Shown here one piece after another: positions 1-64,000 of a DNA stretch of 64,000 nucleotides. Position 1 is the stretch's first letter. Each line of letters begins with the position of its first letter. The stretch comes from an uncultured Brachyspira sp. (GTDB lineage: Bacteria; Spirochaetota; Brachyspiria; Brachyspirales; Brachyspiraceae), in contig NZ_CALXYQ010000002.1 in NCBI RefSeq assembly GCF_944393015.1, positions 1 through 64,000 of the forward strand, read 5' to 3'. Under the pieces are notes generated by a model. That model had not been told where the DNA came from and searched no databases. It was given only the letters and a program-made list of their open reading frames with translations. The position numbers and the translations under genes are program-made.

Positions 1-105
1 CCTATATTTAATAGGCATGTTTTTAATATAAAGTTCTAGCAAGTGCATTTTTATCTACTTTTTTGTGCGGCAAAAAACTAGATAATTTTATATAAAGTGC
101 ATCGG

Positions 106-134
106 TTGACAAAGTTAAAAATTTTCAGTATATA
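106..134 (+). promoter_or_regulatory. Promoter-like sequence pointing into the kinase 3' end
   Basis: TTGACA at 106-111, 17 bases, then TATATA (129-134, continuing CT) is a good match to the housekeeping promoter seen elsewhere in the window. It points rightward, yet the next gene to the right is on the minus strand and ends at 167. A transcript would therefore be antisense to the kinase 3' end, unless this is the remnant of a lost gene's promoter. I see no gene in bases 1-166. Confidence 0.4.
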
Positions 135-166
135 CTGTAATAATTAAAGTTGTATTATAATGGGCT

Positions 167-1717
167 TTATTTATTTTTATTTATTTCATGAAATTTTTCT
201 TTTAAAAGCATCATATAGTCATGATATTTATTTGCAAGAGCCTCGTCTGGTTCTATTACCATATTATTAATTAAAGAATTTCTTATATCATCTAATGAAA
301 TCTTTTTTCCTAGTAATAAAACTGCAGATACAGCAGCCCCAAGAGAAGCACCTCCTGAAGGAAGTATTCTTATAGGGCATTTCCAAATATTTGCTATTAT
401 TTTTAATATTTCTCTATCTTTTGTAGGGCCTCCAGTAACTGCTAGATCAGTTTTATGTGAGGAAATAAATTGTTCAGAATATAAAGCTACTAGTCCCAAA
501 GAACTTAATACTATACCTTTATAATCATTATCAAATGAAGGAGCTGAATGATATCTTTTTATGGGGAATGCTCTGCTTATAGGTACAGATTCATTTTCTT
601 TCTGCCATATAACTAGAGGCATATTATCAATATTTTTTTCTAAAGATTCTGTTATTTCTTTATAATTTCTGGTGTATAATTTCATGATTTCATCCCATAC
701 CATAGCACCATTAGTTCTGCAGAATATCATGAAAGGATTTCCTATTCCGTCATACATAGCATTTGATACGCCTGAATAATCTCTGCTGTTTTCATCAATA
801 TTAATCATATAAACAAAACTAGTTCCTAATGATAATATATCGCCTTTGTATAAAACTTTTGTTTGAGGATTATCTCCGCTTCCTATACCGACTATGCATT
901 CGCTGTCAAATCCGTATTTTTCTATAAAATATTCGCATATATATCCGGCAAAACTTGAAGGATCATTTATATTTCCTAATTTTTCTTTTAAATCATTTAA
1001 TATAGTATTTAATAAAGTATCATTCCATTCTCTTTTTGTATAATCCATTAAACTCATTCCGGAAGCATTTCCAAAATCTACTGGTATATTATCTTTTGCT
1101 GTTAATATTGATGCTATAAATGTATTTAATAAAAATATTTTGTATGTATTTTTTGATAAGTCTTGATTATTATCAAAATAATATTTTATTATTGCACCTG
1201 TAAATCTAAGAGGAGAATTTGAAGCGGTTATTTTGATCATATTATCTTTTCCGCCTACAGCATTTCTCAATTCTTCAGCTTCTTTTTGAGTGCATGAAGT
1301 TCTCCATATAGGAGCATAATCATAAGAATATGAATCATTTAATATTTCAGCTAAACTATTATTTATTGATGATTTGTCTCTTAATTTTTCTATATTTGAT
1401 TTATATTTTTCTGAAAGATAAACATGACTATGCTGCTGTGCCGATATTTGTATTGCTTTTATATCTTTTATATTGAATTTTTGTTTAAGCTGTAACATAG
1501 CTTTGTCTAGGGCAATTAAAAAAATATTTATATCCTGTTCAGCTTTTCCTTTTATATTTGAATCTATAATCAATGTATTTTTGTTCATTTTTGAATATTT
1601 TATTTCTTCTAATGAATTGAACGCTATAGAAATATTTAATTCATTTTTATAATTCTCACAGTTTATAATGCTTAAAGTTATACTTTGTGTGCTTAAATCT
1701 ATTCCTAATGTATACAT
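167..1717 (-). CDS. FGGY-family carbohydrate kinase (xylulokinase-like)
   Basis: A 516-residue cytoplasmic sugar kinase of the FGGY/ASKHA fold. It should phosphorylate a pentulose or similar sugar with ATP. The N-terminal nucleotide-binding strand reads LGIDLSTQSITLSI (residues 4-17). A QQHSH motif lies near residue 94, where xylulokinases carry QMHG. The central GDNPQ and LSLGTSFVY segments and the C-terminal GGASLGAAVSAVLLLGK mark the second ATPase half. Length fits the family (480-520). The ATG at 1717 is preceded by AAGGATAA, which supports this start. It stands alone, with about 200 AT-rich bases separating it from recN upstream. The exact sugar cannot be assigned: the substrate motif differs from classical XylB, and no isomerase or transporter lies nearby. 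Confidence 0.85.
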   Translation of the reverse strand: MYTLGIDLSTQSITLSIINCENYKNELNISIAFNSLEEIKYSKMNKNTLIIDSNIKGKAEQDINIFLIALDKAMLQLKQKFNIKDIKAIQISAQQHSHVYLSEKYKSNIEKLRDKSSINNSLAEILNDSYSYDYAPIWRTSCTQKEAEELRNAVGGKDNMIKITASNSPLRFTGAIIKYYFDNNQDLSKNTYKIFLLNTFIASILTAKDNIPVDFGNASGMSLMDYTKREWNDTLLNTILNDLKEKLGNINDPSSFAGYICEYFIEKYGFDSECIVGIGSGDNPQTKVLYKGDILSLGTSFVYMINIDENSRDYSGVSNAMYDGIGNPFMIFCRTNGAMVWDEIMKLYTRNYKEITESLEKNIDNMPLVIWQKENESVPISRAFPIKRYHSAPSFDNDYKGIVLSSLGLVALYSEQFISSHKTDLAVTGGPTKDREILKIIANIWKCPIRILPSGGASLGAAVSAVLLLGKKISLDDIRNSLINNMVIEPDEALANKYHDYMMLLKEKFHEINKNK

Positions 1718-1921
1718 TTTATTATCCTTAAAATATTTGTTAAATTATTTTGTTAAAAACTATATATTAAAGATATAAAAAATATATATGAAAAATTATT
1801 TTTTAAAAATATTTTTTAAAAATTTACTTTATGTATTTTTGTTATTTATTAGAAAGTATATATTGTTTAAAAAGATTTTTTATATAATTTTGAACTGATA
1901 TTTTATTATTTACAGCAAATA

Positions 1922-3631
1922 TCATTTTTTAGCATGTTCAAGCATTTCTTCGGCATGTTTTATGCTTGCTTCTGTGATTTCTTTTCCTGTTATCATTCTT
2001 GCTATTTCATTAACTCTCATACTGTCATCAAGCTCTTCAATAGTTGATGTAACAATATCATCGCCTTCATTCTTTGTAACTTTAAAATGATTATTAGCAT
2101 ATATAGCAATTTGAGCCAAGTGAGTAACGCTAAGCACCTGTTTTCTTTTTGATAATGCAGCTATTTTTTCGCCTATAACTTCAGCTATTCTTCCGCCAAC
2201 TCCAACATCTATTTCATCAAATACGCATGTTTCACAGTAATCTCCTAAAGAAAGAACATTCTTTAATGAAAGCATTATTCTGGATATTTCACCGCCTGAT
2301 GCAATCTTTCTAAGAGGCTGGAACATACTTTGCTTATTTGGTGCTATTATGAATTCTATATTATCAATGCCTGTAGAATTAGCTTTTAAATTAGATCCGT
2401 CTATATTAAGTATGCCGTCATCATCTTCATCTAAAGTTATTTCAACATCAAATTTAGTAGATGACATACCTAAATCATTCATCTCACTTTCTATTGCTTT
2501 AATAAAATCATCTTTTCTGTTATGTCTTATATCAGATATTTCTTTTGCAAGTATAGAAGTTTTTTCTCTCAATTCTTCTATTTCTTTTTTTAAGTTTTCA
2601 ATATCTTCTTCAGAGAAATTAAGGGAGTCTAATTTTTCTTTGGCTTCTTTAGCATAGGATATTATTTCTTTTATATTAGAGCCGTATTTCTTTTTTAAAT
2701 TATTAATGAAGAAAAGTCTTTCATTAAGAGATTGAAGCTCTTCAGGATCGAATTTTGTTTTTGATCTTATTTCGGTTAAAACAGTTTTTATGTCTTCAAG
2801 ATTTAATGTTATACCTTCTATTTGTGATGCAATATCTGAAAGTCTGCTGTCATATTTAGATATGCTTTGCAATGCAGAAATACTTCTGTTTAATTTTGTA
2901 TATGCTCCGGACTCGCTTCCGAATATATCTTTATTAATAGAAGAAAGTGATGAGGCTATGCTTTCTGCATTTGACATCATAGTAATATCATTTTTTATAT
3001 CTTCATCTTCATTAGGCTTTAATTTAGCTTTTTCTATTTCATCAATTGCGTATTCTAAAAAAGATTTTTCTTTTAATATATTATTTTTATTTTGTGATAT
3101 TTCATTGTATTGTCTTATTAATTTTGTAAGTTTATTATAATGATTTTTATAATTTTCTAATTTGTCATCAATATTTAAATAACTATCATAAAAGTTTAAA
3201 TGATTTGCAGGATTGAAAAGAGATTGATGTTCATGCTGTCCATGTATATCTACAATTAAATCACCAAGTTCTTTTAATTCAGCTACTTTAACGCCTACAT
3301 TATTTATGAATGATTTGCTTTTTCCGTCTTTTGTGATTTCTCTTTTTATATTAAGTTCATCATTATTAATTTCTATATTCCATTCTTTTAATTTATTTTT
3401 TACGATATCTGCAGATGACTGAAGAGAAAAATTTCCTGAAACAATTAATCTGTCTCCGTTAGCTCCAACCATTCTAGTAGAGCCTTTTTCACCTGTAATG
3501 AGTTCTAATGCACTGATTATAATACTTTTACCGGCACCAGTTTCACCTGTAAGCACATTAAAACCGCTGCTGAAATTTATTTTTAATTTATCTATTAATA
3601 CAAAATTTCTAATTTCGAGATATTTAAGCAT
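1922..3631 (-). CDS. recN: DNA repair protein RecN
   Basis: SMC-like ATPase of double-strand-break repair, 569 residues, the usual RecN length. Walker A is GETGAGKS near residue 30. Long coiled-coil arms run from about residue 150 to 370. The signature region ASGGEISRIMLSLKN, Walker B VFDEIDVGVGG and the H-loop SVTHLAQIA follow toward the C terminus. The ATG at 3631 shares its first base with the TAA stop of nadK, giving translational coupling. The bases just before the start read GGGGTAG (3641-3635), an unusual ribosome site that also encodes the end of NadK. The nadK-recN pairing is common in bacteria. Confidence 0.97.
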   Translation of the reverse strand: MLKYLEIRNFVLIDKLKINFSSGFNVLTGETGAGKSIIISALELITGEKGSTRMVGANGDRLIVSGNFSLQSSADIVKNKLKEWNIEINNDELNIKREITKDGKSKSFINNVGVKVAELKELGDLIVDIHGQHEHQSLFNPANHLNFYDSYLNIDDKLENYKNHYNKLTKLIRQYNEISQNKNNILKEKSFLEYAIDEIEKAKLKPNEDEDIKNDITMMSNAESIASSLSSINKDIFGSESGAYTKLNRSISALQSISKYDSRLSDIASQIEGITLNLEDIKTVLTEIRSKTKFDPEELQSLNERLFFINNLKKKYGSNIKEIISYAKEAKEKLDSLNFSEEDIENLKKEIEELREKTSILAKEISDIRHNRKDDFIKAIESEMNDLGMSSTKFDVEITLDEDDDGILNIDGSNLKANSTGIDNIEFIIAPNKQSMFQPLRKIASGGEISRIMLSLKNVLSLGDYCETCVFDEIDVGVGGRIAEVIGEKIAALSKRKQVLSVTHLAQIAIYANNHFKVTKNEGDDIVTSTIEELDDSMRVNEIARMITGKEITEASIKHAEEMLEHAKK

Positions 3632-4515
3632 TATCTACCCCAATTAAGTTTATTCCTAAGTATATCATAAAATAGTCTTTTTGCACTTTGAAATATATAA
3701 CAATTTTTATTGCTGATTTTTGCTATTATCTTATCATCGTTTTTAAATTGGCATATATCATATCCGTCTATTGTTATCATAGCCTTTAATGATTTTTCTG
3801 TCAATTTTAATTCTATATTATCGCATTTAGGAATAACAAGCGGTCTGAAAGTCAATGAATGGGGTGCTATAGGTACAAAAGATATTGCATCAATGGTAGG
3901 TGCAAGTATAGGACCTCCGGCACTTAAAGCATAAGCTGTTGAACCTGTTGGAGTTGCTATTACAACACCATCACCAACTATTGAAGATATTAATTTACCT
4001 GATATTGTAATATCTATATATATAGCTCTGCCATCACATTTGCTTAAAACTAATTCATTTACAGCCAGATATTCTTTATATGTATTCTTTTCTTTTGAAT
4101 AGACATTTACAGACAATAATGTTCTAGGCTCTATTTCATATAATGTTTTTTTATCTTCAAAATATTCTTCTAATATTAGATATGCTTCTTCAGGCGGTAT
4201 TTCGGAAATAAACCCTAATGTACCATTATATATAGGAAGAACTGATATATCGTATTTTATAGCTATTTTCAAAGCGGAAAGCAATGTTCCGTCTCCGCCT
4301 ATTGATATTAACATTGACACATTTTTTAATTCTTTTGCGGCCTTTTTTATATTATTGTGAGATGATATATCATAATCTATGATTATAGCTTCTATATTAT
4401 ATTTTTTTATTATATTATTTATTTTTTTTAAAATTCCATCAGTATCAGTTCTAAGAACATTAACTATGATTCCTATTTCTTGTTTTTTCCTACTATTCAT
4501 AATTATAATATTCAT
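3631..4515 (-). CDS. nadK: NAD kinase
   Basis: ATP- or polyphosphate-dependent NAD kinase that makes NADP, 294 residues. The family motif GGDGTLLSA is near residue 74. The second motif is GVVIATPTGSTAYALSAGGP near residue 182, followed by the IAPHSLTFRPLVIP strand. It is the first gene of a two-gene minus-strand unit with recN, overlapping it by one base. The upstream 64-base gap is shared with the divergent plsC gene. Confidence 0.96.
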   Translation of the reverse strand: MNIIIMNSRKKQEIGIIVNVLRTDTDGILKKINNIIKKYNIEAIIIDYDISSHNNIKKAAKELKNVSMLISIGGDGTLLSALKIAIKYDISVLPIYNGTLGFISEIPPEEAYLILEEYFEDKKTLYEIEPRTLLSVNVYSKEKNTYKEYLAVNELVLSKCDGRAIYIDITISGKLISSIVGDGVVIATPTGSTAYALSAGGPILAPTIDAISFVPIAPHSLTFRPLVIPKCDNIELKLTEKSLKAMITIDGYDICQFKNDDKIIAKISNKNCYIFQSAKRLFYDILRNKLNWGR

Positions 4516-4597
4516 TAAATAAAAATAAAAAAATGTTTATTAATTATATCAAACAGTTATTAATATATCAAGTTGTATATTGATAATTTTTTATTTT

Positions 4598-4603
4598 TAT
4601 AAT
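4598..4603 (+). promoter_or_regulatory. -10 box of plsC
   Basis: TATAAT 12 bases before the ATG at 4616. It puts the transcript start near 4610 and so argues against translation from the in-frame TTG at 4580. No convincing -35 is visible; TTGTAT at 4573 would need a 19-base spacer. Confidence 0.4.
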
Positions 4604-4615
4604 AAACTATATATT

Positions 4616-5362
4616 ATGATATTATTTAGTTTAATTTATTTTTTATTAAGTTTCATTTTTACACTATTATGCATAATTGTTGCATTTTCAGTTTATCCTT
4701 TTATAAGATTATTTTCTAAAAGAAAAGCTTCACAATATGTTCATACTATGGCTAAATTTTGGGGCAGGGGACTTATGAAAATGGCATTTATTTCCTTTAA
4801 TATAGAAGGAAAAGAAAATTATGACCCTAATAAAACCTATTTACTTACACCTAATCATCAAAGTGCATTCGATATATTTGCATGTTTCAGCGTGTTTAAA
4901 AAATCATTTGCATTTGTTTCAAAGGATACTTATGGAAAAGTGCCTTTAATTGGTTTTGGTATGTCATTATCCAATTATATATTTGTAAAAAGAGGTACTG
5001 TAGGAGCTGTAAAATCTATAGATGATATGGAAAATAGATTAAGAAATAATATAAGCATAGTTATTTATCCTGAAGGAACAAGAAGTGCTACGGGAGAAAT
5101 AAAGAAGCCCAAAAGGGGAATATTAAAAATAGCAGAAAGATGTTCAGATATACCGGTTTTGCCAGTTGTTATATATGGTACTAAAGATATTATGAAAGCC
5201 AGAACTATTAAAATTTCACCATTTAAAAAGATAACAGTTAGATTTTTAGAACCTTTCTATTTCAAAGATATAAATGGTGATGATAATGCTAAATTAGATT
5301 ATTGGTACGATATTATGACTAAAAATTATAATGAATTAAATGATAAATTAATTAAAAAGTGA
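4616..5362 (+). CDS. plsC: 1-acyl-sn-glycerol-3-phosphate acyltransferase
   Basis: Membrane acyltransferase that converts lysophosphatidate to phosphatidate; 248 residues from the ATG at 4616. The frame opens at a TTG at 4580, but a -10 box at 4598 makes the ATG the likelier start. A hydrophobic N-terminal anchor (about residues 2-25) precedes the HX4D catalytic motif NHQSAFD. The glycerol-phosphate site follows as YPEGTRSATG, and FVKRG lies between them. Length and motif order fit PlsC. It is divergent from nadK and monocistronic. Its TGA stop lies at the foot of the hairpin at 5362-5392. Confidence 0.93.
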   Translation: MILFSLIYFLLSFIFTLLCIIVAFSVYPFIRLFSKRKASQYVHTMAKFWGRGLMKMAFISFNIEGKENYDPNKTYLLTPNHQSAFDIFACFSVFKKSFAFVSKDTYGKVPLIGFGMSLSNYIFVKRGTVGAVKSIDDMENRLRNNISIVIYPEGTRSATGEIKKPKRGILKIAERCSDIPVLPVVIYGTKDIMKARTIKISPFKKITVRFLEPFYFKDINGDDNAKLDYWYDIMTKNYNELNDKLIKK

Positions 5363-5485
5363 GCCGTGTTATAAAATAATATAACAGCGGCTTAGGAGTT
5401 TTATGTATTTATAATAAAAAAACAACAATATTTTATATAGTATTATTGTATTAAGTAATATATATCAAATTATCATTTATGTCAA
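5352..5485 (-). ncRNA. Candidate minus-strand small RNA downstream of plsC
   Basis: On the minus strand, TTGACA (5485-5480), 17 bases and TATATT (5462-5457) form a good promoter. About 60-90 bases later comes a strong hairpin: AGCCG..GTTATA at 5362-5373 pairs with TATAAC.GCGGCT at 5380-5392. A TTTTT run follows on the minus strand. There is no ORF between. The predicted RNA, about 95 nucleotides from near 5450, would be antisense to the very end of plsC. The hairpin also carries TGAGC like the family at 10695 but lacks the AGYGAA half. It may simply be a plsC terminator. Confidence 0.3.
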
Positions 5486-5763
5486 TATATACATCAATAT
5501 TTATATTTTATTATTTTCTAAAATGTATGCAATTATATAAGAAATATTTTATTAATAATCAAATTATTTTAATTATTATGTATTAATTACTATATTTGTT
5601 ATTAGAGAGTAATTTATATATTACATATATAATGAAAAAATGTACATTAATTTTTATACTGTACTTGAAAAAAATAATCTTCGTATTATAATATATAGCG
5701 ATATATACATATTATGTGTTTATATTAAACAAAAAAATCACTTAAAAAATTAGGAGTATAAAA
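5363..5763. other. Gene-free interval between plsC and the hydrogenase gene
   Basis: About 400 bases without an ORF of note. It holds the hairpin at 5362-5392, the minus-strand promoter at 5485-5457 and the hydrogenase promoter at 5665-5692. The remainder is AT-rich sequence in which I see nothing. Confidence 0.6.
5665..5692 (+). promoter_or_regulatory. Promoter of the hydrogenase gene
   Basis: TTGAAA (5665-5670), 16 bases, TATAAT (5687-5692). It implies a leader of about 65 bases before the GTG start at 5764. Confidence 0.65.
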
Positions 5764-7236
5764 GTGAATATTAATAATAACGCTTCTCAGTTAAAAAAAG
5801 AGATTTTGGTAAAGATAGCATTAATGTTTATTGAAGATAGACTTATAGAAGATATTGACAGATTACCTATAGAGATAATACCTAGAGACAGTAAATCTAT
5901 AAGATGCTGTATACACAACGATAGAGAAATAATAAAAAATAGGATTATGGCAAGACTTGGAATAAGTGTTGAAGGTAAAGAGGATAGCGGAATACCATTG
6001 TCTGAATATGCTAAATTGGCATTAGAAAGAGATAAACCAACTTGGCCTATGCTTACAGTATTAGATGAAGCTTGTAATGCATGTGTAAGGGCTAATTTTA
6101 TGGTAACAAATGCTTGTCAGGCTTGTTTGGCTAGACCTTGTATGATGAATTGTCCTAAAGATGCCATAACAATATTAGATGAAAAAAGAGCACATATAGA
6201 TAGTTCTAAATGTATAAACTGCGGATTATGTTTAAAAAATTGTCCTTATCATGCTATTATTTATATACCTGTACCTTGTGAAGAATCCTGTCCTGTAGGG
6301 GCAATTAACAAAAATGATCAGGGAAAAGAAGTAATAGACTATCATAAATGTATATTCTGCGGTAATTGTATGAGAGAGTGTCCTTTTGGAGCTATGATGG
6401 ATAAAGGACAGCTTTTAGATGTACTTAAGCATTTAAAGGCTGATGAAAAAGTTAATGTAATGTATGCTCCTGCCATAGCTTCTCAATTTAATGCTAAGCC
6501 AGGACAATTAAAGAGTGCTTTACTAAAAATAGGATTCAATAAAGTTTGGGAAGTTGCTTTGGGTGCTGATGTTACCTCTGATAGAGAAGCTGCTGAATTT
6601 GAAGAGAGAATGGAGAGAGGTGATAAATTGATGACTACTTCATGCTGTCCTGCTTATGTTAAAGCTGTTAGAAAGCATGTACCTGAATTAATTCCTTGTG
6701 TATCTGAAACAAGAACACCTATGCACTATACAGCTGAAATGATGCATGAAGATGATCCTGATGCTATTAATGTATTTATAGGCCCTTGTCTTGCAAAAAG
6801 AAGAGAAGGATTAGATGATGATTTAGTAGATTACGGCCTATCTATGGAAGAGCTTGATGCCTTATTTATAGCTACAGGTACTGATGTATCAAAAGAGCCT
6901 GATTTAGATATAGAAGCTGTTCCTACTGCTTCCGGAAGAAAATATGCTGTAAGCGGAGGTGTTGCTGAGGCTGTTAAAGTAAGATTAAAACACCCTGAAA
7001 AATTGAAAGCAGCTGTTATTAACGGACTTGATAAAGATGGTATGAAGCAGTTAAAAGGTTATGGAAAAGTTCAGTCAGGAGAAACTCCTGTTACAGATGA
7101 TACTCCTAATCTTGTTGAGGTTATGGCTTGTAACGGCGGTTGTGTAGGAGGTCCTTGCGTAGTGAAAAATCCTAAAGCTGCTGCTGTTCAATTACAAAGA
7201 TATGCTTCTACTGGTGCTGAAGTAAAGAAAGACTAA
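5764..7236 (+). CDS. [FeFe] hydrogenase, group B type
   Basis: Cytoplasmic iron-only hydrogenase of 490 residues, interconverting protons and H2 with a low-potential electron carrier. The N-terminal half holds a Cys-rich stretch (about residues 103-130) and ferredoxin-like CxxCxxCxxxCP clusters around residues 145-215. The three H-cluster motifs follow: TSCCPAY, GPCLAKRRE and ACNGGCVGGPC. These forms (GPC in L2, GGPC in L3) fit the group B enzymes rather than the classical group A. The GTG start at 5764 is preceded by TAGGAG at a suitable distance; no ATG fits as well. No maturase (HydE, F or G) or NuoE/F-like partner lies beside it. An intrinsic terminator follows at 7259. Confidence 0.88.
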   Translation: MNINNNASQLKKEILVKIALMFIEDRLIEDIDRLPIEIIPRDSKSIRCCIHNDREIIKNRIMARLGISVEGKEDSGIPLSEYAKLALERDKPTWPMLTVLDEACNACVRANFMVTNACQACLARPCMMNCPKDAITILDEKRAHIDSSKCINCGLCLKNCPYHAIIYIPVPCEESCPVGAINKNDQGKEVIDYHKCIFCGNCMRECPFGAMMDKGQLLDVLKHLKADEKVNVMYAPAIASQFNAKPGQLKSALLKIGFNKVWEVALGADVTSDREAAEFEERMERGDKLMTTSCCPAYVKAVRKHVPELIPCVSETRTPMHYTAEMMHEDDPDAINVFIGPCLAKRREGLDDDLVDYGLSMEELDALFIATGTDVSKEPDLDIEAVPTASGRKYAVSGGVAEAVKVRLKHPEKLKAAVINGLDKDGMKQLKGYGKVQSGETPVTDDTPNLVEVMACNGGCVGGPCVVKNPKAAAVQLQRYASTGAEVKKD

Positions 7237-7258
7237 TAAATATATAAATTATTTAAGT

Positions 7259-7296
7259 AAAGGTAAAAGTCTTATATTTAGGCTTTTACCTTTTTA
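7259..7296 (+). terminator. Intrinsic terminator of the hydrogenase gene
   Basis: AAAGGTAAAAG pairs with CTTTTACCTTT, followed by TTTTT. The A-run on the other side lets it also serve the convergent ankyrin gene. Confidence 0.75.
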
Positions 7297-7307
7297 TATA
7301 ATTGTAA

Positions 7308-7949
7308 TTATTCTGTTAATAATTTTTCTATATTTTTTAAATTTCTTGCTTTGGCATAGTATAGAGCATCATGTCCATTTTTATCTTTAATTGTTTTGTC
7401 AGCACCATGCTCCAATAAAAGCTTAACTATTTCTACATAATTTAAATTATCATTTCCAAGTATAGTAACTTCAAGTAATGCGGTGAAAGATAAATGATTA
7501 ATATGATTTACATCTATATCAGTATTTTCAAGAAGGAATTTTACTGTACCAAGATGTCCTTTTTCACATGCCGGTATCAATGCATTTCCTCCAAAAATAT
7601 TTAATACATTTCTAGTATCAGCCTTTTTATATGTGAGTTTTACTATATCAAGCATTCCATTTGCACCTGCATATAGAAAAGGTGAATTTAATTTTTCATC
7701 TTGTATATTAACATTAGCATCATTATCAACTAAAAGTTTTACCATTTTTACATCATTTTTATATGCGGCTATCATTAAAGGAGTTCTTTTTCTTTCATCT
7801 TGTAAATTTACGTTTATACCCATTTCTATATATTTTTTTACCGATTTAATATCTCCGCTATGTACAGCAGAAAAAAAGTCGTTTCTAGTATCTGCAAATA
7901 AAATAGTGCTTATATAGAAAATAAAGACAAATATAAATGATAATTTCAT
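7308..7949 (-). CDS. Exported ankyrin-repeat protein
   Basis: 213 residues with a signal peptide (about residues 1-19, ending in ILFA before DTRND). About five ankyrin repeats follow, with phrases such as GDIKSVKKYIEMGINVN, TPLMIAAYKNDVKMVKLLV and KTIKDKNGHDALYYA. It is probably periplasmic and should bind a protein partner. The partner is unknown. The ATG at 7949 has TAGGAG about six bases upstream. It is convergent with the hydrogenase gene across a shared terminator. A second exported ankyrin protein is at 32072. Confidence 0.88.
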   Translation of the reverse strand: MKLSFIFVFIFYISTILFADTRNDFFSAVHSGDIKSVKKYIEMGINVNLQDERKRTPLMIAAYKNDVKMVKLLVDNDANVNIQDEKLNSPFLYAGANGMLDIVKLTYKKADTRNVLNIFGGNALIPACEKGHLGTVKFLLENTDIDVNHINHLSFTALLEVTILGNDNLNYVEIVKLLLEHGADKTIKDKNGHDALYYAKARNLKNIEKLLTE

Positions 7950-8141
7950 AATAGCTCCTAATATATTTTATTATTTATTATATAACAAATCTTTTTTTGA
8001 TTAGTTTTATTAATATAGTTTAATTATAGTTTTTGTAACTATATAAAAGTACATTATAAATAGAGTTTTTATTATATTTTTAATAATGATATTTAAAAAA
8101 TATCCGAATAATTATTAAAGAAATATAATAGTAATTGGGAC

Positions 8142-9560
8142 TTGAAAGTGCATTATATAGGTTTTTTAATAGCTTTTATTTTATATTTTACAGCCAACTT
8201 AAATGCTGTTGTTTATGATGTTTTTTCTGATACAAATAATATTTATTATAGTACATTAAATAATTTTACTAATAGTTATATATTATATGATAGTGACTCG
8301 GCACTTAACTATTTAACAGGGGATACGGCACTTGATTCCAGTATTTTACAAGGACTTATATATAGTAAAGATATTAAAAGTATAGAAGGTGCCAATGGAG
8401 GAGATGCTGTATTTTTTCATAATATTAAATCTTATATAAAACTTGACTATTATACAGGAGACGGTACACATAACTTTGATGATACTATGACAAGTTTTAC
8501 TTTGGAATTTTATTTGAATCCTTATAAAATAAGAATGAATTCTCAAGTACTATCAAAAACAGCTATATACAATGAAAATGGTGTTACAAAATCTTCAGGT
8601 ATAAAAGCTAATATTGTTAATGGAAGATTAGTTTGGCAGTTTAATAATTTATTCTCTTATAATGGTGTATATACGAATGTTATGCTATCTCAAGGAGAAT
8701 ATTTAAAAGAGAATGAATGGAGACATCATAGTGTAAGTTTCAATGCTGCTACAGGAAAATTAGTAAAATATATAGACGGACTTGAAGAGCAGGTAGTATA
8801 TTTAACTAGTACAGGAGATGAAACAGGTTCTCCTTATACTATAGAATTTGATAATATAAAATTAGATCCTTTATATTTAGGAAATGGTTTTATAGGCGGA
8901 TTAGATGCTTTTTATTTTACACCTCGTTATAAGCAGACTTTTAATCTATATCCTTATACAGCAGATGGAGAAATAATAAGTAAAGTTATAGATTTTGAGA
9001 ATCAGAATACATTTATTGACTCTATAAATTATCTTGGAAATGGTACAAATGGAAGTTATATAGATTTATATTATAGAACTTCAGATTATTACTTTGCCCC
9101 TGGGGATGTTAATATAGCTTGGGAACCTTTAAAGAATCATACAAATATGATGACAAATACAATGACTAGATATATTCAGGTTAGGGCTGTGTTAAAGAGT
9201 AATGTTGATAGAAATGTTACACCGATTTTGAATAATGTTTCTATAAATTATCATAACCCTGAAAAGCCTTTAGTGCCATCTAATTTAACAGTTACCCCAA
9301 TAAATGGAACTTCTGTTATGTTAAAATGGAATGGTTCTCATGAGAATATATCAGGGTATAAAATTTATTATGGAACTAAATCAGGAGTATATAATGAAGC
9401 ACAATATACACCTATAGTAATAGAAAATGTACAGGAATATACAGTAGAAGGACTTGAAGAAGGAAGGGTTTATTACTTTACCGTTACAGCTATAGGCGGA
9501 GAGGGCGGAAATATAGAAAGCGGTTTTTCTGAAGAAGTTTATGTAAGACCAATTCAATAA
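8142..9560 (+). CDS. Exported LamG-like / fibronectin type III protein
   Basis: 472 residues. A signal peptide (about residues 5-22) is followed by a concanavalin/LamG-like beta-sandwich (about 85-260). This contains FTLEFYLNPYKIRMNSQVLSK, here shortened to its core LEFYLNPY, and RHHSVSFNAATGKLVKYIDG-like phrases typical of the fold. A C-terminal fibronectin type III domain (about 375-470) has LKWNGSHENISGYKIYYG and YYFTVTAI signatures. It is probably a surface or periplasmic adhesin-like protein. No catalytic residues are visible. The start is TTG at 8142 or GTG two codons on, both with the weak upstream GGGA. The TPR gene follows after 15 bases, so the two are probably one operon. Confidence 0.75.
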   Translation: MKVHYIGFLIAFILYFTANLNAVVYDVFSDTNNIYYSTLNNFTNSYILYDSDSALNYLTGDTALDSSILQGLIYSKDIKSIEGANGGDAVFFHNIKSYIKLDYYTGDGTHNFDDTMTSFTLEFYLNPYKIRMNSQVLSKTAIYNENGVTKSSGIKANIVNGRLVWQFNNLFSYNGVYTNVMLSQGEYLKENEWRHHSVSFNAATGKLVKYIDGLEEQVVYLTSTGDETGSPYTIEFDNIKLDPLYLGNGFIGGLDAFYFTPRYKQTFNLYPYTADGEIISKVIDFENQNTFIDSINYLGNGTNGSYIDLYYRTSDYYFAPGDVNIAWEPLKNHTNMMTNTMTRYIQVRAVLKSNVDRNVTPILNNVSINYHNPEKPLVPSNLTVTPINGTSVMLKWNGSHENISGYKIYYGTKSGVYNEAQYTPIVIENVQEYTVEGLEEGRVYYFTVTAIGGEGGNIESGFSEEVYVRPIQ

Positions 9561-9575
9561 AAAAGGAGTATGAAC

Positions 9576-10439
9576 GTGTCTACTAATACTAAAGCAATGA
9601 AATTAAGTAATCTTGCCGAAGAATTATTAAAGAAAGGAGTAAATGAAGAGGCTATAGAAGCCTTGAAAAGAAGTATGCGATTAAGTACTTCTGAAGATAT
9701 GAAAGCATATTTACAAGTTGCGGTTTCTTTGTTTGAAAACGGCGATTATGAACATGCTAAAATATTTTTAAATACTTTTTTAGAATATTGGATGGCAGCA
9801 GAAGCATATTTTATTTTAGGTGCTATTGCTAAAAAAGAATATAGACTTGAAGAGGCTTTTGAACTTTATAGAAAAGGTATTACTTTATACACTTCGTCAA
9901 ATCTTAATCCTTATTATGAATTTTTATCTTTATGTACTCTTCTTAAAGAAGAAGATAAAGGACTAGAAACTGCTAAGAATGTACTTAAAATTAATTCTAA
10001 GGATAGGGTTGCTTTAGTTTATATGGCTAATTACTTCTTTAGAAATAAACTTTATAAAGAAGCTATGAATTTTTATAAAATATTAGTAGATAATAAATTG
10101 GCTGATCATAATGATTATCATTATTATGGTGTTTGTCTGCATGAAATTAAAGATTATAAAAAAGCAGAAAATATGTATTTGCAAGCTTTAGCTATGTATC
10201 CGGCTGACACTCCTGAAGTTTTAGCTCTCAAAAATCTTAGAAGTAAAACTTTAAAAGATAATTATCCTAATTTAAAAGAAAGCAAAGAAAAATATACAAA
10301 TAAAATAAAAGAAAATCCTGAATCTAGTGACTATTTCCATTTGGGTAATATTGAATTTATAGATGGAAATTATGAAAAAGCTGCTGAATTCTATTCTAAA
10401 GCTAAAGAAGTTTATGAAGAGCAGGTAGTTATTTTATAA
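9576..10439 (+). CDS. TPR-repeat protein
   Basis: 287 residues from a GTG at 9576. An in-frame ATG at 9570 abuts the AGGAG ribosome site with no spacing, whereas the GTG lies 7 bases beyond it, so the GTG is the better start. At least six tetratricopeptide repeats are visible (for example GVNEEAIEALKRSMRL, YRLEEAFELYRKGITLY, DYKKAENMYLQALAMYP and GNYEKAAEFYSKAKEVY). It has no signal peptide or membrane segment. It is probably a cytoplasmic scaffold co-transcribed with the preceding LamG/Fn3 gene. The partner is unknown. Confidence 0.85.
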   Translation: MSTNTKAMKLSNLAEELLKKGVNEEAIEALKRSMRLSTSEDMKAYLQVAVSLFENGDYEHAKIFLNTFLEYWMAAEAYFILGAIAKKEYRLEEAFELYRKGITLYTSSNLNPYYEFLSLCTLLKEEDKGLETAKNVLKINSKDRVALVYMANYFFRNKLYKEAMNFYKILVDNKLADHNDYHYYGVCLHEIKDYKKAENMYLQALAMYPADTPEVLALKNLRSKTLKDNYPNLKESKEKYTNKIKENPESSDYFHLGNIEFIDGNYEKAAEFYSKAKEVYEEQVVIL

Positions 10440-10536
10440 AATAAGTTAAAATAGTGTTATAGTTTTGATATCGCTTCTCTTAGATATAATTTTATTTTTT
10501 CTGAAATGATAATCTAATTTTAGATTTAAATAATAT

Positions 10537-10573
10537 AAAAAGTATTTAATCTATTTTATCAAATACTTTTTAT
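10537..10573 (+). terminator. AT-rich intrinsic terminator
   Basis: AAAAAGTATTT pairs with AAATACTTTTT across a 13-base loop and ends in a T-run. It would end the LamG/Fn3-TPR unit. Confidence 0.5.
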
Positions 10574-10628
10574 TTGAGTTTATAATAATTCAATTTTCTA
10601 AAATAACAAATATATGAAATAAAATTAC

Positions 10629-10656
10629 TTGACAAAATATTGTTTTATTTTATATT
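10629..10656 (+). promoter_or_regulatory. Promoter of the 424-residue TPR gene
   Basis: TTGACA (10629-10634), 16 bases, TATATT (10651-10656). The predicted leader of about 110 bases contains the hairpin at 10695-10751. Confidence 0.5.
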
Positions 10657-10694
10657 TCGATTTGATAAGAATTTTTTATTAATAATTTTAAAAT

Positions 10695-10751
10695 AAAAAT
10701 TGTGAGCCTCTGGCAAGTTTACTTGACAGAGGCTTATAGCGAACAATTTTT
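10695..10751 (+). repeat. TGAGC-family structured hairpin, copy A
   Basis: The outer stem AAAAATTGT / ACAATTTTT encloses GAGC on the left and AGCGA on the right. An inner stem CTCTG.CAAGT / ACTTG.CAGAG follows. The same layout, with a changed but still paired outer stem, recurs at 55339-55399 and 55420-55479. Here it lies in the leader of a TPR gene, 21 bases before the start codon. It could act as a leader structure or as a terminator; the conserved unpaired bases suggest more than termination. Confidence 0.65.
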
Positions 10752-10771
10752 ATTATAATAAAGGAAAGCAT

Positions 10772-12046
10772 ATGTCATATTTTGAAGAAGGTTTGCAATT
10801 ATTTAGAGAAACTCAGTTTGAAAAAGCATCAGAATTATTTCTTAAGGCTTTAGAAGAAGATGCTAATAATTCTGAAATATATAATTATTTGGGTATTTCT
10901 AAACAAGCATTAGGTTTATTTGAAGAAGCTATTAATTATTATAATAAAGGTATAGAAATAGATGAAAATTATGCAGAACTTTATTATAATAGAGCAAATT
11001 GTGAATCTAATTTGGGACTTTATGAAGCAGCTGTAAAAGATTATGATAAAGTTATAGAGTTAGTGCCTACTCATTCAAAGGCTTATGATGATAGAGGATA
11101 TGCTAAGGGTAATTTGGGTTATTATGAAGAGGCTATAAAAGATATTGATAAAGCTATTGTTTTGGATAGTAATAATATAGATGCTTATATAGATAGGGCA
11201 TTCATAAAGTTAATGTCAAAAAAATATATTGAAGCTATAGAAGATTATAAAAAAGTACTGGAATTAGATGATACAGAAGTATATGCCTATAATGGTATAG
11301 GTGACGCTAAAAGAAGTATGGGACTATATGAAGAAGCTATTAGTTATTATAATAAAGTTATAGAGCTTTCTAATGGCAATAGTTCTTATGCTTATAATAA
11401 TAGGGGAGCATGCAAAATAGGATTGGGCTTGTATAATGAAGCTATAATAGATATCAATAAAGCATTAGAAATATATGATGAATATACTGATGCCTATAAT
11501 AATAGAGGAACAGCTGAATATAATTTAGAGCTTTATAAAGAAGCTATTAAAGATTTTGATAAAGCTATAGAGTTATCGCCTCAATATTTTTATGCCTATA
11601 ATAATAGAGGAAATGCCAAAAGTGCATTAGGATTATATGAAGATGCTGTAGAAGATTTTAATAAAGCAATAAGTATAGAGCCTCAATATATTGATGCATA
11701 TTATAATAGAGCAATTGCCAAAAATAATATGGGGCTTCATAATGAGGCTGTAAAAGATTATGATATGGTAATAGAATTGGATAATAATCATATAAATGCC
11801 TATTATAATAGAGGGCTTTCATATTATAATTTATCAGATTATGAAGAGGCCATTAAAAATTATGATAGAGTTATAGAGTTAAATTCTAAATTGCCTGATG
11901 CATATAATAATAGAGGATTTGCAAAATATAGTATGGGATTATATGAAGAAGCTATTAAAGATTATGATAAAGCTATAGAGATAGATACAAACTATGAAAA
12001 AGCAAAGCAGAATAAAGAAGAAGCTTTGAAAAAATTATCAAATTAA
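10772..12046 (+). CDS. TPR-repeat protein, twelve tandem repeats
   Basis: 424 residues built almost wholly of about twelve 34-residue tetratricopeptide repeats. The consensus is close to AYNNRGNAKSALGLYEEAIKD followed by a DKAIEL helix. The repeats are very alike at both protein and DNA level (AATAATAGAGG recurs), so unequal recombination could change their number. There is no signal peptide. It is probably a soluble protein-interaction scaffold. The start ATG is preceded by AAAGGAAAG. A paralogue with nine or so repeats is at 62528. Confidence 0.9.
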   Translation: MSYFEEGLQLFRETQFEKASELFLKALEEDANNSEIYNYLGISKQALGLFEEAINYYNKGIEIDENYAELYYNRANCESNLGLYEAAVKDYDKVIELVPTHSKAYDDRGYAKGNLGYYEEAIKDIDKAIVLDSNNIDAYIDRAFIKLMSKKYIEAIEDYKKVLELDDTEVYAYNGIGDAKRSMGLYEEAISYYNKVIELSNGNSSYAYNNRGACKIGLGLYNEAIIDINKALEIYDEYTDAYNNRGTAEYNLELYKEAIKDFDKAIELSPQYFYAYNNRGNAKSALGLYEDAVEDFNKAISIEPQYIDAYYNRAIAKNNMGLHNEAVKDYDMVIELDNNHINAYYNRGLSYYNLSDYEEAIKNYDRVIELNSKLPDAYNNRGFAKYSMGLYEEAIKDYDKAIEIDTNYEKAKQNKEEALKKLSN

Positions 12047-12083
12047 TATAAATGAGTAATAAAATTTTTTGATTATTTATAAT

Positions 12084-12116
12084 AAAAAAGGTTAGTATTA
12101 TAAAAATACTAACCTT
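12084..12116 (-). terminator. Intrinsic terminator of the TM2 gene
   Basis: GGTTAGTATT pairs with AATACTAACC; on the minus strand it is followed by TTTTTT. Confidence 0.75.
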
Positions 12117-12137
12117 CATTAATCTACTCAAATTTAC

Positions 12138-12341
12138 TTATTTTTTTAGTTTTCTTCCTTCCTTATCAGTAAATTTGTCCAGTATGATCATTACAATGTC
12201 AATAATGTACCATATACCAAATCCGCCGAATGTAATAAGATACAATATGCCTGTTCCTATTTTTCCTACATAGAATCTATGTACTGGTAAAAATATTGCT
12301 AAAATTAATGTAACAACCCAGCTCTTGTCTGAAATTTCCAT
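12138..12341 (-). CDS. TM2-domain membrane protein
   Basis: 67 residues with two transmembrane helices (about 8-24 and 30-52) around the TM2 signature HRFYVGKIGTG, and GFGIWYIIDIVMI in the second helix. The C terminus is charged (DKFTDKEGRKLKK). TM2 proteins are small inner-membrane proteins without a settled function. The start ATG at 12341 has AAGGAG eight bases upstream. It is a single-gene unit convergent with the TPR gene. Confidence 0.88.
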   Translation of the reverse strand: MEISDKSWVVTLILAIFLPVHRFYVGKIGTGILYLITFGGFGIWYIIDIVMIILDKFTDKEGRKLKK

Positions 12342-12434
12342 AAATTGCTCCTTGATTTTTTTACTATACCATAGTATACTATATTTGTAAAAAAATCAAT
12401 ATAAAATAATACTGCTCAATAAAAAATATTATTC

Positions 12435-12461
12435 TCATTATTTTTTTCATTGTTCCGATAA
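12435..12461 (+). promoter_or_regulatory. Possible sigma-28 promoter of fliD
   Basis: TCCGATAA (12454-12461) matches the flagellar sigma-28 -10 box. The -35 position (TCATTATT) is poor. It lies about 80 bases before the fliD start, and the same TCCGATAA occurs before fliF. Confidence 0.4.
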
Positions 12462-12541
12462 TTTAAAAATAGATTTATTTTACAAAGATATTACAATTTT
12501 AGTTTTTATTAATATATATTATTGTAAGGAGAGGTGTTTAT

Positions 12542-14746
12542 ATGGCAACAAGTGAAGCTTTTCTTGATGAAGTATATAAAAATGCAGTAGAAGCAGAGGT
12601 AAATAAAAGAAGCACCACGCTTTCTAATTTGGCAGATAATGCTAGAGATTATCAAAGACAAATATCTGCTTATGAAGATTTAAAAGCCAGATTGGATACA
12701 CTTGCCGCAGCATCAAAAGAACTTTACGGCTTTCGTTCTCCTTTTAGAAATTATATAGGTACAGGAGAAGGTATACCAGATTACTTCACTGTTACAGCCA
12801 ATAGATTAGCTAATACTACCACTTATAATATAGCCATTAAAGATATAGCAGCGAGCCAGAAATTTTCATCAAAGGCTTTCAATATGACTGATACTCTGCC
12901 TGCAGGAAAGATAGTTCTTAAGATAGGAGAGGAAGAAACCACTATTGATTTTGCCGGCGGAAGTTTGGTAAATTTGCAAAAAGCTATAGATAAGGCTTTC
13001 GGTAAGAAAATAAAAACTACAATAACCCAAAAATCAAGAAATTTACAAGTACTTACTATGGACTTAGTAAAAACAGGTTCTAAAAATATAGTTGAAGTTG
13101 TAAGCGATGAATCAGGTATATTGAAAGAACTTAATATGTTTACTAGACGCCCTTACAGACATTTAGGACATATATTTAATGAACAGCTTTTGAGTAAATG
13201 GGAAGATGAATCTGATAATTTAACTACTAATTATATGGTAAAAAATGACTTTATAGTACTTAAAGGGGAGAATAAATTATCACTTCCATTGCATAGAGAG
13301 GCTGAGGTTAATGAAAATATTACTTTATCTATAACAGCGAGAGCTTCAGATTCATTAGATGATGCAATAGAAGCTCCTATTATGCCTCCTACAGTAGATT
13401 TGTCTATTCCAGATACAGGATTAACTTTTAATAAAATAGACAGCGTAATATATAAAGATGTTGAATTATACGGAGAAGGTTTATCACCTGCTGATAGTTC
13501 AAGAACTTTTGAAGATATAAAGAAATATAAAGATGCTTTAGAAGCTGAAAGGAAGGCAAAAGAAGGAGTTGAAGCAGAAGCTCCTGAACCAGTAGATGAT
13601 ACAGGATTTAATTCAGAGATTATAGGTGTAAAATATATCAATAAAGCAGGAGATGAAGTAGAAAAATTCTTTGCTTTACCTACTATAAGTGCATCATGGC
13701 AAAGGCTCAATATTCCTATAGGCGGACAATTTGAACCTGGTGATGTTATAACAGAGGTTATTCTTATAAATAAAAATGCTGGTTATAATGTATTTTATAA
13801 GGATTTATTAGTAGAGGATATGGGTAAGGAGGAAGATGCTCCTAATTATTTGATTTCAGAGGCAACAGATGCTAGAGCTTCTATAGATGGAGTTGATGTA
13901 TTAAGCGAAAGCAATGAATTTAATGATGTAGTCAATGGACTTAATATCACAGCCAAAAAAGTTACTCCTGAAGCATTTGCTACTACCATTGAAGTGGATA
14001 AAGAGGGCGTAGTTAATGCTATAGCAAATTTCATAAGGGCTTATAATGAAGTTATAGACCTTCTCAATGATACTATGCAAAGACCTTTAGCCAGAGATAT
14101 AAGAGACGGACTTGAAGCTATGAATAGAACCGACTTGAATGATTTGGCTACTACTTTGGGAGTAGAGTTCAATATGGATATGTCAGATGATGCTCTTAGA
14201 AAGAAGCTTTATTATGTAGGAGTATTCAGCGGAAATACGCTTGTAAGCACTTTATCTCAAAGAGTTAGAATGATAGTTGCCGATGCTTATGAAACAGAGT
14301 ACGGCGAGGAATTGGCACTTCTTGATCAGATAGGAATAAACAGAGGAAATGCCGGAGAGGATTGGGCTAAAGTAAAAAAAGGTTTCTTACAGGTTGATGA
14401 AGAGAAATTCATGAATAAAATAGAAACTCAGATGGACGGTATAGAAGAGTTATTCTCTAATGATACTACAGGCGATGATATACCTGATACAGGAGTTGCT
14501 TATGTTATGAGCGATTTTGTAACTCCTTATTCTCAGACAAGAGGTATTGTTGAAAATAGTATTGCTATGACAAAAAGCCGTTTAGATGATAATAAGAGAA
14601 GAATGGACGATGAAAAAGATCGTATAGAAGAATACAGACAGCAGAGACTTGCTTCATATTATCAAATGCAGGCAGAATTGCAGCAGGCTGAAAGAGAAAG
14701 AAAAAGACTTGAGTCTTCACTTAATCAGAATAACGGCGGTAATTAA
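12542..14746 (+). CDS. fliD: Flagellar hook-associated protein 2 (filament cap)
   Basis: 734 residues. FliD forms the distal cap under which flagellin assembles; in spirochaetes this happens in the periplasm. The N-terminal part has the FliD_N pattern (SNLADNARDYQRQISAYEDL, about residues 25-45). The C-terminal FliD_C part includes VEVDKEGVVNAIANFIRAYNE-like sequence near residue 490, and the chain ends in a long coiled coil (about 665-730). A variable insert with an E/P-rich segment sits near residues 330-360. It is longer than enterobacterial FliD (about 470) but similar to other spirochaete versions. A strong AAGGAGAGG ribosome site supports the ATG at 12542. A terminator follows. Confidence 0.9.
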   Translation: MATSEAFLDEVYKNAVEAEVNKRSTTLSNLADNARDYQRQISAYEDLKARLDTLAAASKELYGFRSPFRNYIGTGEGIPDYFTVTANRLANTTTYNIAIKDIAASQKFSSKAFNMTDTLPAGKIVLKIGEEETTIDFAGGSLVNLQKAIDKAFGKKIKTTITQKSRNLQVLTMDLVKTGSKNIVEVVSDESGILKELNMFTRRPYRHLGHIFNEQLLSKWEDESDNLTTNYMVKNDFIVLKGENKLSLPLHREAEVNENITLSITARASDSLDDAIEAPIMPPTVDLSIPDTGLTFNKIDSVIYKDVELYGEGLSPADSSRTFEDIKKYKDALEAERKAKEGVEAEAPEPVDDTGFNSEIIGVKYINKAGDEVEKFFALPTISASWQRLNIPIGGQFEPGDVITEVILINKNAGYNVFYKDLLVEDMGKEEDAPNYLISEATDARASIDGVDVLSESNEFNDVVNGLNITAKKVTPEAFATTIEVDKEGVVNAIANFIRAYNEVIDLLNDTMQRPLARDIRDGLEAMNRTDLNDLATTLGVEFNMDMSDDALRKKLYYVGVFSGNTLVSTLSQRVRMIVADAYETEYGEELALLDQIGINRGNAGEDWAKVKKGFLQVDEEKFMNKIETQMDGIEELFSNDTTGDDIPDTGVAYVMSDFVTPYSQTRGIVENSIAMTKSRLDDNKRRMDDEKDRIEEYRQQRLASYYQMQAELQQAERERKRLESSLNQNNGGN

Positions 14747-14770
14747 TCAATTAATTATTGCTTAAATATT

Positions 14771-14807
14771 ATGCTATTGTGTATTTGATATGCAATAGCA
14801 TTTTTTT
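14771..14807 (+). terminator. Intrinsic terminator after fliD
   Basis: ATGCTATTG pairs with CAATAGCAT and is followed by seven T. Confidence 0.85.
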
Positions 14808-14831
14808 AATTAAATTAAGTATATTTTTATT

Positions 14832-15599
14832 ATGAAAAGAATCGGACTTGTATTAGGAGGCGGCGGAGGAAGAGGTGCTTATCATATAGGCGTATGGAAA
14901 TATTTAAAAGAATCTGGTATATATGATAAAGTTACTGCCATTTCCGGAACTTCTGTAGGTGCTTTGAATGCCTGCCTTATGGCTATGAATGATTATGAAA
15001 TGGCTGAGAAAGTTTGGACAAAAGAAATAGAAACAAAAATTTTAATGTCTAAAAAGATTAAGGACTATTTCAAAATTGATAAATCTTCCATATTTGGTAT
15101 ATTTTCAAGAGAAGGACTTCTTGAAATTATAGATAAATATATTGATCTTAATCTTTTGTCAAATTATCATTTTAATTTATATGCTTCCTGTACGGAGTAT
15201 AATGCTCCTTTTTTTATAAAATCAAAATATTTCAAATTAAACGGCAATTCTAATGAAAGAATAAAAAAAATGCTTTTAGCTACTTCGGCACTTATAGTTG
15301 TATTTCCGATAGAAAAGATAGATAATAAATTATATTTAGATGGCTATTATACAGATGATTGTCCTATAGAGCCTCTTTATCTTTATGAAGATTGCACTGA
15401 TATAATAGTTATTCATTTGGATTATAAAAAGCCTGTTAAAAAGAAAGATAATATTAATATTCATGAAATGTATCCTTCCAAAGATCTAGGAAATTTCTTT
15501 TATGGGGTATTGGACTTTTCTCCTAAAGGTGCTGAAAGAAGAATAGAACAGGGCTATAATGACGCTAAAAATTATTTCAAAGATTTGAATATATTCTAA
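14832..15599 (+). CDS. Patatin-like phospholipase
   Basis: 255 residues of the bacterial patatin/RssA type. The oxyanion-hole motif GGGGGRGAYHIGV is at residues 8-20. The nucleophile elbow GTSVG (Ser about residue 44) follows, and the catalytic aspartate is in LDGYYTDD (about 180). It should hydrolyse acyl esters of phospholipids. There is no signal peptide, so it may act on the inner leaflet or be delivered elsewhere. The ATG at 14832 has little Shine-Dalgarno sequence, as is common here. It stands alone between the fliD terminator and the helicase gene. Confidence 0.88.
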   Translation: MKRIGLVLGGGGGRGAYHIGVWKYLKESGIYDKVTAISGTSVGALNACLMAMNDYEMAEKVWTKEIETKILMSKKIKDYFKIDKSSIFGIFSREGLLEIIDKYIDLNLLSNYHFNLYASCTEYNAPFFIKSKYFKLNGNSNERIKKMLLATSALIVVFPIEKIDNKLYLDGYYTDDCPIEPLYLYEDCTDIIVIHLDYKKPVKKKDNINIHEMYPSKDLGNFFYGVLDFSPKGAERRIEQGYNDAKNYFKDLNIF

Positions 15600-15724
15600 T
15601 AAAAGATACAAAAAACAACTATAAATATATATAATGTTAACATAATCTAGTTATCATAATATATAAAAAACTATTTCTTTTTACATATTATCAAAAATCA
15701 TGTTTTTTTATACAATATATGATA

Positions 15725-15752
15725 TTGACTTTTTTAATAATTCTATTATTAT
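15725..15752 (+). promoter_or_regulatory. Promoter of the SNF2 helicase gene
   Basis: TTGACT (15725-15730), 16 bases, TATTAT (15747-15752). It lies inside the longest possible reading frame and argues for the start at 15799 rather than 15700. Confidence 0.5.
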
Positions 15753-15798
15753 AAAAGCCGTCAAAAATAATGTGTATAAATATAGTAAGGTTATGGGA

Positions 15799-18700
15799 AT
15801 GAATACTAGGGGTAAGTCTAAAAAGAAAATTAAGGAAAATGATAATCCTTTTTTAAATTTAAATGCCAATGCTAAAGAGAATGATGAATTAGCAAAGGCA
15901 TCTATTAAGACTATAGCAAACAGCGTTATCATCACAGAAAGCGATAATAAAAGAATAGACAGAAGTAATAAAGAAGAGTCATCAGAAATAATAGACCCTT
16001 CAAGAAAAGAATGGCTATATTATACTAGATCTCCTTTAATGGATAATTATAGGGATAATCTTTATAGGGAGTATTATAGTTTATCAGTATTGTTATCTTT
16101 AAGAGGCGACAACAACAATGAAAGAACTTTAGGGCTTTCTTTAAAATTAATAGATTTAGAAAACAAAAAAGAGTATAGAGTAGGTGAGCTTGAAAGTTTC
16201 TTATTTTCATGTGTTATTGGAGAGAAACAGAATATAGAAGATGATGAAAGAGTAATAGAGCTTGAAGATTTCAGCAAGGCGGAAGCTAAATTAATAAGAT
16301 TTTTGAATAATTTATATGCAGAAGCCAAGCAGATACAAGAAAACGGTAAATTATGGTTCAAAGATTATAATGCATATCAATGTTTATCGCTTTTAAAAGA
16401 TGTTCCTAATATAAGATTAGAAAGCAGAGTAATTACATTCAGCGATGAAGTGTTAAATCTACAGCTAGAAAGCTATTATAATGAAAATAAGGATTTAGTG
16501 CTTAATCTTAGTATTAAAGATGTTGATCTAAATAGAGTTTATACATTCGGAGAAAACTGCGATTTTGTACTATATAAAGATATTTTTTATGAGACTAATC
16601 CTTCATACCCTAGAATAAAAAAGAATATTTTTAAAGACAATATAGTAGTAAAAAAAGATTATATAAAAGATTTCTGTTCAAGGGTTCTTCCTAATCTTAA
16701 AAAAGATTTTGATAATATAGAACTTCCTGAAGATATAAAAGAGAATGATATATTAGCTTTCCCTGCTCAGGCATTGGTATTTTTGGATTATGATGGAACT
16801 AATGTATTTTCTACTATAAAGTTTAAATATGGTTCCTTTACTGTTGATCCTTATTCCGGAAAGTTTACAAGCAGCAATATGTTTGATAATGAGGTTACAG
16901 AGATTTACAGAGATACTGAAAAAGAGGAATATTTTTGCAGAACTTTATCAAAATATTTGGAGAAGGTAGGAGATTATACATTTGCTACTTCAGATGATGA
17001 GAAGATATTCTATTTATGTTATAAAATACTTCCTGCACTTCAGGATAGGGGTTGGACTTGTTATTATAGTGAATCTTTCAAATCATTAAAATTGAATGTT
17101 AAGCCTCTTAAAATGAGAGTTTCTTTAACCAAAGGTATTAACTTCTTTGAGATTAATTTTTCTTTTGAAGGGGTTAAAGAACTTCATGATTTATCAGAAA
17201 TAGTAAGAGCCGTAAAGGTTGAAAATAAAGAATATATAAGACTTCAGAATGGTTCATTTGTACCTATAGATTTGGAAGTAATCGATTATATAGCCAAGAT
17301 GTTCAAAGAAAATCCTATAGAACAGAAAGAAGATAACAGATATTTGCTTCCTATGTTCAGTGCCCCTTATTTTGCTGATATGCTTGAGAAACATAGCGGA
17401 ATAGAATTGGATTTAGATGATAATGCTGTTGATACTATAGCCAATATAAAGCGTGTTGAATATGATGAAACTCCTCCTAAAGATATAGTAGGTGAGTTTA
17501 GAAGCTATCAATTAGTTGGTTATAAATGGCTTAGAAAATTGGCTGATATGTCATTAAACGGTATACTTGCCGATGATATGGGACTTGGTAAAAGTTTTCA
17601 GACTATAGCTACTATATTAAAAGAAAAAGAAAATGGAAATAAACTCACTTCTTTGGTTGTTGCTCCTACTTCATGCGTTGCTAACTGGGAATGCGAGATT
17701 AAGAAATTTGCTCCTTCTCTTGAAGTTATAGTTTTATCAGGTAATTTAAAAACTAGAATGAAGAAGATTAAGGCTGTAAGCAATTATGATGTTGCAGTAA
17801 TATCATATTCTACATTAAGACGCGATGTAAAAGCATTAAGTGAAAATGAGTTTAACTATCTTATACTTGATGAGGCACAGCATATAAAGAATGCCAATAC
17901 TCAGAATGCCAAAATGGTAAAGAGTTTAAAATCATTAAAAAGACTTGCTTTAAGCGGTACGCCTATAGAAAACAGTATAAGCGAGATGTGGTCAATGTTT
18001 GATTTTCTTATGCCGGGATTTTTGGGCAAGCATAAGGACTTTGTTGAAGATTATGAAGCTCCTATACTTGCAGGTTTGGATAGTTCAAGCGAGGCATTGG
18101 ATAATTTAAAAACTAGAATAGCACCTTTCATATTAAGAAGATTAAAAACTGATGTACTTACAGATTTGCCTCCAAAACATACAGTTGTAAGCTACTGCGA
18201 TTTAACTAAAGATCAAAAAGAACTTTATATGTCCATACTTGAAGCGGCTAGAATAGAGATTTTTGAGACAGTTAAACGTAAAGGTTTTGCTCAATCACAT
18301 ATAGAAATATTTTCAGCATTAACAAGATTAAGACAGGTTTGCTGCCATCCAAGACTAATGCATGAAGATTTACGTGGTGAGAGTCATACAAGCGGTAAGT
18401 TTAATATGTTTATAGAGATGATTAAAGAAGCTATTTCAGGAGGACATAGCGTACTAGTATTCAGTTCATTTACTAGAATGCTTAATCTTATGCGCAGTGC
18501 TTTCAAGAAATTAGGAATAGATTATTTTTATTTGGACGGAGCCACAAAGGACAGAATGGATTTAGTTCATAGATTCAATGCAGGAGAAGCACCTATATTC
18601 TTACTTAGCCTTAAAGCAGCAGGTACAGGGCTTACTCTTACTCAGGCGGACACAGTAATGCATTATGATTTATGGTGGAATCCGGCCGTTGAAGATCAGG

Positions 18701-18894
18701 CCACTGACAGAGCGTACAGAATAGGGCAGAAACGCGTTGTAACTAATTATAAGCTAATCGCAAGAGGAACTATAGAAGAAAAGATACTGGAACTTCAAAA
18801 CAAAAAACGTTTATTGATTGATACTGTAGTCGGCGATTCTATGGGCGATATTAATAAATTGAGCTGGGACGAAGTGAAGAATCTTATTAATTAA
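15799..18894 (+). CDS. SNF2-family DNA helicase/translocase
   Basis: About 1031 residues from the ATG at 15799. The frame is open from an ATG at 15700, but a promoter at 15725 and AAGG eight bases before 15799 favour the later start. Residues 1 to about 560 form a family-specific N-terminal region without recognisable motifs. The helicase core then shows LADDMGLGKSFQTIA (motif I), LDEAQH (motif II, DEAQ variant), LSGTPIENS (III) and the C-terminal SLKAAGTGLTLTQAD and DQATDRAYRIGQ motifs (V, VI). It should be an ATP-driven double-stranded-DNA translocase that remodels protein-DNA complexes, possibly RNA polymerase recycling as in RapA-like relatives. No nuclease or methylase neighbours suggest a defence role. 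Confidence 0.9.
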   Translation: MNTRGKSKKKIKENDNPFLNLNANAKENDELAKASIKTIANSVIITESDNKRIDRSNKEESSEIIDPSRKEWLYYTRSPLMDNYRDNLYREYYSLSVLLSLRGDNNNERTLGLSLKLIDLENKKEYRVGELESFLFSCVIGEKQNIEDDERVIELEDFSKAEAKLIRFLNNLYAEAKQIQENGKLWFKDYNAYQCLSLLKDVPNIRLESRVITFSDEVLNLQLESYYNENKDLVLNLSIKDVDLNRVYTFGENCDFVLYKDIFYETNPSYPRIKKNIFKDNIVVKKDYIKDFCSRVLPNLKKDFDNIELPEDIKENDILAFPAQALVFLDYDGTNVFSTIKFKYGSFTVDPYSGKFTSSNMFDNEVTEIYRDTEKEEYFCRTLSKYLEKVGDYTFATSDDEKIFYLCYKILPALQDRGWTCYYSESFKSLKLNVKPLKMRVSLTKGINFFEINFSFEGVKELHDLSEIVRAVKVENKEYIRLQNGSFVPIDLEVIDYIAKMFKENPIEQKEDNRYLLPMFSAPYFADMLEKHSGIELDLDDNAVDTIANIKRVEYDETPPKDIVGEFRSYQLVGYKWLRKLADMSLNGILADDMGLGKSFQTIATILKEKENGNKLTSLVVAPTSCVANWECEIKKFAPSLEVIVLSGNLKTRMKKIKAVSNYDVAVISYSTLRRDVKALSENEFNYLILDEAQHIKNANTQNAKMVKSLKSLKRLALSGTPIENSISEMWSMFDFLMPGFLGKHKDFVEDYEAPILAGLDSSSEALDNLKTRIAPFILRRLKTDVLTDLPPKHTVVSYCDLTKDQKELYMSILEAARIEIFETVKRKGFAQSHIEIFSALTRLRQVCCHPRLMHEDLRGESHTSGKFNMFIEMIKEAISGGHSVLVFSSFTRMLNLMRSAFKKLGIDYFYLDGATKDRMDLVHRFNAGEAPIFLLSLKAAGTGLTLTQADTVMHYDLWWNPAVEDQATDRAYRIGQKRVVTNYKLIARGTIEEKILELQNKKRLLIDTVVGDSMGDINKLSWDEVKNLIN

Positions 18895-18902
18895 TTTATT
18901 TT

Positions 18903-19745
18903 ATGCTGTCAGATAAAGATTTTAATAAAATTATTTCTTGGGCTTCGGATTTAGAAATACAAAATTTTCCAAGAAGTAAAAAAGAATTAGAAAATATTCA
19001 AGAGCTTGATTTGTATGATTTGCCTTGTAATTTATTTTTAGATGAAATTTCTAAATTAAAATCATTAAAAAGAATTTGGTTTATGTATAATGGTTTTGAT
19101 GAAATACCGAATTTTATTTATAGTTTGGAAAATCTTGAAGAAATAAATTTATCAGGAAATAATGTTAGTTTTATTGACGATAGAATATCAAATTTGAAAA
19201 ACTTGAAAATCTTTAATATTTATGAGAATAAAATAAGCAGTATATCAAGAGAAATTATAAATCTTAAAAAATTAGAAGTTCTTAATATAAGCGGAAATAA
19301 TTTAAATGATATTCAGGAAGAAATTTTTTATTTAGATAATATGAAAAATTTAGATTTAAGTGCAAATAAAATTACTAATATTGATTTAAAAATTTCAAAT
19401 TTAAAAAATATGGAAGCTCTTGATTTATCTAATAACAATATAGAAATTATACCTAAAGAAATTTCTTATTTAAAAAAACTTAAATATTTAAATATAAGCT
19501 ATAATAAATATAAAACTTTTCCTGAAGAATTATTTGATTTAACAAATTTGCAAATATTTTTAATAGGTTCTAATAATTTAAAAGAAATATCTGATTCTAT
19601 TTGCAAATTAAAAAATTTAGAAGAATTACATATTCTTTCAAGTTCTATAAAAAAACTTCCTGAATTAAAAAACTTAAAAAAATTAATTCTTATAGATACT
19701 AAAATAAAAAATAAAAATATTTTTGATAATAATTATGATAAATAA
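18903..19745 (+). CDS. Leucine-rich-repeat protein
   Basis: 280 residues with about ten 23-residue leucine-rich repeats (L.NLEEINLSGNNVSFI, LKNLKIFNIYENKISSI, MEALDLSNNNIEIIPKEI). The short N-terminal region has no repeats and no signal peptide. It is probably a cytoplasmic interaction protein. The ATG is 9 bases after the helicase stop with no ribosome site, so expression may depend on read-through from the helicase gene. Confidence 0.85.
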   Translation: MLSDKDFNKIISWASDLEIQNFPRSKKELENIQELDLYDLPCNLFLDEISKLKSLKRIWFMYNGFDEIPNFIYSLENLEEINLSGNNVSFIDDRISNLKNLKIFNIYENKISSISREIINLKKLEVLNISGNNLNDIQEEIFYLDNMKNLDLSANKITNIDLKISNLKNMEALDLSNNNIEIIPKEISYLKKLKYLNISYNKYKTFPEELFDLTNLQIFLIGSNNLKEISDSICKLKNLEELHILSSSIKKLPELKNLKKLILIDTKIKNKNIFDNNYDK

Positions 19746-19944
19746 ATAATTTAATAATTTTTATTATAAAATCTCTAATAAAGTTATTTAATCATATCGA
19801 TTTTATATTTTATAAATAGAAACTTAAAAATGAATATGTTAAGAATAATTATTTTTAATAAGCAGTATTTGTTTGCCTTTTATTTATGGGATTGTATTAT
19901 AATATTTTTTAGCTTTTATTATTATAATTCACTGTATAATTAAA

Positions 19945-20047
19945 GGTACGGTGCCGCACTTACATAGGGCGTTTGATAAGAATAAGCAATACCGTGCGGG
20001 TCGCCCATCGCGAAGCGTACCTGCGGTAATAGCTTGTACAAGGTAAT
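19945..20047 (+). repeat. 34-loop structured element, copy E1
   Basis: Core CCGCAC (19954-19959) and GTGCGG (19994-19999) enclose exactly 34 bases, as in the other three copies. In this copy GGGCG in the loop can pair with CGCCC just after the stem (a pseudoknot). An outer GGTACG / CGTACC pair (19945-19950 with 20016-20021) closes the whole. It is followed by AGCTTGTACAAGG. Function unknown; it could be a non-coding RNA, a riboswitch-like leader or a mobile repeat. Confidence 0.6.
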
Positions 20048-20124
20048 TATAATATTAATATATTTCATTTCTATAATTAGTTATATAATATTATAGCTTT
20101 TTATATTGTATAATAAAAAGTAAT

Positions 20125-20200
20125 CAGCCGCACCTACAGCGGACTATCCGAAATATTAAGATATACGGTGTGGGAAGGTGGTACAGCTCGTACCGGCGAG
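20125..20200 (+). repeat. 34-loop structured element, copy E2
   Basis: CCGCAC (20128-20133) and GTGTGG (20168-20173) enclose 34 bases. The change C to T in the 3' arm keeps the pair as G-U. Inside the loop CGGA-CTA-TCCG forms a small hairpin. A second hairpin GGTAC..GTACC follows, then GGCGAG. The sequence is close to the copies inside the two split rpn genes. It lies about 90 bases before ferritin but upstream of the ferritin promoter. Confidence 0.6.
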
Positions 20201-20230
20201 TAGTTTTATGAAAATATAATATTTTTTTTA

Positions 20231-20258
20231 TTGATAATTTTAAAACATATTATAGAAT
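20231..20258 (+). promoter_or_regulatory. Promoter of the ferritin gene
   Basis: TTGATA (20231-20236), 16 bases, TAGAAT (20253-20258); leader about 30 bases. I see no clear Fur or PerR operator. Confidence 0.5.
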
Positions 20259-20294
20259 AGTTAAAGGTTATAAAATATTAAAAAGGAGTTTATT

Positions 20295-20837
20295 ATGTCT
20301 ATAATAAAAGAGGATACTATTAAATTATTAAATATTCAGTTGAATAAAGAATTATATTCTGCTAGCCTTTATTTTAATATGGCAGGCTGGTGCGATAAAA
20401 AAAGTTTGAAAGGATGCAGCAGCTTTTTATACGGACACTATAAAGAAGAATTAGAGCATTTTGAGAAATTTAGAGATTTCATAAATAAAGTAGGCGGACA
20501 GGCTGTTATAAGCGAAATGCAGGCTCCTCAAAGCGATTTTAATTCAGTAGAGCATTTATTTGAAACTATATTAAAACATGAAGAGTATGTAACTTCATGC
20601 ATAAATGAATTAGTTGGAAAAGCTATGGAGAACAAAGATTATATTACATCTAGGTTCTTAGATTGGTTTATACAAGAACAGCTTGAAGAAGAAGAATTAT
20701 TCAATGATATTATTGAAAAAATTAAAATGCTTGGCGGCGGTAATTTAGAAGGAAGAAACCTTTATACATTTGATAAGGCTATGAATACTTTAAATACTGA
20801 AAAGCATTCAGGCGGACTAGATATAAATGTACAATAA
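20295..20837 (+). CDS. ftnA: Bacterial non-haem ferritin
   Basis: 180 residues, four-helix ferritin storing iron as ferric mineral in a 24-subunit shell. Ferroxidase ligands are visible: Glu in LNKELYSASLYF (about residue 17), Glu-Glu-x-x-His in YKEELEHFEKF (about 50-53), Glu in LKHEEYVTS (about 94) and EEQL-type residues in FIQEQLEEEELF (about 127-131). Length is typical of FtnA (165-180), with a slightly extended tail. AAAAAGGAG lies seven bases before the ATG. lptB follows 35 bases later and may be co-transcribed. Confidence 0.93.
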   Translation: MSIIKEDTIKLLNIQLNKELYSASLYFNMAGWCDKKSLKGCSSFLYGHYKEELEHFEKFRDFINKVGGQAVISEMQAPQSDFNSVEHLFETILKHEEYVTSCINELVGKAMENKDYITSRFLDWFIQEQLEEEELFNDIIEKIKMLGGGNLEGRNLYTFDKAMNTLNTEKHSGGLDINVQ

Positions 20838-20872
20838 TAAAAAATAAATAATAATAAATAAAGAGAGGGTAT

Positions 20873-21709
20873 ATGTTTAGTAAATTTCTTAATATTTTCA
20901 AAAAAAAAGATGATACAAATTTTATGCCCTCTAATAATGAGCCAATAACGGCTGAAAATTTCTTTAATTATGATAAATCAAATCCTTATGAGATTCGTGC
21001 TGTTAATCTTACAAAATATTATGGAAAGAGAAAAATAATAGGTGATATTTCTTATAATGTAAAACAGGGTGAAGTTGTTGGGCTTTTAGGACCTAATGGG
21101 GCAGGAAAGACAACTAGTTTCTATATTACTGTAGGATTTGTTACTGCTACTGCTGGAAATGTATATCTTAATGATCTTGATATAACAAAACTTCATATGC
21201 ATCAAAGAGCTACTTTGGGAATAGGATATTTACCTCAGGAGGCTTCTATATTCCGTAAGATGTCTGTTGAGGATAATCTTCTTAGCATATTAGAATATAA
21301 TAAATCATTATCTTCAAAGCAAAGAATGGATATAACAGATATGCTTCTTAATGAATTTAATATTAACCATGTAAGAAAACAAAAAGGCTATACTCTTTCC
21401 GGCGGTGAGAGAAGAAGATGTGAAATAGCAAGGGCATTGACTGTCAATCCAAAATTTATATTATTAGATGAACCTTTTGCCGGAGTTGACCCTATTGCCG
21501 TTATAGATATACAGAATATTATAGCCTCTTTAAAAGAAAAAGGACTAGGAATACTAATTACAGACCATAATGTACGCGAAACTTTAAGAATCACAGACAG
21601 AGCATATATAATGGGTAACGGACAAATATTGGTAAAAGGTACACCTGAAGAAATAATTAATAACCCATTAGCACGTAAAGTTTATTTGGGCGAATCTTTC
21701 ACTATGTAA
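20873..21709 (+). CDS. lptB: LPS export ABC transporter ATPase
   Basis: 278 residues. ATPase of the LptB2FG exporter that moves lipopolysaccharide or lipooligosaccharide from the inner membrane to the outer leaflet. After a 40-residue family-atypical N-terminal extension come Walker A GPNGAGKTTSFY, the Q-loop region GYLPQEASIFRKMSVEDNL (characteristic of LptB), the signature LSGGERRRCEIARAL, Walker B FILLDEPFAGVDP and the H-loop ITDHNVRETL. Partners LptF/G/C are not in the window. The ribosome site is AGAGAGGG. Confidence 0.95.
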   Translation: MFSKFLNIFKKKDDTNFMPSNNEPITAENFFNYDKSNPYEIRAVNLTKYYGKRKIIGDISYNVKQGEVVGLLGPNGAGKTTSFYITVGFVTATAGNVYLNDLDITKLHMHQRATLGIGYLPQEASIFRKMSVEDNLLSILEYNKSLSSKQRMDITDMLLNEFNINHVRKQKGYTLSGGERRRCEIARALTVNPKFILLDEPFAGVDPIAVIDIQNIIASLKEKGLGILITDHNVRETLRITDRAYIMGNGQILVKGTPEEIINNPLARKVYLGESFTM

Positions 21710-21738
21710 TTATTTTTTTATTAGAATTATTTGGTATT

Positions 21739-21768
21739 AAAAAAGGAGCTTATTAAAGCTCCTTTTAT
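21739..21768 (+). terminator. Bidirectional terminator between lptB and the DUF4340 gene
   Basis: AAAAAGGAGCTT pairs with AAGCTCCTTTT around ATTA, with A- and T-runs on both sides. Confidence 0.8.
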
Positions 21769-21792
21769 TATTTATTTTCAATTATAATATGA

Positions 21793-22719
21793 TCAATTAA
21801 TTATATAATTAACAGCTTCTAAAAATGTATTAAATGAACTTTCTGTCATATAGTATCTGTTATTATCATTAGGGTTTACTATCTCATAATTATTGTCATC
21901 AAGTTTATTTAATACTTCATAAGATATATTTCCATTCAAAGCCTGTATATTGATTTTATATAATGAAGCATTTTTGCTTGTGCTGTCATTAGTTATTAAT
22001 CCGTCAGCATTTAAATTGGCCAAAGTGAATATGCTTGTATAAACATCATTTCCTTTTACAGTGTTATTATTCCAATTTTTTATCCAAGTATTATTAGTGT
22101 CATTAGTATTTTTTGATAATATATATGAATTATTATTGTATTCTATAGTGATTTGTGCTATATCATCATTGCGTACTTGAGATATAGTTTTGTTTATAAG
22201 ATCATTTTCTGTTTTATCGAATATATCTTTAGGATTTGTAGGAGTGTTTCCAAGAAGATATATATTATTGTCGTTATTTATTTTAGAATATACGCTATTT
22301 CCAAAAGTTGATTTCATACCGAATTTTATATTTCTTACTTCTTTTGAAGAGCTGTCCAATGCCACAACTGTTAATGCTTCTTCATCTGTTAATTTATATT
22401 TTGATATGCTGTTATCATCTCCTCTTGAAACTATTTCTATAGGCTGTATAGTGCTTAATGCATTTGTAATTGAAGTTACTAAATTATCATCAGCATTATA
22501 TTTATCATTTACAGTCCATTTATTATCATTATATTTTATTTGTATAGTTTCATTTGCCCCTCTTTTTATAGTTATTTCAGATATATTTGAATTTATTTTT
22601 TTCAATTCAGGCAATGAATATCCTCTGTTTTTCATAAAAGTTATTGCAATTAATATTATTATCAAAATTACAATTATAGATGATAATGTTATATATTTTT
22701 TAGTTATATTATTATTCAT
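21793..22719 (-). CDS. DUF4340 membrane-anchored protein
   Basis: 308 residues. One N-terminal transmembrane segment (about 9-28) is followed by a large extracytoplasmic domain. Phrases such as ISEITIKRGANETIQIKYND and KWTVNDKYNADDNLVTSI match the DUF4340 pattern of repeated small beta domains. In other bacteria DUF4340 genes neighbour gliding or ABC export genes (GldG type); here no such neighbour is present. It probably belongs to one minus-strand unit with the U32 peptidase and ruvX genes. Its biochemical role is unknown. Confidence 0.75.
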   Translation of the reverse strand: MNNNITKKYITLSSIIVILIIILIAITFMKNRGYSLPELKKINSNISEITIKRGANETIQIKYNDNKWTVNDKYNADDNLVTSITNALSTIQPIEIVSRGDDNSISKYKLTDEEALTVVALDSSSKEVRNIKFGMKSTFGNSVYSKINNDNNIYLLGNTPTNPKDIFDKTENDLINKTISQVRNDDIAQITIEYNNNSYILSKNTNDTNNTWIKNWNNNTVKGNDVYTSIFTLANLNADGLITNDSTSKNASLYKINIQALNGNISYEVLNKLDDNNYEIVNPNDNNRYYMTESSFNTFLEAVNYIIN

Positions 22720-22791
22720 ATTTTTATTACCTTTTTATAGTTTTTATTAATATATATAACTATTTAATCATAAAAATAGTAAATAGTTATA

Positions 22792-23211
22792 TTATTGATT
22801 TCTATTATTCATATTAAGAACATTCAAATAATTTTCTAATATCAAAGTTGCTGCTATTAAATCATTAGCTTTATTTTTTACTTTTTTCTTTTTTCCTCTT
22901 AATATAAAGTCAGCCTCTTTTGAAGTGCCGTATTCATCAACAAATACAATATTAACTTTTACACTTTTTAGAAGAAACTCGGAAAATCTTCTTATTTCAG
23001 CACACCATTCGCTTTCTTTTCCTTCATCGGATAAAGGCAAACCAAAAACAACAGTATCAATATTTTTTTCTTCTATTATATCCATCAAAGCACGTTTTAC
23101 TTTTCTAGCATTGCTTTCTTCTATGAGCCTGCATGGAAAAGGAATTTTTATATCCATATCCATAAAAGCAGTGCCTGTTTTTTTTCTTCCGAAGTCAACA
23201 CCTAATACCAT
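22792..23211 (-). CDS. ruvX: Putative pre-16S rRNA nuclease / Holliday junction resolvase family (YqgF)
   Basis: 139 residues, the usual size for YqgF/RuvX. The RNase H-like fold is shown by VLGVDFGRKKTGTAF (residues 2-16, first acidic residue), TVVFGLPLSDEGKES (about 53-67) and VDEYGTSKEA with KANDLIAATLIL at the end supplying the last acidic residues. The family matures the 5' end of 16S rRNA in E. coli and may also cleave junctions. The start ATG lies 20 bases downstream of the U32 peptidase stop. Confidence 0.9.
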   Translation of the reverse strand: MVLGVDFGRKKTGTAFMDMDIKIPFPCRLIEESNARKVKRALMDIIEEKNIDTVVFGLPLSDEGKESEWCAEIRRFSEFLLKSVKVNIVFVDEYGTSKEADFILRGKKKKVKNKANDLIAATLILENYLNVLNMNNRNQ

Positions 23212-23231
23212 AATTTAATCTTCTTATTTTA

Positions 23232-24467
23232 TTAATTTTCTTCTACAGTAATAATATCGTATTTTTTGAAATCATGTACTCCTGATTTTATATAGGCATT
23301 ATCTATGTTTCTAATATTATCCACTTCTACAAATTCATTTTCTTCTGTTTTTATAAATAGTTTAAATCTGTTATCATTATGCTTTATAAAATCTTTTCCT
23401 ATATACACTAAATCATCACCGTTTTTTATAGTGTTGTATACTGTAATTTTAGCATATTCCTCGCTGTCATCTGATATCATACCCATAAGTCTTCTGCCTT
23501 TTAAATATCCTTTTAGTGTAGGTTTTATATTATCTCTTCCGAAATAGAATCCTGTATCGCTTTCTCTTCTGCTTATAGTATCAAGCTCTTTCAAATAACT
23601 TGCTATAGGCTCTTTTTTTATAGCTTCAGGATATGAATCATAACCGATTCTGTCAAGTAAATCTAATAATATTCTATAAACTCTTACAGTATTAGCCACA
23701 TAATATACGCTTTTCATTCTTCCTTCTATCTTTATAGAATCAATACCAGCTTTCTGAAGTAAATGAAGATATTCAGCCATTTGTAAATCTCTGCTGCTTA
23801 ATATTGTAGTGTGATTTTCTCCTTCTTCAATTTCCATGAACTCTCCAGGTCTTGTTTTTTCTTCTATATATGTTTTGAAATTCCATCTGCAAACCTGAGA
23901 GCATTCTCCTCCGTTAGCATCTCTATTGTTTAAGAAATTTGATAATAAACATCTTCCTGAATAAGACATACATACAGCACCATGCACAAAACTTTCTAAT
24001 TCTAAATCAGTATTCGCTCTAATCTCTTTTATTTCATCTAAAGAAAGTTCTCTAGCTAATATTATTCTGCTCGCTCCTAAACTTTCATACATTTTGCATG
24101 AATAACTATTTGTAACAGAAGCCTGAGTGCTTATATGAATAGTTGCTTCAGGTATTGTTTCTTTAACTATTCCAAGTACTCCTAAATCAGAAACTATGAA
24201 TGCATCTATATTTAGATTCTGTATTTCTTTTAAATATGCTTTTAAATTATTTTTATCATATTCATGAAGAAATGCATTTAAAGTTAAATACATTTTTTTA
24301 TTTAAGTTTTTAGCTAATTGAGCACATTCAGCAAGTTCATCTATAGTTGTATTTTTACTTTGATGTCTTAAATTAAATAATGCTCCGCCTATATATGCAG
24401 CATCAGCTCCGTAATGGTATGCTACTTCTAATTTTTCTTTATTTCCAGCAGGTGCTAAAAGTTCCAT
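23232..24467 (-). CDS. U32-family peptidase-like protein (TrhP/RlhA type)
   Basis: 411 residues. It opens with MELLAPAGNKEKLEVAYHYG and carries the U32 signature ESFVHGAVCMSYSGRC (about residues 155-170), followed by the cysteine pair in GECSQVCRW. These cysteines are the ones conserved in RNA-modifying members. A C-terminal U32_C beta domain runs from about residue 330. Known relatives introduce 5-hydroxyuridine into tRNA (TrhP) or hydroxycytidine into 23S rRNA (RlhA), while others were named collagenases. The 411-residue size with the C-terminal domain fits TrhP best. It is first in a unit with ruvX and the DUF4340 gene. Confidence 0.82.
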   Translation of the reverse strand: MELLAPAGNKEKLEVAYHYGADAAYIGGALFNLRHQSKNTTIDELAECAQLAKNLNKKMYLTLNAFLHEYDKNNLKAYLKEIQNLNIDAFIVSDLGVLGIVKETIPEATIHISTQASVTNSYSCKMYESLGASRIILARELSLDEIKEIRANTDLELESFVHGAVCMSYSGRCLLSNFLNNRDANGGECSQVCRWNFKTYIEEKTRPGEFMEIEEGENHTTILSSRDLQMAEYLHLLQKAGIDSIKIEGRMKSVYYVANTVRVYRILLDLLDRIGYDSYPEAIKKEPIASYLKELDTISRRESDTGFYFGRDNIKPTLKGYLKGRRLMGMISDDSEEYAKITVYNTIKNGDDLVYIGKDFIKHNDNRFKLFIKTEENEFVEVDNIRNIDNAYIKSGVHDFKKYDIITVEEN

Positions 24468-24604
24468 TTTTATATCCTATTAGTTTTTAATGCGGTTTAT
24501 TTTATATCAAAATGAATAAAAAGTATATATTTAATTTTTTTTATTGTTATATAATTATTTACAAATATATAGTATAATATATATTGTAAATATAGGGGTA
24601 AATT

Positions 24605-25495
24605 ATGAATGAAGAAGAATTAATACAATTAAAAGAAAAATTATTCAATGGTGAATATGCCGATATATTAAAGCCATTATCATCTGGTAATATCTTTTTA
24701 GCTAAATCGGTATTAGATTCATATGTAAAAGATTTTTCATCTAAACGTAAATTACAGGCCATAGGATTATTCGTTTCTAATAATTATAATTTTTATTATG
24801 AAGATGACGGAAGTGTTTTAAGAGTTATAAAAGAATTGATTAATAATAAAAATATAAGCAGTATAGATAATATAAATTTTGATTTGACTGTGAATAATGC
24901 TTTGTTATATGGAGATTTTGTGAGATTTATATATGCATTATATTTCGGAGGATTGAAAGAAGAACTTAATATTTTATTAAATAAGATGCATGAGTTTATA
25001 TTGGTTATAACTAGCAATATTGTACTTAATTTTAAAAATGCAAATTTAGCTGATAAATTAAGTATATATATAACTTCTTCTATATACAGATATATATTTG
25101 ATGTATTTAGTGATTTTTACGGTATATATGGAGATTTAAAAAATAAGGCAGATATTATGTATTATAAAAGCTATATAACCTGCAATGTAATGTCTGATTA
25201 TAAAGGCTTGGTTGGACCTGATTTAATAAAAACAGCTTTATGCTTTGAAGATATACAAGATTTTGAAAAGGCTGAAAAGATATATGAATCTGTTATAATG
25301 GATTTTGAACATGTATTATCTGATATAATGTGCAATTTCGATAATTATAATATAAAAAATAAAGCCGAGGATTATGTAGCTTTAATTTCTCTATGGCAGG
25401 CTTGTAATGGTATAAACAGATTAGAAAATATTAATAAATACGATTCTAAAATAGAGTCTATAGAAGAAGCTATAAATAAACTCAATTCTATTTAG
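24605..25495 (+). CDS. Hypothetical alpha-helical protein with a TPR-like end
   Basis: 296 residues; I do not recognise a named family. It is predicted to be all-helical and soluble, with no signal peptide. A single TPR-like helix pair is visible near residues 205-230 (KTALCFEDIQDFEKAEKIYE). A GGGGTA ribosome site (24595-24600) precedes the ATG, similar to the GGGGTAG sites before recN and a response regulator. The split rpn gene follows, but that gene has its own promoter. Confidence 0.7.
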   Translation: MNEEELIQLKEKLFNGEYADILKPLSSGNIFLAKSVLDSYVKDFSSKRKLQAIGLFVSNNYNFYYEDDGSVLRVIKELINNKNISSIDNINFDLTVNNALLYGDFVRFIYALYFGGLKEELNILLNKMHEFILVITSNIVLNFKNANLADKLSIYITSSIYRYIFDVFSDFYGIYGDLKNKADIMYYKSYITCNVMSDYKGLVGPDLIKTALCFEDIQDFEKAEKIYESVIMDFEHVLSDIMCNFDNYNIKNKAEDYVALISLWQACNGINRLENINKYDSKIESIEEAINKLNSI

Positions 25496-25516
25496 AAATT
25501 TTATGTTTTGTATATT

Positions 25517-25545
25517 TTGACAATTTATGTATTTTTTATTATAAT
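25517..25545 (+). promoter_or_regulatory. Leaderless-type promoter of split rpn copy 1
   Basis: TTGACA (25517-25522), 17 bases, TATAAT (25540-25545): a perfect consensus promoter. The ATG at 25553 begins only 7 bases after the -10 box, at the expected transcript start. The mRNA should therefore have no 5' leader. Confidence 0.75.
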
Positions 25546-25552
25546 ATTTATT

Positions 25553-26026
25553 ATGTGTGATTATAAAGATTTGAAATATTTTAATACATTAAATGATTAT
25601 TTTGTTAGATATCTTTTTTCTGATAAAGGAAGTGAAATTATATTATTGGATTTTATTAATTCAATAATGATTGACTCAAATATGAAAACTTTCAGATCTT
25701 TAGAAATTTTAACACCATTTAATTATAAAGAAAGTTATCAAGATAAAGAAACTATTGTTGATGTAAAATGCATAACTCATAATGGTTCAGTTGTAATAAT
25801 AGAGATACAATTACAGGGTAATTCAAGATTTCCAGAACGTATATTATATTATTGGGCTTCTAATTATAGCAAACTATTAAAACAGGGTGAAAAATATGAT
25901 GTTCTCACTCCTGTAATAAGTATTAATTTACTCAATTTATATAATACTTATAGTATAATTAGTAATAAAATAAATTTATGGTGTAATGAAATGTATTCAG
26001 CCGCACCTATAGAAGACTATCTATAA
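25553..26026 (+). pseudogene. Rpn-family PD-(D/E)XK nuclease, N-terminal part, copy 1
   Basis: 157 residues corresponding to the N-terminal nuclease half of the intact gene at 55467-56354. LNDYFVRYLF, the catalytic aspartate in IVDVKC and the ExQ motif in VIIEIQLQGNSRFPERILYYW are all present. After INLLN (near 25935) the sequence departs from the intact gene. It runs into the inserted block and stops at a TAA supplied by it. About 60 codons of the middle are missing. The longer frame from TTG 25508 would lie upstream of the promoter and is rejected. Rpn proteins are toxic DNases linked to phage defence and recombination; whether this truncated form folds is unknown. Confidence 0.8.
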
Positions 26027-26071
26027 TATTTTGAAATACGGTGCGGGTCGGTGCTACAGCTAGTAGGGAGG
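25907..26071 (+). repeat. 165-bp inserted block with 34-loop element, copy E3a
   Basis: This block and 35638-35802 are identical at 164 of 165 positions, although the flanking rpn sequence differs at many third positions. The core CCGCAC (26001-26006) and GTGCGG (26041-26046) enclose 34 bases. The small hairpin AGA-CTA-TCT lies in the loop. CTAC..GTAG and the GGGAGG that serves as ribosome site for the next ORF follow. It replaces about 180 bp of the intact gene. Confidence 0.75.
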
Positions 26072-26076
26072 TTATT

Positions 26077-26355
26077 ATGTCTGAAATAGTAAAAGAAAAA
26101 CCAATAATGGAAGAAGTACAGAAGAAATATAATAATTTTATAAAAGATAGACTAATGATGAATGAATATGATAAAAGACAGACATATTTATATGGTAATC
26201 AAATTATGTTAGAAGAAGAAAGAAAATTAGGGATAAAATAAGGTATAGAACAAGAAAAATATTCATTAGCAAAAAATATGAAAAATAAAAATATGGATAT
26301 TGAACTTATAAGTGAACTTACAGGTTTGAGCATAGATGATATCAAATCATTATAA
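26077..26355 (+). pseudogene. Rpn C-terminal (RpnS-like) ORF, copy 1, with a nonsense codon
   Basis: It starts at an ATG with GGGAGG five bases upstream. MSEIVKEKPIMEEVQKKYNNF matches the C-terminal part of the intact Rpn over its first 20 residues. A TAA at 26239-26241 interrupts it. The same frame continues beyond with the typical C-terminal ISELTGLSIDDIKSL up to 26355, so one point mutation has inactivated it. The repeated Gly-Ile-Glu-Gln linker of the intact protein is also shortened. Confidence 0.75.
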
Positions 26356-26371
26356 TTGATTTTTTATACAA

Positions 26372-26996
26372 ATGAAAAAATTAGAAGATGTTAATAATAT
26401 ACCAAAACCATCAATTGAAGAGGTTGAATCTTATTTAAAAAATGGCATAGTTTAGAGAATTATGATTATCAGGAAAAAGCTTTAAATAAATTGTTTTTTG
26501 AATTATGCCCTAATAATAAAGATATAAGTAGTATATTAATAAAGGCAGCTACTTTAAATGATTTTTATAGTACAAATATATTTAAGATTTTTGATGTTGC
26601 TAAACATATAGAAAGTTTAAATCATAATAAACCTTCTATAGATGAAAGATTAAATAAAGGAGATGTAAGTTTAGTAGATGATATAAAAAAGTAAAAATTA
26701 TAAATAAAGATAATGAAGAAAAAGAAAGAAATTTTTATTCATTTGCCACTAAATATTGTTCTCATCATAAACCTGAATATTATCCAATATATGATAAATA
26801 TGTTGATGTTATACTTAGATATTTTAGAAGAGAAGATAATTTTTATAAATTTAAAAATGATGATTTAAAAGAATATTGTAAATTTAAAAATATAATTACA
26901 CAATTTATAAAAAATTATGAATTAGATAATTATACTTTTAAAGAAATAGATATGTATTTATGGCAATTAGGAAAAAAGTATTTTAGTGATAAATAG
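26372..26996 (+). pseudogene. Frameshifted hypothetical gene
   Basis: Three reading-frame pieces join into one protein of about 205 residues. The first is MKKLEDVNNIPKPSIEEVES.. (from 26372). After a shift near 26452 comes LENYDYQEKALNKLFFEL.. to 26694. After a second shift in an A-run near 26690 comes FYSFATKYCSHHKPEYYPIYD.. to 26996. The SFATKYCSHH..PIYD phrase resembles a widespread bacterial family of about 200 residues without known function. It is a decayed gene beside the decayed rpn copy. Confidence 0.75.
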
Positions 26997-27089
26997 ATAA
27001 TTTTTAATGAAAGATTATTTTTACATTTTTGAATATTTTGGTATTATTTTATATATGATTTTGAATTTTTTATATGAAAAGGAGTTAAT

Positions 27090-27881
27090 ATGATAATAGG
27101 ATTCATTGGTGCCGGTGCTATGGGGGGAGCTTTAATAGAAGGCTTTATAAAATCCGGAATAGAGTATACGAATATTGTAGCAAGCGTAAAAACTATGGAG
27201 AAAAAAGATTATCTTGAGAAGAATCTTGGAATAAAAGTTTATACTGATAATAGAAAAGCGGCTAGTGAGTCAGATGTTTTATTTTTGGCAGTTAAGCCTT
27301 ATATGATTCCTGCTATTGCCGCAGAGATATCATCATCTATTAAAGTTGGTGCTACTATTATAAGCGTGGCAGCTTCCGTGTCAAAAAAGGATTTATCAAG
27401 ATATTTCAGCGGAAGCAGAATAGTGAGAATAATGCCTAATACACCTGTTAAAACTTGCAATGGTTTTATATCAGTTGTAGAAACAGAAAATAAAGTTGTT
27501 GAGAATGGTGTTGTTGAATTGTTAAAGAGAGTAGGAATGGTTAAGGTAATCAAAGAAGAACAAATACATGCATATAATGCTATGGCTGGATGTTCTCCTG
27601 CATTTATGTATATATTAATAGAGGCTATGAGCGATGCCGGTGTTCTTATGGGAATAGACAGAAAAACATCTATAGAAATGGCAGCACAGGTTTTTAAAGG
27701 AACTGGTGCTATGGTATTGGAATCAGGTAAACATCCTGCACAATTAAAGGATGGCGTATGTACTCCCGGAGGACTTACTATAAAAGGAGTGGAAGTTTTG
27801 GAGGAAAAAGGACTTAGAAGCGGTATTATAGAAAGCGTTATTGCAAGCTATAATAAATCTATAGAAAGCGAAAAAAAGTAA
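27090..27881 (+). CDS. proC: Pyrroline-5-carboxylate reductase
   Basis: 263 residues. It reduces 1-pyrroline-5-carboxylate to proline with NAD(P)H. The N-terminal Rossmann motif is IGFIGAGAMGGALIEGF. VRIMPNTP near residue 113 and the C-terminal signature KDGVCTPGGLTIKGVEVLEE (about 226-245) are the PROSITE-type P5CR features. AAAAGGAG lies before the ATG. proB, the first gene of the pathway, is 1.5 kb away on the other strand; proA is not in the window. Confidence 0.97.
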   Translation: MIIGFIGAGAMGGALIEGFIKSGIEYTNIVASVKTMEKKDYLEKNLGIKVYTDNRKAASESDVLFLAVKPYMIPAIAAEISSSIKVGATIISVAASVSKKDLSRYFSGSRIVRIMPNTPVKTCNGFISVVETENKVVENGVVELLKRVGMVKVIKEEQIHAYNAMAGCSPAFMYILIEAMSDAGVLMGIDRKTSIEMAAQVFKGTGAMVLESGKHPAQLKDGVCTPGGLTIKGVEVLEEKGLRSGIIESVIASYNKSIESEKK

Positions 27882-27886
27882 AAATT

Positions 27887-27910
27887 GTAGTATAAAATAC
27901 TGCTTTTTTA
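27887..27910 (+). terminator. Intrinsic terminator after proC
   Basis: GTAGTAT pairs with ATACTGC around AAA and is followed by TTTTTT. Confidence 0.65.
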
Positions 27911-27964
27911 TAATTATTTATTCGTAAAAGATAAGATTGTAATAATCAAAACAAAAAATTCTAT

Positions 27965-27992
27965 TTGACTTTTTTGACTCAATTATTATAAT
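27965..27992 (+). promoter_or_regulatory. Promoter of the response regulator-galT unit
   Basis: TTGACT (27965-27970), 16 bases, TATAAT (27987-27992). It directly abuts an in-frame ATG at 27993, which therefore cannot be the start. The next ATG at 28020, with TTGGAG before it, fits. Confidence 0.7.
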
Positions 27993-28019
27993 ATGAGTAT
28001 AAGACACTTGGAGAACATT

Positions 28020-28382
28020 ATGCCTAAGAAAACAATTTTAGTTTTAGATGATGAAAAAAGCATTAGAACTCTTTTTGAAGAAGAGTTTAAAGATGAAGGA
28101 TATGATGTAGTATCCACAGATAGCGGTGAGGAAGCTTTGGAAATGCTTGATAAAGGTACTCCCCATATTGATTTAATAACATTAGACATAAAAATGCCTA
28201 AAATGGACGGTTTGGATTTTTTGGCTAAGGTTAGAGAAAAACATAGAGAATTGCCTATCATAATATGTACAGCATATAACAATTACAGACATGAATTTTC
28301 TGTTTGGAATGCTGACGGTTATATATTGAAATCAGGTAATCTTACAGAGATTAAAGATAAGATAAAAAGACTCATAGGTTAA
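28020..28382 (+). CDS. CheY-like single-domain response regulator
   Basis: 120 residues from the ATG at 28020. A receiver domain only: acidic pair in LVLDDEKS (residues 7-14), phosphoacceptor Asp in LITLDIKMPKMDG (about 54), Thr in IICTAYNN and the conserved Lys in YILKSGN. There is no output domain, so it should act by protein contact, for instance in a phosphorelay or on flagellar or signalling partners. galT starts 8 bases after its stop, so both share the promoter at 27965. No histidine kinase is nearby. Confidence 0.9.
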   Translation: MPKKTILVLDDEKSIRTLFEEEFKDEGYDVVSTDSGEEALEMLDKGTPHIDLITLDIKMPKMDGLDFLAKVREKHRELPIIICTAYNNYRHEFSVWNADGYILKSGNLTEIKDKIKRLIG

Positions 28383-28390
28383 TATTTTTT

Positions 28391-29392
28391 ATGCCCCATA
28401 TCCGTAAAGACCCTGTAACAAAACAGTCCGTGATTATTTCATCTGAGAGAACAGGAAGACCTAGCGATTATGTAAATTTCACCGAAAGACAGGTTGCTAA
28501 TTCTGAGCTCAGCTGTCCGTTTTGCAGAGGACATGAAATGAAAACTCCGGATCCTGTTTATACAGTTTACGCTGAACAGGAAGAAATTTGGCAGGTTAGA
28601 ATCGTACCTAACAAATACCCTATAATATCTGAAACTCATGAAAATGAATTGCCTAAAGAGAATGAACTTTTTCATGCCACTAGTTCTAAGGGATTTCATG
28701 ATGTTATTATAGAGCATCCTAATCATTACTTTAATTTTTATCATGCACAAACAGAAGATTTCTTCTATATTTTTAAAGCTGTTATGATGAGACTTAAAGA
28801 TTTAGGAAAAAATGAAGATATGATGTATAGTCTGTATTTTAAGAATTTTGGACCGGAAGCAGGGGCAAGTCTTTATCATTCGCATTCACAAATAATAACA
28901 ACTCCTTTTGTACCTATGCAAATGTTGGATGAAATTTATGGTTCTTTTGAATATTATGATGAGAATTATAGATGTGTATATTGCGATATCATAAAAGAAG
29001 AAAAGCGAATTAATGAAAGAATAATATGCGAGAATGAAAATTTTCTTGCTTTTTGTCCTTTTGCTTCTAGATCTCCTTATCAAATATATGTTATTCCTAA
29101 GAATCATTCAAGCAGTATTATACATACATCTTCTGTTAATATGTTAGACTTTGCTAGTATATTAAAAAATGTATTTGATAGGTTATATAAAGTTCTTGGG
29201 GAGATAAGCTTTAATAGCGTTCTTCATACTTTATTACCTGTACTTGATAAACTATATATGGATTCAAGCCATTGGTTTTTGGATATAATGCCTAAAATGA
29301 GTAAGCTAGCAGGCTATGAATTAGGAAGCGGGGTATATATTAATTCTATTAAACCTGAAGATGCAGCAGAGCAATTGAGAAATGCATTATAA
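28391..29392 (+). CDS. galT: Galactose-1-phosphate uridylyltransferase family protein
   Basis: 333 residues of the HIT-superfamily GalT type. The metal- or zinc-binding cysteines are seen in CPFCRGHE (about residues 37-44) and CVYCDII (about 196). The nucleophile region reads AGASLYHSHSQI. The usual HPHxQ is HSHSQ here, keeping both histidines and the glutamine but not the proline. It should transfer UMP between UDP-glucose and galactose-1-phosphate; some relatives prefer ADP-glucose. Translation starts 8 bases after the response-regulator stop without a clear ribosome site. Its 3' end overlaps the convergent proB by six bases. Confidence 0.85.
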   Translation: MPHIRKDPVTKQSVIISSERTGRPSDYVNFTERQVANSELSCPFCRGHEMKTPDPVYTVYAEQEEIWQVRIVPNKYPIISETHENELPKENELFHATSSKGFHDVIIEHPNHYFNFYHAQTEDFFYIFKAVMMRLKDLGKNEDMMYSLYFKNFGPEAGASLYHSHSQIITTPFVPMQMLDEIYGSFEYYDENYRCVYCDIIKEEKRINERIICENENFLAFCPFASRSPYQIYVIPKNHSSSIIHTSSVNMLDFASILKNVFDRLYKVLGEISFNSVLHTLLPVLDKLYMDSSHWFLDIMPKMSKLAGYELGSGVYINSIKPEDAAEQLRNAL

Positions 29393-30532
29393 TAATACTA
29401 TATAATCTCTTGTAATAACGGCATCATAATTTTTATAACCTAGTATTTTAAGTATATCATCAGAGTGATGTCCCATTATTTTTTGAACATCATCAGAATT
29501 ATAATTGATAATGCCTCTTGCAAATTCTGTTCCATTTTCATCAGCAATACTTACTATATCACCTTTTTTAAATGTATTAATTACCTTTGTTATTCCTATA
29601 GGAAGAAGGCTTGATTCTTTTTCTAAAACAGCCTTTTTAGCTCCGGCATTAACCATTAATTTTCCTATTATAGTTGTGGCATAAGCAATCCATCTTTTTT
29701 TAGTTGAAAGCTCATCATCTTTTTCTACAGGATAAAATATTGTTTTTTCTTTTGTTTCAAAAATATCATTAAGAACATTCGGTCTTTTACCATTAGCTAT
29801 GAATAATGCACATCCTGATCTTGTAACTATTTTAGCAGCCTGAAGTTTTGTTTTCATTCCGCCTCTTCCGCCTTTTGAAGCATCAAGACCTAAATTTTCT
29901 ATTTCTTTTGTAACTTCAAATACTTCATGTATAAATTTAGCATTAGGATTAGTTTTAGGATTATCATCATAAAGCCCATTTATATCTGAAAGTATTATAA
30001 GTAAATCAGCATCCAATTCGCTTGCTACCAATGCAGAAAGTTTATCATTATCAGAAAAACTTATCTGAGTAACATCATATAATTGTTTAAGCTCATCGCT
30101 TGATACTGTATCATTTTCATTTATTATAGGTATAACTTTATATTTTAAAAGCATACTTAAAGTAGAATGCAAATTTAAATATCTTCTTCTATTTGAGAAA
30201 TCCTCTTCTGTTAGAAGTATTTGGGCAGTAACTATATCAAATTTTGAAAATCCATCTTCATATATTGACATAAGCTGAGATTGCCCTATAGCAGCACAAG
30301 CCTGTTTTAAAGCTACTTCATCTAAATCTGTTACATTAATCTTTTTAGCACCTAATCCAACAGCTCCTGAAGTAACTATTAAAACTTCCTTTCCCATTCT
30401 GTGAAATTTTGCTATTGATTCTATAAATGAATATATTCTAGCTAAAGATATATATCCTTCATCATTTCTCAAAACATTAGTACCAAATTTGAATACTATT
30501 CTATTTATATTGTTTAAATCTATTTTTTTCAT
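29387..30532 (-). CDS. proB: Glutamate 5-kinase
   Basis: 381 residues. It phosphorylates glutamate in the first step of proline synthesis. The amino-acid-kinase domain shows VFKFGTNVLRN, VTSGAVGLGAKK (about 53-64), NENDTVSSDEL (about 144) and SDINGLYDDNP with GRGGMKTKLQAA (about 213-224). A C-terminal PUA domain (about 285-365) is present as in E. coli. Feedback inhibition by proline is a family property. Its end overlaps galT by six bases, tail to tail. Confidence 0.96.
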   Translation of the reverse strand: MKKIDLNNINRIVFKFGTNVLRNDEGYISLARIYSFIESIAKFHRMGKEVLIVTSGAVGLGAKKINVTDLDEVALKQACAAIGQSQLMSIYEDGFSKFDIVTAQILLTEEDFSNRRRYLNLHSTLSMLLKYKVIPIINENDTVSSDELKQLYDVTQISFSDNDKLSALVASELDADLLIILSDINGLYDDNPKTNPNAKFIHEVFEVTKEIENLGLDASKGGRGGMKTKLQAAKIVTRSGCALFIANGKRPNVLNDIFETKEKTIFYPVEKDDELSTKKRWIAYATTIIGKLMVNAGAKKAVLEKESSLLPIGITKVINTFKKGDIVSIADENGTEFARGIINYNSDDVQKIMGHHSDDILKILGYKNYDAVITRDYIVLL

Positions 30533-30596
30533 GCAAAGTATTATAAACGATATAATAAAAAAATAAAGATTTAATTTTTAATTATTTTAAAATAGT

Positions 30597-31922
30597 CTAT
30601 TTATTTCCCCATACTCCGCCGAATTTGAAGCTCATACCTAAATAAAAGTCGTTATCTACCGTATAATGTCCATTTTTTTCATTATAAGAAATAACACCTA
30701 CCTGATTTCTATTTTCTAATTCATAATATTGATAATTATTTTTGTATACAGGGTCATAAGTAAATGTATCAGAAATCATTATTTTAAAATCATCAGTTAT
30801 ATTAAATGTTATTTTTAAAAAAGCCCTGTATTTTAGCTGATAAATATCTTCAGCATCAGAATATATATTATTATCATGAATACCAAAATGAGCAGTTATA
30901 TCAAATTTCCATAATCTTCTCGCTTCAAAAAATATGAATCCGCTCATACCATAATATGGGTTTTCTCCATTAAAAGTTTGTACAGAAAAATCCGTATAAT
31001 ATCCGCCATTATAATGATGCTGATTTGTATTATCTTCACCAGGAGAATATTCATTATATCTTCTTATTCCATGTCTAAACCAAAATCCCTCCAAACCAAC
31101 AGTGAATCTTCCATCTCTTCCGTTTCTAAAATAGAAAAATGCATTAACGCTATCTCCCCATTCTTTTATTGGTATAGATCCTATTTCTGTAACAACTCCT
31201 GCGACTCCTGTATTAATATAATCATTACTGTATGCCACTTTAGCCATTAAACCTTTAGATGAATTAGCATCAAGTCCTTCTTCTCCATTAACCATGCCTA
31301 CACCTATAAATACTCCAAAGAAATTGGCTTCTATCATTATACCAGTATCATATCTTGGTATAAATTGGCTGTCATATCCTATAGGCATATCTCTTGGTCC
31401 TGAAAGTACTGTAGCTTTATTACTGCTTACAGTATGATAATAAAATAATGTAGGAAAATATGATGTCATAGGTATATTTTTTGTATATGGTTCTAAAACT
31501 CCTGCTCTTATACCCACATATTTAAAGTTTACAAATATATTCATTTTAGAGAAATCAAATACAGGAGGGGACATATCTTTATAAAATCTTGCTTTATGTG
31601 ATAATGGTTCATAGAATCTCGCATTGAATGCAGCTTCTATTGAGGCATATTTATATTCTTTTATGTAATGTAAATCTCCATATAATAAAACGCCTAATGT
31701 GTCTTCATTTCCTGTCTGTTCTATCAAATCACTCATTCTTCCATAGGCTACCATTTCTAAAGATGCAGATAATTGTCCGTATCTTTTTATATTGTTAGTA
31801 TTTGTAGTTTGTGAATATGCTTTATTATTTATATTAATTAACATAATACAAAAAATAAAGAAATAAAAAAACTTAATTTTACCAATTAAGTTTTTGTAGT
31901 GTTTTTTATTATACTGATCCAT
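30597..31922 (-). CDS. Putative outer-membrane beta-barrel protein
   Basis: 441 residues. A long basic N terminus and hydrophobic segment (about 16-33, ending in AYSQ) form a signal peptide. The mature part is rich in aromatic, alternating strands (YASIEAAFNARFYEPL, GIMIEANFFGVFIGVGMVNG, WKFDITAHFGIHDN) and ends in FYLGMSFKFGGVW. This resembles a 14-18-strand porin-like barrel. I do not recognise a named family. The ATG at 31922 has AAAGGAG upstream, which supports the start. It stands alone between proB and a divergent ankyrin gene. Confidence 0.7.
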   Translation of the reverse strand: MDQYNKKHYKNLIGKIKFFYFFIFCIMLININNKAYSQTTNTNNIKRYGQLSASLEMVAYGRMSDLIEQTGNEDTLGVLLYGDLHYIKEYKYASIEAAFNARFYEPLSHKARFYKDMSPPVFDFSKMNIFVNFKYVGIRAGVLEPYTKNIPMTSYFPTLFYYHTVSSNKATVLSGPRDMPIGYDSQFIPRYDTGIMIEANFFGVFIGVGMVNGEEGLDANSSKGLMAKVAYSNDYINTGVAGVVTEIGSIPIKEWGDSVNAFFYFRNGRDGRFTVGLEGFWFRHGIRRYNEYSPGEDNTNQHHYNGGYYTDFSVQTFNGENPYYGMSGFIFFEARRLWKFDITAHFGIHDNNIYSDAEDIYQLKYRAFLKITFNITDDFKIMISDTFTYDPVYKNNYQYYELENRNQVGVISYNEKNGHYTVDNDFYLGMSFKFGGVWGNK

Positions 31923-32010
31923 AAAAAATCTCCTTTGTAAATATTATATATATTATTTTATATGGGATAATATATCAAGTATCAGATTATGAAAATTATT
32001 ATATTAATTG

Positions 32011-32038
32011 TTGTATATTTTTAAATATATACTATAAT
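32011..32038 (+). promoter_or_regulatory. Promoter of the ankyrin gene at 32072
   Basis: TTGTAT (32011-32016), 16 bases, TATAAT (32033-32038). Confidence 0.55.
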
Positions 32039-32071
32039 TTATAGAAATATAATATTGTTGAGGGTATTTTT

Positions 32072-32941
32072 ATGAAAAAAATATTTGTTTCGGTTAGTTT
32101 GTTTTTATTCAGTTTTATATTATATTCACAAGATGCTACAAATTCTGAAAATTTGCAAAATGATGTACTTACCAACTCCAACAATGAATTTTTTGATTAT
32201 ATAGAAAAAGGGGATGTTATAAAAGTAAGAGAATTATTAGGACAAGGAACAGATGCTAATATAACTAATTCGGAAGGCTGGTCAGCATTGCATGTGGCAG
32301 TAAAATCTAATAATGCCGCTATAGTAAAAGAATTATTATCTCAAAAATGGATTAATATGAATCCTGTACTTCCTGTTGATACAATATTAATGGAAGGTGA
32401 TAATAAATGGTATGCTGATGGTCAAACACCTCTTTTACTTGCTTCGTATTATGGATATGCAGATATAGTAAATATGCTTTTAAGTTATGGTGCTGATGTA
32501 CTTGCCAAAGATAGTATAGATGATGCTATGGCTGTGCATATTGCTTCAGCAAGAGGAAATGCTAATGTTGTTTCTGTGATATTAGATTCTTCTGCTGCAA
32601 GAAGTTCAGGTATAGATATAGTTAATGTAGGAGATAATACAGGAACTACTCCTTTAATGTGGGCTTCTATGAATAATCAGGTAACAGTTATAGCAGCATT
32701 GCTTAAATTTAAAGCAGATGTTAATTTCCAAGACGATGATGGTTGGACAGCTTTGCATTTTGCAGCAGCTTCTGATAGCTATAGAGCGGTAGAGATACTT
32801 TTGAAAAATAATGCAGATGCTAATATAGCTGATATAGAAGGAAAAAAACCTGTAGATATTACTACTGATACTGATATAAAAGAATTACTTAATAAATATA
32901 CTTCTACTACTGAAACTGAAAATAATACAACAGAAAAATAA
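32072..32941 (+). CDS. Exported ankyrin-repeat protein
   Basis: 289 residues with a signal peptide (about 1-19, ending LYSQ) and five to six ankyrin repeats between residues 40 and 270 (GWSALHVAVKSNNAAIVKELL, TPLLLASYYGYADIVNMLL, TPLMWASMNNQVTVIAALL, GWTALHFAAASDSYRAVEIL, each quoted in part). A Thr/Glu-rich tail follows. It is probably periplasmic; the partner is unknown. The ribosome site is GAGGGT. A smaller relative is at 7308. Confidence 0.9.
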   Translation: MKKIFVSVSLFLFSFILYSQDATNSENLQNDVLTNSNNEFFDYIEKGDVIKVRELLGQGTDANITNSEGWSALHVAVKSNNAAIVKELLSQKWINMNPVLPVDTILMEGDNKWYADGQTPLLLASYYGYADIVNMLLSYGADVLAKDSIDDAMAVHIASARGNANVVSVILDSSAARSSGIDIVNVGDNTGTTPLMWASMNNQVTVIAALLKFKADVNFQDDDGWTALHFAAASDSYRAVEILLKNNADANIADIEGKKPVDITTDTDIKELLNKYTSTTETENNTTEK

Positions 32942-32984
32942 CAATAAATATTATTAATATATAGTTTAATAATAATTTTAATTT

Positions 32985-33815
32985 ATGGAAGCTAAAAAAT
33001 TACAGAGATTTAGTGAATACAGCATGTCTACATATTTGCTTTGTCCTAGAAAGTATAGATATACTTATATAGAAAAGCCTTTTAAAAAGCAAAAGAGAAG
33101 TGTTAATGTTTACTTTATTTTTGGTAATGCTATACATTTGGCTTGTAAAGAATTTTATGAGCAGAGAGCAGAGGAAAGAAGTTTAGAGAATCTATATAAT
33201 ATTTTTAGAAATGTATGGAAAAGAAGCGGTATAAGGGCCTTTTTTAATAGTAGGGAAGAAGAAAAAGAACTTGGTGAAAGAGGTCTTTATATGCTTTCAA
33301 ATTTTTTTAATTCATTCGGACAGAAAGTACCTTACAAGATAGAAAGCTATATGGAAAATAGAGTTAGAGATTATATTTTATTTGGAAGAATAGACAGAAT
33401 AGATTTATCTGCTGACGGGACATTACAGATTGTAGATTATAAAACCACAAAGTATTATGATGTTGGTGAAGATAATGAGGAGAGAGATAGAAAAACCATA
33501 CAGTTAAAATTATATGCTTGTATATTGGATGGGCTTAAATGTAAGGTTACAAGCGGTTCTTATTATCATTTTGAAGATGATAAATTAGATACTATAGAAT
33601 TTACTCCTGAATCGATTAATTATTTAAGAGAATGGTTTGATGAAATAGTTGATGATATAAGGTATGACAGAGCTTTTGATAAAAAGGTTGGAAGGCATTG
33701 TGAGTTTTGTGATTTTTTCAAATTATGTCAGGGTAAAGAAGATAATATTGAAAATTTAGTTCTTCCTTCAGATGAATTATTTATGGCCAATATAGAAAAT
33801 TCTAATAATAATTGA
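32985..33815 (+). CDS. PD-(D/E)XK nuclease with Cas4/AddB-type iron-sulphur cysteines
   Basis: 276 residues of the RecB-nuclease superfamily. The QhxxY region is S-x-Y-LLCPRKYRYTYI near residue 17, with Cys20. The catalytic core is GRIDRIDL (Asp), then LQIVDYKTTK (Asp-x-Lys). Near the C terminus GRHCEFCDFFKLCQG supplies three more cysteines, completing the four that bind a 4Fe-4S cluster in Cas4 and AddB. It is probably a DNA exonuclease in repair. No CRISPR array or cas genes lie near, so a CRISPR role is unsupported. It starts 44 bases after the ankyrin gene without a ribosome site. Confidence 0.82.
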   Translation: MEAKKLQRFSEYSMSTYLLCPRKYRYTYIEKPFKKQKRSVNVYFIFGNAIHLACKEFYEQRAEERSLENLYNIFRNVWKRSGIRAFFNSREEEKELGERGLYMLSNFFNSFGQKVPYKIESYMENRVRDYILFGRIDRIDLSADGTLQIVDYKTTKYYDVGEDNEERDRKTIQLKLYACILDGLKCKVTSGSYYHFEDDKLDTIEFTPESINYLREWFDEIVDDIRYDRAFDKKVGRHCEFCDFFKLCQGKEDNIENLVLPSDELFMANIENSNNN

Positions 33816-33847
33816 TTGTATTGCATTTACCTTCATAATTTCACAAA

Positions 33848-33876
33848 TTGACAATTATAAATATTTTTATTATATT
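33848..33876 (+). promoter_or_regulatory. Promoter of the acetyltransferase gene
   Basis: TTGACA (33848-33853), 17 bases, TATATT (33871-33876). Confidence 0.65.
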
Positions 33877-33910
33877 AACTATGTATTATGTAAAATATAG
33901 GTAAAATTTT

Positions 33911-35191
33911 ATGAGCACTCATCATAATAAAGAAGATTCTAAAGAAAGTATAATAAAGAAAAAGAAAAATAAATTTAGAATAAGATATTTAACATTAGAA
34001 GATTTAGATGATTTTAATAATTTATTAAGATATGCATTTCAAGTGAGCAATAATGAACTTATAAATCTTGGTTATGAGATAGATGAAATAAAACAGGCTA
34101 AATCTGCTGTATTAAGTAAGGCTAAAGTTTTAGGCTGGTTTGACGGTGAAAAGTTAGCTTCTCAAATAGCTGTTTATCCTATGAGAATGAATATACATGG
34201 CGTTATATATAAAATGGCTGGTATTACTGGTGTTGCTACTTATCCTGAATATTCTAATCTTGGACTTATGAATGATTTGATGATAAAGAGTATTGAGAAC
34301 ATGAAAAAGGAAGGTCAGACTATATCTGTACTATATCCTTATTCAATACCATTCTATAGAAGAAAAGGCTGGGAAATTATTTCTGATAAAATGAGTTTTG
34401 AAATAAAAGACACTCAGCTTCCAAAAACTATAACTAATAAGGGCAGGGTAGAGAGAGTTGCTTCCGACAATGAGGATTTAATAGAGCTTTATAATAAATT
34501 TTCACATATAAGGCATGGTGCTTTAATCAGGGGCGATTTAGAATGGGAAGAGTATTGGAGATGGGATGTAGATGATACTATAGTTGCCATATATTATAAT
34601 GAAAAAGAGGAGGCTAAAGGTTTTTTAGTTTATGTGATAGAAAATGATATTTTTCATATAAAAGAAATTGTTTATCTTAATTTTGAGGCTAGACTTGGGC
34701 TTTGGAATTATATATCGGCACATTTCTCTATGGTGGATAAAGTTCATGGTTATAATTATACCAATGAACCTATTGCATTTTTACTTGAAGACAGCGAAAT
34801 AAAAGAAACTATAAGACCTTATATAATGGCAAGGATTACAGATGTTAAAGGATTCATCAATGATTATCCATTTTTAAGAAAGCCTAAAAATAAAAAAATA
34901 AATTTAATAATAAAAGATAATATGGCTAAATGGAATAATGGAAGTTTTTTAATTTATTGGGACGAGAATAAAAATACAGTTTGTAAAAGACTCAATAAAG
35001 AATATAAAAGAAACGGTAAAGACAGATATATCATAAGAATGAATATTCAGACTCTTACAACAATGCTTATGAGTTATAAATCTCCTTCTTATCTGTATAG
35101 AATCGGAAGAATAGAATCAAGCATAAAAGGAATAAATTTATTAGAATCTATTATCCCTAAAGAGCAGGTTTATTTTTCTGATTATTTTTGA
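33911..35191 (+). CDS. Eis-like GNAT acetyltransferase
   Basis: 426 residues. After a basic N-terminal tail comes a GNAT domain, with the acetyl-CoA loop region GITGVATYPEYSNLGLMNDL at about residues 107-126. The IPFYRRKGWEI motif follows, then a second degenerate GNAT half and a C-terminal SCP2-like domain. This three-part order is that of the Eis family (DUF1122/COG4552), which acetylates amines of aminoglycosides or protein lysines in known members. The substrate here is unknown. It has its own promoter and no apparent operon partners. Confidence 0.8.
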   Translation: MSTHHNKEDSKESIIKKKKNKFRIRYLTLEDLDDFNNLLRYAFQVSNNELINLGYEIDEIKQAKSAVLSKAKVLGWFDGEKLASQIAVYPMRMNIHGVIYKMAGITGVATYPEYSNLGLMNDLMIKSIENMKKEGQTISVLYPYSIPFYRRKGWEIISDKMSFEIKDTQLPKTITNKGRVERVASDNEDLIELYNKFSHIRHGALIRGDLEWEEYWRWDVDDTIVAIYYNEKEEAKGFLVYVIENDIFHIKEIVYLNFEARLGLWNYISAHFSMVDKVHGYNYTNEPIAFLLEDSEIKETIRPYIMARITDVKGFINDYPFLRKPKNKKINLIIKDNMAKWNNGSFLIYWDENKNTVCKRLNKEYKRNGKDRYIIRMNIQTLTTMLMSYKSPSYLYRIGRIESSIKGINLLESIIPKEQVYFSDYF

Positions 35192-35221
35192 TTTAGATTT
35201 TTGTATACAAATGAATTTATT

Positions 35222-35250
35222 TTGACAAACTTTATGATTTTCAGTATAAT
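35222..35250 (+). promoter_or_regulatory. Leaderless-type promoter of split rpn copy 2
   Basis: TTGACA (35222-35227), 17 bases, TATAAT (35245-35250): perfect consensus. The ATG at 35257 follows after 6 bases, so the mRNA should begin at or next to its start codon. Confidence 0.75.
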
Positions 35251-35256
35251 ATATTT

Positions 35257-35757
35257 ATGAAAAGAAATTTAAATGCTGTAAAAACTTTTAATCCTTTAAA
35301 CGATTATTTTATACGATATCTTTTCACAGATAAGGGAAGCAGTGAGTCTATACTTTTGGACTTTATCAATTCTATAATGATTAATGCTAATATGAAGACT
35401 TTCCGCTCTGTTGAAATACTTACCCCTTCGCCGAAGGCGGGCAGTCGCCTTAATTTAAAGAAAAATAAAAATTTAAAAGAAACTATTGTTGATGTAAAGT
35501 GTATTACACAAAACGGATCAGTAGTTATTATAGAAATACAATTACAAGGTAATTCAAGATTTCCAGAGAGAATACTTTATTATTGGGCAGCTAATTACAG
35601 TAAGCTATTAAAGCATGGTGAAAGATATGATGAATTAACTCCTGTAATAAGTATTAATTTACTCAATTTAGATAATACTTATAGTATAATTAGTAATAAA
35701 ATAAATTTATGGTGTAATGAAATGTATTCAGCCGCACCTATAGAAGACTATCTATAA
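35257..35757 (+). pseudogene. Rpn-family PD-(D/E)XK nuclease, N-terminal part, copy 2
   Basis: 166 residues with LNDYFIRYLF, the DVKC aspartate and the VIIEIQLQGNSRFPERILYYW segment of the intact gene. Like copy 1 it diverges after INLLN and ends in the stop contributed by the inserted block, losing about 60 codons of the middle. It also carries an in-frame GC-rich insertion at 35427-35449 that adds the residues SPKAGSRLN. I list it as a pseudogene because the fold is incomplete. However, both halves remain open and well placed for translation, so a functional split gene is possible. Confidence 0.7.
35425..35450 (+). repeat. In-frame GC-rich palindromic insertion
   Basis: CCTTCGCCGAAGG (35425-35437) is a near-perfect palindrome, and GGCG..CGCC follows. 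It is about 75% G+C in a gene of about 30%. Copy 1 and the intact gene lack it. It inserts a multiple of three bases and keeps the frame, reminiscent of the palindromic elements found inside Rickettsia genes. Confidence 0.55.
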
Positions 35758-35802
35758 TATTTTGAAATACGGTGCGGGTCGGTGCTACAGCTAGTAGGGA
35801 GG
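35638..35802 (+). repeat. 165-bp inserted block with 34-loop element, copy E3b
   Basis: Identical to 25907-26071 except for one base. Core CCGCAC (35732-35737) and GTGCGG (35772-35777) enclose 34 bases. Ends with GGGAGG, which becomes the ribosome site of the following ORF. Confidence 0.75.
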
Positions 35803-35807
35803 AAATT

Positions 35808-36134
35808 ATGTCTGAAATAGTAGAAGAAAAACCTATAATGGAAGAAGTACAAAAGAAATATAATAATTTTGTAAAAAGTAAATTGATGATGATGGAATAT
35901 GAGAAGAAAGAAGCATATCTATACGGTAATCAAATAATGCTTGATGAAGAAAGAAGATTAGGAAAAGAAGAAGGTATAAAAGAGGGTATTGAACGAGGTA
36001 TTGAACAGGGTATTGAACAAGGAGAAAAAAATAAAGCCATATCTATAGCTAAAAGTCTTAAAAAATCAGGTTTAGATAAGAAATTTATAAGTGAAAATAC
36101 AGGATTAACTATAGAGGAAATAGAGAAACTTTAA
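35808..36134 (+). CDS. Rpn C-terminal ORF (RpnS-like candidate antitoxin), copy 2
   Basis: 108 residues, exactly the length of the corresponding internal ORF of the intact gene. The ATG has GGGAGG five bases upstream, an excellent ribosome site. The protein has MSEIVEEKPIMEEVQKKYNNF, a helical middle, a Gly-Ile-Glu-Gln repeat linker (GIEQGIEQGEKN) and the C-terminal helix pair ISENTGLTIEEIEKL. In E. coli Rpn proteins the C-terminal domain is also made as a separate small protein (RpnS) that blocks the nuclease. By analogy this may be an antitoxin without an intact toxin in cis. It lies in the same transcript as the rRNA methyltransferase gene, which starts 10 bases later. Confidence 0.7.
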   Translation: MSEIVEEKPIMEEVQKKYNNFVKSKLMMMEYEKKEAYLYGNQIMLDEERRLGKEEGIKEGIERGIEQGIEQGEKNKAISIAKSLKKSGLDKKFISENTGLTIEEIEKL

Positions 36135-36144
36135 TATAAATTTT

Positions 36145-37341
36145 ATGAAAGTAAAAATTATAGATACTGCTTATGGCGGATATGGAATTGCTAAAGATGA
36201 AAATGGAAAGGTTATATTTGTAGCCCATAGTGTTGAAGGCGATATATTGGATATTACTATAACTAAAGAAAGTAAAAAATTTTCTTATGCCTCTATAAAT
36301 AAAATAATAGAATCTTCCAAGTTTAGAATAAAACCAAAATGCAAGTATGCTGGTATTTGCGGTGGATGTTTATTTAATCATATAGAATATAATAAACAAT
36401 TAGATATAAAAAAGAATGTTGTTTTAAATGCTATTAGAAATATTGACTTTAATAAAGATATAAAAATAATTTGCGGAAATAATGTTCATTACAGACTTAG
36501 AGTTAATATGATAGCTGATAATGGTAGAATTGGTTTTTATAGATTTAAAAGCAATGAGTTTGTAAATATTGATGAATGTATTATTTTAAAAGGAAGTTTA
36601 TTTGAAAAGATAAAGAATTTTGCCTCCAAAAACAATATTACAGGAAGTATTTATTTAATAGAAAATAACAATGACGAAGCTCTTGCATTTATTGAACTTA
36701 ATAAAAAAATAAATATAAAATGTTTTGAAAAATATTTTAAAGGGATAACGGTAAAGCATAATAAAAATATTAAAAGCTATGGAACTGATACTATACTTTA
36801 TAAAACTAAATACGGTAATATACCAATAGGGCATAAAACATTTTTTCAAAGTAATTTATATCTTCTTGATGATTTTCAGCATAATGTCATTAAATATTTG
36901 AATGATAATGATAGTACTATAGTTGAGCTTTATGCAGGAAGCGGATTTTTTACATCGGCTTTAGAAAATAGAATAAAAAGTTTTAATAATAATTGTAAAT
37001 TCATTGCTTCAGAAATAAATAAAGATTCTGTACTGATAGCAAATAAATATGATTTAAAAATAAAAAATGAAGATGCTTTTATAACATTAAAAAATATTGA
37101 TTATTATATTGATGCCTTAATATTAGACCCGCCTAGAGAAGGAATTGATAAAAAAGTAATAGATGAAATAATAAGAATCAAACCGAAAAAAATCATATAT
37201 GTTTCATGCGATCCTATGACTTTTGCACGTGATGTTAATTTATTGAAAGATCATTATAATTTGTCGGATTTAAATATTATAGATATGTTTGCTGATACTT
37301 ATCATATAGAACTTATTTCTTTTTTAGAGTATAAAAATTAA
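36145..37341 (+). CDS. 23S rRNA (uracil-5-)-methyltransferase, RlmD/RumA type
   Basis: 398 residues. A N-terminal TRAM-like domain (about 1-60) is followed by iron-sulphur cysteines in CKYAGICGGC (about 69-78) with the fourth near residue 147. The SAM-binding region VELYAGSGFFTSAL (about 260) follows. The catalytic motifs are LDPPREGIDKKV and VSCDPMTFARDV, with the nucleophilic cysteine. It should methylate C5 of a uridine in 23S rRNA; RlmD versus RlmC/TrmA cannot be settled. It starts 10 bases after the Rpn C-terminal ORF with no ribosome site of its own. Confidence 0.88.
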   Translation: MKVKIIDTAYGGYGIAKDENGKVIFVAHSVEGDILDITITKESKKFSYASINKIIESSKFRIKPKCKYAGICGGCLFNHIEYNKQLDIKKNVVLNAIRNIDFNKDIKIICGNNVHYRLRVNMIADNGRIGFYRFKSNEFVNIDECIILKGSLFEKIKNFASKNNITGSIYLIENNNDEALAFIELNKKINIKCFEKYFKGITVKHNKNIKSYGTDTILYKTKYGNIPIGHKTFFQSNLYLLDDFQHNVIKYLNDNDSTIVELYAGSGFFTSALENRIKSFNNNCKFIASEINKDSVLIANKYDLKIKNEDAFITLKNIDYYIDALILDPPREGIDKKVIDEIIRIKPKKIIYVSCDPMTFARDVNLLKDHYNLSDLNIIDMFADTYHIELISFLEYKN

Positions 37342-37369
37342 TATCTTTTTATTAACTTTGTTTTAATTC

Positions 37370-37397
37370 TTGTTATTAATATGTTACATGATATAAT
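37370..37397 (+). promoter_or_regulatory. Promoter of the rfaE2-hldD unit
   Basis: TTGTTA (37370-37375), 16 bases, TATAAT (37392-37397). Confidence 0.55.
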
Positions 37398-37432
37398 TAA
37401 TTTACTAAATATAAAATTGGAATAAATCAATA

Positions 37433-37894
37433 ATGATAAATAAAAAACTCATAGAAAGAAATAATTTAGACGCTGTATTAAACAAATATAGAGAAGAAAA
37501 TAAAAAAATAGTATTTACAAACGGCTGTTTTGATATACTTCATCGCGGACATGTGGAATATTTACAGAAGGCTAGAGAACTTGGCGATCTGCTTATTCTA
37601 GGGCTTAATAGCGACGATTCAGTAAAGCGTTTAAAAGGTAATGACAGACCTATTAATAATGAAATTGACAGAGCTATCGTGCTTGCTGCTTTGGAATGTA
37701 TTACTTATATATCTATATTTGATGAGGATACACCTCTTGAATTAATAAAAATAGTAAAGCCTGATGTTTTAGTAAAGGGCGGAGATTATAAAATAGAAAA
37801 TGTTGTGGGAAGAGAATATTCAAAAGAAACAGTACTCATTGACTTTGTTGATGGATATTCTACTACTAATATTATAAAAAAAATTAATAGTTAA
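37433..37894 (+). CDS. rfaE2: D-glycero-beta-D-manno-heptose-1-phosphate adenylyltransferase
   Basis: 153 residues, a stand-alone version of the HldE C-terminal domain. The nucleotidyltransferase motif is FTNGCFDILHRGHVEYL (HxGH form), with LNSDDSVKRLKG next and the KGGDY segment near residue 120. It makes ADP-D-glycero-beta-D-manno-heptose, the precursor of lipooligosaccharide core heptose. hldD, the next enzyme, begins 33 bases later. The kinase part (HldA), GmhA and GmhB must be elsewhere. Confidence 0.92.
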   Translation: MINKKLIERNNLDAVLNKYREENKKIVFTNGCFDILHRGHVEYLQKARELGDLLILGLNSDDSVKRLKGNDRPINNEIDRAIVLAALECITYISIFDEDTPLELIKIVKPDVLVKGGDYKIENVVGREYSKETVLIDFVDGYSTTNIIKKINS

Positions 37895-37927
37895 TAATAT
37901 AAATTAATAAAAATCGGAGGATTTAAT

Positions 37928-38884
37928 ATGATTATAGTAACTGGAGGAGCCGGATTTATAGGTTCTAATATAGTAAGAGGATTAAATAATTTAGGAATTG
38001 ATGATATATTAATAGTTGATAATTTGAAAAACGCTTCTAAACATAAGAATTTAAATAGAATTAAATTTAAAGACTATATTGATAAAGAAGATTTTACTTT
38101 AGATTATTTAACTTCATTTGTAAATAATAATAAAGTTGAGGCAATATTTCATCAGGGTGCTTGTTCTGATACTATGGAAACAGACGGTAAATATATGATG
38201 AAAAATAATTATGAATATACAAAAAATGTTCTTCATGTTTGTTTAGATAAGAAAATAAGATTCTTATATGCTTCAAGTGCCTCTGTATACGGAAATGGTG
38301 AAAATGGTTTTGAAGAAGATGAAAAAAATGAATATCCTTTGAATGTTTATGCTTTTTCAAAATATCAATTTGACAGATATTTAAATAAATTATTCAAAGA
38401 AAATAAAGTAAATAGTCAGGTTGTAGGACTTAGATATTTTAATGTTTACGGCCCTCAGGAGAATCATAAAGGAAGAATGGCTTCTGTTGCTTTTCATTTG
38501 TTTAATCAGATAAAAGCAGGCGAGAGAATGAAAATATTTGAAGGAAGTGAGAATTTTTTAAGAGATTTTATACATATAGATGATGTTGTTTCTGTTAATA
38601 ATTTCTTTTTTGAAAATGAAAATAAATCTGGTATATTTAATTGCGGTACAGGAAATGCTGAAAGTTTTGTTGAAATTGCTAAGGCATTGAAAGAAGTTTA
38701 TAAATCAGCTGAAATAGAATATATAGCATTCCCAGATGCTTTGAAAGGTAAATATCAAAAATACACACAGGCTGATTTAAAGAAATTGAGAGCTATTGGT
38801 TATGATAAGCCTTTTATGAATGTTAACACTGGTGTAAAAAAATATGCTGAAGTTTTGGAAAAAAGCTGCGGTTATTTAATGTAA
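37928..38884 (+). CDS. hldD: ADP-L-glycero-D-manno-heptose 6-epimerase
   Basis: 318 residues. A short-chain dehydrogenase of the NAD-dependent epimerase type. It begins IIVTGGAGFIGSNIV and has the catalytic YAFSKYQFD (Tyr-x3-Lys), a serine triad region in ASSASVYG and the HldD-typical FHQGACSDTME. It converts the D,D-heptose nucleotide to the L,D form used in the core. ATCGGAGGA precedes the ATG. It forms an operon with rfaE2. Confidence 0.95.
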   Translation: MIIVTGGAGFIGSNIVRGLNNLGIDDILIVDNLKNASKHKNLNRIKFKDYIDKEDFTLDYLTSFVNNNKVEAIFHQGACSDTMETDGKYMMKNNYEYTKNVLHVCLDKKIRFLYASSASVYGNGENGFEEDEKNEYPLNVYAFSKYQFDRYLNKLFKENKVNSQVVGLRYFNVYGPQENHKGRMASVAFHLFNQIKAGERMKIFEGSENFLRDFIHIDDVVSVNNFFFENENKSGIFNCGTGNAESFVEIAKALKEVYKSAEIEYIAFPDALKGKYQKYTQADLKKLRAIGYDKPFMNVNTGVKKYAEVLEKSCGYLM

Positions 38885-38914
38885 AAAATAGTATAAAATG
38901 TTTTACGATTATGC

Positions 38915-38942
38915 TTGATAATGATTTTATATTATATATAAA
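38915..38942 (+). promoter_or_regulatory. Promoter of the CAP-domain gene
   Basis: TTGATA (38915-38920), 16 bases, TATAAA (38937-38942). Confidence 0.5.
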
Positions 38943-38960
38943 CTTTTTCAGGATTTTATT

Positions 38961-39407
38961 ATGAAAAAAATTATTTTAATTACATTTAGTATTTTATTTT
39001 TAGCATTGCCTTTATTCTCTCAAGATCCCGAGCAGTCAGCAAAACTTCTTGAGTTAATAAATGAGGAGAGGCAAAAAGCAGGACTTGAGGCATATCAAAC
39101 AAATGAAGATTTGCAAAATGCAGCAGCTATCAGGGCAGAAGAGATATCTAAAGTTTTCGAATCTAAAAGACCTGACGGAAGAGAAATGCATACCGTATAT
39201 TCAGAAAACGGAATAAGAGTAGCATATTACGGAGAATCTATAAGAAGCGGATATGAAACAGCAAGCGGTATTTTCAAAGCTATGATTAAAGATCCTAGCG
39301 ATTCGTCTTCTATATTAGATATGGATTATACTCATATTGGCATTGGAATATATAAAAATTCTAAAAATACATATTGGGCTATTCTTTATTGTTCATTAGC
39401 TGAATAA
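38961..39407 (+). CDS. Exported CAP-superfamily (SCP/PR-1) protein
   Basis: 148 residues. Signal peptide of about 20 residues (ending LFSQ). The CAP domain follows, with LLELINEERQKAGLEAY at its start, REMHTVYSENG and YYGESIRSGYETA in the middle and MDYTHIGIGIYKN toward the end. Of the classical His-Glu-His-Glu site, His in MH, Glu in GESI and His in YTHIG are present. Bacterial CAP proteins are secreted and mostly uncharacterised. A 46-base gap separates it from a small lipoprotein gene, possibly in the same transcript. Confidence 0.88.
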   Translation: MKKIILITFSILFLALPLFSQDPEQSAKLLELINEERQKAGLEAYQTNEDLQNAAAIRAEEISKVFESKRPDGREMHTVYSENGIRVAYYGESIRSGYETASGIFKAMIKDPSDSSSILDMDYTHIGIGIYKNSKNTYWAILYCSLAE

Positions 39408-39452
39408 ATAATAATATTATTATTAAAATAAATTAAAACGGAGTAAACTCTT

Positions 39453-39662
39453 ATGAAAAAAATTATTTTTATTTCTTGTATTATATTATCAATGATTTTT
39501 ATATCTTGTGAAGATGATAAAGTTGAAAAAAGTATAGACAAAGTTACTGATAAGATAGAAAATTCAATAGATAAAGCAGGAGACAAAATAGAAAAAGCTG
39601 GAGAAAAGGCTGAAAAAGCTTTAGATGAAGCGGGAGATAAAATAGAAGAGATTATTGAATAA
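39453..39662 (+). CDS. Small lipoprotein with an amphipathic repeat
   Basis: 69 residues. Signal with lipobox IFISC (Cys about residue 18). The mature 50 residues form a charged repeat based on DKxxDKIExSIDKAGDKIEKA, with Ile/Val every 3-4 residues. This predicts one long amphipathic helix, like LEA- or apolipoprotein-type helices. It is probably an outer- or inner-membrane-anchored surfactant-like or stress protein. ACGGAG precedes the ATG. A bidirectional terminator follows at 39691. Confidence 0.8.
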   Translation: MKKIIFISCIILSMIFISCEDDKVEKSIDKVTDKIENSIDKAGDKIEKAGEKAEKALDEAGDKIEEIIE

Positions 39663-39690
39663 TTTTTATTTAATTTCTTAAAAAATAATA

Positions 39691-39726
39691 AAGGCTTGGG
39701 TTTTTAATTAAACTCAAGCCTTTTAT
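39691..39726. terminator. Bidirectional terminator, copy 1
   Basis: AAGGCTTGGGTTT pairs with AAACTCAAGCCTT around TTAATT, ending in TTTT. It serves the small lipoprotein (plus) and the 310-residue lipoprotein (minus). Nearly identical to the terminator at 40917-40955. Confidence 0.8.
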
Positions 39727-39727
39727 T

Positions 39728-40660
39728 CTATTTTTTAATAAATGTTAAATATTCTGTATTTTCAAATTTTACTGTAATTAATGAATAGTCAATTTGATTT
39801 GTATATGATATATCTTTAATTATTTGTTGAATATAATCAGAAATAGTATTGTAATCTTTGTAATTTATATTTAATCTTTTGGTTTCCATTGTAATTGTAC
39901 TATTTTCAAATTTTAATGTAGATCTTGTAGATATATTATAATGTCTCAAAGTTTCTGCCACCAAAATACTTTCTGCATCACTAGTAGTCATTTGACCTGA
40001 AGATAATGAATTATTTTCTAAAGAGCCTTCATTTAATAGATATTCATTTTCAGATAATTTTATTAATTTATCATTATATTTTTGTTCTAGGTTAGTATTA
40101 CCATTTTGCATTCTTTTTATAATTACATATCCGTCAGATTTTATTTCAATTCCAGTATTATTTTGATTACCATCCATATAATATATACCAGCATAATCAT
40201 TTGGTATATATCCGCTTACTTCTTTTAAGGTAGCATTTACATTAACACTATTAACTTGCCCGGATAATGATAAACTTCCGCCGTTTAAATTAAGTGAAAC
40301 ATCTACAGTATTCATATCAGAAGTACTTTGAGCAAACATTATTGATTTTGCAGTTGCTGATGATGAAGTATCATATTTTATAGTAGGCATTTGACCTTTT
40401 ATTGTATATTGTGAGTCGGATATTTTAGTAACCATTTCTTTTTTTATTGTTAATAAAACATTGTCCATATTCATATAAATACTTCCGTCTTCATTAATAA
40501 ATAATGCAGAAGCATTTCCAAATGTTCCAAATTTAAAATTACCTGTAAAAGATCGTGAATGATTATTATTATTTGTTGTTGTAGGAGCTGTAGTTTTATT
40601 TCCGCATCCTATAATAAATAAAGATAATAACATCATTGATGTAATTAAAAGTTTTTTCAT
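39728..40660 (-). CDS. Hypothetical lipoprotein
   Basis: 310 residues. Signal with lipobox LFIIGC (Cys about residue 19) followed by a Thr/Asn-rich spacer. The mature part has two similar halves (FKFGTFGNASALFINEDGSIYMN and YAGIYYMDGNQNNTGIEIKSDGYV, quoted in part) suggesting a repeated beta domain. I do not recognise a family. AAGGAG precedes the ATG. The predicted leader of about 210 bases contains seven copies of a heptamer (40794-40842). Both ends of the gene are bounded by near-identical terminators. Confidence 0.8.
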   Translation of the reverse strand: MKKLLITSMMLLSLFIIGCGNKTTAPTTTNNNNHSRSFTGNFKFGTFGNASALFINEDGSIYMNMDNVLLTIKKEMVTKISDSQYTIKGQMPTIKYDTSSSATAKSIMFAQSTSDMNTVDVSLNLNGGSLSLSGQVNSVNVNATLKEVSGYIPNDYAGIYYMDGNQNNTGIEIKSDGYVIIKRMQNGNTNLEQKYNDKLIKLSENEYLLNEGSLENNSLSSGQMTTSDAESILVAETLRHYNISTRSTLKFENSTITMETKRLNINYKDYNTISDYIQQIIKDISYTNQIDYSLITVKFENTEYLTFIKK

Positions 40661-40793
40661 ATTTTTCTCCTTAAAAAATATATTTATTAAATTTTTATTA
40701 ATTAAAATTTTTGCAACGATAAAAGAAATGCTGTATTTTATTAATTGTGTATTTTTGATTGATAAATTATTATTAGAAATTATAAATTTATTT

Positions 40794-40842
40794 GGAGCTT
40801 GGAGCTTGGAGCTTGGAGCTTGGAGCTTGGAGCTTGGAGCTT
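40794..40842 (-). repeat. Seven tandem copies of GGAGCTT
   Basis: Perfect 7 x 7-bp array (GGAGCTT on plus, AAGCTCC on minus). It starts about 30 bases after the predicted transcript start of the lipoprotein gene, so it is in its mRNA leader. Each unit contains CUCC, which can pair with the gene's own AAGGAG. Seven-base arrays change copy number readily by slippage. Confidence 0.9.
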
Positions 40843-40878
40843 ATTATACTTTATAAAAATTAAATTATTCATATAGTA

Positions 40879-40906
40879 ATTATATATTTATATTATTTAA
40901 TGTCAA
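40879..40906 (-). promoter_or_regulatory. Promoter of the hypothetical lipoprotein gene
   Basis: On the minus strand TTGACA (40906-40901), 16 bases, TATAAT (40884-40879): consensus. It immediately follows the terminator of the upstream gene. Confidence 0.75.
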
Positions 40907-40916
40907 TATATAAACA

Positions 40917-40955
40917 AAAAGGCTTAAGTTTTTAATTAAACTCAAGCCTTTTATT
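40917..40955. terminator. Intrinsic terminator, copy 2
   Basis: AAGGCTTAAGTTT pairs with AAACTCAAGCCTT around TTAATT. On the minus strand it ends the response-regulator gene. 30 of 32 core bases match the terminator at 39691. Confidence 0.8.
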
Positions 40956-40977
40956 ATTTTTATAATAAGAAATTTTA

Positions 40978-41370
40978 TTATTTATTTTCTTGATTTTTCT
41001 TATATTCTATAGCCTCATGTACTATAGGAATTAAAGTATCAAAATCCAATGGTTTTTCTATGAGTCTGAATACTCCCTCTGCAATAATTTCTTTTACCAT
41101 TTCAGTATTACCATAAGCTGTAATTATTATAATAGGTATAGAGCTTTTTCTCTTTTTCATTTCTCTTATAAGAGCAAGTCCAGTCATAGAAGGCATAAGC
41201 AAATCTGTGATTATAACATCAACAGGATTATGTTCTAATATAGTTATTGCTGATTTACCATTTTCTGCTGTAACAATTTCAAAATCATGAGGTTCAAAAG
41301 TATATTTTATAAGATCCCTAATAGGTTCTTCATCATCTACAGCAAGTATTAAAGGTTTACCATTAATCAT
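40978..41370 (-). CDS. CheY-like single-domain response regulator
   Basis: 130 residues. Receiver domain with LAVDDEEPIRDL (acidic pair about residues 11-12), phosphoacceptor Asp in VIITDLLMPSMTG (about 55), Thr in IIITAYGN and Lys in RLIEKPLDFD. There is no output domain. It is 18 bases downstream of gltX and probably co-transcribed. The site before its ATG is AATTGGGGTAGA, the same 12-mer found before recN. Partner kinase unknown. Confidence 0.9.
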   Translation of the reverse strand: MINGKPLILAVDDEEPIRDLIKYTFEPHDFEIVTAENGKSAITILEHNPVDVIITDLLMPSMTGLALIREMKKRKSSIPIIIITAYGNTEMVKEIIAEGVFRLIEKPLDFDTLIPIVHEAIEYKKNQENK

Positions 41371-41388
41371 ATTCTACCCCAATTATTA

Positions 41389-42834
41389 TTAAATATATTT
41401 AGATAATCTGTAAAGAACATTCTTTTTGCCTAGAAGTTCGCAAATATGTGATAATTCGCTTCCGGCAGCACTTCCTGTCAATACATATCTTATTGGGTGA
41501 TACAGATTAGGACCTTTTAACCCTGTTTCTTTCTGTGCTTTTTTGATTAATGCTTTCATATATTCATCAGTAATTTCATCAGTATTTTCTATATCATTTT
41601 TGATGAATTGAAGAACTTTTTTGCTTTCTTCTTTGTTTACCATTTCTTTCATCTCATCAGTAAGCTCAAAATCATTTTCAAAGAATACAGGAACATATTT
41701 TACAATGTCGGATAAAACAACACAGTTATGTCTTATAACAGAAACAAGTTTTTTAGCCCAAGCATGTTCTTCTTCTGTATAATTTTCTTTTAAGAAGCCG
41801 CCATTAACTAAATATGGTATAAATAACTCTGTAATTTCATCTAAATTTGTATTTTTTATATGCCAAGCATTCAAGTGTCTTAATTTAGCAGTATCAAAAA
41901 TAGCAGGGCTTTTAGAGAAACGGTCTAATTTGAAGGCTTTAATCATATCATCATCAACCATAGTCTCCATAGCTTCTGGGTGAGTCCAGCCTAGTAAAGC
42001 TAAAAAGTTTCTCATAGCTTGAGGAAGAAATCCTTCGTCCTTGTATTCCATTAATGTAGCAGCACCATGTCTTTTTGATAATTTCTTTCTGTCATTACCA
42101 AGTATTGAAGAAGTATGTGCAAATCTAGGAGGTTTTTCTCCTAATGCCTCATAAATAAGTATTTGTTTAGGAGTATTTGATATATGATCTTCACCTCTTA
42201 TGACATGTGAAATTTTCATAAGCATATCATCTATAACAACGGCATAATTGTAAGTAGGGAATCCATTTTCTCTTACTATTATGATATCTCCTATTTCATT
42301 GCTATTAGTTTTTACTATTCCTCTAACAAAATCATCGAAAGTTACTATTTGATTTTTTGGAACTCTGAATCTTATTTTAGCAGGCTCTCCGTTTGCTACT
42401 CTTCTTTTAGCCTCTTCTAAAGGTATATCTTTACATTTGCCGTCATAAATAATAGGCTGATTAAGAGTTCTCTGCATATTAGATTTTTTTTCCAATTCTT
42501 CGGAAGTACAAAAACAATAATATGCTTTTCCTTCTTCCATAAGTTTTTCAGTATATTTTTTATATATATCTAGTCTTTCAGACTGAAAATACGGACCATA
42601 ATCTCCGCCAACTTCAGGACCTTCATCCCAATCTATACCAAGCCATTTTAATGATTTTATAGCCATATCAACAGCTTCTTTAGTACTTCTTTCCTGATCT
42701 GTATCTTCTATTCTTAGAATTAATTTTCCTTTTATAGCTTTGGCATATAACCAATTGAATAATGCAGTTCTAGCGTTTCCTATATGTAAAAAACCTGTTG
42801 GAGATGGAGCGAAACGAACTCTGATTTCCGACAT
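41389..42834 (-). CDS. gltX: Glutamyl-tRNA synthetase
   Basis: 481 residues, class I aminoacyl-tRNA synthetase. The HIGH motif is in APSPTGFLHIGNARTALFNW (residues 8-27). The KMSKS equivalent is DRKKLSKRHGA (about 248-258). An anticodon-binding alpha-helical C-terminal part follows. Length is standard. Whether it also charges tRNA-Gln depends on a GatCAB system not in this window. CAAGGAG lies before the ATG. Confidence 0.97.
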   Translation of the reverse strand: MSEIRVRFAPSPTGFLHIGNARTALFNWLYAKAIKGKLILRIEDTDQERSTKEAVDMAIKSLKWLGIDWDEGPEVGGDYGPYFQSERLDIYKKYTEKLMEEGKAYYCFCTSEELEKKSNMQRTLNQPIIYDGKCKDIPLEEAKRRVANGEPAKIRFRVPKNQIVTFDDFVRGIVKTNSNEIGDIIIVRENGFPTYNYAVVIDDMLMKISHVIRGEDHISNTPKQILIYEALGEKPPRFAHTSSILGNDRKKLSKRHGAATLMEYKDEGFLPQAMRNFLALLGWTHPEAMETMVDDDMIKAFKLDRFSKSPAIFDTAKLRHLNAWHIKNTNLDEITELFIPYLVNGGFLKENYTEEEHAWAKKLVSVIRHNCVVLSDIVKYVPVFFENDFELTDEMKEMVNKEESKKVLQFIKNDIENTDEITDEYMKALIKKAQKETGLKGPNLYHPIRYVLTGSAAGSELSHICELLGKKNVLYRLSKYI

Positions 42835-43018
42835 AATTTACTCCTTGATTTTTAAACTTGACCTATTATACATTAAAATAAATAAATATCAATTAATATA
42901 ACAGTTTTATGCAAAAATAAATTTTTAAGCAAATTTAATGATTTTTTGTAGTATATGTGTTGTATGTGAATAATTTTGTATTTTAATTACTAATATATTA
43001 ATATTTTTAATATAAAAC

Positions 43019-43047
43019 TTGAAATATTTTTATTAATATAATATAAT
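43019..43047 (+). promoter_or_regulatory. Promoter of the gmk-rpoZ-miaA operon
   Basis: TTGAAA (43019-43024), 17 bases, TATAAT (43042-43047). It makes the ATG at 43075 the start, not the TTG at 43051. Confidence 0.65.
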
Positions 43048-43074
43048 AAGTTGCAATTCTATATTTGGTGTATT

Positions 43075-43626
43075 ATGAGCAATATTGTTGTTATTACAGC
43101 CCCTTCGGCAGCCGGCAAAACTACTTTAATAAAAAAGTATATGGCTAATCATTCTAATGCAGTTTTTAGTGTTTCTTATACCACTAGACCTAAAAGAGCA
43201 AATGAAGTAGACGGTCAGGATTATTATTTTATAGACAAAGAAAAATTTGAACAAATGATAAATGATGGAGATTTCATAGAATGGGCGTCAGTTCATGATA
43301 ATTATTATGGAACTTCATTCAAAGAATTAGAAAAAGCTGATGATGAAGATAAAATATTGATACTTGATATAGATATTCAAGGTGCATTATATATAAAAAG
43401 CAAAGGAATAGATGCTAATTATATATTCATAACTCCTCCTTCTATGGAAATTCTTAAAAAAAGGCTTGAAGATAGAGGAACTGAAACTGAAGAAAGCATA
43501 AAACTCAGAATTTGGGATGCTAAAAGAGAATTAGAATATAAAGATAAATTCGATATCATTATAGAAAATGATGATGTTGAAGAAGCTTATAAAAAATTAG
43601 AAGAAGCAATCAATTCAAAATTATAA
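43075..43626 (+). CDS. gmk: Guanylate kinase
   Basis: 183 residues from the ATG at 43075. It phosphorylates GMP to GDP. The P-loop is TAPSAAGKTTLI, where the usual GPSGxGK reads APSAAGK. The GMP-binding segment SYTTRPKRANEVDGQDYYF and the lid region follow. First gene of an operon with rpoZ and miaA; the gmk-rpoZ pairing is widely conserved. A frame from TTG 43051 would lie almost on the transcript start and is less likely. Confidence 0.94.
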   Translation: MSNIVVITAPSAAGKTTLIKKYMANHSNAVFSVSYTTRPKRANEVDGQDYYFIDKEKFEQMINDGDFIEWASVHDNYYGTSFKELEKADDEDKILILDIDIQGALYIKSKGIDANYIFITPPSMEILKKRLEDRGTETEESIKLRIWDAKRELEYKDKFDIIIENDDVEEAYKKLEEAINSKL

Positions 43627-43658
43627 ATAAATTTAAAATTATATATGGAGTTTAATAT

Positions 43659-44075
43659 ATGGGTATAATACCGTTAGAGAAACTTATAGAATATAAAGGA
43701 AACCGCTATGAACTTAGCAAAGCTATGATAGAATTAGCTAAAAACGGCGGTACACTTCTTAAAGGTGAAACTAAATACAGAGGCGGAAAATATATACCTA
43801 CTGTTATGAAAAACATACTTGACGGAAAAATTAAGTATGAATATGAAGAAGGTGTAGATATGACTGTAGATGAAGAAGCACCTTTTAAGCATTCTGAAGT
43901 TGCTTATGACGAAGGTGAATACGCTTCAGAAGATGATTCTTCAGAAGAAGAAAATGATACTGAATATGCAGTTGCTGATACAGACGATGCTGATGATGAT
44001 TTTGATGATGACTATTCAGAAGATGAAGAGAAATCAAAAAAGAAGAAAAAATCTTCAAAGAAAAAAGATGAATAA
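43659..44075 (+). CDS. rpoZ: RNA polymerase omega subunit with a long acidic tail
   Basis: 138 residues. Residues 1-65 match omega (IPLEKLIEYKGNRYELSKAM, then KYIPTVMKNILDGKI). The remaining 70 residues are extremely acidic (runs of Asp and Glu, about 95-125) and end in a Lys-rich tail (KSKKKKKSSKKKDE). Omega stabilises the beta-prime subunit and mediates ppGpp response in some bacteria. Its place between gmk and miaA supports the assignment. The acid-base tail is unlike E. coli omega. ATGGAG precedes the ATG. Confidence 0.88.
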   Translation: MGIIPLEKLIEYKGNRYELSKAMIELAKNGGTLLKGETKYRGGKYIPTVMKNILDGKIKYEYEEGVDMTVDEEAPFKHSEVAYDEGEYASEDDSSEEENDTEYAVADTDDADDDFDDDYSEDEEKSKKKKKSSKKKDE

Positions 44076-44081
44076 TAAATA

Positions 44082-45008
44082 GTGAAAAATATTGTATTTA
44101 TATCAGGAGCAACAGCTTCAGGTAAAAGCAGTTTTGCTCATAAATTAATAGATAACTATTTCAATAATGCCGCCATAATATCTATAGACTCTATACAGGT
44201 TTATAGATATATGGATATAGGCTCTGCCAAACCTTCCCTAGAAGAAATAAAAAAATATAATTACAAAATGGTTGATATATTAGAACCTTCTGTCAATTTT
44301 AATATAAAAGAATATCTTGATATATTTAAAAATGTAATAAATAGTATAGATAATGTGCCTATATTCGGTGTAGGAGGTACAGGTTTTTATATTGATGCTA
44401 TAAAATATGGTATTTTTGATGAGGAAAATGACGATCAGGAATCTTCTCAAAAAATCAGAAAAGAACTTTATGAAAGAATAGATAAATATGGACTTGAAAG
44501 TTTATATTCAGAGCTTTTAAATATTGATAAAGAAGCAGCGGAAAATATAGATAGATTCAATGCAAGAAGAGTTGTAAGAGCTTTGGAAGTTTATTATAAT
44601 ACAGGAAAAAAAATCTCAGAATTAAAAAAGTTAAGAAAACCTGTAGTTGATTTGGATTATTTAAGCTATGTTATTGATATAGATAGAGAAACTCTTTATG
44701 ACAATATTAATAAAAGAGTTGACATAATGTTTGAAAGAGGCTTGCTTGACGAGGTGAAAAAAATTATTGATATGGGAATAGATAATAGCTACACATCAAT
44801 GCAGGCTATAGGTTATAAAGAGATTTATGATTATTTAATAAATGAATCCATGAGTTTAGAAGATACTATTGAATTAATAAAAAAAAGAACTAGGAATTTT
44901 GCCAAAAGACAATTAACTTGGTTTAGACGTGAAGAGCATAGAAGAATAAATGAAAATGATTTGGAAAAAGTTGCTGAAGAAATAAAAGCCTTTTATAATA
45001 TTGATTAA
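44082..45008 (+). CDS. miaA: tRNA dimethylallyltransferase
   Basis: 308 residues from a GTG six bases after the rpoZ stop. It adds an isopentenyl group to A37 of tRNAs reading UNN codons. Motifs: P-loop ISGATASGKSSFAHKL (about 6-21), DSIQVYRYMDIGSAKPS (about 36-52), VGGTGFYIDAI (about 97) and TSMQAIGYKEIYDYL near residue 245. AATAGT is the only upstream sequence, so translation is probably coupled to rpoZ. Confidence 0.95.
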   Translation: MKNIVFISGATASGKSSFAHKLIDNYFNNAAIISIDSIQVYRYMDIGSAKPSLEEIKKYNYKMVDILEPSVNFNIKEYLDIFKNVINSIDNVPIFGVGGTGFYIDAIKYGIFDEENDDQESSQKIRKELYERIDKYGLESLYSELLNIDKEAAENIDRFNARRVVRALEVYYNTGKKISELKKLRKPVVDLDYLSYVIDIDRETLYDNINKRVDIMFERGLLDEVKKIIDMGIDNSYTSMQAIGYKEIYDYLINESMSLEDTIELIKKRTRNFAKRQLTWFRREEHRRINENDLEKVAEEIKAFYNID

Positions 45009-45029
45009 ATATTTAATAAAATCTAAAAT

Positions 45030-45686
45030 TTATAATCTGAAATATGAAAATATTTTTTTGAATAAATTTTCTTTTGGGTTTAGTCTTTTTAAATTTCTTT
45101 TTGCAAATATAAATGACGGATCCAATTCTAATGATTTAGAATAAGCCTTTTTAGCTTCTTCTTTTCTTCCAATTTGTTCTAAAGCATAGCCATAATCATT
45201 CCACATCATAGCATTAGTAACACTCAAATGTATAAATTTTTCATAATAATTGACAGCTTCTTCATATTTCTTTTCTCTTAAATACGCTTCAGCTAAAAAA
45301 TTTTGTAATGGAGGAATTTGAGAACTTTCTATATCATAATTATTTATCAATTCTTCTAATTCTTTTATAGCTTTATCATTAAAACCGAGCATTAAATTAC
45401 TTATTGCTGATGGATATAAAAATAAAATGTCATTGATATTTTGAAATTTGTCTTTTATATTAAAAATATTTTCTTTGATGTAAATGATATCATTATAACG
45501 CTGTAAATAAAAAAGTTTATCAACTGTAACCGCACATAATTTTAGGAAATTATTAGAATCATTATTATTAAAATTTTTAAATATATTTTTAATTTCTTTT
45601 AAAGCTTTATTGCAAATGGCATTATTATTATTTGAATTTTCTATTTCTTTTATTAATTTTTCTATGTTTTTATTTAGATTATCCAT
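45030..45686 (-). CDS. TPR-repeat protein
   Basis: 218 residues. Three or four TPR units are visible toward the C terminus (KYEEAVNYYEKFIHLS, MMWNDYGYALEQIGRKEEAKKAY, LELDPSFIFAKRNLKRL, in part). The N-terminal half is helical without clear repeats. It has no signal peptide. It is convergent with miaA, with only 21 bases between. Function unknown. Confidence 0.8.
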   Translation of the reverse strand: MDNLNKNIEKLIKEIENSNNNNAICNKALKEIKNIFKNFNNNDSNNFLKLCAVTVDKLFYLQRYNDIIYIKENIFNIKDKFQNINDILFLYPSAISNLMLGFNDKAIKELEELINNYDIESSQIPPLQNFLAEAYLREKKYEEAVNYYEKFIHLSVTNAMMWNDYGYALEQIGRKEEAKKAYSKSLELDPSFIFAKRNLKRLNPKENLFKKIFSYFRL

Positions 45687-45827
45687 AATTTTTTATATTA
45701 ATATTATTATTTTTTATTTAAAAACATTTATTTTAATATTTAGTAATAATATTTTTTAATTAAATGAATTTTATTTTTTATAATTTATTATGTTTATTAA
45801 TATATACTGAAAATCAAGGTTTTTAAT

Positions 45828-46307
45828 ATGAATTATGATAAAGCTAAAGAAGTTGTTGAATTATTAATACAAAGAGGATTAAAAGTAACATCAGCAGAAT
45901 CATGCACAGGCGGATTATTTGCAGCACATATAACATCGGTTTCAGGTTCATCAGAATGTTTTGAAGGCTCTTTTGTAACATATTCCAACGAAATTAAACA
46001 TAGAATGATAAATGTAAGAGAGGAAACATTAGAAAAATATGGTGCTGTTAGTGAAGAATGTGTTTTAGAGATGGCGGAAAATAGCCGAAAAATTATGAAA
46101 AGTGATATAGCAATAGCAATAAGCGGAATAGCAGGCCCTTCCGGAGGAACTGATGATAAACCTGTGGGCTTGGTATGGATATGTTTGGCGGCAGAAGGTT
46201 ATATTAAGGCTTATAAGAATATATTTTCAGGAGATAGACAAGAGGTAAGAGAGCAAAGTGTAATGTTTTCTTTGAATTTAATTGAAAATTTCATAAAAAA
46301 ATGTTAG
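45828..46307 (+). CDS. pncC: Nicotinamide-nucleotide amidase (CinA C-terminal family)
   Basis: 159 residues, a stand-alone CinA C-terminal domain. Motifs are TSAESCTGGLFAAHITSVSG (about 21-40), GSFVTYSNEIKHRMI, YGAVSEECVLEMAEN and ISGIAGPSGGTDDKPVGLVW. Family members deamidate nicotinamide mononucleotide to nicotinate mononucleotide in the pyridine-nucleotide cycle. The N-terminal CinA domain is absent, as in E. coli YgaD. It is monocistronic, ahead of the flagellar operon. Confidence 0.93.
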   Translation: MNYDKAKEVVELLIQRGLKVTSAESCTGGLFAAHITSVSGSSECFEGSFVTYSNEIKHRMINVREETLEKYGAVSEECVLEMAENSRKIMKSDIAIAISGIAGPSGGTDDKPVGLVWICLAAEGYIKAYKNIFSGDRQEVREQSVMFSLNLIENFIKKC

Positions 46308-46383
46308 TCTATAATAACATTGATATCAAATAAGGCAATTTAACAAAAAAAGATAAAAAGTCCATTATAAATTCAAAAAATAT

Positions 46384-46503
46384 TATGTTTACTTGTTGAC
46401 AAAAATAATTATGTAAACTAATATTCATAAAAAAGAAAAATAGTTATGTAAACCTTGAATAAACATAATTTTTTTATAAAGTAAACATAACTATATCCGA
46501 TAA
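46384..46503 (+). promoter_or_regulatory. Dual promoter and repeated operator-like sites before fliF
   Basis: A housekeeping promoter TTGACA (46396-46401), 17 bases, TAATAT (46419-46424) is followed by a sigma-28 promoter TAAAGTAA (46477-46484), 11 bases, TCCGATAA (46496-46503). ATGTTTAC or GTAAACAT-like words surround both: TATGTTTAC (46384), TTATGTAAAC (46409), AGTTATGTAAAC (46442), AAACATAA (46461) and GTAAACATAACT (46481). The last overlaps the sigma-28 -35. They look like binding sites of one regulator. Confidence 0.7.
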
Positions 46504-46536
46504 ATTCTAAAGATAACTTTTATTAGGTGGTTTCTA

Positions 46537-48240
46537 ATGCAGGACTTTATAAATAAATTAACAAGTCAAATAAAAAATATTTTTGCTAAGACAACAACAT
46601 TGCAAAAAGCCGTATTAATAGGTATTTTAGTAATCGGTCTTGGGGCAATAATAGCAACAATAATGCTTACATCAAGAAGAACAGGAACATTATTGTTTCA
46701 GCAGGCATTGACTCAGGAAGATGCTAGAAATGTTATAGCAGTATTGGATGCTAATAACATAAGATATCAATACAGAAACGGATTTATCACACTTAATAGC
46801 GAGGCTGATAAAGCTAAAGCAGAATTAGAATTGGTAAAAGAGGGCAGAATGCCTACAGGAGTTGATGGTTGGGAATTATTTGATGCTCCTCGTATTGGTA
46901 TAACAGATGTTGAACTTGATATTAATAAAAGAAGATCTTTAACTAAAGCTATAACTCAGCTTTTAACAAAATTAGATTTCGTTCAGGAAGCTACAGTAGA
47001 TTTAGCATTTCCTAAGAAAGAATATTTAACAGATATAGATTCACCTGTTACAGCATCAGTAGTTATTAAAGCACAGCCTTTCAAAGAAGAAGTATTAAGA
47101 GATCCAAAAACAGTAAGAGGCTTGCAGCAGTTAATAGCTATGGGCGTTGATAAATTAAAACCTGAATTTGTAACAATTACAGATAGTACAGGATATGTAT
47201 TAACTGATTTTACAGATGAAGCTGCTAATTTAAAATTAAAAGTAGCTCAGGAAGAGTTGAAAATAGTTGATAGAGAAAGAAAGAAAATTGAAAATAAAAT
47301 AAGACAAACATTGGGAAGAATATACACTAACAGAGTAGAAACAACAATAGCATTAGAACTTATTTGGGATGATGTTAGTATAACAAATAATTTAGTTCTT
47401 CCTATAATATTAAAAGAAGATGATCCAGCAACACCTTATGATGACAGCCAATTTACTAATAAGGTTCAGGTATCTACTCGTACAGTTACAGAAGATTGGA
47501 AAGGACAGCAGTTTATACCTCAAGGTGCTGCAGGTGCTGAAGAAAATGTACCTCCAGGATATAAAGATAAAAGCGACAGATGGCAGACATATACAAAAAC
47601 TGATTCACAGGATAACTATGAATTAAGCAAAAGATATGAAGCTATTAAAAAGGGAAGTTATCAAATAGGAAAGATATCTGCTGCAGTTGCTTTGGATGGA
47701 AGATGGACTAAATCTTATGACCAAAACGGAGACCCTATAATAACTAATGGAAGTTCTTATGTAAGAGAGTATCACCCTGTAACAGCAGAAGAAATAAGAA
47801 ATGTTACTTCTTTAGTACAAGCTGCTATAGGTTATGATTTGAAAAGAGGCGACCAAGTAAGTGTAACACATATTCAGTTTGACCATTGGGATAGATTCAA
47901 TGCTGAAGATGCTAAACTTATGAGAGATAGATTTATAAGAAAAACATTGATAATAACAATGATTTCTTTATTAATATTATTCGTATTAGCATTAGGAATA
48001 AGAGCTATACAGAAAGAGCTTGCTAGAAGACGCAGACTTAGAGAAGAAGAGCTTGAACGCAAACAGATGGAAATGCGCAGACAGGCTATGATGAATGCTA
48101 ATGAAGAACCTATAAGCGAAATGAGTTTAGAGGATGCAGCACGTAAGAAACTTATGGATGAAGTTATAAGAGTAAGTCATGAAAGACCTGATGATGTTGC
48201 TCAGTTGTTGCGTACTTGGATGGCTGATGATAAAAGCTAA
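46537..48240 (+). CDS. fliF: Flagellar MS-ring protein
   Basis: 567 residues. FliF forms the inner-membrane ring on which the motor and export gate are built. There are two transmembrane segments (about 26-46 and 470-490). Ring-building motifs lie between them, with GRMPTGVDGWELFD and TDVELDINKRRSLTKAI typical of FliF. The C-terminal cytoplasmic tail binds FliG. It is the first gene of the operon fliF-fliG-fliH-fliI-fliJ-transglycosylase. TAGGTGG precedes the ATG. Both a housekeeping and a sigma-28 promoter lie upstream. Confidence 0.95.
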   Translation: MQDFINKLTSQIKNIFAKTTTLQKAVLIGILVIGLGAIIATIMLTSRRTGTLLFQQALTQEDARNVIAVLDANNIRYQYRNGFITLNSEADKAKAELELVKEGRMPTGVDGWELFDAPRIGITDVELDINKRRSLTKAITQLLTKLDFVQEATVDLAFPKKEYLTDIDSPVTASVVIKAQPFKEEVLRDPKTVRGLQQLIAMGVDKLKPEFVTITDSTGYVLTDFTDEAANLKLKVAQEELKIVDRERKKIENKIRQTLGRIYTNRVETTIALELIWDDVSITNNLVLPIILKEDDPATPYDDSQFTNKVQVSTRTVTEDWKGQQFIPQGAAGAEENVPPGYKDKSDRWQTYTKTDSQDNYELSKRYEAIKKGSYQIGKISAAVALDGRWTKSYDQNGDPIITNGSSYVREYHPVTAEEIRNVTSLVQAAIGYDLKRGDQVSVTHIQFDHWDRFNAEDAKLMRDRFIRKTLIITMISLLILFVLALGIRAIQKELARRRRLREEELERKQMEMRRQAMMNANEEPISEMSLEDAARKKLMDEVIRVSHERPDDVAQLLRTWMADDKS

Positions 48241-48299
48241 TTAAAGTTAATTAATGTAAATAATAAAATTGAGTATAATAAAAACTAGGAGTATAAATT

Positions 48300-49331
48300 A
48301 TGCCTGCAGAGAAAGAAAAAGATAAAAAACAACGAGTGTTAAGCGGCCGTCAAAAAGTTGCTATATTTTTAGTATCTCTTGGAATGGAAACTTCAAGTGA
48401 AATATTTAAACATTTGAGAGAGGAAGAAATAGAGCAGATAACATTTGATATTGCCAGACTTGAAAATATAGAATCCGCTGACAAGGATGCTGTATTTAGA
48501 GAGTTCCAAGAGATGATGATAGCTCAGGACTTCATAACTCAAGGTGGTATAGATTATGCAAGAGACTTGCTTGAAAGATCTGTGGGCAGTCAGAAGGCTA
48601 GTGATATAATCAATAGATTAACTTCTTCATTACAGGTTAGACCTTTTGATTTTATACGTCGTACAGACCCTGCACACTTGCTTAACTTCATACAAGGTGA
48701 GCACCCTCAAACTATAGCACTTATTTTAGCTTATTTGGAAGCACAAAAAGCTGCTAGTATATTGGGAGCTTTGCCTACAGAGATTCAGCCTGATGTAGCT
48801 AAACGTATTGCTATAATGGACAGAACATCTCCAGAAGTTTTAAGAGAGGTTGAAAGGGTACTTGAAAGAAAACTTTCTACTCTTGCTAGTGAAGACTTTA
48901 CTTCTGCCGGCGGTATCGATTCTATAGTAGAAATCATTAACAGTGTTGACAGATCTACTGAGAAAAGTATTATCGAGAGTTTGGAGGAAGACGATCCGGA
49001 ACTTGCAGAAGAGATCAAGAAACGTATGTTTGTATTCGAAGATATCGTATTGCTTGATGACAGAGCTATACAGAAGGTACTTCGTGAGGTTGATTCAAGC
49101 GACTTGGCTAAAGCACTTAAGAGTGTTGATACAGATGCTCAGGATAAAGTTTACAGAAACATGTCCAAACGTGCTGCTGCATTGCTTAAAGAGGATATGG
49201 ACTTTATGGGACCTGTTCGTCTTAAAGACGTTGAAGAGGCTCAGCAGAAAATCGTTAATATCATCCGTAAGCTTGAAGAGCAAGGTGATATCGTTGTTGC
49301 TCGTGCCGGTGAAGATGAAATGGTTGTGTGA
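48300..49331 (+). CDS. fliG: Flagellar motor switch protein FliG
   Basis: 343 residues. C-ring subunit that contacts FliF, FliM and the stator. The N-terminal domain is QKVAIFLVSLGMETSSEIF. The EHPQTIALILAYL motif of the middle domain is near residue 138. The C-terminal torque helix contains DDRAIQKVLREVDSSDLAKAL with the conserved charged residues. Spirochaetes often carry two FliG paralogues; the full-length motifs here indicate the motor form. AGGAG is 8 bases upstream of the ATG. The 3' part uses more CGT/CTT codons than its neighbours. Confidence 0.96.
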   Translation: MPAEKEKDKKQRVLSGRQKVAIFLVSLGMETSSEIFKHLREEEIEQITFDIARLENIESADKDAVFREFQEMMIAQDFITQGGIDYARDLLERSVGSQKASDIINRLTSSLQVRPFDFIRRTDPAHLLNFIQGEHPQTIALILAYLEAQKAASILGALPTEIQPDVAKRIAIMDRTSPEVLREVERVLERKLSTLASEDFTSAGGIDSIVEIINSVDRSTEKSIIESLEEDDPELAEEIKKRMFVFEDIVLLDDRAIQKVLREVDSSDLAKALKSVDTDAQDKVYRNMSKRAAALLKEDMDFMGPVRLKDVEEAQQKIVNIIRKLEEQGDIVVARAGEDEMVV

Positions 49332-49372
49332 TTTTTTAGGATAATAATTATAAAAATAATTGGGAGTAAATT

Positions 49373-50275
49373 ATGCCAGAAAAGGTTTTTAAATCCAGAA
49401 GTATTGTTGAACTTACTCAAAAAGTTAATATTGCAGTACCTCATCATAAATCTCAGGAAGAACTTGATTATGAGGAATCTCAAGAGGAATACAGAGGTCC
49501 TTCCATTGAAGAAATTGAAGCTGAAATTGCAGGACTTAGAGCTCAATGGGAAGAAGATTTAAGAGATATGAGAAGAAAGGCTGTTGATGAGGCAGACAGA
49601 ATTATAGAAGATGCTAAAACACAGGCTTTTGAGATATTTAAATCTAAACAAAATGAAGCACATGTTATTTCTGAACAGGCTAAAGTTGATGCTTCAAGAA
49701 TAATACAAGATGCTAATGCTGAAAAAGAAAGAATACAAAGCGAATCAGAATCTATAAAAGATGCTGCATATAAAGAAGGATATGCAAAAGGTTATGATGA
49801 AGGTTTTGAAAAATCTTTCTCTGACAGTAATAATGATTTAATAAAATTAACAGAAAAGATGAAAAAAATCTTAGCTGAAACTATTAATAAAAGAAATGAA
49901 ATAATAGATGCAGCAGAGGCTCAAGTTATTGAGGTTGCCGTACTCATAGCTAAGCGTGTTGTAAAAATGCTAACTGAAAGAGATAAAGGTATTGTTATTA
50001 GAAATATTCAGGAGGCTTTAAGAAGAATTAAAGGCAGAACTAAAATCACTATTAGAGTTAATATTGATGATTTGGAAGTTTCTGCTAGACATAAAGATGA
50101 ATTTTATCAAATGCTTGATAAGATTGAGGGCGTAACAGTATTGGAAGACCCTAATGTTGATGTTGGCGGTTGTATGATAGAAACAGACTTCGGCGATATA
50201 GATGCTAGAATAAATACTCAATTAAATGAAATAGAAACTGCTATTAAAGAAGTAGAACCTATTAAAGGTTTCTAA
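49373..50275 (+). CDS. fliH: Flagellar assembly protein FliH
   Basis: 300 residues. It regulates and tethers the export ATPase FliI. A charged N-terminal region and a long coiled coil (about 45-160) with Ala/Glu-rich heptads are followed by the C-terminal FliH domain (VIEVAVLIAKRVVKML, EGVTVLEDPNVDVGGCMIET). Position between fliG and fliI confirms it. GGGAG precedes the ATG. Confidence 0.92.
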   Translation: MPEKVFKSRSIVELTQKVNIAVPHHKSQEELDYEESQEEYRGPSIEEIEAEIAGLRAQWEEDLRDMRRKAVDEADRIIEDAKTQAFEIFKSKQNEAHVISEQAKVDASRIIQDANAEKERIQSESESIKDAAYKEGYAKGYDEGFEKSFSDSNNDLIKLTEKMKKILAETINKRNEIIDAAEAQVIEVAVLIAKRVVKMLTERDKGIVIRNIQEALRRIKGRTKITIRVNIDDLEVSARHKDEFYQMLDKIEGVTVLEDPNVDVGGCMIETDFGDIDARINTQLNEIETAIKEVEPIKGF

Positions 50276-50310
50276 TTATACTATAATTTATTTTAGGGCT
50301 TGATGATATT

Positions 50311-51765
50311 ATGATAAAAGATGAAAATATAGATTTTGATAAAGAAGTAAAAAAGACATTTGAAAAGTATAGAAAAGTAGTTGATGATGTAGCTTTATTA
50401 AAATCTTATGGTAAAGTTAAAGAAGTTATAGGTTCATTGGTTATTAGTGAAGGGCCTTTCTGTAAACTTGGAGATATGTGCCGTATATATATGAATGATG
50501 ACACCTATCTTGATGCAGAGGCTATAGGTTTTAGAAATCAAGATGTTCTTCTAGCTACTTTTGGACCAGTTAATGGAATAACTTTCGGTAATATGGTTTA
50601 TTCTTTTGAAAGACCATTATCCGTTATGTGCTGTGATGAAATATTAGGAACAGTACTCGATGCAAGAGGAAAGCCGCTTGCAGGAGGAGGACATAATTTT
50701 TATGAAACTCCTATTCCAGTTTCTCATAATGCTGTAAACCCAATGAACAGGCCTAGAATAAAAAAACATATACAAACAGGTGTAAGAGCTATAGACGGAC
50801 TTCTCACTGTTGGACAGGGACAGCGTATGGCTATAATGAGCGGTACGGGTGTTGGTAAGTCTACACTTTTATCTATGATAGCTAGAAATACTAATGCTGA
50901 TGTCAATGTTATTGCATTGATTGGTGAAAGAAGAAGAGAAGTAAGAGATTTTATAGAAAGAGATTTAGGAGAGGAAGGATTAAAAAGAAGCGTATTGGTA
51001 GTTGCTACAAGTGACGATGCTCCTCTTTTGAGAGTGCGTGCTGCATACACTGCTACTACTATAGCTGAATACTTCAGAGATAAAGGCAAAAATGTTATGT
51101 TTATGGTTGACTCTGTAACACGTTTTGCTTTGGCACAAAGAGAGATAGGACTTTCAAGAGGTGAGCCTCCTACAACTAGAGGTTATACTCCTAGTGTATT
51201 CTCTGAACTTGCTAAACTTTTGGAAAGAACTGGTACTTCAAATAAAGGTTCTATAACAGCATTTTACAATGTATTGGTAGAAGGTGATGATTTAGATGAA
51301 CCTATTACAGATGCTGTTAGAGGTATATTAGACGGACACATAGTTTTATCTAGAGATTTAGCTAACAGAGGACATTTCCCTGCTATTGATGTTAATAAAA
51401 GCATATCTAGGATTATGAATGAAGTAGTTTCTAATATGCATAAGAGAGCAGCAAGAGAATTTTTAAAAATGAGTGCTGACTACAATGAAGCTAAAGAACT
51501 TATAATGATAGGCGGTTATGCTAAAGGAAGTATGCCTGAGGTTGACAGAGCTATTGATTATAAGCCTATGATGGATAGATATTTACAGCAAGATGTATAT
51601 GAAGTTTCAAGTTTTGCTGATAGTAAAGAGGCTCTTTTATCTATGTTCTATTCTCAGGAAGAGATAGAAGAAGATTTAGTAAACAGCGGTGACGTAAAAA
51701 AAGCAGCTGATAGAACAGATATTTCCGACAATGTAGAATATGCTAATGATGTTGTAATACTGTAG
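50311..51765 (+). CDS. fliI: Flagellum-specific export ATPase
   Basis: 484 residues, related to F1 beta. Walker A is MSGTGVGKSTLL (about 187), Walker B VMFMVDSVTRFALAQRE (about 267) and the FliI signature GEPPTTRGYTPSVFSEL (about 286). It energises export of rod, hook and filament subunits. There is an acidic C-terminal tail of about 30 residues beyond the usual end. Coupled to fliH and fliJ in the same operon. Confidence 0.97.
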   Translation: MIKDENIDFDKEVKKTFEKYRKVVDDVALLKSYGKVKEVIGSLVISEGPFCKLGDMCRIYMNDDTYLDAEAIGFRNQDVLLATFGPVNGITFGNMVYSFERPLSVMCCDEILGTVLDARGKPLAGGGHNFYETPIPVSHNAVNPMNRPRIKKHIQTGVRAIDGLLTVGQGQRMAIMSGTGVGKSTLLSMIARNTNADVNVIALIGERRREVRDFIERDLGEEGLKRSVLVVATSDDAPLLRVRAAYTATTIAEYFRDKGKNVMFMVDSVTRFALAQREIGLSRGEPPTTRGYTPSVFSELAKLLERTGTSNKGSITAFYNVLVEGDDLDEPITDAVRGILDGHIVLSRDLANRGHFPAIDVNKSISRIMNEVVSNMHKRAAREFLKMSADYNEAKELIMIGGYAKGSMPEVDRAIDYKPMMDRYLQQDVYEVSSFADSKEALLSMFYSQEEIEEDLVNSGDVKKAADRTDISDNVEYANDVVIL

Positions 51766-51796
51766 AAAAAAGATAATATAAATTGTTGGTAATATT

Positions 51797-52249
51797 ATGA
51801 AGAAATTTGATTTTAAACTTGAGCCTTTATATAAACTTAGAAAGAATATAGAAAAGCAAAAACAAGCTGAAGTAGCTGAGGTTTCTGCCCTATATAATAA
51901 AGAAAGAGATGGAAAAGATGACTGCATTTCAAAAATCAATGATGGTATAAGAATCGTTGATAGTATGGAAGATAATAATGAAATGCTTACTATGAGTATT
52001 TATCTTGGAGAATATATAAGTGCTTTGAATTCCCAGATAGCTATTCATGAAGATAATATGGCTGAAATAAGTGTGGAACTTAGAAAAAGGCAGGAAGTTT
52101 TGCAGGAGGCTTCAAGGCAGAGAAGAGCTGTTGAACTTTTAAAAGAAAAGAAATTATTAGAATATAAAAAATTAATGAATAAAGAAGAACAAGCTAAGCT
52201 AGATGAATGGAAGAAGGAATATGTTTCTAGCGATGCTTATGAATATTGA
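51797..52249 (+). CDS. fliJ: Flagellar export chaperone FliJ
   Basis: 150 residues, almost entirely coiled coil (MKKFDFKLEPLYKLRKNIEK at the start), the usual FliJ size and place after fliI. In Borrelia the equivalent gene is flbA. It couples the ATPase to the export gate. Confidence 0.88.
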   Translation: MKKFDFKLEPLYKLRKNIEKQKQAEVAEVSALYNKERDGKDDCISKINDGIRIVDSMEDNNEMLTMSIYLGEYISALNSQIAIHEDNMAEISVELRKRQEVLQEASRQRRAVELLKEKKLLEYKKLMNKEEQAKLDEWKKEYVSSDAYEY

Positions 52250-52269
52250 TAAAATTAAGAGGTATTATT

Positions 52270-52995
52270 ATGATAGAGTCTGTACAAAGAATACATGCCA
52301 GAATAGGTGAGATTCAGGACACTTTTAATAAATTAGGTTTTGCTCCTATTAATACTCAGCTTCCTACTAAACCTTTTGCAGAGCATTTAAATGAGGCTAT
52401 GGCTGAAAATAATACTGAAAACAAAATAAATAATATTGATGGTTCTATTGTTAATGATACAAATAAAAAATTAGATAATGGAAAAGTAATTAGCGGAGAT
52501 ACTTCTTCTGATGCTTTTAAAGGAAATATATCTTTCGGCGTTTATGATGGTAATACAAATAATTTTGCTAAGGCTATAAATGCTTATAAAAAAGCTTCAG
52601 TAGAAAGTTTCCCTACTAAATATGATGATATAATTAAAGAGGCTGCTGAAAAATATTCTTTGCCTGAAAATTTGATAAAAGCAGTTATAAAGCAGGAATC
52701 AAACTATGTACCTACTGCTGTTAGTCATAAAGGTGCTGTTGGTTTGATGCAGATAATGCCGCAAACAGGTGTTGGATTAGGTGTTACTGATACAGAAATG
52801 CTTAAAGACCCATATACTAATATAATGGCTGGAAGCAGATATTTATCACAGATGTTAAACAGATATGATGGAAGACTTGATTTATCTTTATCTGCTTATA
52901 ATGCCGGTCCTGCTTTGGTAGATAGATTACAGAGAATCCCTAATATAGAGGAAACTCAAAACTATGTTAAAAACATTATAGGATATATAAAGTAA
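52270..52995 (+). CDS. Lytic transglycosylase (SLT domain) in the flagellar operon
   Basis: 241 residues from the ATG at 52270. The frame is open from a TTG at 52246 that overlaps fliJ, but AAGAGG before 52270 favours the ATG. After about 120 residues of low-complexity linker comes a transglycosylase SLT domain: AVIKQESNYVPTAVSHKGAVG with the catalytic Glu, GLMQIMPQTG, AGSRYLSQML and LSAYNAGPALVDRL. It should cut peptidoglycan glycan strands, presumably opening the wall for the rod of the periplasmic flagellum. There is no Sec signal peptide, so export by the flagellar apparatus itself is plausible. Last gene of the operon. Confidence 0.88.
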   Translation: MIESVQRIHARIGEIQDTFNKLGFAPINTQLPTKPFAEHLNEAMAENNTENKINNIDGSIVNDTNKKLDNGKVISGDTSSDAFKGNISFGVYDGNTNNFAKAINAYKKASVESFPTKYDDIIKEAAEKYSLPENLIKAVIKQESNYVPTAVSHKGAVGLMQIMPQTGVGLGVTDTEMLKDPYTNIMAGSRYLSQMLNRYDGRLDLSLSAYNAGPALVDRLQRIPNIEETQNYVKNIIGYIK

Positions 52996-53008
52996 GTTAA
53001 CATATTAC

Positions 53009-53037
53009 TTGACTTTTTTATTCTGTAATTTTATAAT
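53009..53037 (+). promoter_or_regulatory. Promoter of tRNA-Thr
   Basis: TTGACT (53009-53014), 17 bases, TATAAT (53032-53037). The tRNA begins 14 bases after the -10 box. Confidence 0.75.
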
Positions 53038-53050
53038 ATTTTACAAATTT

Positions 53051-53123
53051 GCCCGCTTAGCTCAGCAGGTAGAGCATCACCATGGTAAGGTGAGGGTCGT
53101 CGGTTCAATCCCGATAGCGGGCT
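53051..53123 (+). tRNA. tRNA-Thr (GGT anticodon)
   Basis: 73 bases folding as a full cloverleaf: acceptor GCCCGCT/AGCGGGC, D arm GCTC..GAGC, anticodon stem TCACC/GGTGA with loop ATGGTAA (anticodon GGT), T arm GTCGG TTCAATC CCGAT (last pairs adjusted), discriminator T. The 3' CCA is not encoded. It has its own promoter and no terminator before the NHL gene 50 bases later, so read-through is possible. Confidence 0.96.
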
Positions 53124-53173
53124 TTTGTTCACTATTATAAAGCAAAAATATCACAAACTATAAAAGAGGATTT

Positions 53174-55276
53174 ATGAGAATAAAACTTCTAGCTGGTATA
53201 GTATTATTTTTAATGTCTATATCGCTTTCATACACTTTCGACAAAACTCCATATTATGTAAACACAGAAACTTATGACTCATACAGAGAGTTATTGAGAG
53301 GGGTGCATTATTATAATCAGGAAAGATATGATGCATCCATAGCTAGTTTTAGGAACTCTCTTAATACAAATCCTACTGATAAGTTCATAAGATATTGGTA
53401 TAGTAAGTCTTTATACAAAGCCGGATATATGTCTTTGGCTATTAATGAATGGCTTAATATTACAAGAATGGGTTATGAAGATCCTATAATACTTTCTAAA
53501 ATTAACAAATATGATTCTGCAAATGTTAATGAAGAAAAAGAGGATACTTTGAGTAATTTCATTTATTTAAAAGCATTCTCTACTAATCTTAATTTTAGAA
53601 AAAATATAAATCAGCCTATACAGATAAAAGTAATGACTGATGGAAGTTTGTATGTTTTAGATTATAGTGATTCTTCTTTGAAAAAATTTGATATTAATGG
53701 AAGATTAATAGGAAAAATAGCTCATGGAAAAAGATTAGAAAAACAGCAGACTAGTTGGTGGAGAAATCTGCTTCAGTTTGTAGCTAAAGTTTATCCTTAT
53801 GAAAAATTAGAAAATCCTAGAGGTTTTGATATAGATTCAAATGGGTACATATATATAGCAAATACAAAAAAAGATAAAATATTAAAATATGATTCTAATC
53901 ATAACTATATTACAAATATTGGTGTAACTGGAGTAAGTAACGGTCAGCTTCTTGGACCTTCTTCTGTTGCTGTTGATAAAGAAGGTAATATATATGTTTC
54001 TGATACAGGAAATAATAGAATAGTTGTATTTGATGTAGAAGGAAATTTCTTATATAGTTTTGGAAAGCTTGGAGAAAATAATGGAGAGTTCTTTTCTCCT
54101 GCTGGTATAGCTGTTAATGATCAATATATTTATGTTGCTGATATGGGTAATAAAAGAATACAGCAATTTGATTTGAGTGGAAACTATATACAAACTATTA
54201 AACACAATTTATTTAATGAACCTAGAGGTTTATCTTTTGCCAGAGATGGAAACCTTTATATAGCTGATGGAAGTAAAGTATTTTATTATGATATAGTTGA
54301 ATCTGATTTCACTATATTTAATAATTCTGAGAGATATACCGTGACTCCTACATCTGTTGCTGAAAGCCCTAATGGTAATATATATTTGACAGATTTTATG
54401 TCAGGAAGAATAGATGTATATACTAGAAAAGAAGAGTATTACGCTAATTTGGATGTATTTGTAGACAGAGAATATTTAAATAGATTCCCTGTTGTTGTAG
54501 CTTCTGTTACAGTAAGGGATAGAGCTATGAATCCAGTAATTGGATTAACTCCTGAGAATTTCTTTGTTACAGAGAATTCAAGTGTTTCTCATAAAGTTGC
54601 TTTTTATGATGCTCCTGAATTACATGAATATAGATTTGTATATTTAATAGAAGATAGTCTTGCAGCTAAAGCTTATGAAAGTAATATAAGGGAAGAAATT
54701 AGTAACTTTACTATGAGCTTAACTAATAATGATGAAGTTTTAGTTATACATTATAATGATCAGGTTTATAAGGCTGATAATTATGATGCGAGAAATTTAA
54801 GAATACTTGAAAATGCTAATAACTTCCATTTTACAGGCGGAATATCTGCTTTGGATGATGCTTATTATGAAGCTATAAGACTTTCAGGAAATAGCTTTAA
54901 GAAAACTGCTATAATACATTTTTCTGTAACTAGTCCTGATGATAGGGTATTTGATATGATGAACTTTAATGATGTGGCAAGTTTTGCCAAGAACAATGCC
55001 GTATCACTAAACCAAGTTTATATAGGTACAAATAAGTCTAATTATTTCTTGGATTTAATGACTAAAAATACTTATGGTTATATTATAAATGCTGATTATT
55101 CTATAAATTATCCTGATGAGCTTAATAAAATTAAGAATATAGATTTTGGAAGATATTTCATATACTATAACAGCTTTAAAAATTTAGCTCAGTCAGGACA
55201 GTTTAGGGCTTTGAATGTTAAAGTGCAGTTTAGAGATATGTACGGTGAAGAAGAAGTTGGTTATGTAGTGCCATAA
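53174..55276 (+). CDS. Exported TPR, NHL-repeat and von Willebrand A-like protein
   Basis: 700 residues. Signal peptide (about 1-21). Two TPR units follow (about 35-105: YHYNQERYDASIASFRNSL and IRYWYSKSLYKAGYMSLAI, in part). A six-bladed NHL propeller runs from about 130 to 425 (RGFDIDSNGYIYIANTKKDKI, SSVAVDKEGNIYVSDTGNNRI, AGIAVNDQYIYVADMGNKRI). The C-terminal third (about 430-690) resembles a vWA fold, with FVYLIEDSLAAKAYESN, VLVIHYNDQVYKAD and KKTAIIHFSV strands, although a perfect metal-site DxSxS is not seen. It is probably periplasmic or surface-exposed. RBS AGAGGA. Ends at a strong terminator. Confidence 0.8.
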   Translation: MRIKLLAGIVLFLMSISLSYTFDKTPYYVNTETYDSYRELLRGVHYYNQERYDASIASFRNSLNTNPTDKFIRYWYSKSLYKAGYMSLAINEWLNITRMGYEDPIILSKINKYDSANVNEEKEDTLSNFIYLKAFSTNLNFRKNINQPIQIKVMTDGSLYVLDYSDSSLKKFDINGRLIGKIAHGKRLEKQQTSWWRNLLQFVAKVYPYEKLENPRGFDIDSNGYIYIANTKKDKILKYDSNHNYITNIGVTGVSNGQLLGPSSVAVDKEGNIYVSDTGNNRIVVFDVEGNFLYSFGKLGENNGEFFSPAGIAVNDQYIYVADMGNKRIQQFDLSGNYIQTIKHNLFNEPRGLSFARDGNLYIADGSKVFYYDIVESDFTIFNNSERYTVTPTSVAESPNGNIYLTDFMSGRIDVYTRKEEYYANLDVFVDREYLNRFPVVVASVTVRDRAMNPVIGLTPENFFVTENSSVSHKVAFYDAPELHEYRFVYLIEDSLAAKAYESNIREEISNFTMSLTNNDEVLVIHYNDQVYKADNYDARNLRILENANNFHFTGGISALDDAYYEAIRLSGNSFKKTAIIHFSVTSPDDRVFDMMNFNDVASFAKNNAVSLNQVYIGTNKSNYFLDLMTKNTYGYIINADYSINYPDELNKIKNIDFGRYFIYYNSFKNLAQSGQFRALNVKVQFRDMYGEEEVGYVVP

Positions 55277-55293
55277 TAAAATTTATAATAAAC

Positions 55294-55333
55294 AAAAAGG
55301 CTTTTCATAGTGTTATGAGAAGCCTTTTTATTT
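55294..55333 (+). terminator. Intrinsic terminator of the NHL gene
   Basis: AAAAAGGCTTTTCA pairs with TGAGAAGCCTTTTT. Confidence 0.85.
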
Positions 55334-55338
55334 ATACT

Positions 55339-55399
55339 AAAAAACTTGTTCACTAAAAACATCTGTCAAGTGAACTTGCCAGATGCTCACAAGTTTTTT
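55339..55399 (-). repeat. TGAGC-family structured hairpin, copy B
   Basis: Read on the minus strand, the outer stem is AAAAAACTTGT / ACAAGTTTTTT. TGAGC and AGTGAA flank the inner stem ATCTG.CAAGT / ACTTG.CAGAT. The outer stem differs from copy A at paired positions, so base pairing is kept. Lies between the NHL terminator and copy C. Confidence 0.65.
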
Positions 55400-55419
55400 A
55401 TTTCTTTATACATATTCAT

Positions 55420-55479
55420 AAAAAATTATTCGCTGAAAATATATAGCAAATAAATTTGCTATATGCTCATAATTTTTTT
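55420..55479 (-). repeat. TGAGC-family structured hairpin, copy C
   Basis: On the minus strand, outer stem AAAAAATTA / TAATTTTTT, with TGAGC and AGCGAA, and inner stem ATATAGCAAA / TTTGCTATAT. The TGA of TGAGC is the stop codon of the intact rpn gene. Both the inner and the outer stem differ from copies A and B while remaining paired. Confidence 0.65.
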
Positions 55480-55793
55480 ATTTCTTCTATACTCAAGCCT
55501 GTTAATTCACTTATGAGATTTATGTCCATATCTCTGGCTTTCATGTTTTTTGCCATAGATATGGCTTTATTTTTTTCGCCTTGTTCTATGCCTTGTTCTA
55601 TACCTTGTTCTATGCCTTGTTTGATTCCTTCTTCTATTCCTAATCTTCTTTCTTCTTCAAGCATTATTTGATTGCCGTATAAATATGCTTCTCTTCTATC
55701 ATACTCATTCATCATTAATCTATCTTTAATAAAATTATTATATCTTTTCTGTACTTCTTCCATTATAGGTTTTTCTTTTACTAAATCTGACAT
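55467..55793 (-). CDS. Intragenic RpnS-like ORF (candidate antitoxin) within the intact rpn gene
   Basis: 108 residues in frame with the full-length protein, from the ATG at 55793. AAGGAGG (55805-55799) lies five bases before it, the best ribosome site in the neighbourhood. The matching ATG and site are kept in both split copies. In E. coli, Rpn genes make a short C-terminal product that inhibits the nuclease; the layout here predicts the same. That the site is used is inference. Confidence 0.6.
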   Translation of the reverse strand: MSDLVKEKPIMEEVQKRYNNFIKDRLMMNEYDRREAYLYGNQIMLEEERRLGIEEGIKQGIEQGIEQGIEQGEKNKAISMAKNMKARDMDINLISELTGLSIEEIKKL

Positions 55794-56354
55794 AATAACC
55801 TCCTTATCATCTTTTTCTTTCATTGTGAAAAATTTAAGCCAGCAATTTAAATCAGGCTCTAATGAATTATATTTAAACTTTTTTAATTCTAATATATGTA
55901 TTTGTAAATGGTCTGTTAATAATCTTTTATTAATACTATCATAAATCATATAGCAGGAATGTATAGAGTCATTGTCATCTAAATTGAAATTAAGTAAATT
56001 TATGCTAATTACAGGAGTTAAAGCATCATATTTTTCTCCTTGTTTTAAAAGTTTACTGTAATTTGATGCCCAATAATATAATATACGTTCTGGGAATCTT
56101 GAATTACCTTGCAATTGTATTTCTATTATAACAACTGTTCCATTTTGAGTTATGCATTTAACATCAACAATAGTTTCTTTATCTTCATAATTTTCTTTAT
56201 AGTTAAAAGGTGTAAGTATTTCTACTGCTCTGAAAGTTTTCATATTAGAATCAAGCATTATTGAATTAATGAAGTCAAGAAGTATAGCATTACTATCTGA
56301 TGATGAGAATAAATATCTCACAAAATAGTCATTCAAAACATTAATATTCCTCAT
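55467..56354 (-). CDS. Rpn-family recombination-promoting nuclease / PD-(D/E)XK transposase-like protein, intact
   Basis: 295 residues. Catalytic core in residues 60-110: Asp in TIVDVKC, the Glu-x-Gln in VIIEIQLQ, then NSRFPERILYYW. The C-terminal part is a charged helical region with a Gly-Ile-Glu-Gln repeat linker (about 235-262) and the ISELTGLSIEEIKKL end, as in the PDDEXK_2/Rpn family. Members are DNases that promote recombination and in E. coli act as toxins in phage defence. The promoter TTTACA, 16 bases, TATAAT ends 6 bases before the ATG, so translation should be leaderless. An internal ATG at 55793 has a perfect AAGGAGG. Confidence 0.88.
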   Translation of the reverse strand: MRNINVLNDYFVRYLFSSSDSNAILLDFINSIMLDSNMKTFRAVEILTPFNYKENYEDKETIVDVKCITQNGTVVIIEIQLQGNSRFPERILYYWASNYSKLLKQGEKYDALTPVISINLLNFNLDDNDSIHSCYMIYDSINKRLLTDHLQIHILELKKFKYNSLEPDLNCWLKFFTMKEKDDKEVIMSDLVKEKPIMEEVQKRYNNFIKDRLMMNEYDRREAYLYGNQIMLEEERRLGIEEGIKQGIEQGIEQGIEQGEKNKAISMAKNMKARDMDINLISELTGLSIEEIKKL

Positions 56355-56360
56355 AGCTCT

Positions 56361-56388
56361 ATTATACTAAATTAATTATAAATGTAAA
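56361..56388 (-). promoter_or_regulatory. Leaderless-type promoter of the intact rpn gene
   Basis: On the minus strand TTTACA (56388-56383), 16 bases, TATAAT (56366-56361), then 6 bases and the ATG at 56354. Same spacing as in the two split copies. Confidence 0.7.
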
Positions 56389-56407
56389 GTTGTCATTTTT
56401 TAATATA

Positions 56408-56446
56408 AATAAAAAAGCTTCCTTATTAGTTTAAGAAAGCCTTTTG
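56408..56446 (-). terminator. Intrinsic terminator of rnr
   Basis: Minus strand AAGGCTTTCTTA pairs with TAAGGAAGCTTTT, followed by a T-rich run. Confidence 0.7.
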
Positions 56447-56472
56447 TTATTGATTAAATATGTTAATAAATA

Positions 56473-58473
56473 TTATCTTCTCTTTTTAGATTTTTTTCTT
56501 TCTTTTCTATTTATTCTGTCTTTTGAACTTCTTTTTTTATCCTTGCTTGCTTTGCTTGATTTATGAGATTTTCTTGAATATATTTCTTTTTTGTTTTTCT
56601 TTTTCTTCAAAAAATCTCTGCTGTCTATTATATCTCTATCATCGAAACTATTATCAAATTCGCTTGCTGGTATAAAGTCAATGAACAATTCTTTTACGTC
56701 AACTTTATAAACTACTATTCTTATTCTGTCACCCAATGTGTACCATTTAGCATCTTCTTCGCTGTAGGCTGCCTGTTCATGTTCATCATATCTGTAATGT
56801 GATTTTAAAACAGCATATCTTATTAAGCCCTCAATTCCTCTGTCTTCTATTTCAACGAATATTCCGAAATTTGTAACGCCGCTTACTATTCCGTTATATT
56901 CATTTCCTATCTTATCTTTCATAAATCTTGCAGCTTTTACTTTGTCTAAAGATCTTTCACATTCAACTGCTATTCTTTCAGTCTTTGAGCACCATTGAGC
57001 TGAATTAGTATAAAACTGCTGCATAGTAGGTTTTAAATTATTTACTCCTTCTAATGCCTGCTTTAAAAGTCTATGAGTTAGTAAATCAGTATATCTTCTT
57101 ATTGGCGAAGTAAAATGAGTATAATATTCAAAACCTAATCCGAAATGTCCTATATTATTAACATCGTATATAGCCTGCTTCATAGAACGTAAGAGTAGGG
57201 TAAGAAGTAATTTTTCATCCGGCTTTCCCATTATAGATTCTATAAATGAATGAAAATCTAAATTACCGTCTGCATCTCTTGTAACTCTGTATCCTCTGTT
57301 AAATGCTATTCTTGTGAATGTGGCTAGCTTTTCCTGATCCGGACTGTCATGCACTCTGTATATAGCTCCTTTTATATTTTTTAATCTCTTAGCTACTTCA
57401 CAGTTAGCAATAAGCATTAATTCTTCTATTATTTTATGAGTTTCTTTTCTCTCGCCGATGAAAAAGTCTTTAGGATTTCCGCCTTTATCTAATATTATCT
57501 GAGTTTCATTAAGATTAAACTCTATACTTCCATTGTCTATTCTTTTTTGAAGAAGTATTTTTTTTACATCATCAGCATTTTTTAGTAATTCTACAAGCCA
57601 ATCTTCATCTTGTTCTATACCGTCTAAAACATCTTGAGCATAATCATAGGTTAATCTTCTGCTTGATTTTATAACGCTTTTATGAAAAGTACTTTCTTTT
57701 ATATTTCCTTTATTGTCTATTGTTACAAATACAGTCATTGTGAATCTGCTTACGCCTTCATTTAAAGAACATATCCCATTTGAAAGCTCATGCGGAAACA
57801 TTGGATAAACTGTATCAATTAAATAAACGCTGTTTCCTCTCTTTCTTGCCTCTCTATCTAAAGCACTTCCCATTACTACAAAATGACTGACATCAGCAAT
57901 ATGAATACCTAATTTATAACCGTCATTTAATTTTTCTATACTTATAGCATCATCAAAATCTTTTGAATCTGCTCCGTCTATTGTTACGGTTCTTATATCT
58001 CTTAAATCTATTCTGTCAAATTCTAATTCTACATTTTCCATGCTGTCTGGTAATAGTTTAGCCTCTTCCAAACATTTTTTTGGAAATTCAGTCGGAACAT
58101 TATAGGCTTTTGCTATTATCTCAGCGTCTTTCTTAGCATTATTAATATCTATTTTTATTTCTGGTTTTGGTATGCTTGTTTTTTTATTGCCGGAATCAGT
58201 TTTTTTATTTTTTGATTTTGATTTTCTATCTTTTAATATATCTCTTTCTTTATTTGTTATTTGTTTTAATTCTCTTTCTAAATATATTTTCCCTTCATTA
58301 GTGAGTTTTAAAGTATTAGATTTCTTCATTACCAGTCCCATAGAAACTGACTTCTGAAGCATTTTATCAAAACGTAGTTTATCTTTTTTAGTTTCTACGT
58401 ATTTATTCTTGTATTCTGATATGTCTAATTCTTTTTTTTTATTTATTCTTTTCAGCAATTTTATAACTTTCAT
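56473..58473 (-). CDS. rnr: Ribonuclease R
   Basis: 666 residues, a processive 3'-5' exoribonuclease of the RNB family. A winged-helix-like N-terminal part (about 1-70) and a basic linker (KDRKSKSKNKKTDSGNKK) are followed by a short cold-shock-like region. The RNB core contains VTIDGADSKDFDDAISIEKL with the metal-binding aspartates (about 165-185). An S1 domain (about 545-625) and a Lys/Arg/Ser-rich tail end the protein. At 666 it is shorter than E. coli RNase R (813), mainly in the N-terminal cold-shock domains. RNase II versus R is decided by the winged helix and basic tail. Promoter at 58553-58526. Confidence 0.92.
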   Translation of the reverse strand: MKVIKLLKRINKKKELDISEYKNKYVETKKDKLRFDKMLQKSVSMGLVMKKSNTLKLTNEGKIYLERELKQITNKERDILKDRKSKSKNKKTDSGNKKTSIPKPEIKIDINNAKKDAEIIAKAYNVPTEFPKKCLEEAKLLPDSMENVELEFDRIDLRDIRTVTIDGADSKDFDDAISIEKLNDGYKLGIHIADVSHFVVMGSALDREARKRGNSVYLIDTVYPMFPHELSNGICSLNEGVSRFTMTVFVTIDNKGNIKESTFHKSVIKSSRRLTYDYAQDVLDGIEQDEDWLVELLKNADDVKKILLQKRIDNGSIEFNLNETQIILDKGGNPKDFFIGERKETHKIIEELMLIANCEVAKRLKNIKGAIYRVHDSPDQEKLATFTRIAFNRGYRVTRDADGNLDFHSFIESIMGKPDEKLLLTLLLRSMKQAIYDVNNIGHFGLGFEYYTHFTSPIRRYTDLLTHRLLKQALEGVNNLKPTMQQFYTNSAQWCSKTERIAVECERSLDKVKAARFMKDKIGNEYNGIVSGVTNFGIFVEIEDRGIEGLIRYAVLKSHYRYDEHEQAAYSEEDAKWYTLGDRIRIVVYKVDVKELFIDFIPASEFDNSFDDRDIIDSRDFLKKKKNKKEIYSRKSHKSSKASKDKKRSSKDRINRKERKKSKKRR

Positions 58474-58525
58474 TTTTGATTATCCATAACAATTAATTAA
58501 TATTCTACATAAATAATATTATTTT

Positions 58526-58553
58526 ATTATAGCAATATTATTTATAATGTCAA
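58526..58553 (-). promoter_or_regulatory. Promoter of rnr
   Basis: On the minus strand TTGACA (58553-58548), 16 bases, TATAAT (58531-58526): consensus, about 50 bases before the ATG. Confidence 0.75.
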
Positions 58554-58615
58554 ATAGTAATATTTTTTTACATATTTTTTAATATGCGGTTTTAATATTT
58601 GGAAGCATTTATTTT

Positions 58616-58641
58616 TTATGCCCCCTAAAAATAGGGGGCAT
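58616..58641. other. Perfect C/G-run hairpin
   Basis: TATGCCCCCTA pairs with TAGGGGGCATA around AAAA. There is no T-run on either side, so it is not an intrinsic terminator. It falls in the predicted transcript of the minus-strand promoter at 58763, where it would display GGGGG/CCCCC in a stem. Confidence 0.6.
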
Positions 58642-58735
58642 ACAATTTAATTAAATGAAGGTTATAAAATATAGTATCATATTAAAGATACAAAGAGCTT
58701 TATTTTGTTAGGTATACGTTTTCTTTTGTTAGTGT

Positions 58736-58763
58736 ATTCTAACATATCCTGTATTTATGTCAA
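58736..58763 (-). promoter_or_regulatory. Second minus-strand promoter upstream of rnr
   Basis: TTGACA (58763-58758), 16 bases, TAGAAT (58741-58736). It would give either a long rnr leader of about 255 bases containing the hairpin at 58616, or a separate short RNA. Confidence 0.5.
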
Positions 58764-58889
58764 TACAAAAATAAGATTTTATTTAAAATTAAAATTTTTA
58801 TCAATAAAAATTATATATTTTTAGTTTTTATTATCTGTAAATAATTTCAATAAATAAAGTTTAAAATATTGAATTTTTTATAAAAATAT

Positions 58890-58916
58890 TAAAGTTAATT
58901 TCCTTCCGGCCGATAA
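58890..58916 (+). promoter_or_regulatory. Sigma-28 (FliA) promoter
   Basis: TAAAGTTA (58890-58897), 11 bases, GCCGATAA (58909-58916). It matches the known sigma-28 consensus TAAAGTTT-N11-GCCGATAA at 15 of 16 positions. GC-rich CCGGCC stands out in AT-rich surroundings. Confidence 0.8.
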
Positions 58917-58921
58917 TATAT

Positions 58922-59002
58922 TTAGTTGATTGGACTACCCCCCAATAACTATATTTGTAATAAGCCGCTTTGTTCATCCCACAAAAGCGGTTTATTTTTT
59001 TT
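58922..59002 (+). ncRNA. Candidate sigma-28-dependent small RNA
   Basis: The start is predicted a few bases after the sigma-28 promoter, and the end is an intrinsic terminator: AGCCGCTTT at 58963-58971 pairs with AAAGCGGTT at 58984-58992, then TTTATTTTTTTT. The RNA is about 80 nucleotides. Its 5' hairpin ATTGG / CCAAT (58929-58933 with 58942-58946) presents the loop ACTACCCC. That loop is complementary to GGGGTAG sites before recN (3641-3635) and the response regulator at 41370. No start codon with an ORF over a few codons lies inside. Related sigma-28 small RNAs are known in E. coli and Campylobacter; this one matches none that I recognise. Confidence 0.65.
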
Positions 59003-59076
59003 AATAATTCTTTTAAATTTCAATAAAATCCTAATCAATCAATAAACACTTATAACATATATGAATAACAATAAAA

Positions 59077-59105
59077 TTGATAAAAAAATAGTTTCATTAT
59101 ATATT
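59077..59105 (+). promoter_or_regulatory. Promoter of the DUF4132 gene
   Basis: TTGATA (59077-59082), 17 bases, TATATT (59100-59105); 33 bases before the ATG, with AAGGATAA as ribosome site. Confidence 0.6.
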
Positions 59106-59138
59106 TTTTGTATCATTCAAATTATATAAGGATAAATT

Positions 59139-62100
59139 ATGGGAAGTATAGAAAGTCATATAAAAAAAGTTACTAACAATAAAGATATTTCAGATGAGCT
59201 TAGACGTAGTATTGAAGATTATGTGTATTTAAAAACTGATGAAGTACCTGAAAGAGTTCATTCTATAATGAATAGAAATGATTTTGATGCTTTTATTAAT
59301 GATTTAAGTAAATGCCGACAAGATGAAAGAGAATCATATAAAAGACTGCTTATTCTTTATATACATAATAATTATGAGTATAGAGAAACTAATACTTATA
59401 ATATTATAAGATTTTATTATTTAGATGAGTCTGTAAAAAATGCATTTCTTTACTATATTTTTGAAAACAAAGAAAATATTATAGGAATTCATTTTTTTAT
59501 AGATTTTTTAAAATGTTATAATTTAATTTTTAAGGATTTGGTAAAAATAGATAATAAAATAAAAAATTCTTTTAATAGATTTATAGAAGAAATAAAAAAT
59601 AAAACTGATGATGAAATAATCGATGAATATAAAGATTATCAAATATATTGTCCATTATATATTTTATCTCAATTAATAATACATACAAAAGATAAAAATT
59701 TGGCTAATAAATTATTATCTATTATTTCAAAAATAGAAGACAGAGAAAATATAATAATTAGAAATATTTTATGTTCTTTATTTTTAATAATTGATGTATC
59801 AGAGGAAATAAAAAAGAAGTTTGTAGAAATTTTATTAAATAATAAAGGTTCGTCAGCTTTATTTATGAAGGATATTAATGTCTTTTATAAGAGTGAATAT
59901 TTTATAAGATATATAATAGATGTTGATTACACTTCTTCTGATAATAAATATAATAATGTAACTTTAACATATCCTTTTGTTAATGAACTTCCTGAAATCT
60001 TACAGAAAATATTTTATTTATTTAAATCTAATTCTCAAAGTATAAAATTGGAATTAATAGAATCATTATACAATGAAGATAAAGATAATTTCTATAACAT
60101 GTATAAATTATATCAGGAATCTGTGTTGCTTGATTATAACAATTCTAATCCTCAATTAAAATATAATAACATGCATTTTGTAGATAATTGTATTGATATT
60201 TATTTGCTTATATCCGCATTTTTATTTAATAAAAAAGAAACTGAAACTATAGACAATAATATAGTTGACAGGGCAGTAGATTTTTTATTTAATTTTTTAG
60301 ATCCGCTTCCTGAATGTTATGATGATTATAATGATTATAAATATTTGATACATAATATATTTGAATATCATACCTATATGCTTGCTTTATTGTATGATTA
60401 TAATGATAAGGCTAAAAATTTTATAAACTCAACTCTTTATTCTTATATTACAATAAATAGTTTTATTTTGGCTAGAAATTATTTATATGATGAAACAGTT
60501 TTTAATATCGTAAAAGAAATATTTACTTTAAATGATAAAGTTAACATAATAGATATTTATTTAACTTATTATATTTATACAAGTGCTATATATTCTGCAG
60601 ATAATAAGAAAAAAACATTGTTGAATATATATAATATCACAGAAATAGGCAATGATTATTTAGAAGATATTTATAAGTTTATAGATGATGATAAGTTAAT
60701 AAAAAATATTTCTAAGGATATTAATTTTACCATACATTTTTTGAATACTTTATATACTAAAGAAAGTAAAATAGAAAATTATAAATTAGTATTAAAACTT
60801 CTTGAAACATCGAAATCAAAAGAGATAAAAAAGACATGCATTAAAATATTAGAAAAATCAGAAAGCAAAGTAAAAGATGATGTACTTCAAAAACTTGATA
60901 AAGCTAAAGGAGAATTTGAAACTTCATTAAAAAGCATAATAAGAATTTGGGATATGAGCAGATTCAATGAAAATTTTGAATTTGAAAATATAGAAGAAAT
61001 AATCTCTCATGTAGATAAATATTATAATGAAGGATATGAAGAAAAAATCAATAAATATAGCTTTATAGAAAAAGAAATATCAAATGTATTATTTAAAGAT
61101 AAAAAAACATTAGTGCCATTAAAAGTAATGAAGTATATTTTTACTGAATATATAGCATTAAAAGAAATAAATAAATTAATAGATATAGAAAAAATAATTA
61201 ATCATTTTGATATGGAATATTTTAGAAATGCTTTATCAAATATTTATAATGAATTTGTTAATTTGAAATATCCTATAGAATTAAAAAACATATATATTCT
61301 TTACTGTTTATATATGGATAATGAAACAGTATTAAAATTAAAAAATGAAGTTGATTATTTAACTAATAATGCCAGAGGAGCATTGGCTGCACATATAGTA
61401 CAATGTATGGCATTGAATGGAAATAAATTGGTTCTTGTTATGCTTGATTCTATTTCTTTAAAGTATAAAAATAATCAAGTAAAAAATGCTGCTAAAACCG
61501 CATTAGAAAATGTTTCTTCTATACTTGGAATCAGCAGAGATGAACTTATTGATAAAATAATACCTAATTTTGATTTTGACAGTAAAGGACAAAAGATTTT
61601 ATCTTATGGCGGAGAGGCTAAAAGAACTTTTACTATAAGCATAAATAATGATTTTAGTTTATCTATTAAAGACAATCAAAATGATAAAATAATAAAATCT
61701 TTGCCAGCTCTAAATAGTAAAGATGATAAAGATACTGCATCAAAAGCAAAAAAAGAATTAACAGAATTGAAAAAATCTATAAAAAATACTGTAGAAAATC
61801 AAATTATAAGATTGAAAAAAGTATTATTAAATGGAAGGAAATGGAGCTATAAAGGATTTAAAGAAGTATTTGTGGATAATCCTTTGATGAATATATTTGC
61901 TCAAAAACTTATATGGGGTATTTACGATGATAATAATAAATTAATAGAGTCATTCAGATACACAGAAGACGGTTCTTTTAATACAGTATATGATGAAGAA
62001 TATATATTTAAAGATGAATTAAAAAATAAAAAGAATATAACATTAATTCACCCTATAGAACTTGATAATGAAATTTTATTAAAATGGAAAAATCAATTAG

Positions 62101-62507
62101 CAGATTATGATATTGCCCAGCCTATAGAACAGCTTAATATGATTTATGAACTTCCGGAAGAAAAAGATATAAATAAAAATCTTGAAATAGTATATCATGA
62201 TAAAAAAGTTAATCCTTATGCATTAATGAAATTTGCAGCTTCTCTTGATATGAAAAGGGGAGAGGTTTTAGATGCTGGAACTTTTTTTGAATATTCTTTG
62301 AAAGATGAAATAGCAAAAATAATGTTTGTTATTCATTTTAATTATTTGATGGTTGGTTATGTACAAGATGAAGATGTTAATATTGAAAGAGCAGTGTTTT
62401 ATAAATTAGATGAAGATAATAATTTTGATTTTAATTGTCCAAGCAATCCTTTGGAATTGAATAAAAGATTTGTATCTTCAATATGCGGTTTAGTAAAAGA
62501 GTTATAA
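59139..62507 (+). CDS. DUF4132-domain protein
   Basis: 1122 residues. The C-terminal 300 residues (about 790-1110) match DUF4132: LKKVLLNGRKWSYKGFKEVF, DNPLMNIFAQKLIWGIYDD and a HPIELDNEILLKWKNQLAD segment. The N-terminal 780 residues are helical, HEAT/ARM-like, including LAAHIVQCMALNGNKLVLVM. There is no signal peptide. Members of the family, such as E. coli MolR-type proteins, have no settled function and often occur with AAA ATPase and vWA genes. A TPR protein and a third gene follow at 21 bases and with an ATGA overlap, so this is at least a three-gene operon. Confidence 0.8.
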   Translation: MGSIESHIKKVTNNKDISDELRRSIEDYVYLKTDEVPERVHSIMNRNDFDAFINDLSKCRQDERESYKRLLILYIHNNYEYRETNTYNIIRFYYLDESVKNAFLYYIFENKENIIGIHFFIDFLKCYNLIFKDLVKIDNKIKNSFNRFIEEIKNKTDDEIIDEYKDYQIYCPLYILSQLIIHTKDKNLANKLLSIISKIEDRENIIIRNILCSLFLIIDVSEEIKKKFVEILLNNKGSSALFMKDINVFYKSEYFIRYIIDVDYTSSDNKYNNVTLTYPFVNELPEILQKIFYLFKSNSQSIKLELIESLYNEDKDNFYNMYKLYQESVLLDYNNSNPQLKYNNMHFVDNCIDIYLLISAFLFNKKETETIDNNIVDRAVDFLFNFLDPLPECYDDYNDYKYLIHNIFEYHTYMLALLYDYNDKAKNFINSTLYSYITINSFILARNYLYDETVFNIVKEIFTLNDKVNIIDIYLTYYIYTSAIYSADNKKKTLLNIYNITEIGNDYLEDIYKFIDDDKLIKNISKDINFTIHFLNTLYTKESKIENYKLVLKLLETSKSKEIKKTCIKILEKSESKVKDDVLQKLDKAKGEFETSLKSIIRIWDMSRFNENFEFENIEEIISHVDKYYNEGYEEKINKYSFIEKEISNVLFKDKKTLVPLKVMKYIFTEYIALKEINKLIDIEKIINHFDMEYFRNALSNIYNEFVNLKYPIELKNIYILYCLYMDNETVLKLKNEVDYLTNNARGALAAHIVQCMALNGNKLVLVMLDSISLKYKNNQVKNAAKTALENVSSILGISRDELIDKIIPNFDFDSKGQKILSYGGEAKRTFTISINNDFSLSIKDNQNDKIIKSLPALNSKDDKDTASKAKKELTELKKSIKNTVENQIIRLKKVLLNGRKWSYKGFKEVFVDNPLMNIFAQKLIWGIYDDNNKLIESFRYTEDGSFNTVYDEEYIFKDELKNKKNITLIHPIELDNEILLKWKNQLADYDIAQPIEQLNMIYELPEEKDINKNLEIVYHDKKVNPYALMKFAASLDMKRGEVLDAGTFFEYSLKDEIAKIMFVIHFNYLMVGYVQDEDVNIERAVFYKLDEDNNFDFNCPSNPLELNKRFVSSICGLVKEL

Positions 62508-62527
62508 TAATTTTTAAAGGATAAAGT

Positions 62528-63571
62528 ATGATTGATGATTTTTACAAATTAGCAAATGAAGCATTCGATGCAGGAAATTATGAAAAGTCAATAGAATATT
62601 ATGATAAACTAATATTTTATAATGGAGATAGTGCAGAAGTTTATAATTGCAGAGGACTTGCAAAAAACAATTTAGGCAAATATAAAGAGGCGTTAAAAGA
62701 TTTTAATACTGCTTTAAAATTGGATAATAATAATGCAGATATATATTATAATAAGGGTTTAACTGAATATGATATGGGTCATTATGAGAAAGCCATTAAA
62801 GATTACACTAAAAGTATAAAACTTGATAATACCATTGGCTATGTTTATAATAATAGAGGCTTATGTTATGGAGCATTAGGAGAATTTGAAAAGGCTATTG
62901 AAGATTTTACTTGTGCTATAAAATTAAATAAAAATGATGCAGAACTTTACTATAATAGAGGACTTTCAAAATCTAATTTAGAAGATTATAAAAATGCATT
63001 AGATGATTACGATAAAGCTATTGAAATAAATCCTAAATACAGCAATGCTTATAATAGCAGAGGAAATGCAAAAAATGAACTAAATTATAATGAAGAAGAT
63101 ATTATAGCAAATTATGATAAGGCTATAGAAATTAATAATAATATAGATGCTTATTATAATAAGGCATTATATTATAATACTAATGAAAATTATGAGAAGG
63201 CTTTAAATCTTTATAATAAAGTATTAGAGATAGATGAGTATTATATAGAGGCTTATGGAAATAGGGCTATTGTTTTATATAACTTAAATAAAAACGAGGA
63301 AGCTATTAAAGATTGCGATAAAGCTATTGAGTTAGATAGTGAGTATTGGCTTTTATATTTTAATAGGGCAAGTATCAAGCTTAATTTTGCTGAAACTAAT
63401 GAAAATCCTAAAAAATTATATGATGAAGCATTAGAAGATATCAAAAAATCTTATGAATTAGCTTCTGTTAATGAAAATTATTTAATTAAGTTTAAAGAAT
63501 TATTATTGGTGTTGGCAAATGAAGGTTTTGAAATAGTTATTGATTTTTGTAAGGAGCTTAAACTATTATGA
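62528..63571 (+). CDS. TPR-repeat protein in the DUF4132 operon
   Basis: 347 residues with about eight to nine TPR units (AEVYNCRGLAKNNLGKYKEAL, GYVYNNRGLCYGALGEFEKAI, AELYYNRGLSKSNLEDYKNAL). It is very similar in style to the protein at 10772. A non-repeat C-terminal 60 residues end in FEIVIDFCKELKLL. AAAGGATAAAG precedes the ATG. Its TGA overlaps the ATG of the next gene. Confidence 0.88.
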   Translation: MIDDFYKLANEAFDAGNYEKSIEYYDKLIFYNGDSAEVYNCRGLAKNNLGKYKEALKDFNTALKLDNNNADIYYNKGLTEYDMGHYEKAIKDYTKSIKLDNTIGYVYNNRGLCYGALGEFEKAIEDFTCAIKLNKNDAELYYNRGLSKSNLEDYKNALDDYDKAIEINPKYSNAYNSRGNAKNELNYNEEDIIANYDKAIEINNNIDAYYNKALYYNTNENYEKALNLYNKVLEIDEYYIEAYGNRAIVLYNLNKNEEAIKDCDKAIELDSEYWLLYFNRASIKLNFAETNENPKKLYDEALEDIKKSYELASVNENYLIKFKELLLVLANEGFEIVIDFCKELKLL

Positions 63572-64000
63572 ATATAGAATTACTTCCAAAATGGGATAAT
63601 TATCATATAAATAATGATGAGAATTCTGAATTTAAATCGGATAAAATAGAACGTCCTCCATTAACTGGAAAAAATAGATATGTTCCTAATGGACTTTATG
63701 ATGAGAAATGGGGTAATGTTTATGATGCTTACGGTAAAGCAGATTTAACTCCTTATTATATAGAAGCTTTAACTAGCGATGATGATAATGATGTTAATTT
63801 CGGAGTTTATGGACTTTATGCAGCAACTACTCATCAAGGAAGTGTTTATAAATCTTCAAAAATGGCTGTTCCTTATTTGGCAGATTTACTTAAGTTAAAT
63901 AATAATGCTTCAGAATTGGCATGTATATTTCTTGCAAGAATAGCATTGGGAGAAAAGCATTTTATTAATACGCCATTCTTTTATAAAACTAAATATTATG
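63568..64000 (+). CDS. Hypothetical HEAT-like protein, partial (runs off the window)
   Basis: Starts with an ATG overlapping the previous TGA (ATGA), with AAGGAG at 63551. At least 144 codons are open to the window end. The N terminus reads MNIELLPKWDNYHINN; later comes FGVYGLYAATTHQGSVYKSS and VPYLADLLKLNNNASELACI, which suggests HEAT-like helices. Translational coupling ties it to the TPR and DUF4132 genes. No family assigned. Confidence 0.75.
   Translation, partial: MNIELLPKWDNYHINNDENSEFKSDKIERPPLTGKNRYVPNGLYDEKWGNVYDAYGKADLTPYYIEALTSDDDNDVNFGVYGLYAATTHQGSVYKSSKMAVPYLADLLKLNNNASELACIFLARIALGEKHFINTPFFYKTKYY

What the first reader, a model, noticed from the sequence alone, without database searches (positions are those of the whole stretch)
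55467..56388. Rpn genes built as leaderless toxin plus Shine-Dalgarno-driven intragenic antitoxin
In all three copies (25553, 35257, 56354) a near-consensus promoter ends 6-7 bases before the nuclease ATG, so the mRNA should be leaderless. The C-terminal frame starts at an internal ATG with AAGGAGG or GGGAGG exactly five bases away. Known: E. coli Rpn nucleases have a short in-frame C-terminal product, RpnS, that neutralises them. Inference: this organism sets the toxin/antitoxin ratio by using two different initiation modes on one mRNA, which I have not seen described. The arrangement is kept even where the coding sequence has diverged.
Basis: partly seen in the sequence, partly recalled or inferred. 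Interest (0 to 1): 0.82.

Follow-up and report, generated by a model that had tools for sequence, protein, structure and literature searches.

The report
Leaderless nuclease toxin with internal antitoxin
In a gut spirochaete (Brachyspira), nearly all copies of a nuclease gene look as if their message begins exactly at the start codon of the likely toxin, while a strong ribosome-binding site inside the gene starts a short likely antitoxin; this suggests that one gene uses two different ways of starting translation to keep its own poison in check.

Summary
The window lies in a Brachyspira genome with 29 rpn (TIGR01784/PF12784) loci; 27 of 29 have an exact TATAAT 6-7 nt before the start ATG, against 6 of 372 other ORFs sampled (Fisher 6e-34). 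Of 125 distinct loci sampled from the genus, 117 have it at 6-8 nt. None of these 117 ATGs has a Shine-Dalgarno site. All 102 intact genes have an internal in-frame ATG with a strong one, stronger than synonymous recodings in 32 of 39 contexts. The internal start is the known RpnS intragenic antitoxin (E. coli, PMC10327210). New is the leaderless-like long start; E. coli rpnA, Priestia, Klebsiella and Megamonas have Shine-Dalgarno-like long starts. An internal promoter, which E. coli has, is not excluded: a conserved protein segment encodes promoter-like sequence about 91-97 nt before the internal ATG, without detectable codon selection. Corrections: copies 25553 and 35257 are split genes, and the 25553 antitoxin frame is truncated. 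Transcript ends, internal initiation, toxicity and the ratio are inferred, not measured. New variant of a known kind.

The parts
56361..56388 (-). Promoter of the rpn gene: -35 TTTACA (56388-56383), 16-bp spacer, -10 TATAAT (56366-56361)
   Evidence: Sequence; TATAAT 6-8 nt before ATG in 117 of 125 Brachyspira loci
56354..56360 (-). Six-nt linker AGAGCT (56360-56355) and predicted +1 = A of the start ATG (56354): leaderless-like start of RpnL
   Evidence: no SD at this ATG
55467..56354 (-). rpn (RpnL), 295 aa, PD-(D/E)XK nuclease plus C-terminal helical domain; D64, E78, Q80 conserved
   Evidence: TIGR01784 1.3e-37, PF12784 1e-45, residues conserved in 102 of 102
55891..55919 (-). Possible internal promoter: TTAACA (55919-55914), 17 bp, TATATT (55896-55891), 97 nt before the internal ATG; lies on the conserved LLTDHLQIH segment
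   Evidence: 2 of 12 mismatches; no codon selection detected for it in the family
55799..55805 (-). Internal Shine-Dalgarno AAGGAGG, encoded by the less used codons AAG and GAG plus the G of GTT
55467..55793 (-). RpnS frame, 108 aa, from the internal ATG 55793 (M188); carries GIEQ-type four-residue repeats
35222..35250 (+). Promoter of split rpn copy 2 (TTGACA, 17 bp, TATAAT; 6 nt to ATG 35257)
35257..35757 (+). Split rpn copy 2, N-terminal nuclease ORF, 166 aa, lacks the end of the nuclease domain
   Evidence: PF12784 positions 1-118 of 229
35808..36134 (+). Split rpn copy 2, separate RpnS ORF, 108 aa, with GGGAGG at 35797-35802
   Evidence: TIGR01784 positions 184-273, 33.9 bits, below the whole-protein cut-off
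25517..25545 (+). Promoter of split rpn copy 3 (TTGACA, 17 bp, TATAAT; 7 nt to ATG 25553)
25553..26026 (+). Split rpn copy 3, N-terminal nuclease ORF, 157 aa, truncated
   Evidence: PF12784 positions 2-119 of 229
26077..26241 (+). Split rpn copy 3, RpnS frame with GGGAGG at 26066-26071; stops after 54 codons, so probably dead
35675..35812 (+). 138-bp segment at the break of the split copies, 99-100% identical at 25944-26081 and in a third split copy (C5:33762-33899); holds a dispersed hairpin element

Best explanation
Each intact Brachyspira rpn gene is a one-gene toxin-antitoxin unit. A near-consensus sigma-70 promoter places +1 on the A of the first AUG, so the mRNA is leaderless and the full-length nuclease RpnL starts by leaderless initiation. 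A strong internal Shine-Dalgarno site (AAGGAGG, GGAGG or GGGGG, about 5-12 nt from an in-frame AUG) loads ribosomes by the ordinary route and makes RpnS, the C-terminal helical domain, which by homology to E. coli RpnS binds RpnL and blocks its DNA cleavage. With a strong promoter and two initiation modes, RpnS should be made in excess; an extra internal transcript may add to it in some copies. Shown here: the sequence architecture, its conservation in the genus, synonymous-site selection for the internal SD, and absence of an SD at the long start. Inferred: the actual 5' end, internal initiation, toxicity and neutralisation, and the ratio.
For: 27 of 29 own loci and 117 of 125 genus loci with exact TATAAT 6-7 or 6-8 nt before ATG; linker length 6 in 109 of 117 although there are 47 different linker sequences; base -1 is T or C in 116 of 117 and the start is ATG in 117 of 117, against T or C in 116 of 176 and ATG in 166 of 176 SD-led genes; no SD at the long start (mean +1.06 kcal/mol, 0 of 117 at -4 or lower; 64% of 375 background ORFs reach -4 at their best start within 25 codons). 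Internal start: 102 of 102 intact genes with SD at -6 or lower; 32 of 39 contexts stronger than synonymous recodings at p<0.05 (mean -10.4 against -3.9); 0 contexts significant at 9 other Met columns; a tenth column, 265, gave 8 of 16, which I attribute to subtypes whose internal start lies there (inference from counts). Canonical anti-SD in this genome. An orphan RpnS frame with its SD survives in B. innocens after loss of the nuclease part (L195).
Against: No transcript, ribosome or protein data. Paralogues share descent, so the 125 loci are not independent. 8 of 125 loci depart: 4 have ATT or ATA where the first ATG should be and use the next ATG (TATAAT at 9 nt), 1 at 15 nt, 2 without TATAAT, 1 without a start codon. 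The window gene has an alternative TTG at codon 7 with an SD-like AGGA (3 of 117 genes have any such alternative). Internal promoter: 15 of 102 genes hold a site within the score range of the rpn promoters, 13 of them 91-97 nt before the internal start; the conserved LLTDHLQIHIIEL segment reads as TTGACA-(16-18)-TATAAT with at most 2 of 12 mismatches in 40 of 71 genes that have it. AlphaFold model poor (mean pLDDT 52); no solved relative by sequence.
Confidence: 0.7

Rival explanations
1. RpnS is made mainly from its own transcript, driven by a promoter inside the rpn gene as in E. coli, so the two products do not depend on one mRNA and the contrast of initiation modes is incidental.
For: E. 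coli rpn genes have an internal TSS for a short transcript expressed above the full-length mRNA (PMC10327210). 15 of 102 Brachyspira genes have an internal site in the score range of the rpn promoters, 9 at 97 nt and 4 at 91 nt before the internal ATG. The conserved LLTDHLQIHIIEL segment gives at most 2 of 12 mismatches to TTGACA-(16-18)-TATAAT in 40 of 71 genes, none in 4 of them; in the window gene it is TTAACA-17-TATATT.
Against: No codon selection for it: 0 of 11 contexts at p<0.05, 3 of 102 genes in the wider scan, 2 of 40 in a first subsample, so the likeness may just follow from the protein sequence; 31 of 102 genes lack the segment as I wrote it. Lack of codon selection does not exclude a working promoter.
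Confidence: 0.28
2. The long start is not truly leaderless: transcription begins further upstream or the protein starts at a later codon, and the promoter-ATG spacing is frozen by common descent of a multiplying gene family.
For: All loci are one family; promoter and N-terminus may have spread together. The window gene has a weak SD-TTG at codon 7.
Against: Linker sequence varies (47 kinds) while its length hardly does; -35 kinds vary; no SD at 117 of 117 long ATGs; 60 of 117 have no other in-frame start before the conserved domain, and only 3 have one with SD. A leaderless-like layout also occurs in 14 of 47 rpn loci of other spirochaete families, against a mean of 0.86 and a maximum of 4 for other 4-nt distances.
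Confidence: 0.13
3. The genes are decaying multicopy remnants, and the internal SD-ATG and promoter are leftovers without function.
For: Two of three window copies are split, one with a truncated RpnS frame; frameshifted copies exist (L030, L033, L037).
Against: 102 of the 117 leaderless-like loci read through for at least 240 aa; D64, E78 and Q80 invariant in 102 of 102; synonymous selection on the internal SD.
Confidence: 0.08

Closest known systems
E. coli RpnA-E intragenic toxin-antitoxin genes (Zhong et al. 2023, PMC10327210)
   Same: TIGR01784-type nuclease; RpnS from an internal in-frame start with SD (E. coli rpnA ...AAGGAG...ATG); four-residue repeats varying in number within RpnS; separate or downstream rpnS copies (here L195 and the split copies).
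   Different: E. coli rpnA long start has an SD-like site (gtgaaggaacgccATG; only rpnA was looked at) and an internal TSS makes the RpnS transcript in all E. coli rpn genes. In Brachyspira the long start is leaderless-like; an internal promoter is possible but shows no codon selection. The terms leaderless, Brachyspira and Shine-Dalgarno do not occur in that paper's main text.
Rpn of C. difficile, Priestia, Megamonas and Klebsiella
   Same: Internal start with SD (C. difficile from the paper; the others seen).
   Different: Long starts in Priestia (3 loci), Megamonas (1) and Klebsiella (1) carry purine-rich SD-like sites; C. difficile was not examined here.
Leaderless toxin-antitoxin operons of Mycobacterium tuberculosis (Cortes et al. 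2013, PMC3898074)
   Same: Toxin-antitoxin transcripts predominantly leaderless: 32 of 37 pairs with a primary TSS (passages).
   Different: Gene pairs, not one gene in another; that the first, leaderless gene is usually the antitoxin is recalled, not read. A quarter of genes are leaderless there; in Brachyspira such starts look rare by sequence.
Leaderless transcripts of Leptospira interrogans (PMC5243855)
   Same: A spirochaete with many transcripts starting 0-10 nt before the start codon (passages).
   Different: In the passages read, leaderless genes were underrepresented in defence (category V); toxin and transposase do not occur in the text.
Cas11 from internal starts in cas8 or cas10 genes
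   Same: Small C-terminal product from an internal start (PMC11899642, passages).
   Different: A structural subunit, not an antitoxin; no leaderless/SD contrast is described in the passages read.

Membership tests
Rpn recombination-promoting nuclease (TIGR01784 / PF12784) | Profile match over the family cut-off | tested here: met
   130.1 bits against cut-off 52.1; PF12784 156.7 against 27.4
Rpn recombination-promoting nuclease (TIGR01784 / PF12784) | PD-(D/E)XK catalytic residues | tested here: met
   D64, E78, Q80 in 102 of 102 intact genes; their catalytic role is recalled from the family, not tested
RpnL/RpnS intragenic toxin-antitoxin | In-frame internal ATG with SD before the C-terminal domain | tested here: met
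   102 of 102; codon-level selection in 32 of 39 contexts
RpnL/RpnS intragenic toxin-antitoxin | Variable number of four-residue repeats in RpnS | tested here: met
   Longest run 1 to 12 tetrads among 102; alignment A1
RpnL/RpnS intragenic toxin-antitoxin | Internal promoter for the RpnS transcript (E. coli) | tested here: inconclusive
   Promoter-like sequence on a conserved segment in 40 of 71 genes (at most 2 of 12 mismatches), but no codon selection: 0 of 11 contexts, 3 of 102 genes
RpnL/RpnS intragenic toxin-antitoxin | RpnL toxic, RpnS neutralises it | not testable with these tools
   Needs expression
RpnL/RpnS intragenic toxin-antitoxin | RpnS three-helix bundle dimer | tested here: inconclusive
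   Model: long helix 220-273 and two short helices, block pLDDT 85-90 only from about residue 261; whole-model mean 52; no fold search run
Leaderless mRNA | TSS at or within a few nt of an AUG start | tested here: inconclusive
   Predicted by promoter position in 117 of 125 loci; no TSS data

The most novel reading that the evidence does not exclude
The pairing of a leaderless toxin start with an SD-dependent antitoxin start is a tripwire for damage to ordinary translation initiation. When a phage, toxin or drug blocks SD-dependent 30S initiation (for example by trimming the anti-SD, or kasugamycin-like stress), synthesis of RpnS falls while the leaderless RpnL mRNA is still read by 70S ribosomes, so the ratio flips and the nuclease is released. 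One gene thus acts as sensor and effector, present in up to about 30 copies whose tails reassort so that the pairs stay mutually insulated.
Probability: 0.15. Interest if true: 0.85.

Novelty: new variant of a known kind. Interest (0 to 1): 0.62.

Why it matters
How RpnL activity is released is called a key unresolved issue in the founding paper, which also notes that RpnL:RpnS ratios vary for unknown reasons. A genus in which the two starts of one gene seem to use different initiation modes gives a direct handle: ratio and release become testable by changing only the initiation route. If the two-mode design is functional, it would be a compact rule for setting the stoichiometry of nested genes and could be looked for elsewhere.

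Tried and rejected
Rejected: that leaderless-like starts are simply common in this genome. With exact TATAAT at 6-7 nt, 6 of 372 other ORFs; with a looser rule the 5-8 nt distances are not enriched (14 of 358 ORFs including 3 rpn, against a mean of 22 per 4-nt window further upstream). Of 5 ORFs with an rpn-strength promoter at 6-7 nt, 3 were the window's rpn; the other two are in L044, without Pfam match, one with a PD-(D/E)XK-like motif by eye.

Caveat against a special role outside Brachyspira: of four other spirochaete genomes sampled, leaderless-like starts occur at 5 of 76 (G042), 5 of 51 (G135), 3 of 68 (G028) and 1 of 47 (G040) ordinary ORFs; in the first two this exceeds other distances, so rpn leaderlessness there may be part of a general habit. 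14 of 47 rpn is a higher share.

That fits those at 72, 66 and 87 nt, not those at 91-97 nt, which lie on the LLTDHLQIHIIEL segment; one search tests that segment. I lowered the best explanation from 0.74 to 0.70 and raised the internal-promoter rival from 0.20 to 0.28.

Led nowhere: Rfam for the hairpin element (nothing but a tRNA at gathering score, and only weak CRISPR-repeat and one sRNA match below it); MazF homologue in this genome (none, so no support for a MazF-type trigger); PADLOC (one weak match, E 2e-4, to a putative invertase over 222-275); PDB by sequence (best E 0.11, not a relative); structure model too weak, so no fold search was run.

First scripts: one search missed motifs in some loci; one search had an off-by-one and printed no promoters; both were replaced. 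In one search the anchor pattern dropped 10 loci; one search repeats it with a wider pattern (56 loci named, 47 used, 9 dropped: 6 duplicates, 3 without anchor). Fisher used 10 of 354; recounting one search gives 11 of 355, so I quote the matched-criterion test. The synonymous test uses codon usage of the window and background ORFs; its contexts are not independent.

Full report
What is there. The gene at 55467-56354 (- strand) encodes a 295-aa protein of the Rpn family (TIGR01784 1.3e-37; PF12784 1e-45). The genome has 30 PF12784 matches in 29 loci (two matches are one frameshifted gene, L037). The 57 relatives found in the named genome collection are all Brachyspira by record title: B. innocens, B. 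hampsonii, B. pilosicoli, B. alvinipulli, strain G79 and uncultured isolates.

Long start. In 27 of 29 own loci an exact TATAAT ends 6 or 7 nt before the start ATG, with a TTGACA-, TTTACA- or TTTACT-like -35 at 16-17 bp in most (L012 counted from its first ATG; exceptions L021, where ATT stands in that place, and L033, displaced). With the same criterion, 9 of 375 background ORFs have it; three are the window's rpn genes, leaving 6 of 372. Fisher's test for 27/29 against 6/372 gives 6e-34. Over the genus 147 loci were analysed; 18 were duplicates and 4 lacked the N-terminus. Of the 125 left, 109 have TATAAT at 6 nt, 7 at 7 nt and 1 at 8 nt; 4 at 9 nt, 1 at 15 nt, 2 without it, 1 without a start codon. 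A -10 element ending 6 nt upstream puts the usual +1 on the A of the AUG. The 117 linkers are of 47 kinds but 109 are 6 nt long; the base at -1 is T in 107, C in 9, A in 1, while SD-led genes of the genome have T or C in 116 of 176. All 117 starts are ATG. If a longer leader existed it would have no SD: duplex energy with the anti-SD is +1.06 on average and never -4 or lower in 117, while 64% of 375 background ORFs reach -4 at their best start within 25 codons. Sixty of the 117 have no other in-frame start before the conserved LNDYF segment, 43 only GTG or TTG, 14 an ATG; 3 have one with an SD-like site, one of them the window gene (TTG, codon 7).

Internal start. In the alignment of 102 proteins of at least 240 aa, one Met column (85 sequences) has a mean SD energy of -10.3 with every member at -6 or lower; the other columns with Met in at least a quarter of sequences lie between -3.1 and +1.8. 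Counting slightly shifted subtypes, 102 of 102 have such an ATG. The SD uses less common codons: AAG is 14% of Lys and GAG 19% of Glu in the background usage printed. In 32 of 39 distinct six-residue contexts the observed SD is stronger than 95% of synonymous recodings; none is at nine other Met columns. A tenth column (265) has 8 of 16, which I take to be the internal start of shifted subtypes (inferred from the counts). The anti-SD of the genome is canonical (one match). This is the best evidence that the internal start, not just the protein sequence, is under selection.

Internal promoter. E. coli rpn genes have a TSS inside the gene for a short transcript expressed above the full-length mRNA. 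In Brachyspira 15 of 102 genes have an internal site in the score range of the rpn promoters, 13 of them 91-97 nt before the internal ATG. The reason is a conserved segment, LLTDHLQIHIIEL, whose usual codons read like TTGACA-17-TATAAT: of 71 genes with the segment, 4 match 12 of 12 positions, 12 match 11 and 24 match 10; in the window gene it is TTAACA (55919-55914), 17 bp, TATATT (55896-55891). Codon choice there is not better than synonymous expectation (0 of 11 contexts; 3 of 102 genes in the wider scan). So an internal promoter is possible, as in E. coli, but unlike the internal SD it shows no sign of selection at synonymous sites.

How it most likely works. By homology to E. coli (PMC10327210: abstract and introduction, first part of the results, repeat section and discussion read) the long form is a toxic nuclease and the short C-terminal form its inhibitor. 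Brachyspira keeps D64, E78 and Q80 in 102 of 102 and has runs of 1 to 12 four-residue tetrads in the short frame. I infer a strong promoter, leaderless initiation for the toxin and SD initiation for the antitoxin, which should give antitoxin excess; a separate short transcript may add to it.

The split copies. Copies 25553 and 35257, and a third at C5:33374, share a 138-bp segment that takes the place of the middle of the gene (99-100% identical). It also occurs over its full or nearly full length in two of twelve relatives searched (97% and 86%), in one of which the flanking rpn is broken by stops (L271). The nuclease frame ends early (157 and 166 aa, about half of PF12784) and the RpnS frame is a separate ORF with its own GGGAGG. 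In 35257 it is whole (108 aa); in 25553 it stops after 54 codons. In B. innocens an orphan RpnS frame with its SD survives without the nuclease part (L195).

Wider comparison. In 47 rpn loci of other spirochaete families (56 named, 9 dropped) 14 have a promoter-like site 5-8 nt before a candidate ATG, against a mean of 0.86 and a maximum of 4 for other 4-nt windows; by family 4/6, 3/7, 3/9, 2/2, 1/2, 1/3, 0/3 and 0/15. Of the 14, 12 lack an SD at any candidate start; of the other 33, 22 have one. An internal SD-ATG in the 50-85% zone is present in 40 of 47. In two of four such genomes ordinary genes also show leaderless-like starts above other distances, so leaderless rpn there may be less special. 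Outside spirochaetes (10 loci), Priestia (3), Megamonas, Klebsiella and E. coli rpnA have SD-like sites at the long start and an internal SD-ATG; Bandiella, Megaera and Planktothrix show no internal SD-ATG and Cardinium only a distant one.

What is known. E. coli Rpn gives the nested toxin-antitoxin; M. tuberculosis gives leaderless toxin-antitoxin transcripts (32 of 37 pairs, PMC3898074, passages); L. interrogans gives abundant leaderless transcripts in a spirochaete (PMC5243855, passages); MazF-trimmed ribosomes that favour leaderless mRNAs are described in passages of PMC3968373, PMC4803016 and PMC5408214. Seven searches listed no paper that, by title and start of abstract, describes a leaderless nested toxin with an SD antitoxin; one search listed no Brachyspira TSS map by title. 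The library holds open-licence papers only, and I opened few of those listed. I therefore file this as a new variant of the known RpnL/RpnS kind.

Noticed in passing
window 20104-20192, 25983-26065, 35714-35796; L089-L092: Dispersed hairpin element (CAGCCGCACCTATAG...GGTGCGG), in 17 places of the genome by DNA search (40 of 102 candidates scored), sometimes in short tandems; two copies (L091, L092) lie a few hundred bases from CRISPR-like arrays (Rfam matches below gathering score), and some copies run into sequence complementary to the array repeat. No Rfam family at gathering score for the five sources tried.
   Followed up: partly
102 intact Brachyspira rpn proteins (alignment A1 shows 16 sequences): The last 36 residues are uncoupled from the rest: identity of the N-terminal part and of the tail correlate at 0.03 over 5151 pairs; 32 pairs have <55% N identity with at least 90% tail identity, 596 have >85% N identity with at most 60% tail identity. 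Suggests tail swapping between paralogues.
   Followed up: partly
L044:4616-5326 (+), G000 contig C2: One of the two non-rpn ORFs with an rpn-strength leaderless-like promoter has a PD-(D/E)XK-like stretch (by eye, no Pfam match) and lies upstream of a DNA methylase-like ORF (by eye): possibly a restriction nuclease with a leaderless start.
   Followed up: no
window 55320-55470 (- strand): Downstream of the rpn stop the gene's last codons and a hairpin-like stretch seem repeated in imperfect tandem, as if the 3' end had been duplicated (by eye).
   Followed up: no
L195 (B. innocens): Orphan RpnS frame with GGGAGG and ATG intact, nuclease part lost: antitoxin frame kept after toxin loss.
   Followed up: partly
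L021, L165, L170, L171: A subgroup whose relatives start ATG-ATG has ATT or ATA in place of the first ATG and keeps the next, giving a possible 3-nt leader.
   Followed up: no
window 55891-55919 and LLTDHLQIHIIEL segment of other rpn genes: A conserved protein segment whose codons spell a near-perfect sigma-70 promoter, exact in 4 of 71 genes: a possible promoter hidden in a protein motif.
   Followed up: partly
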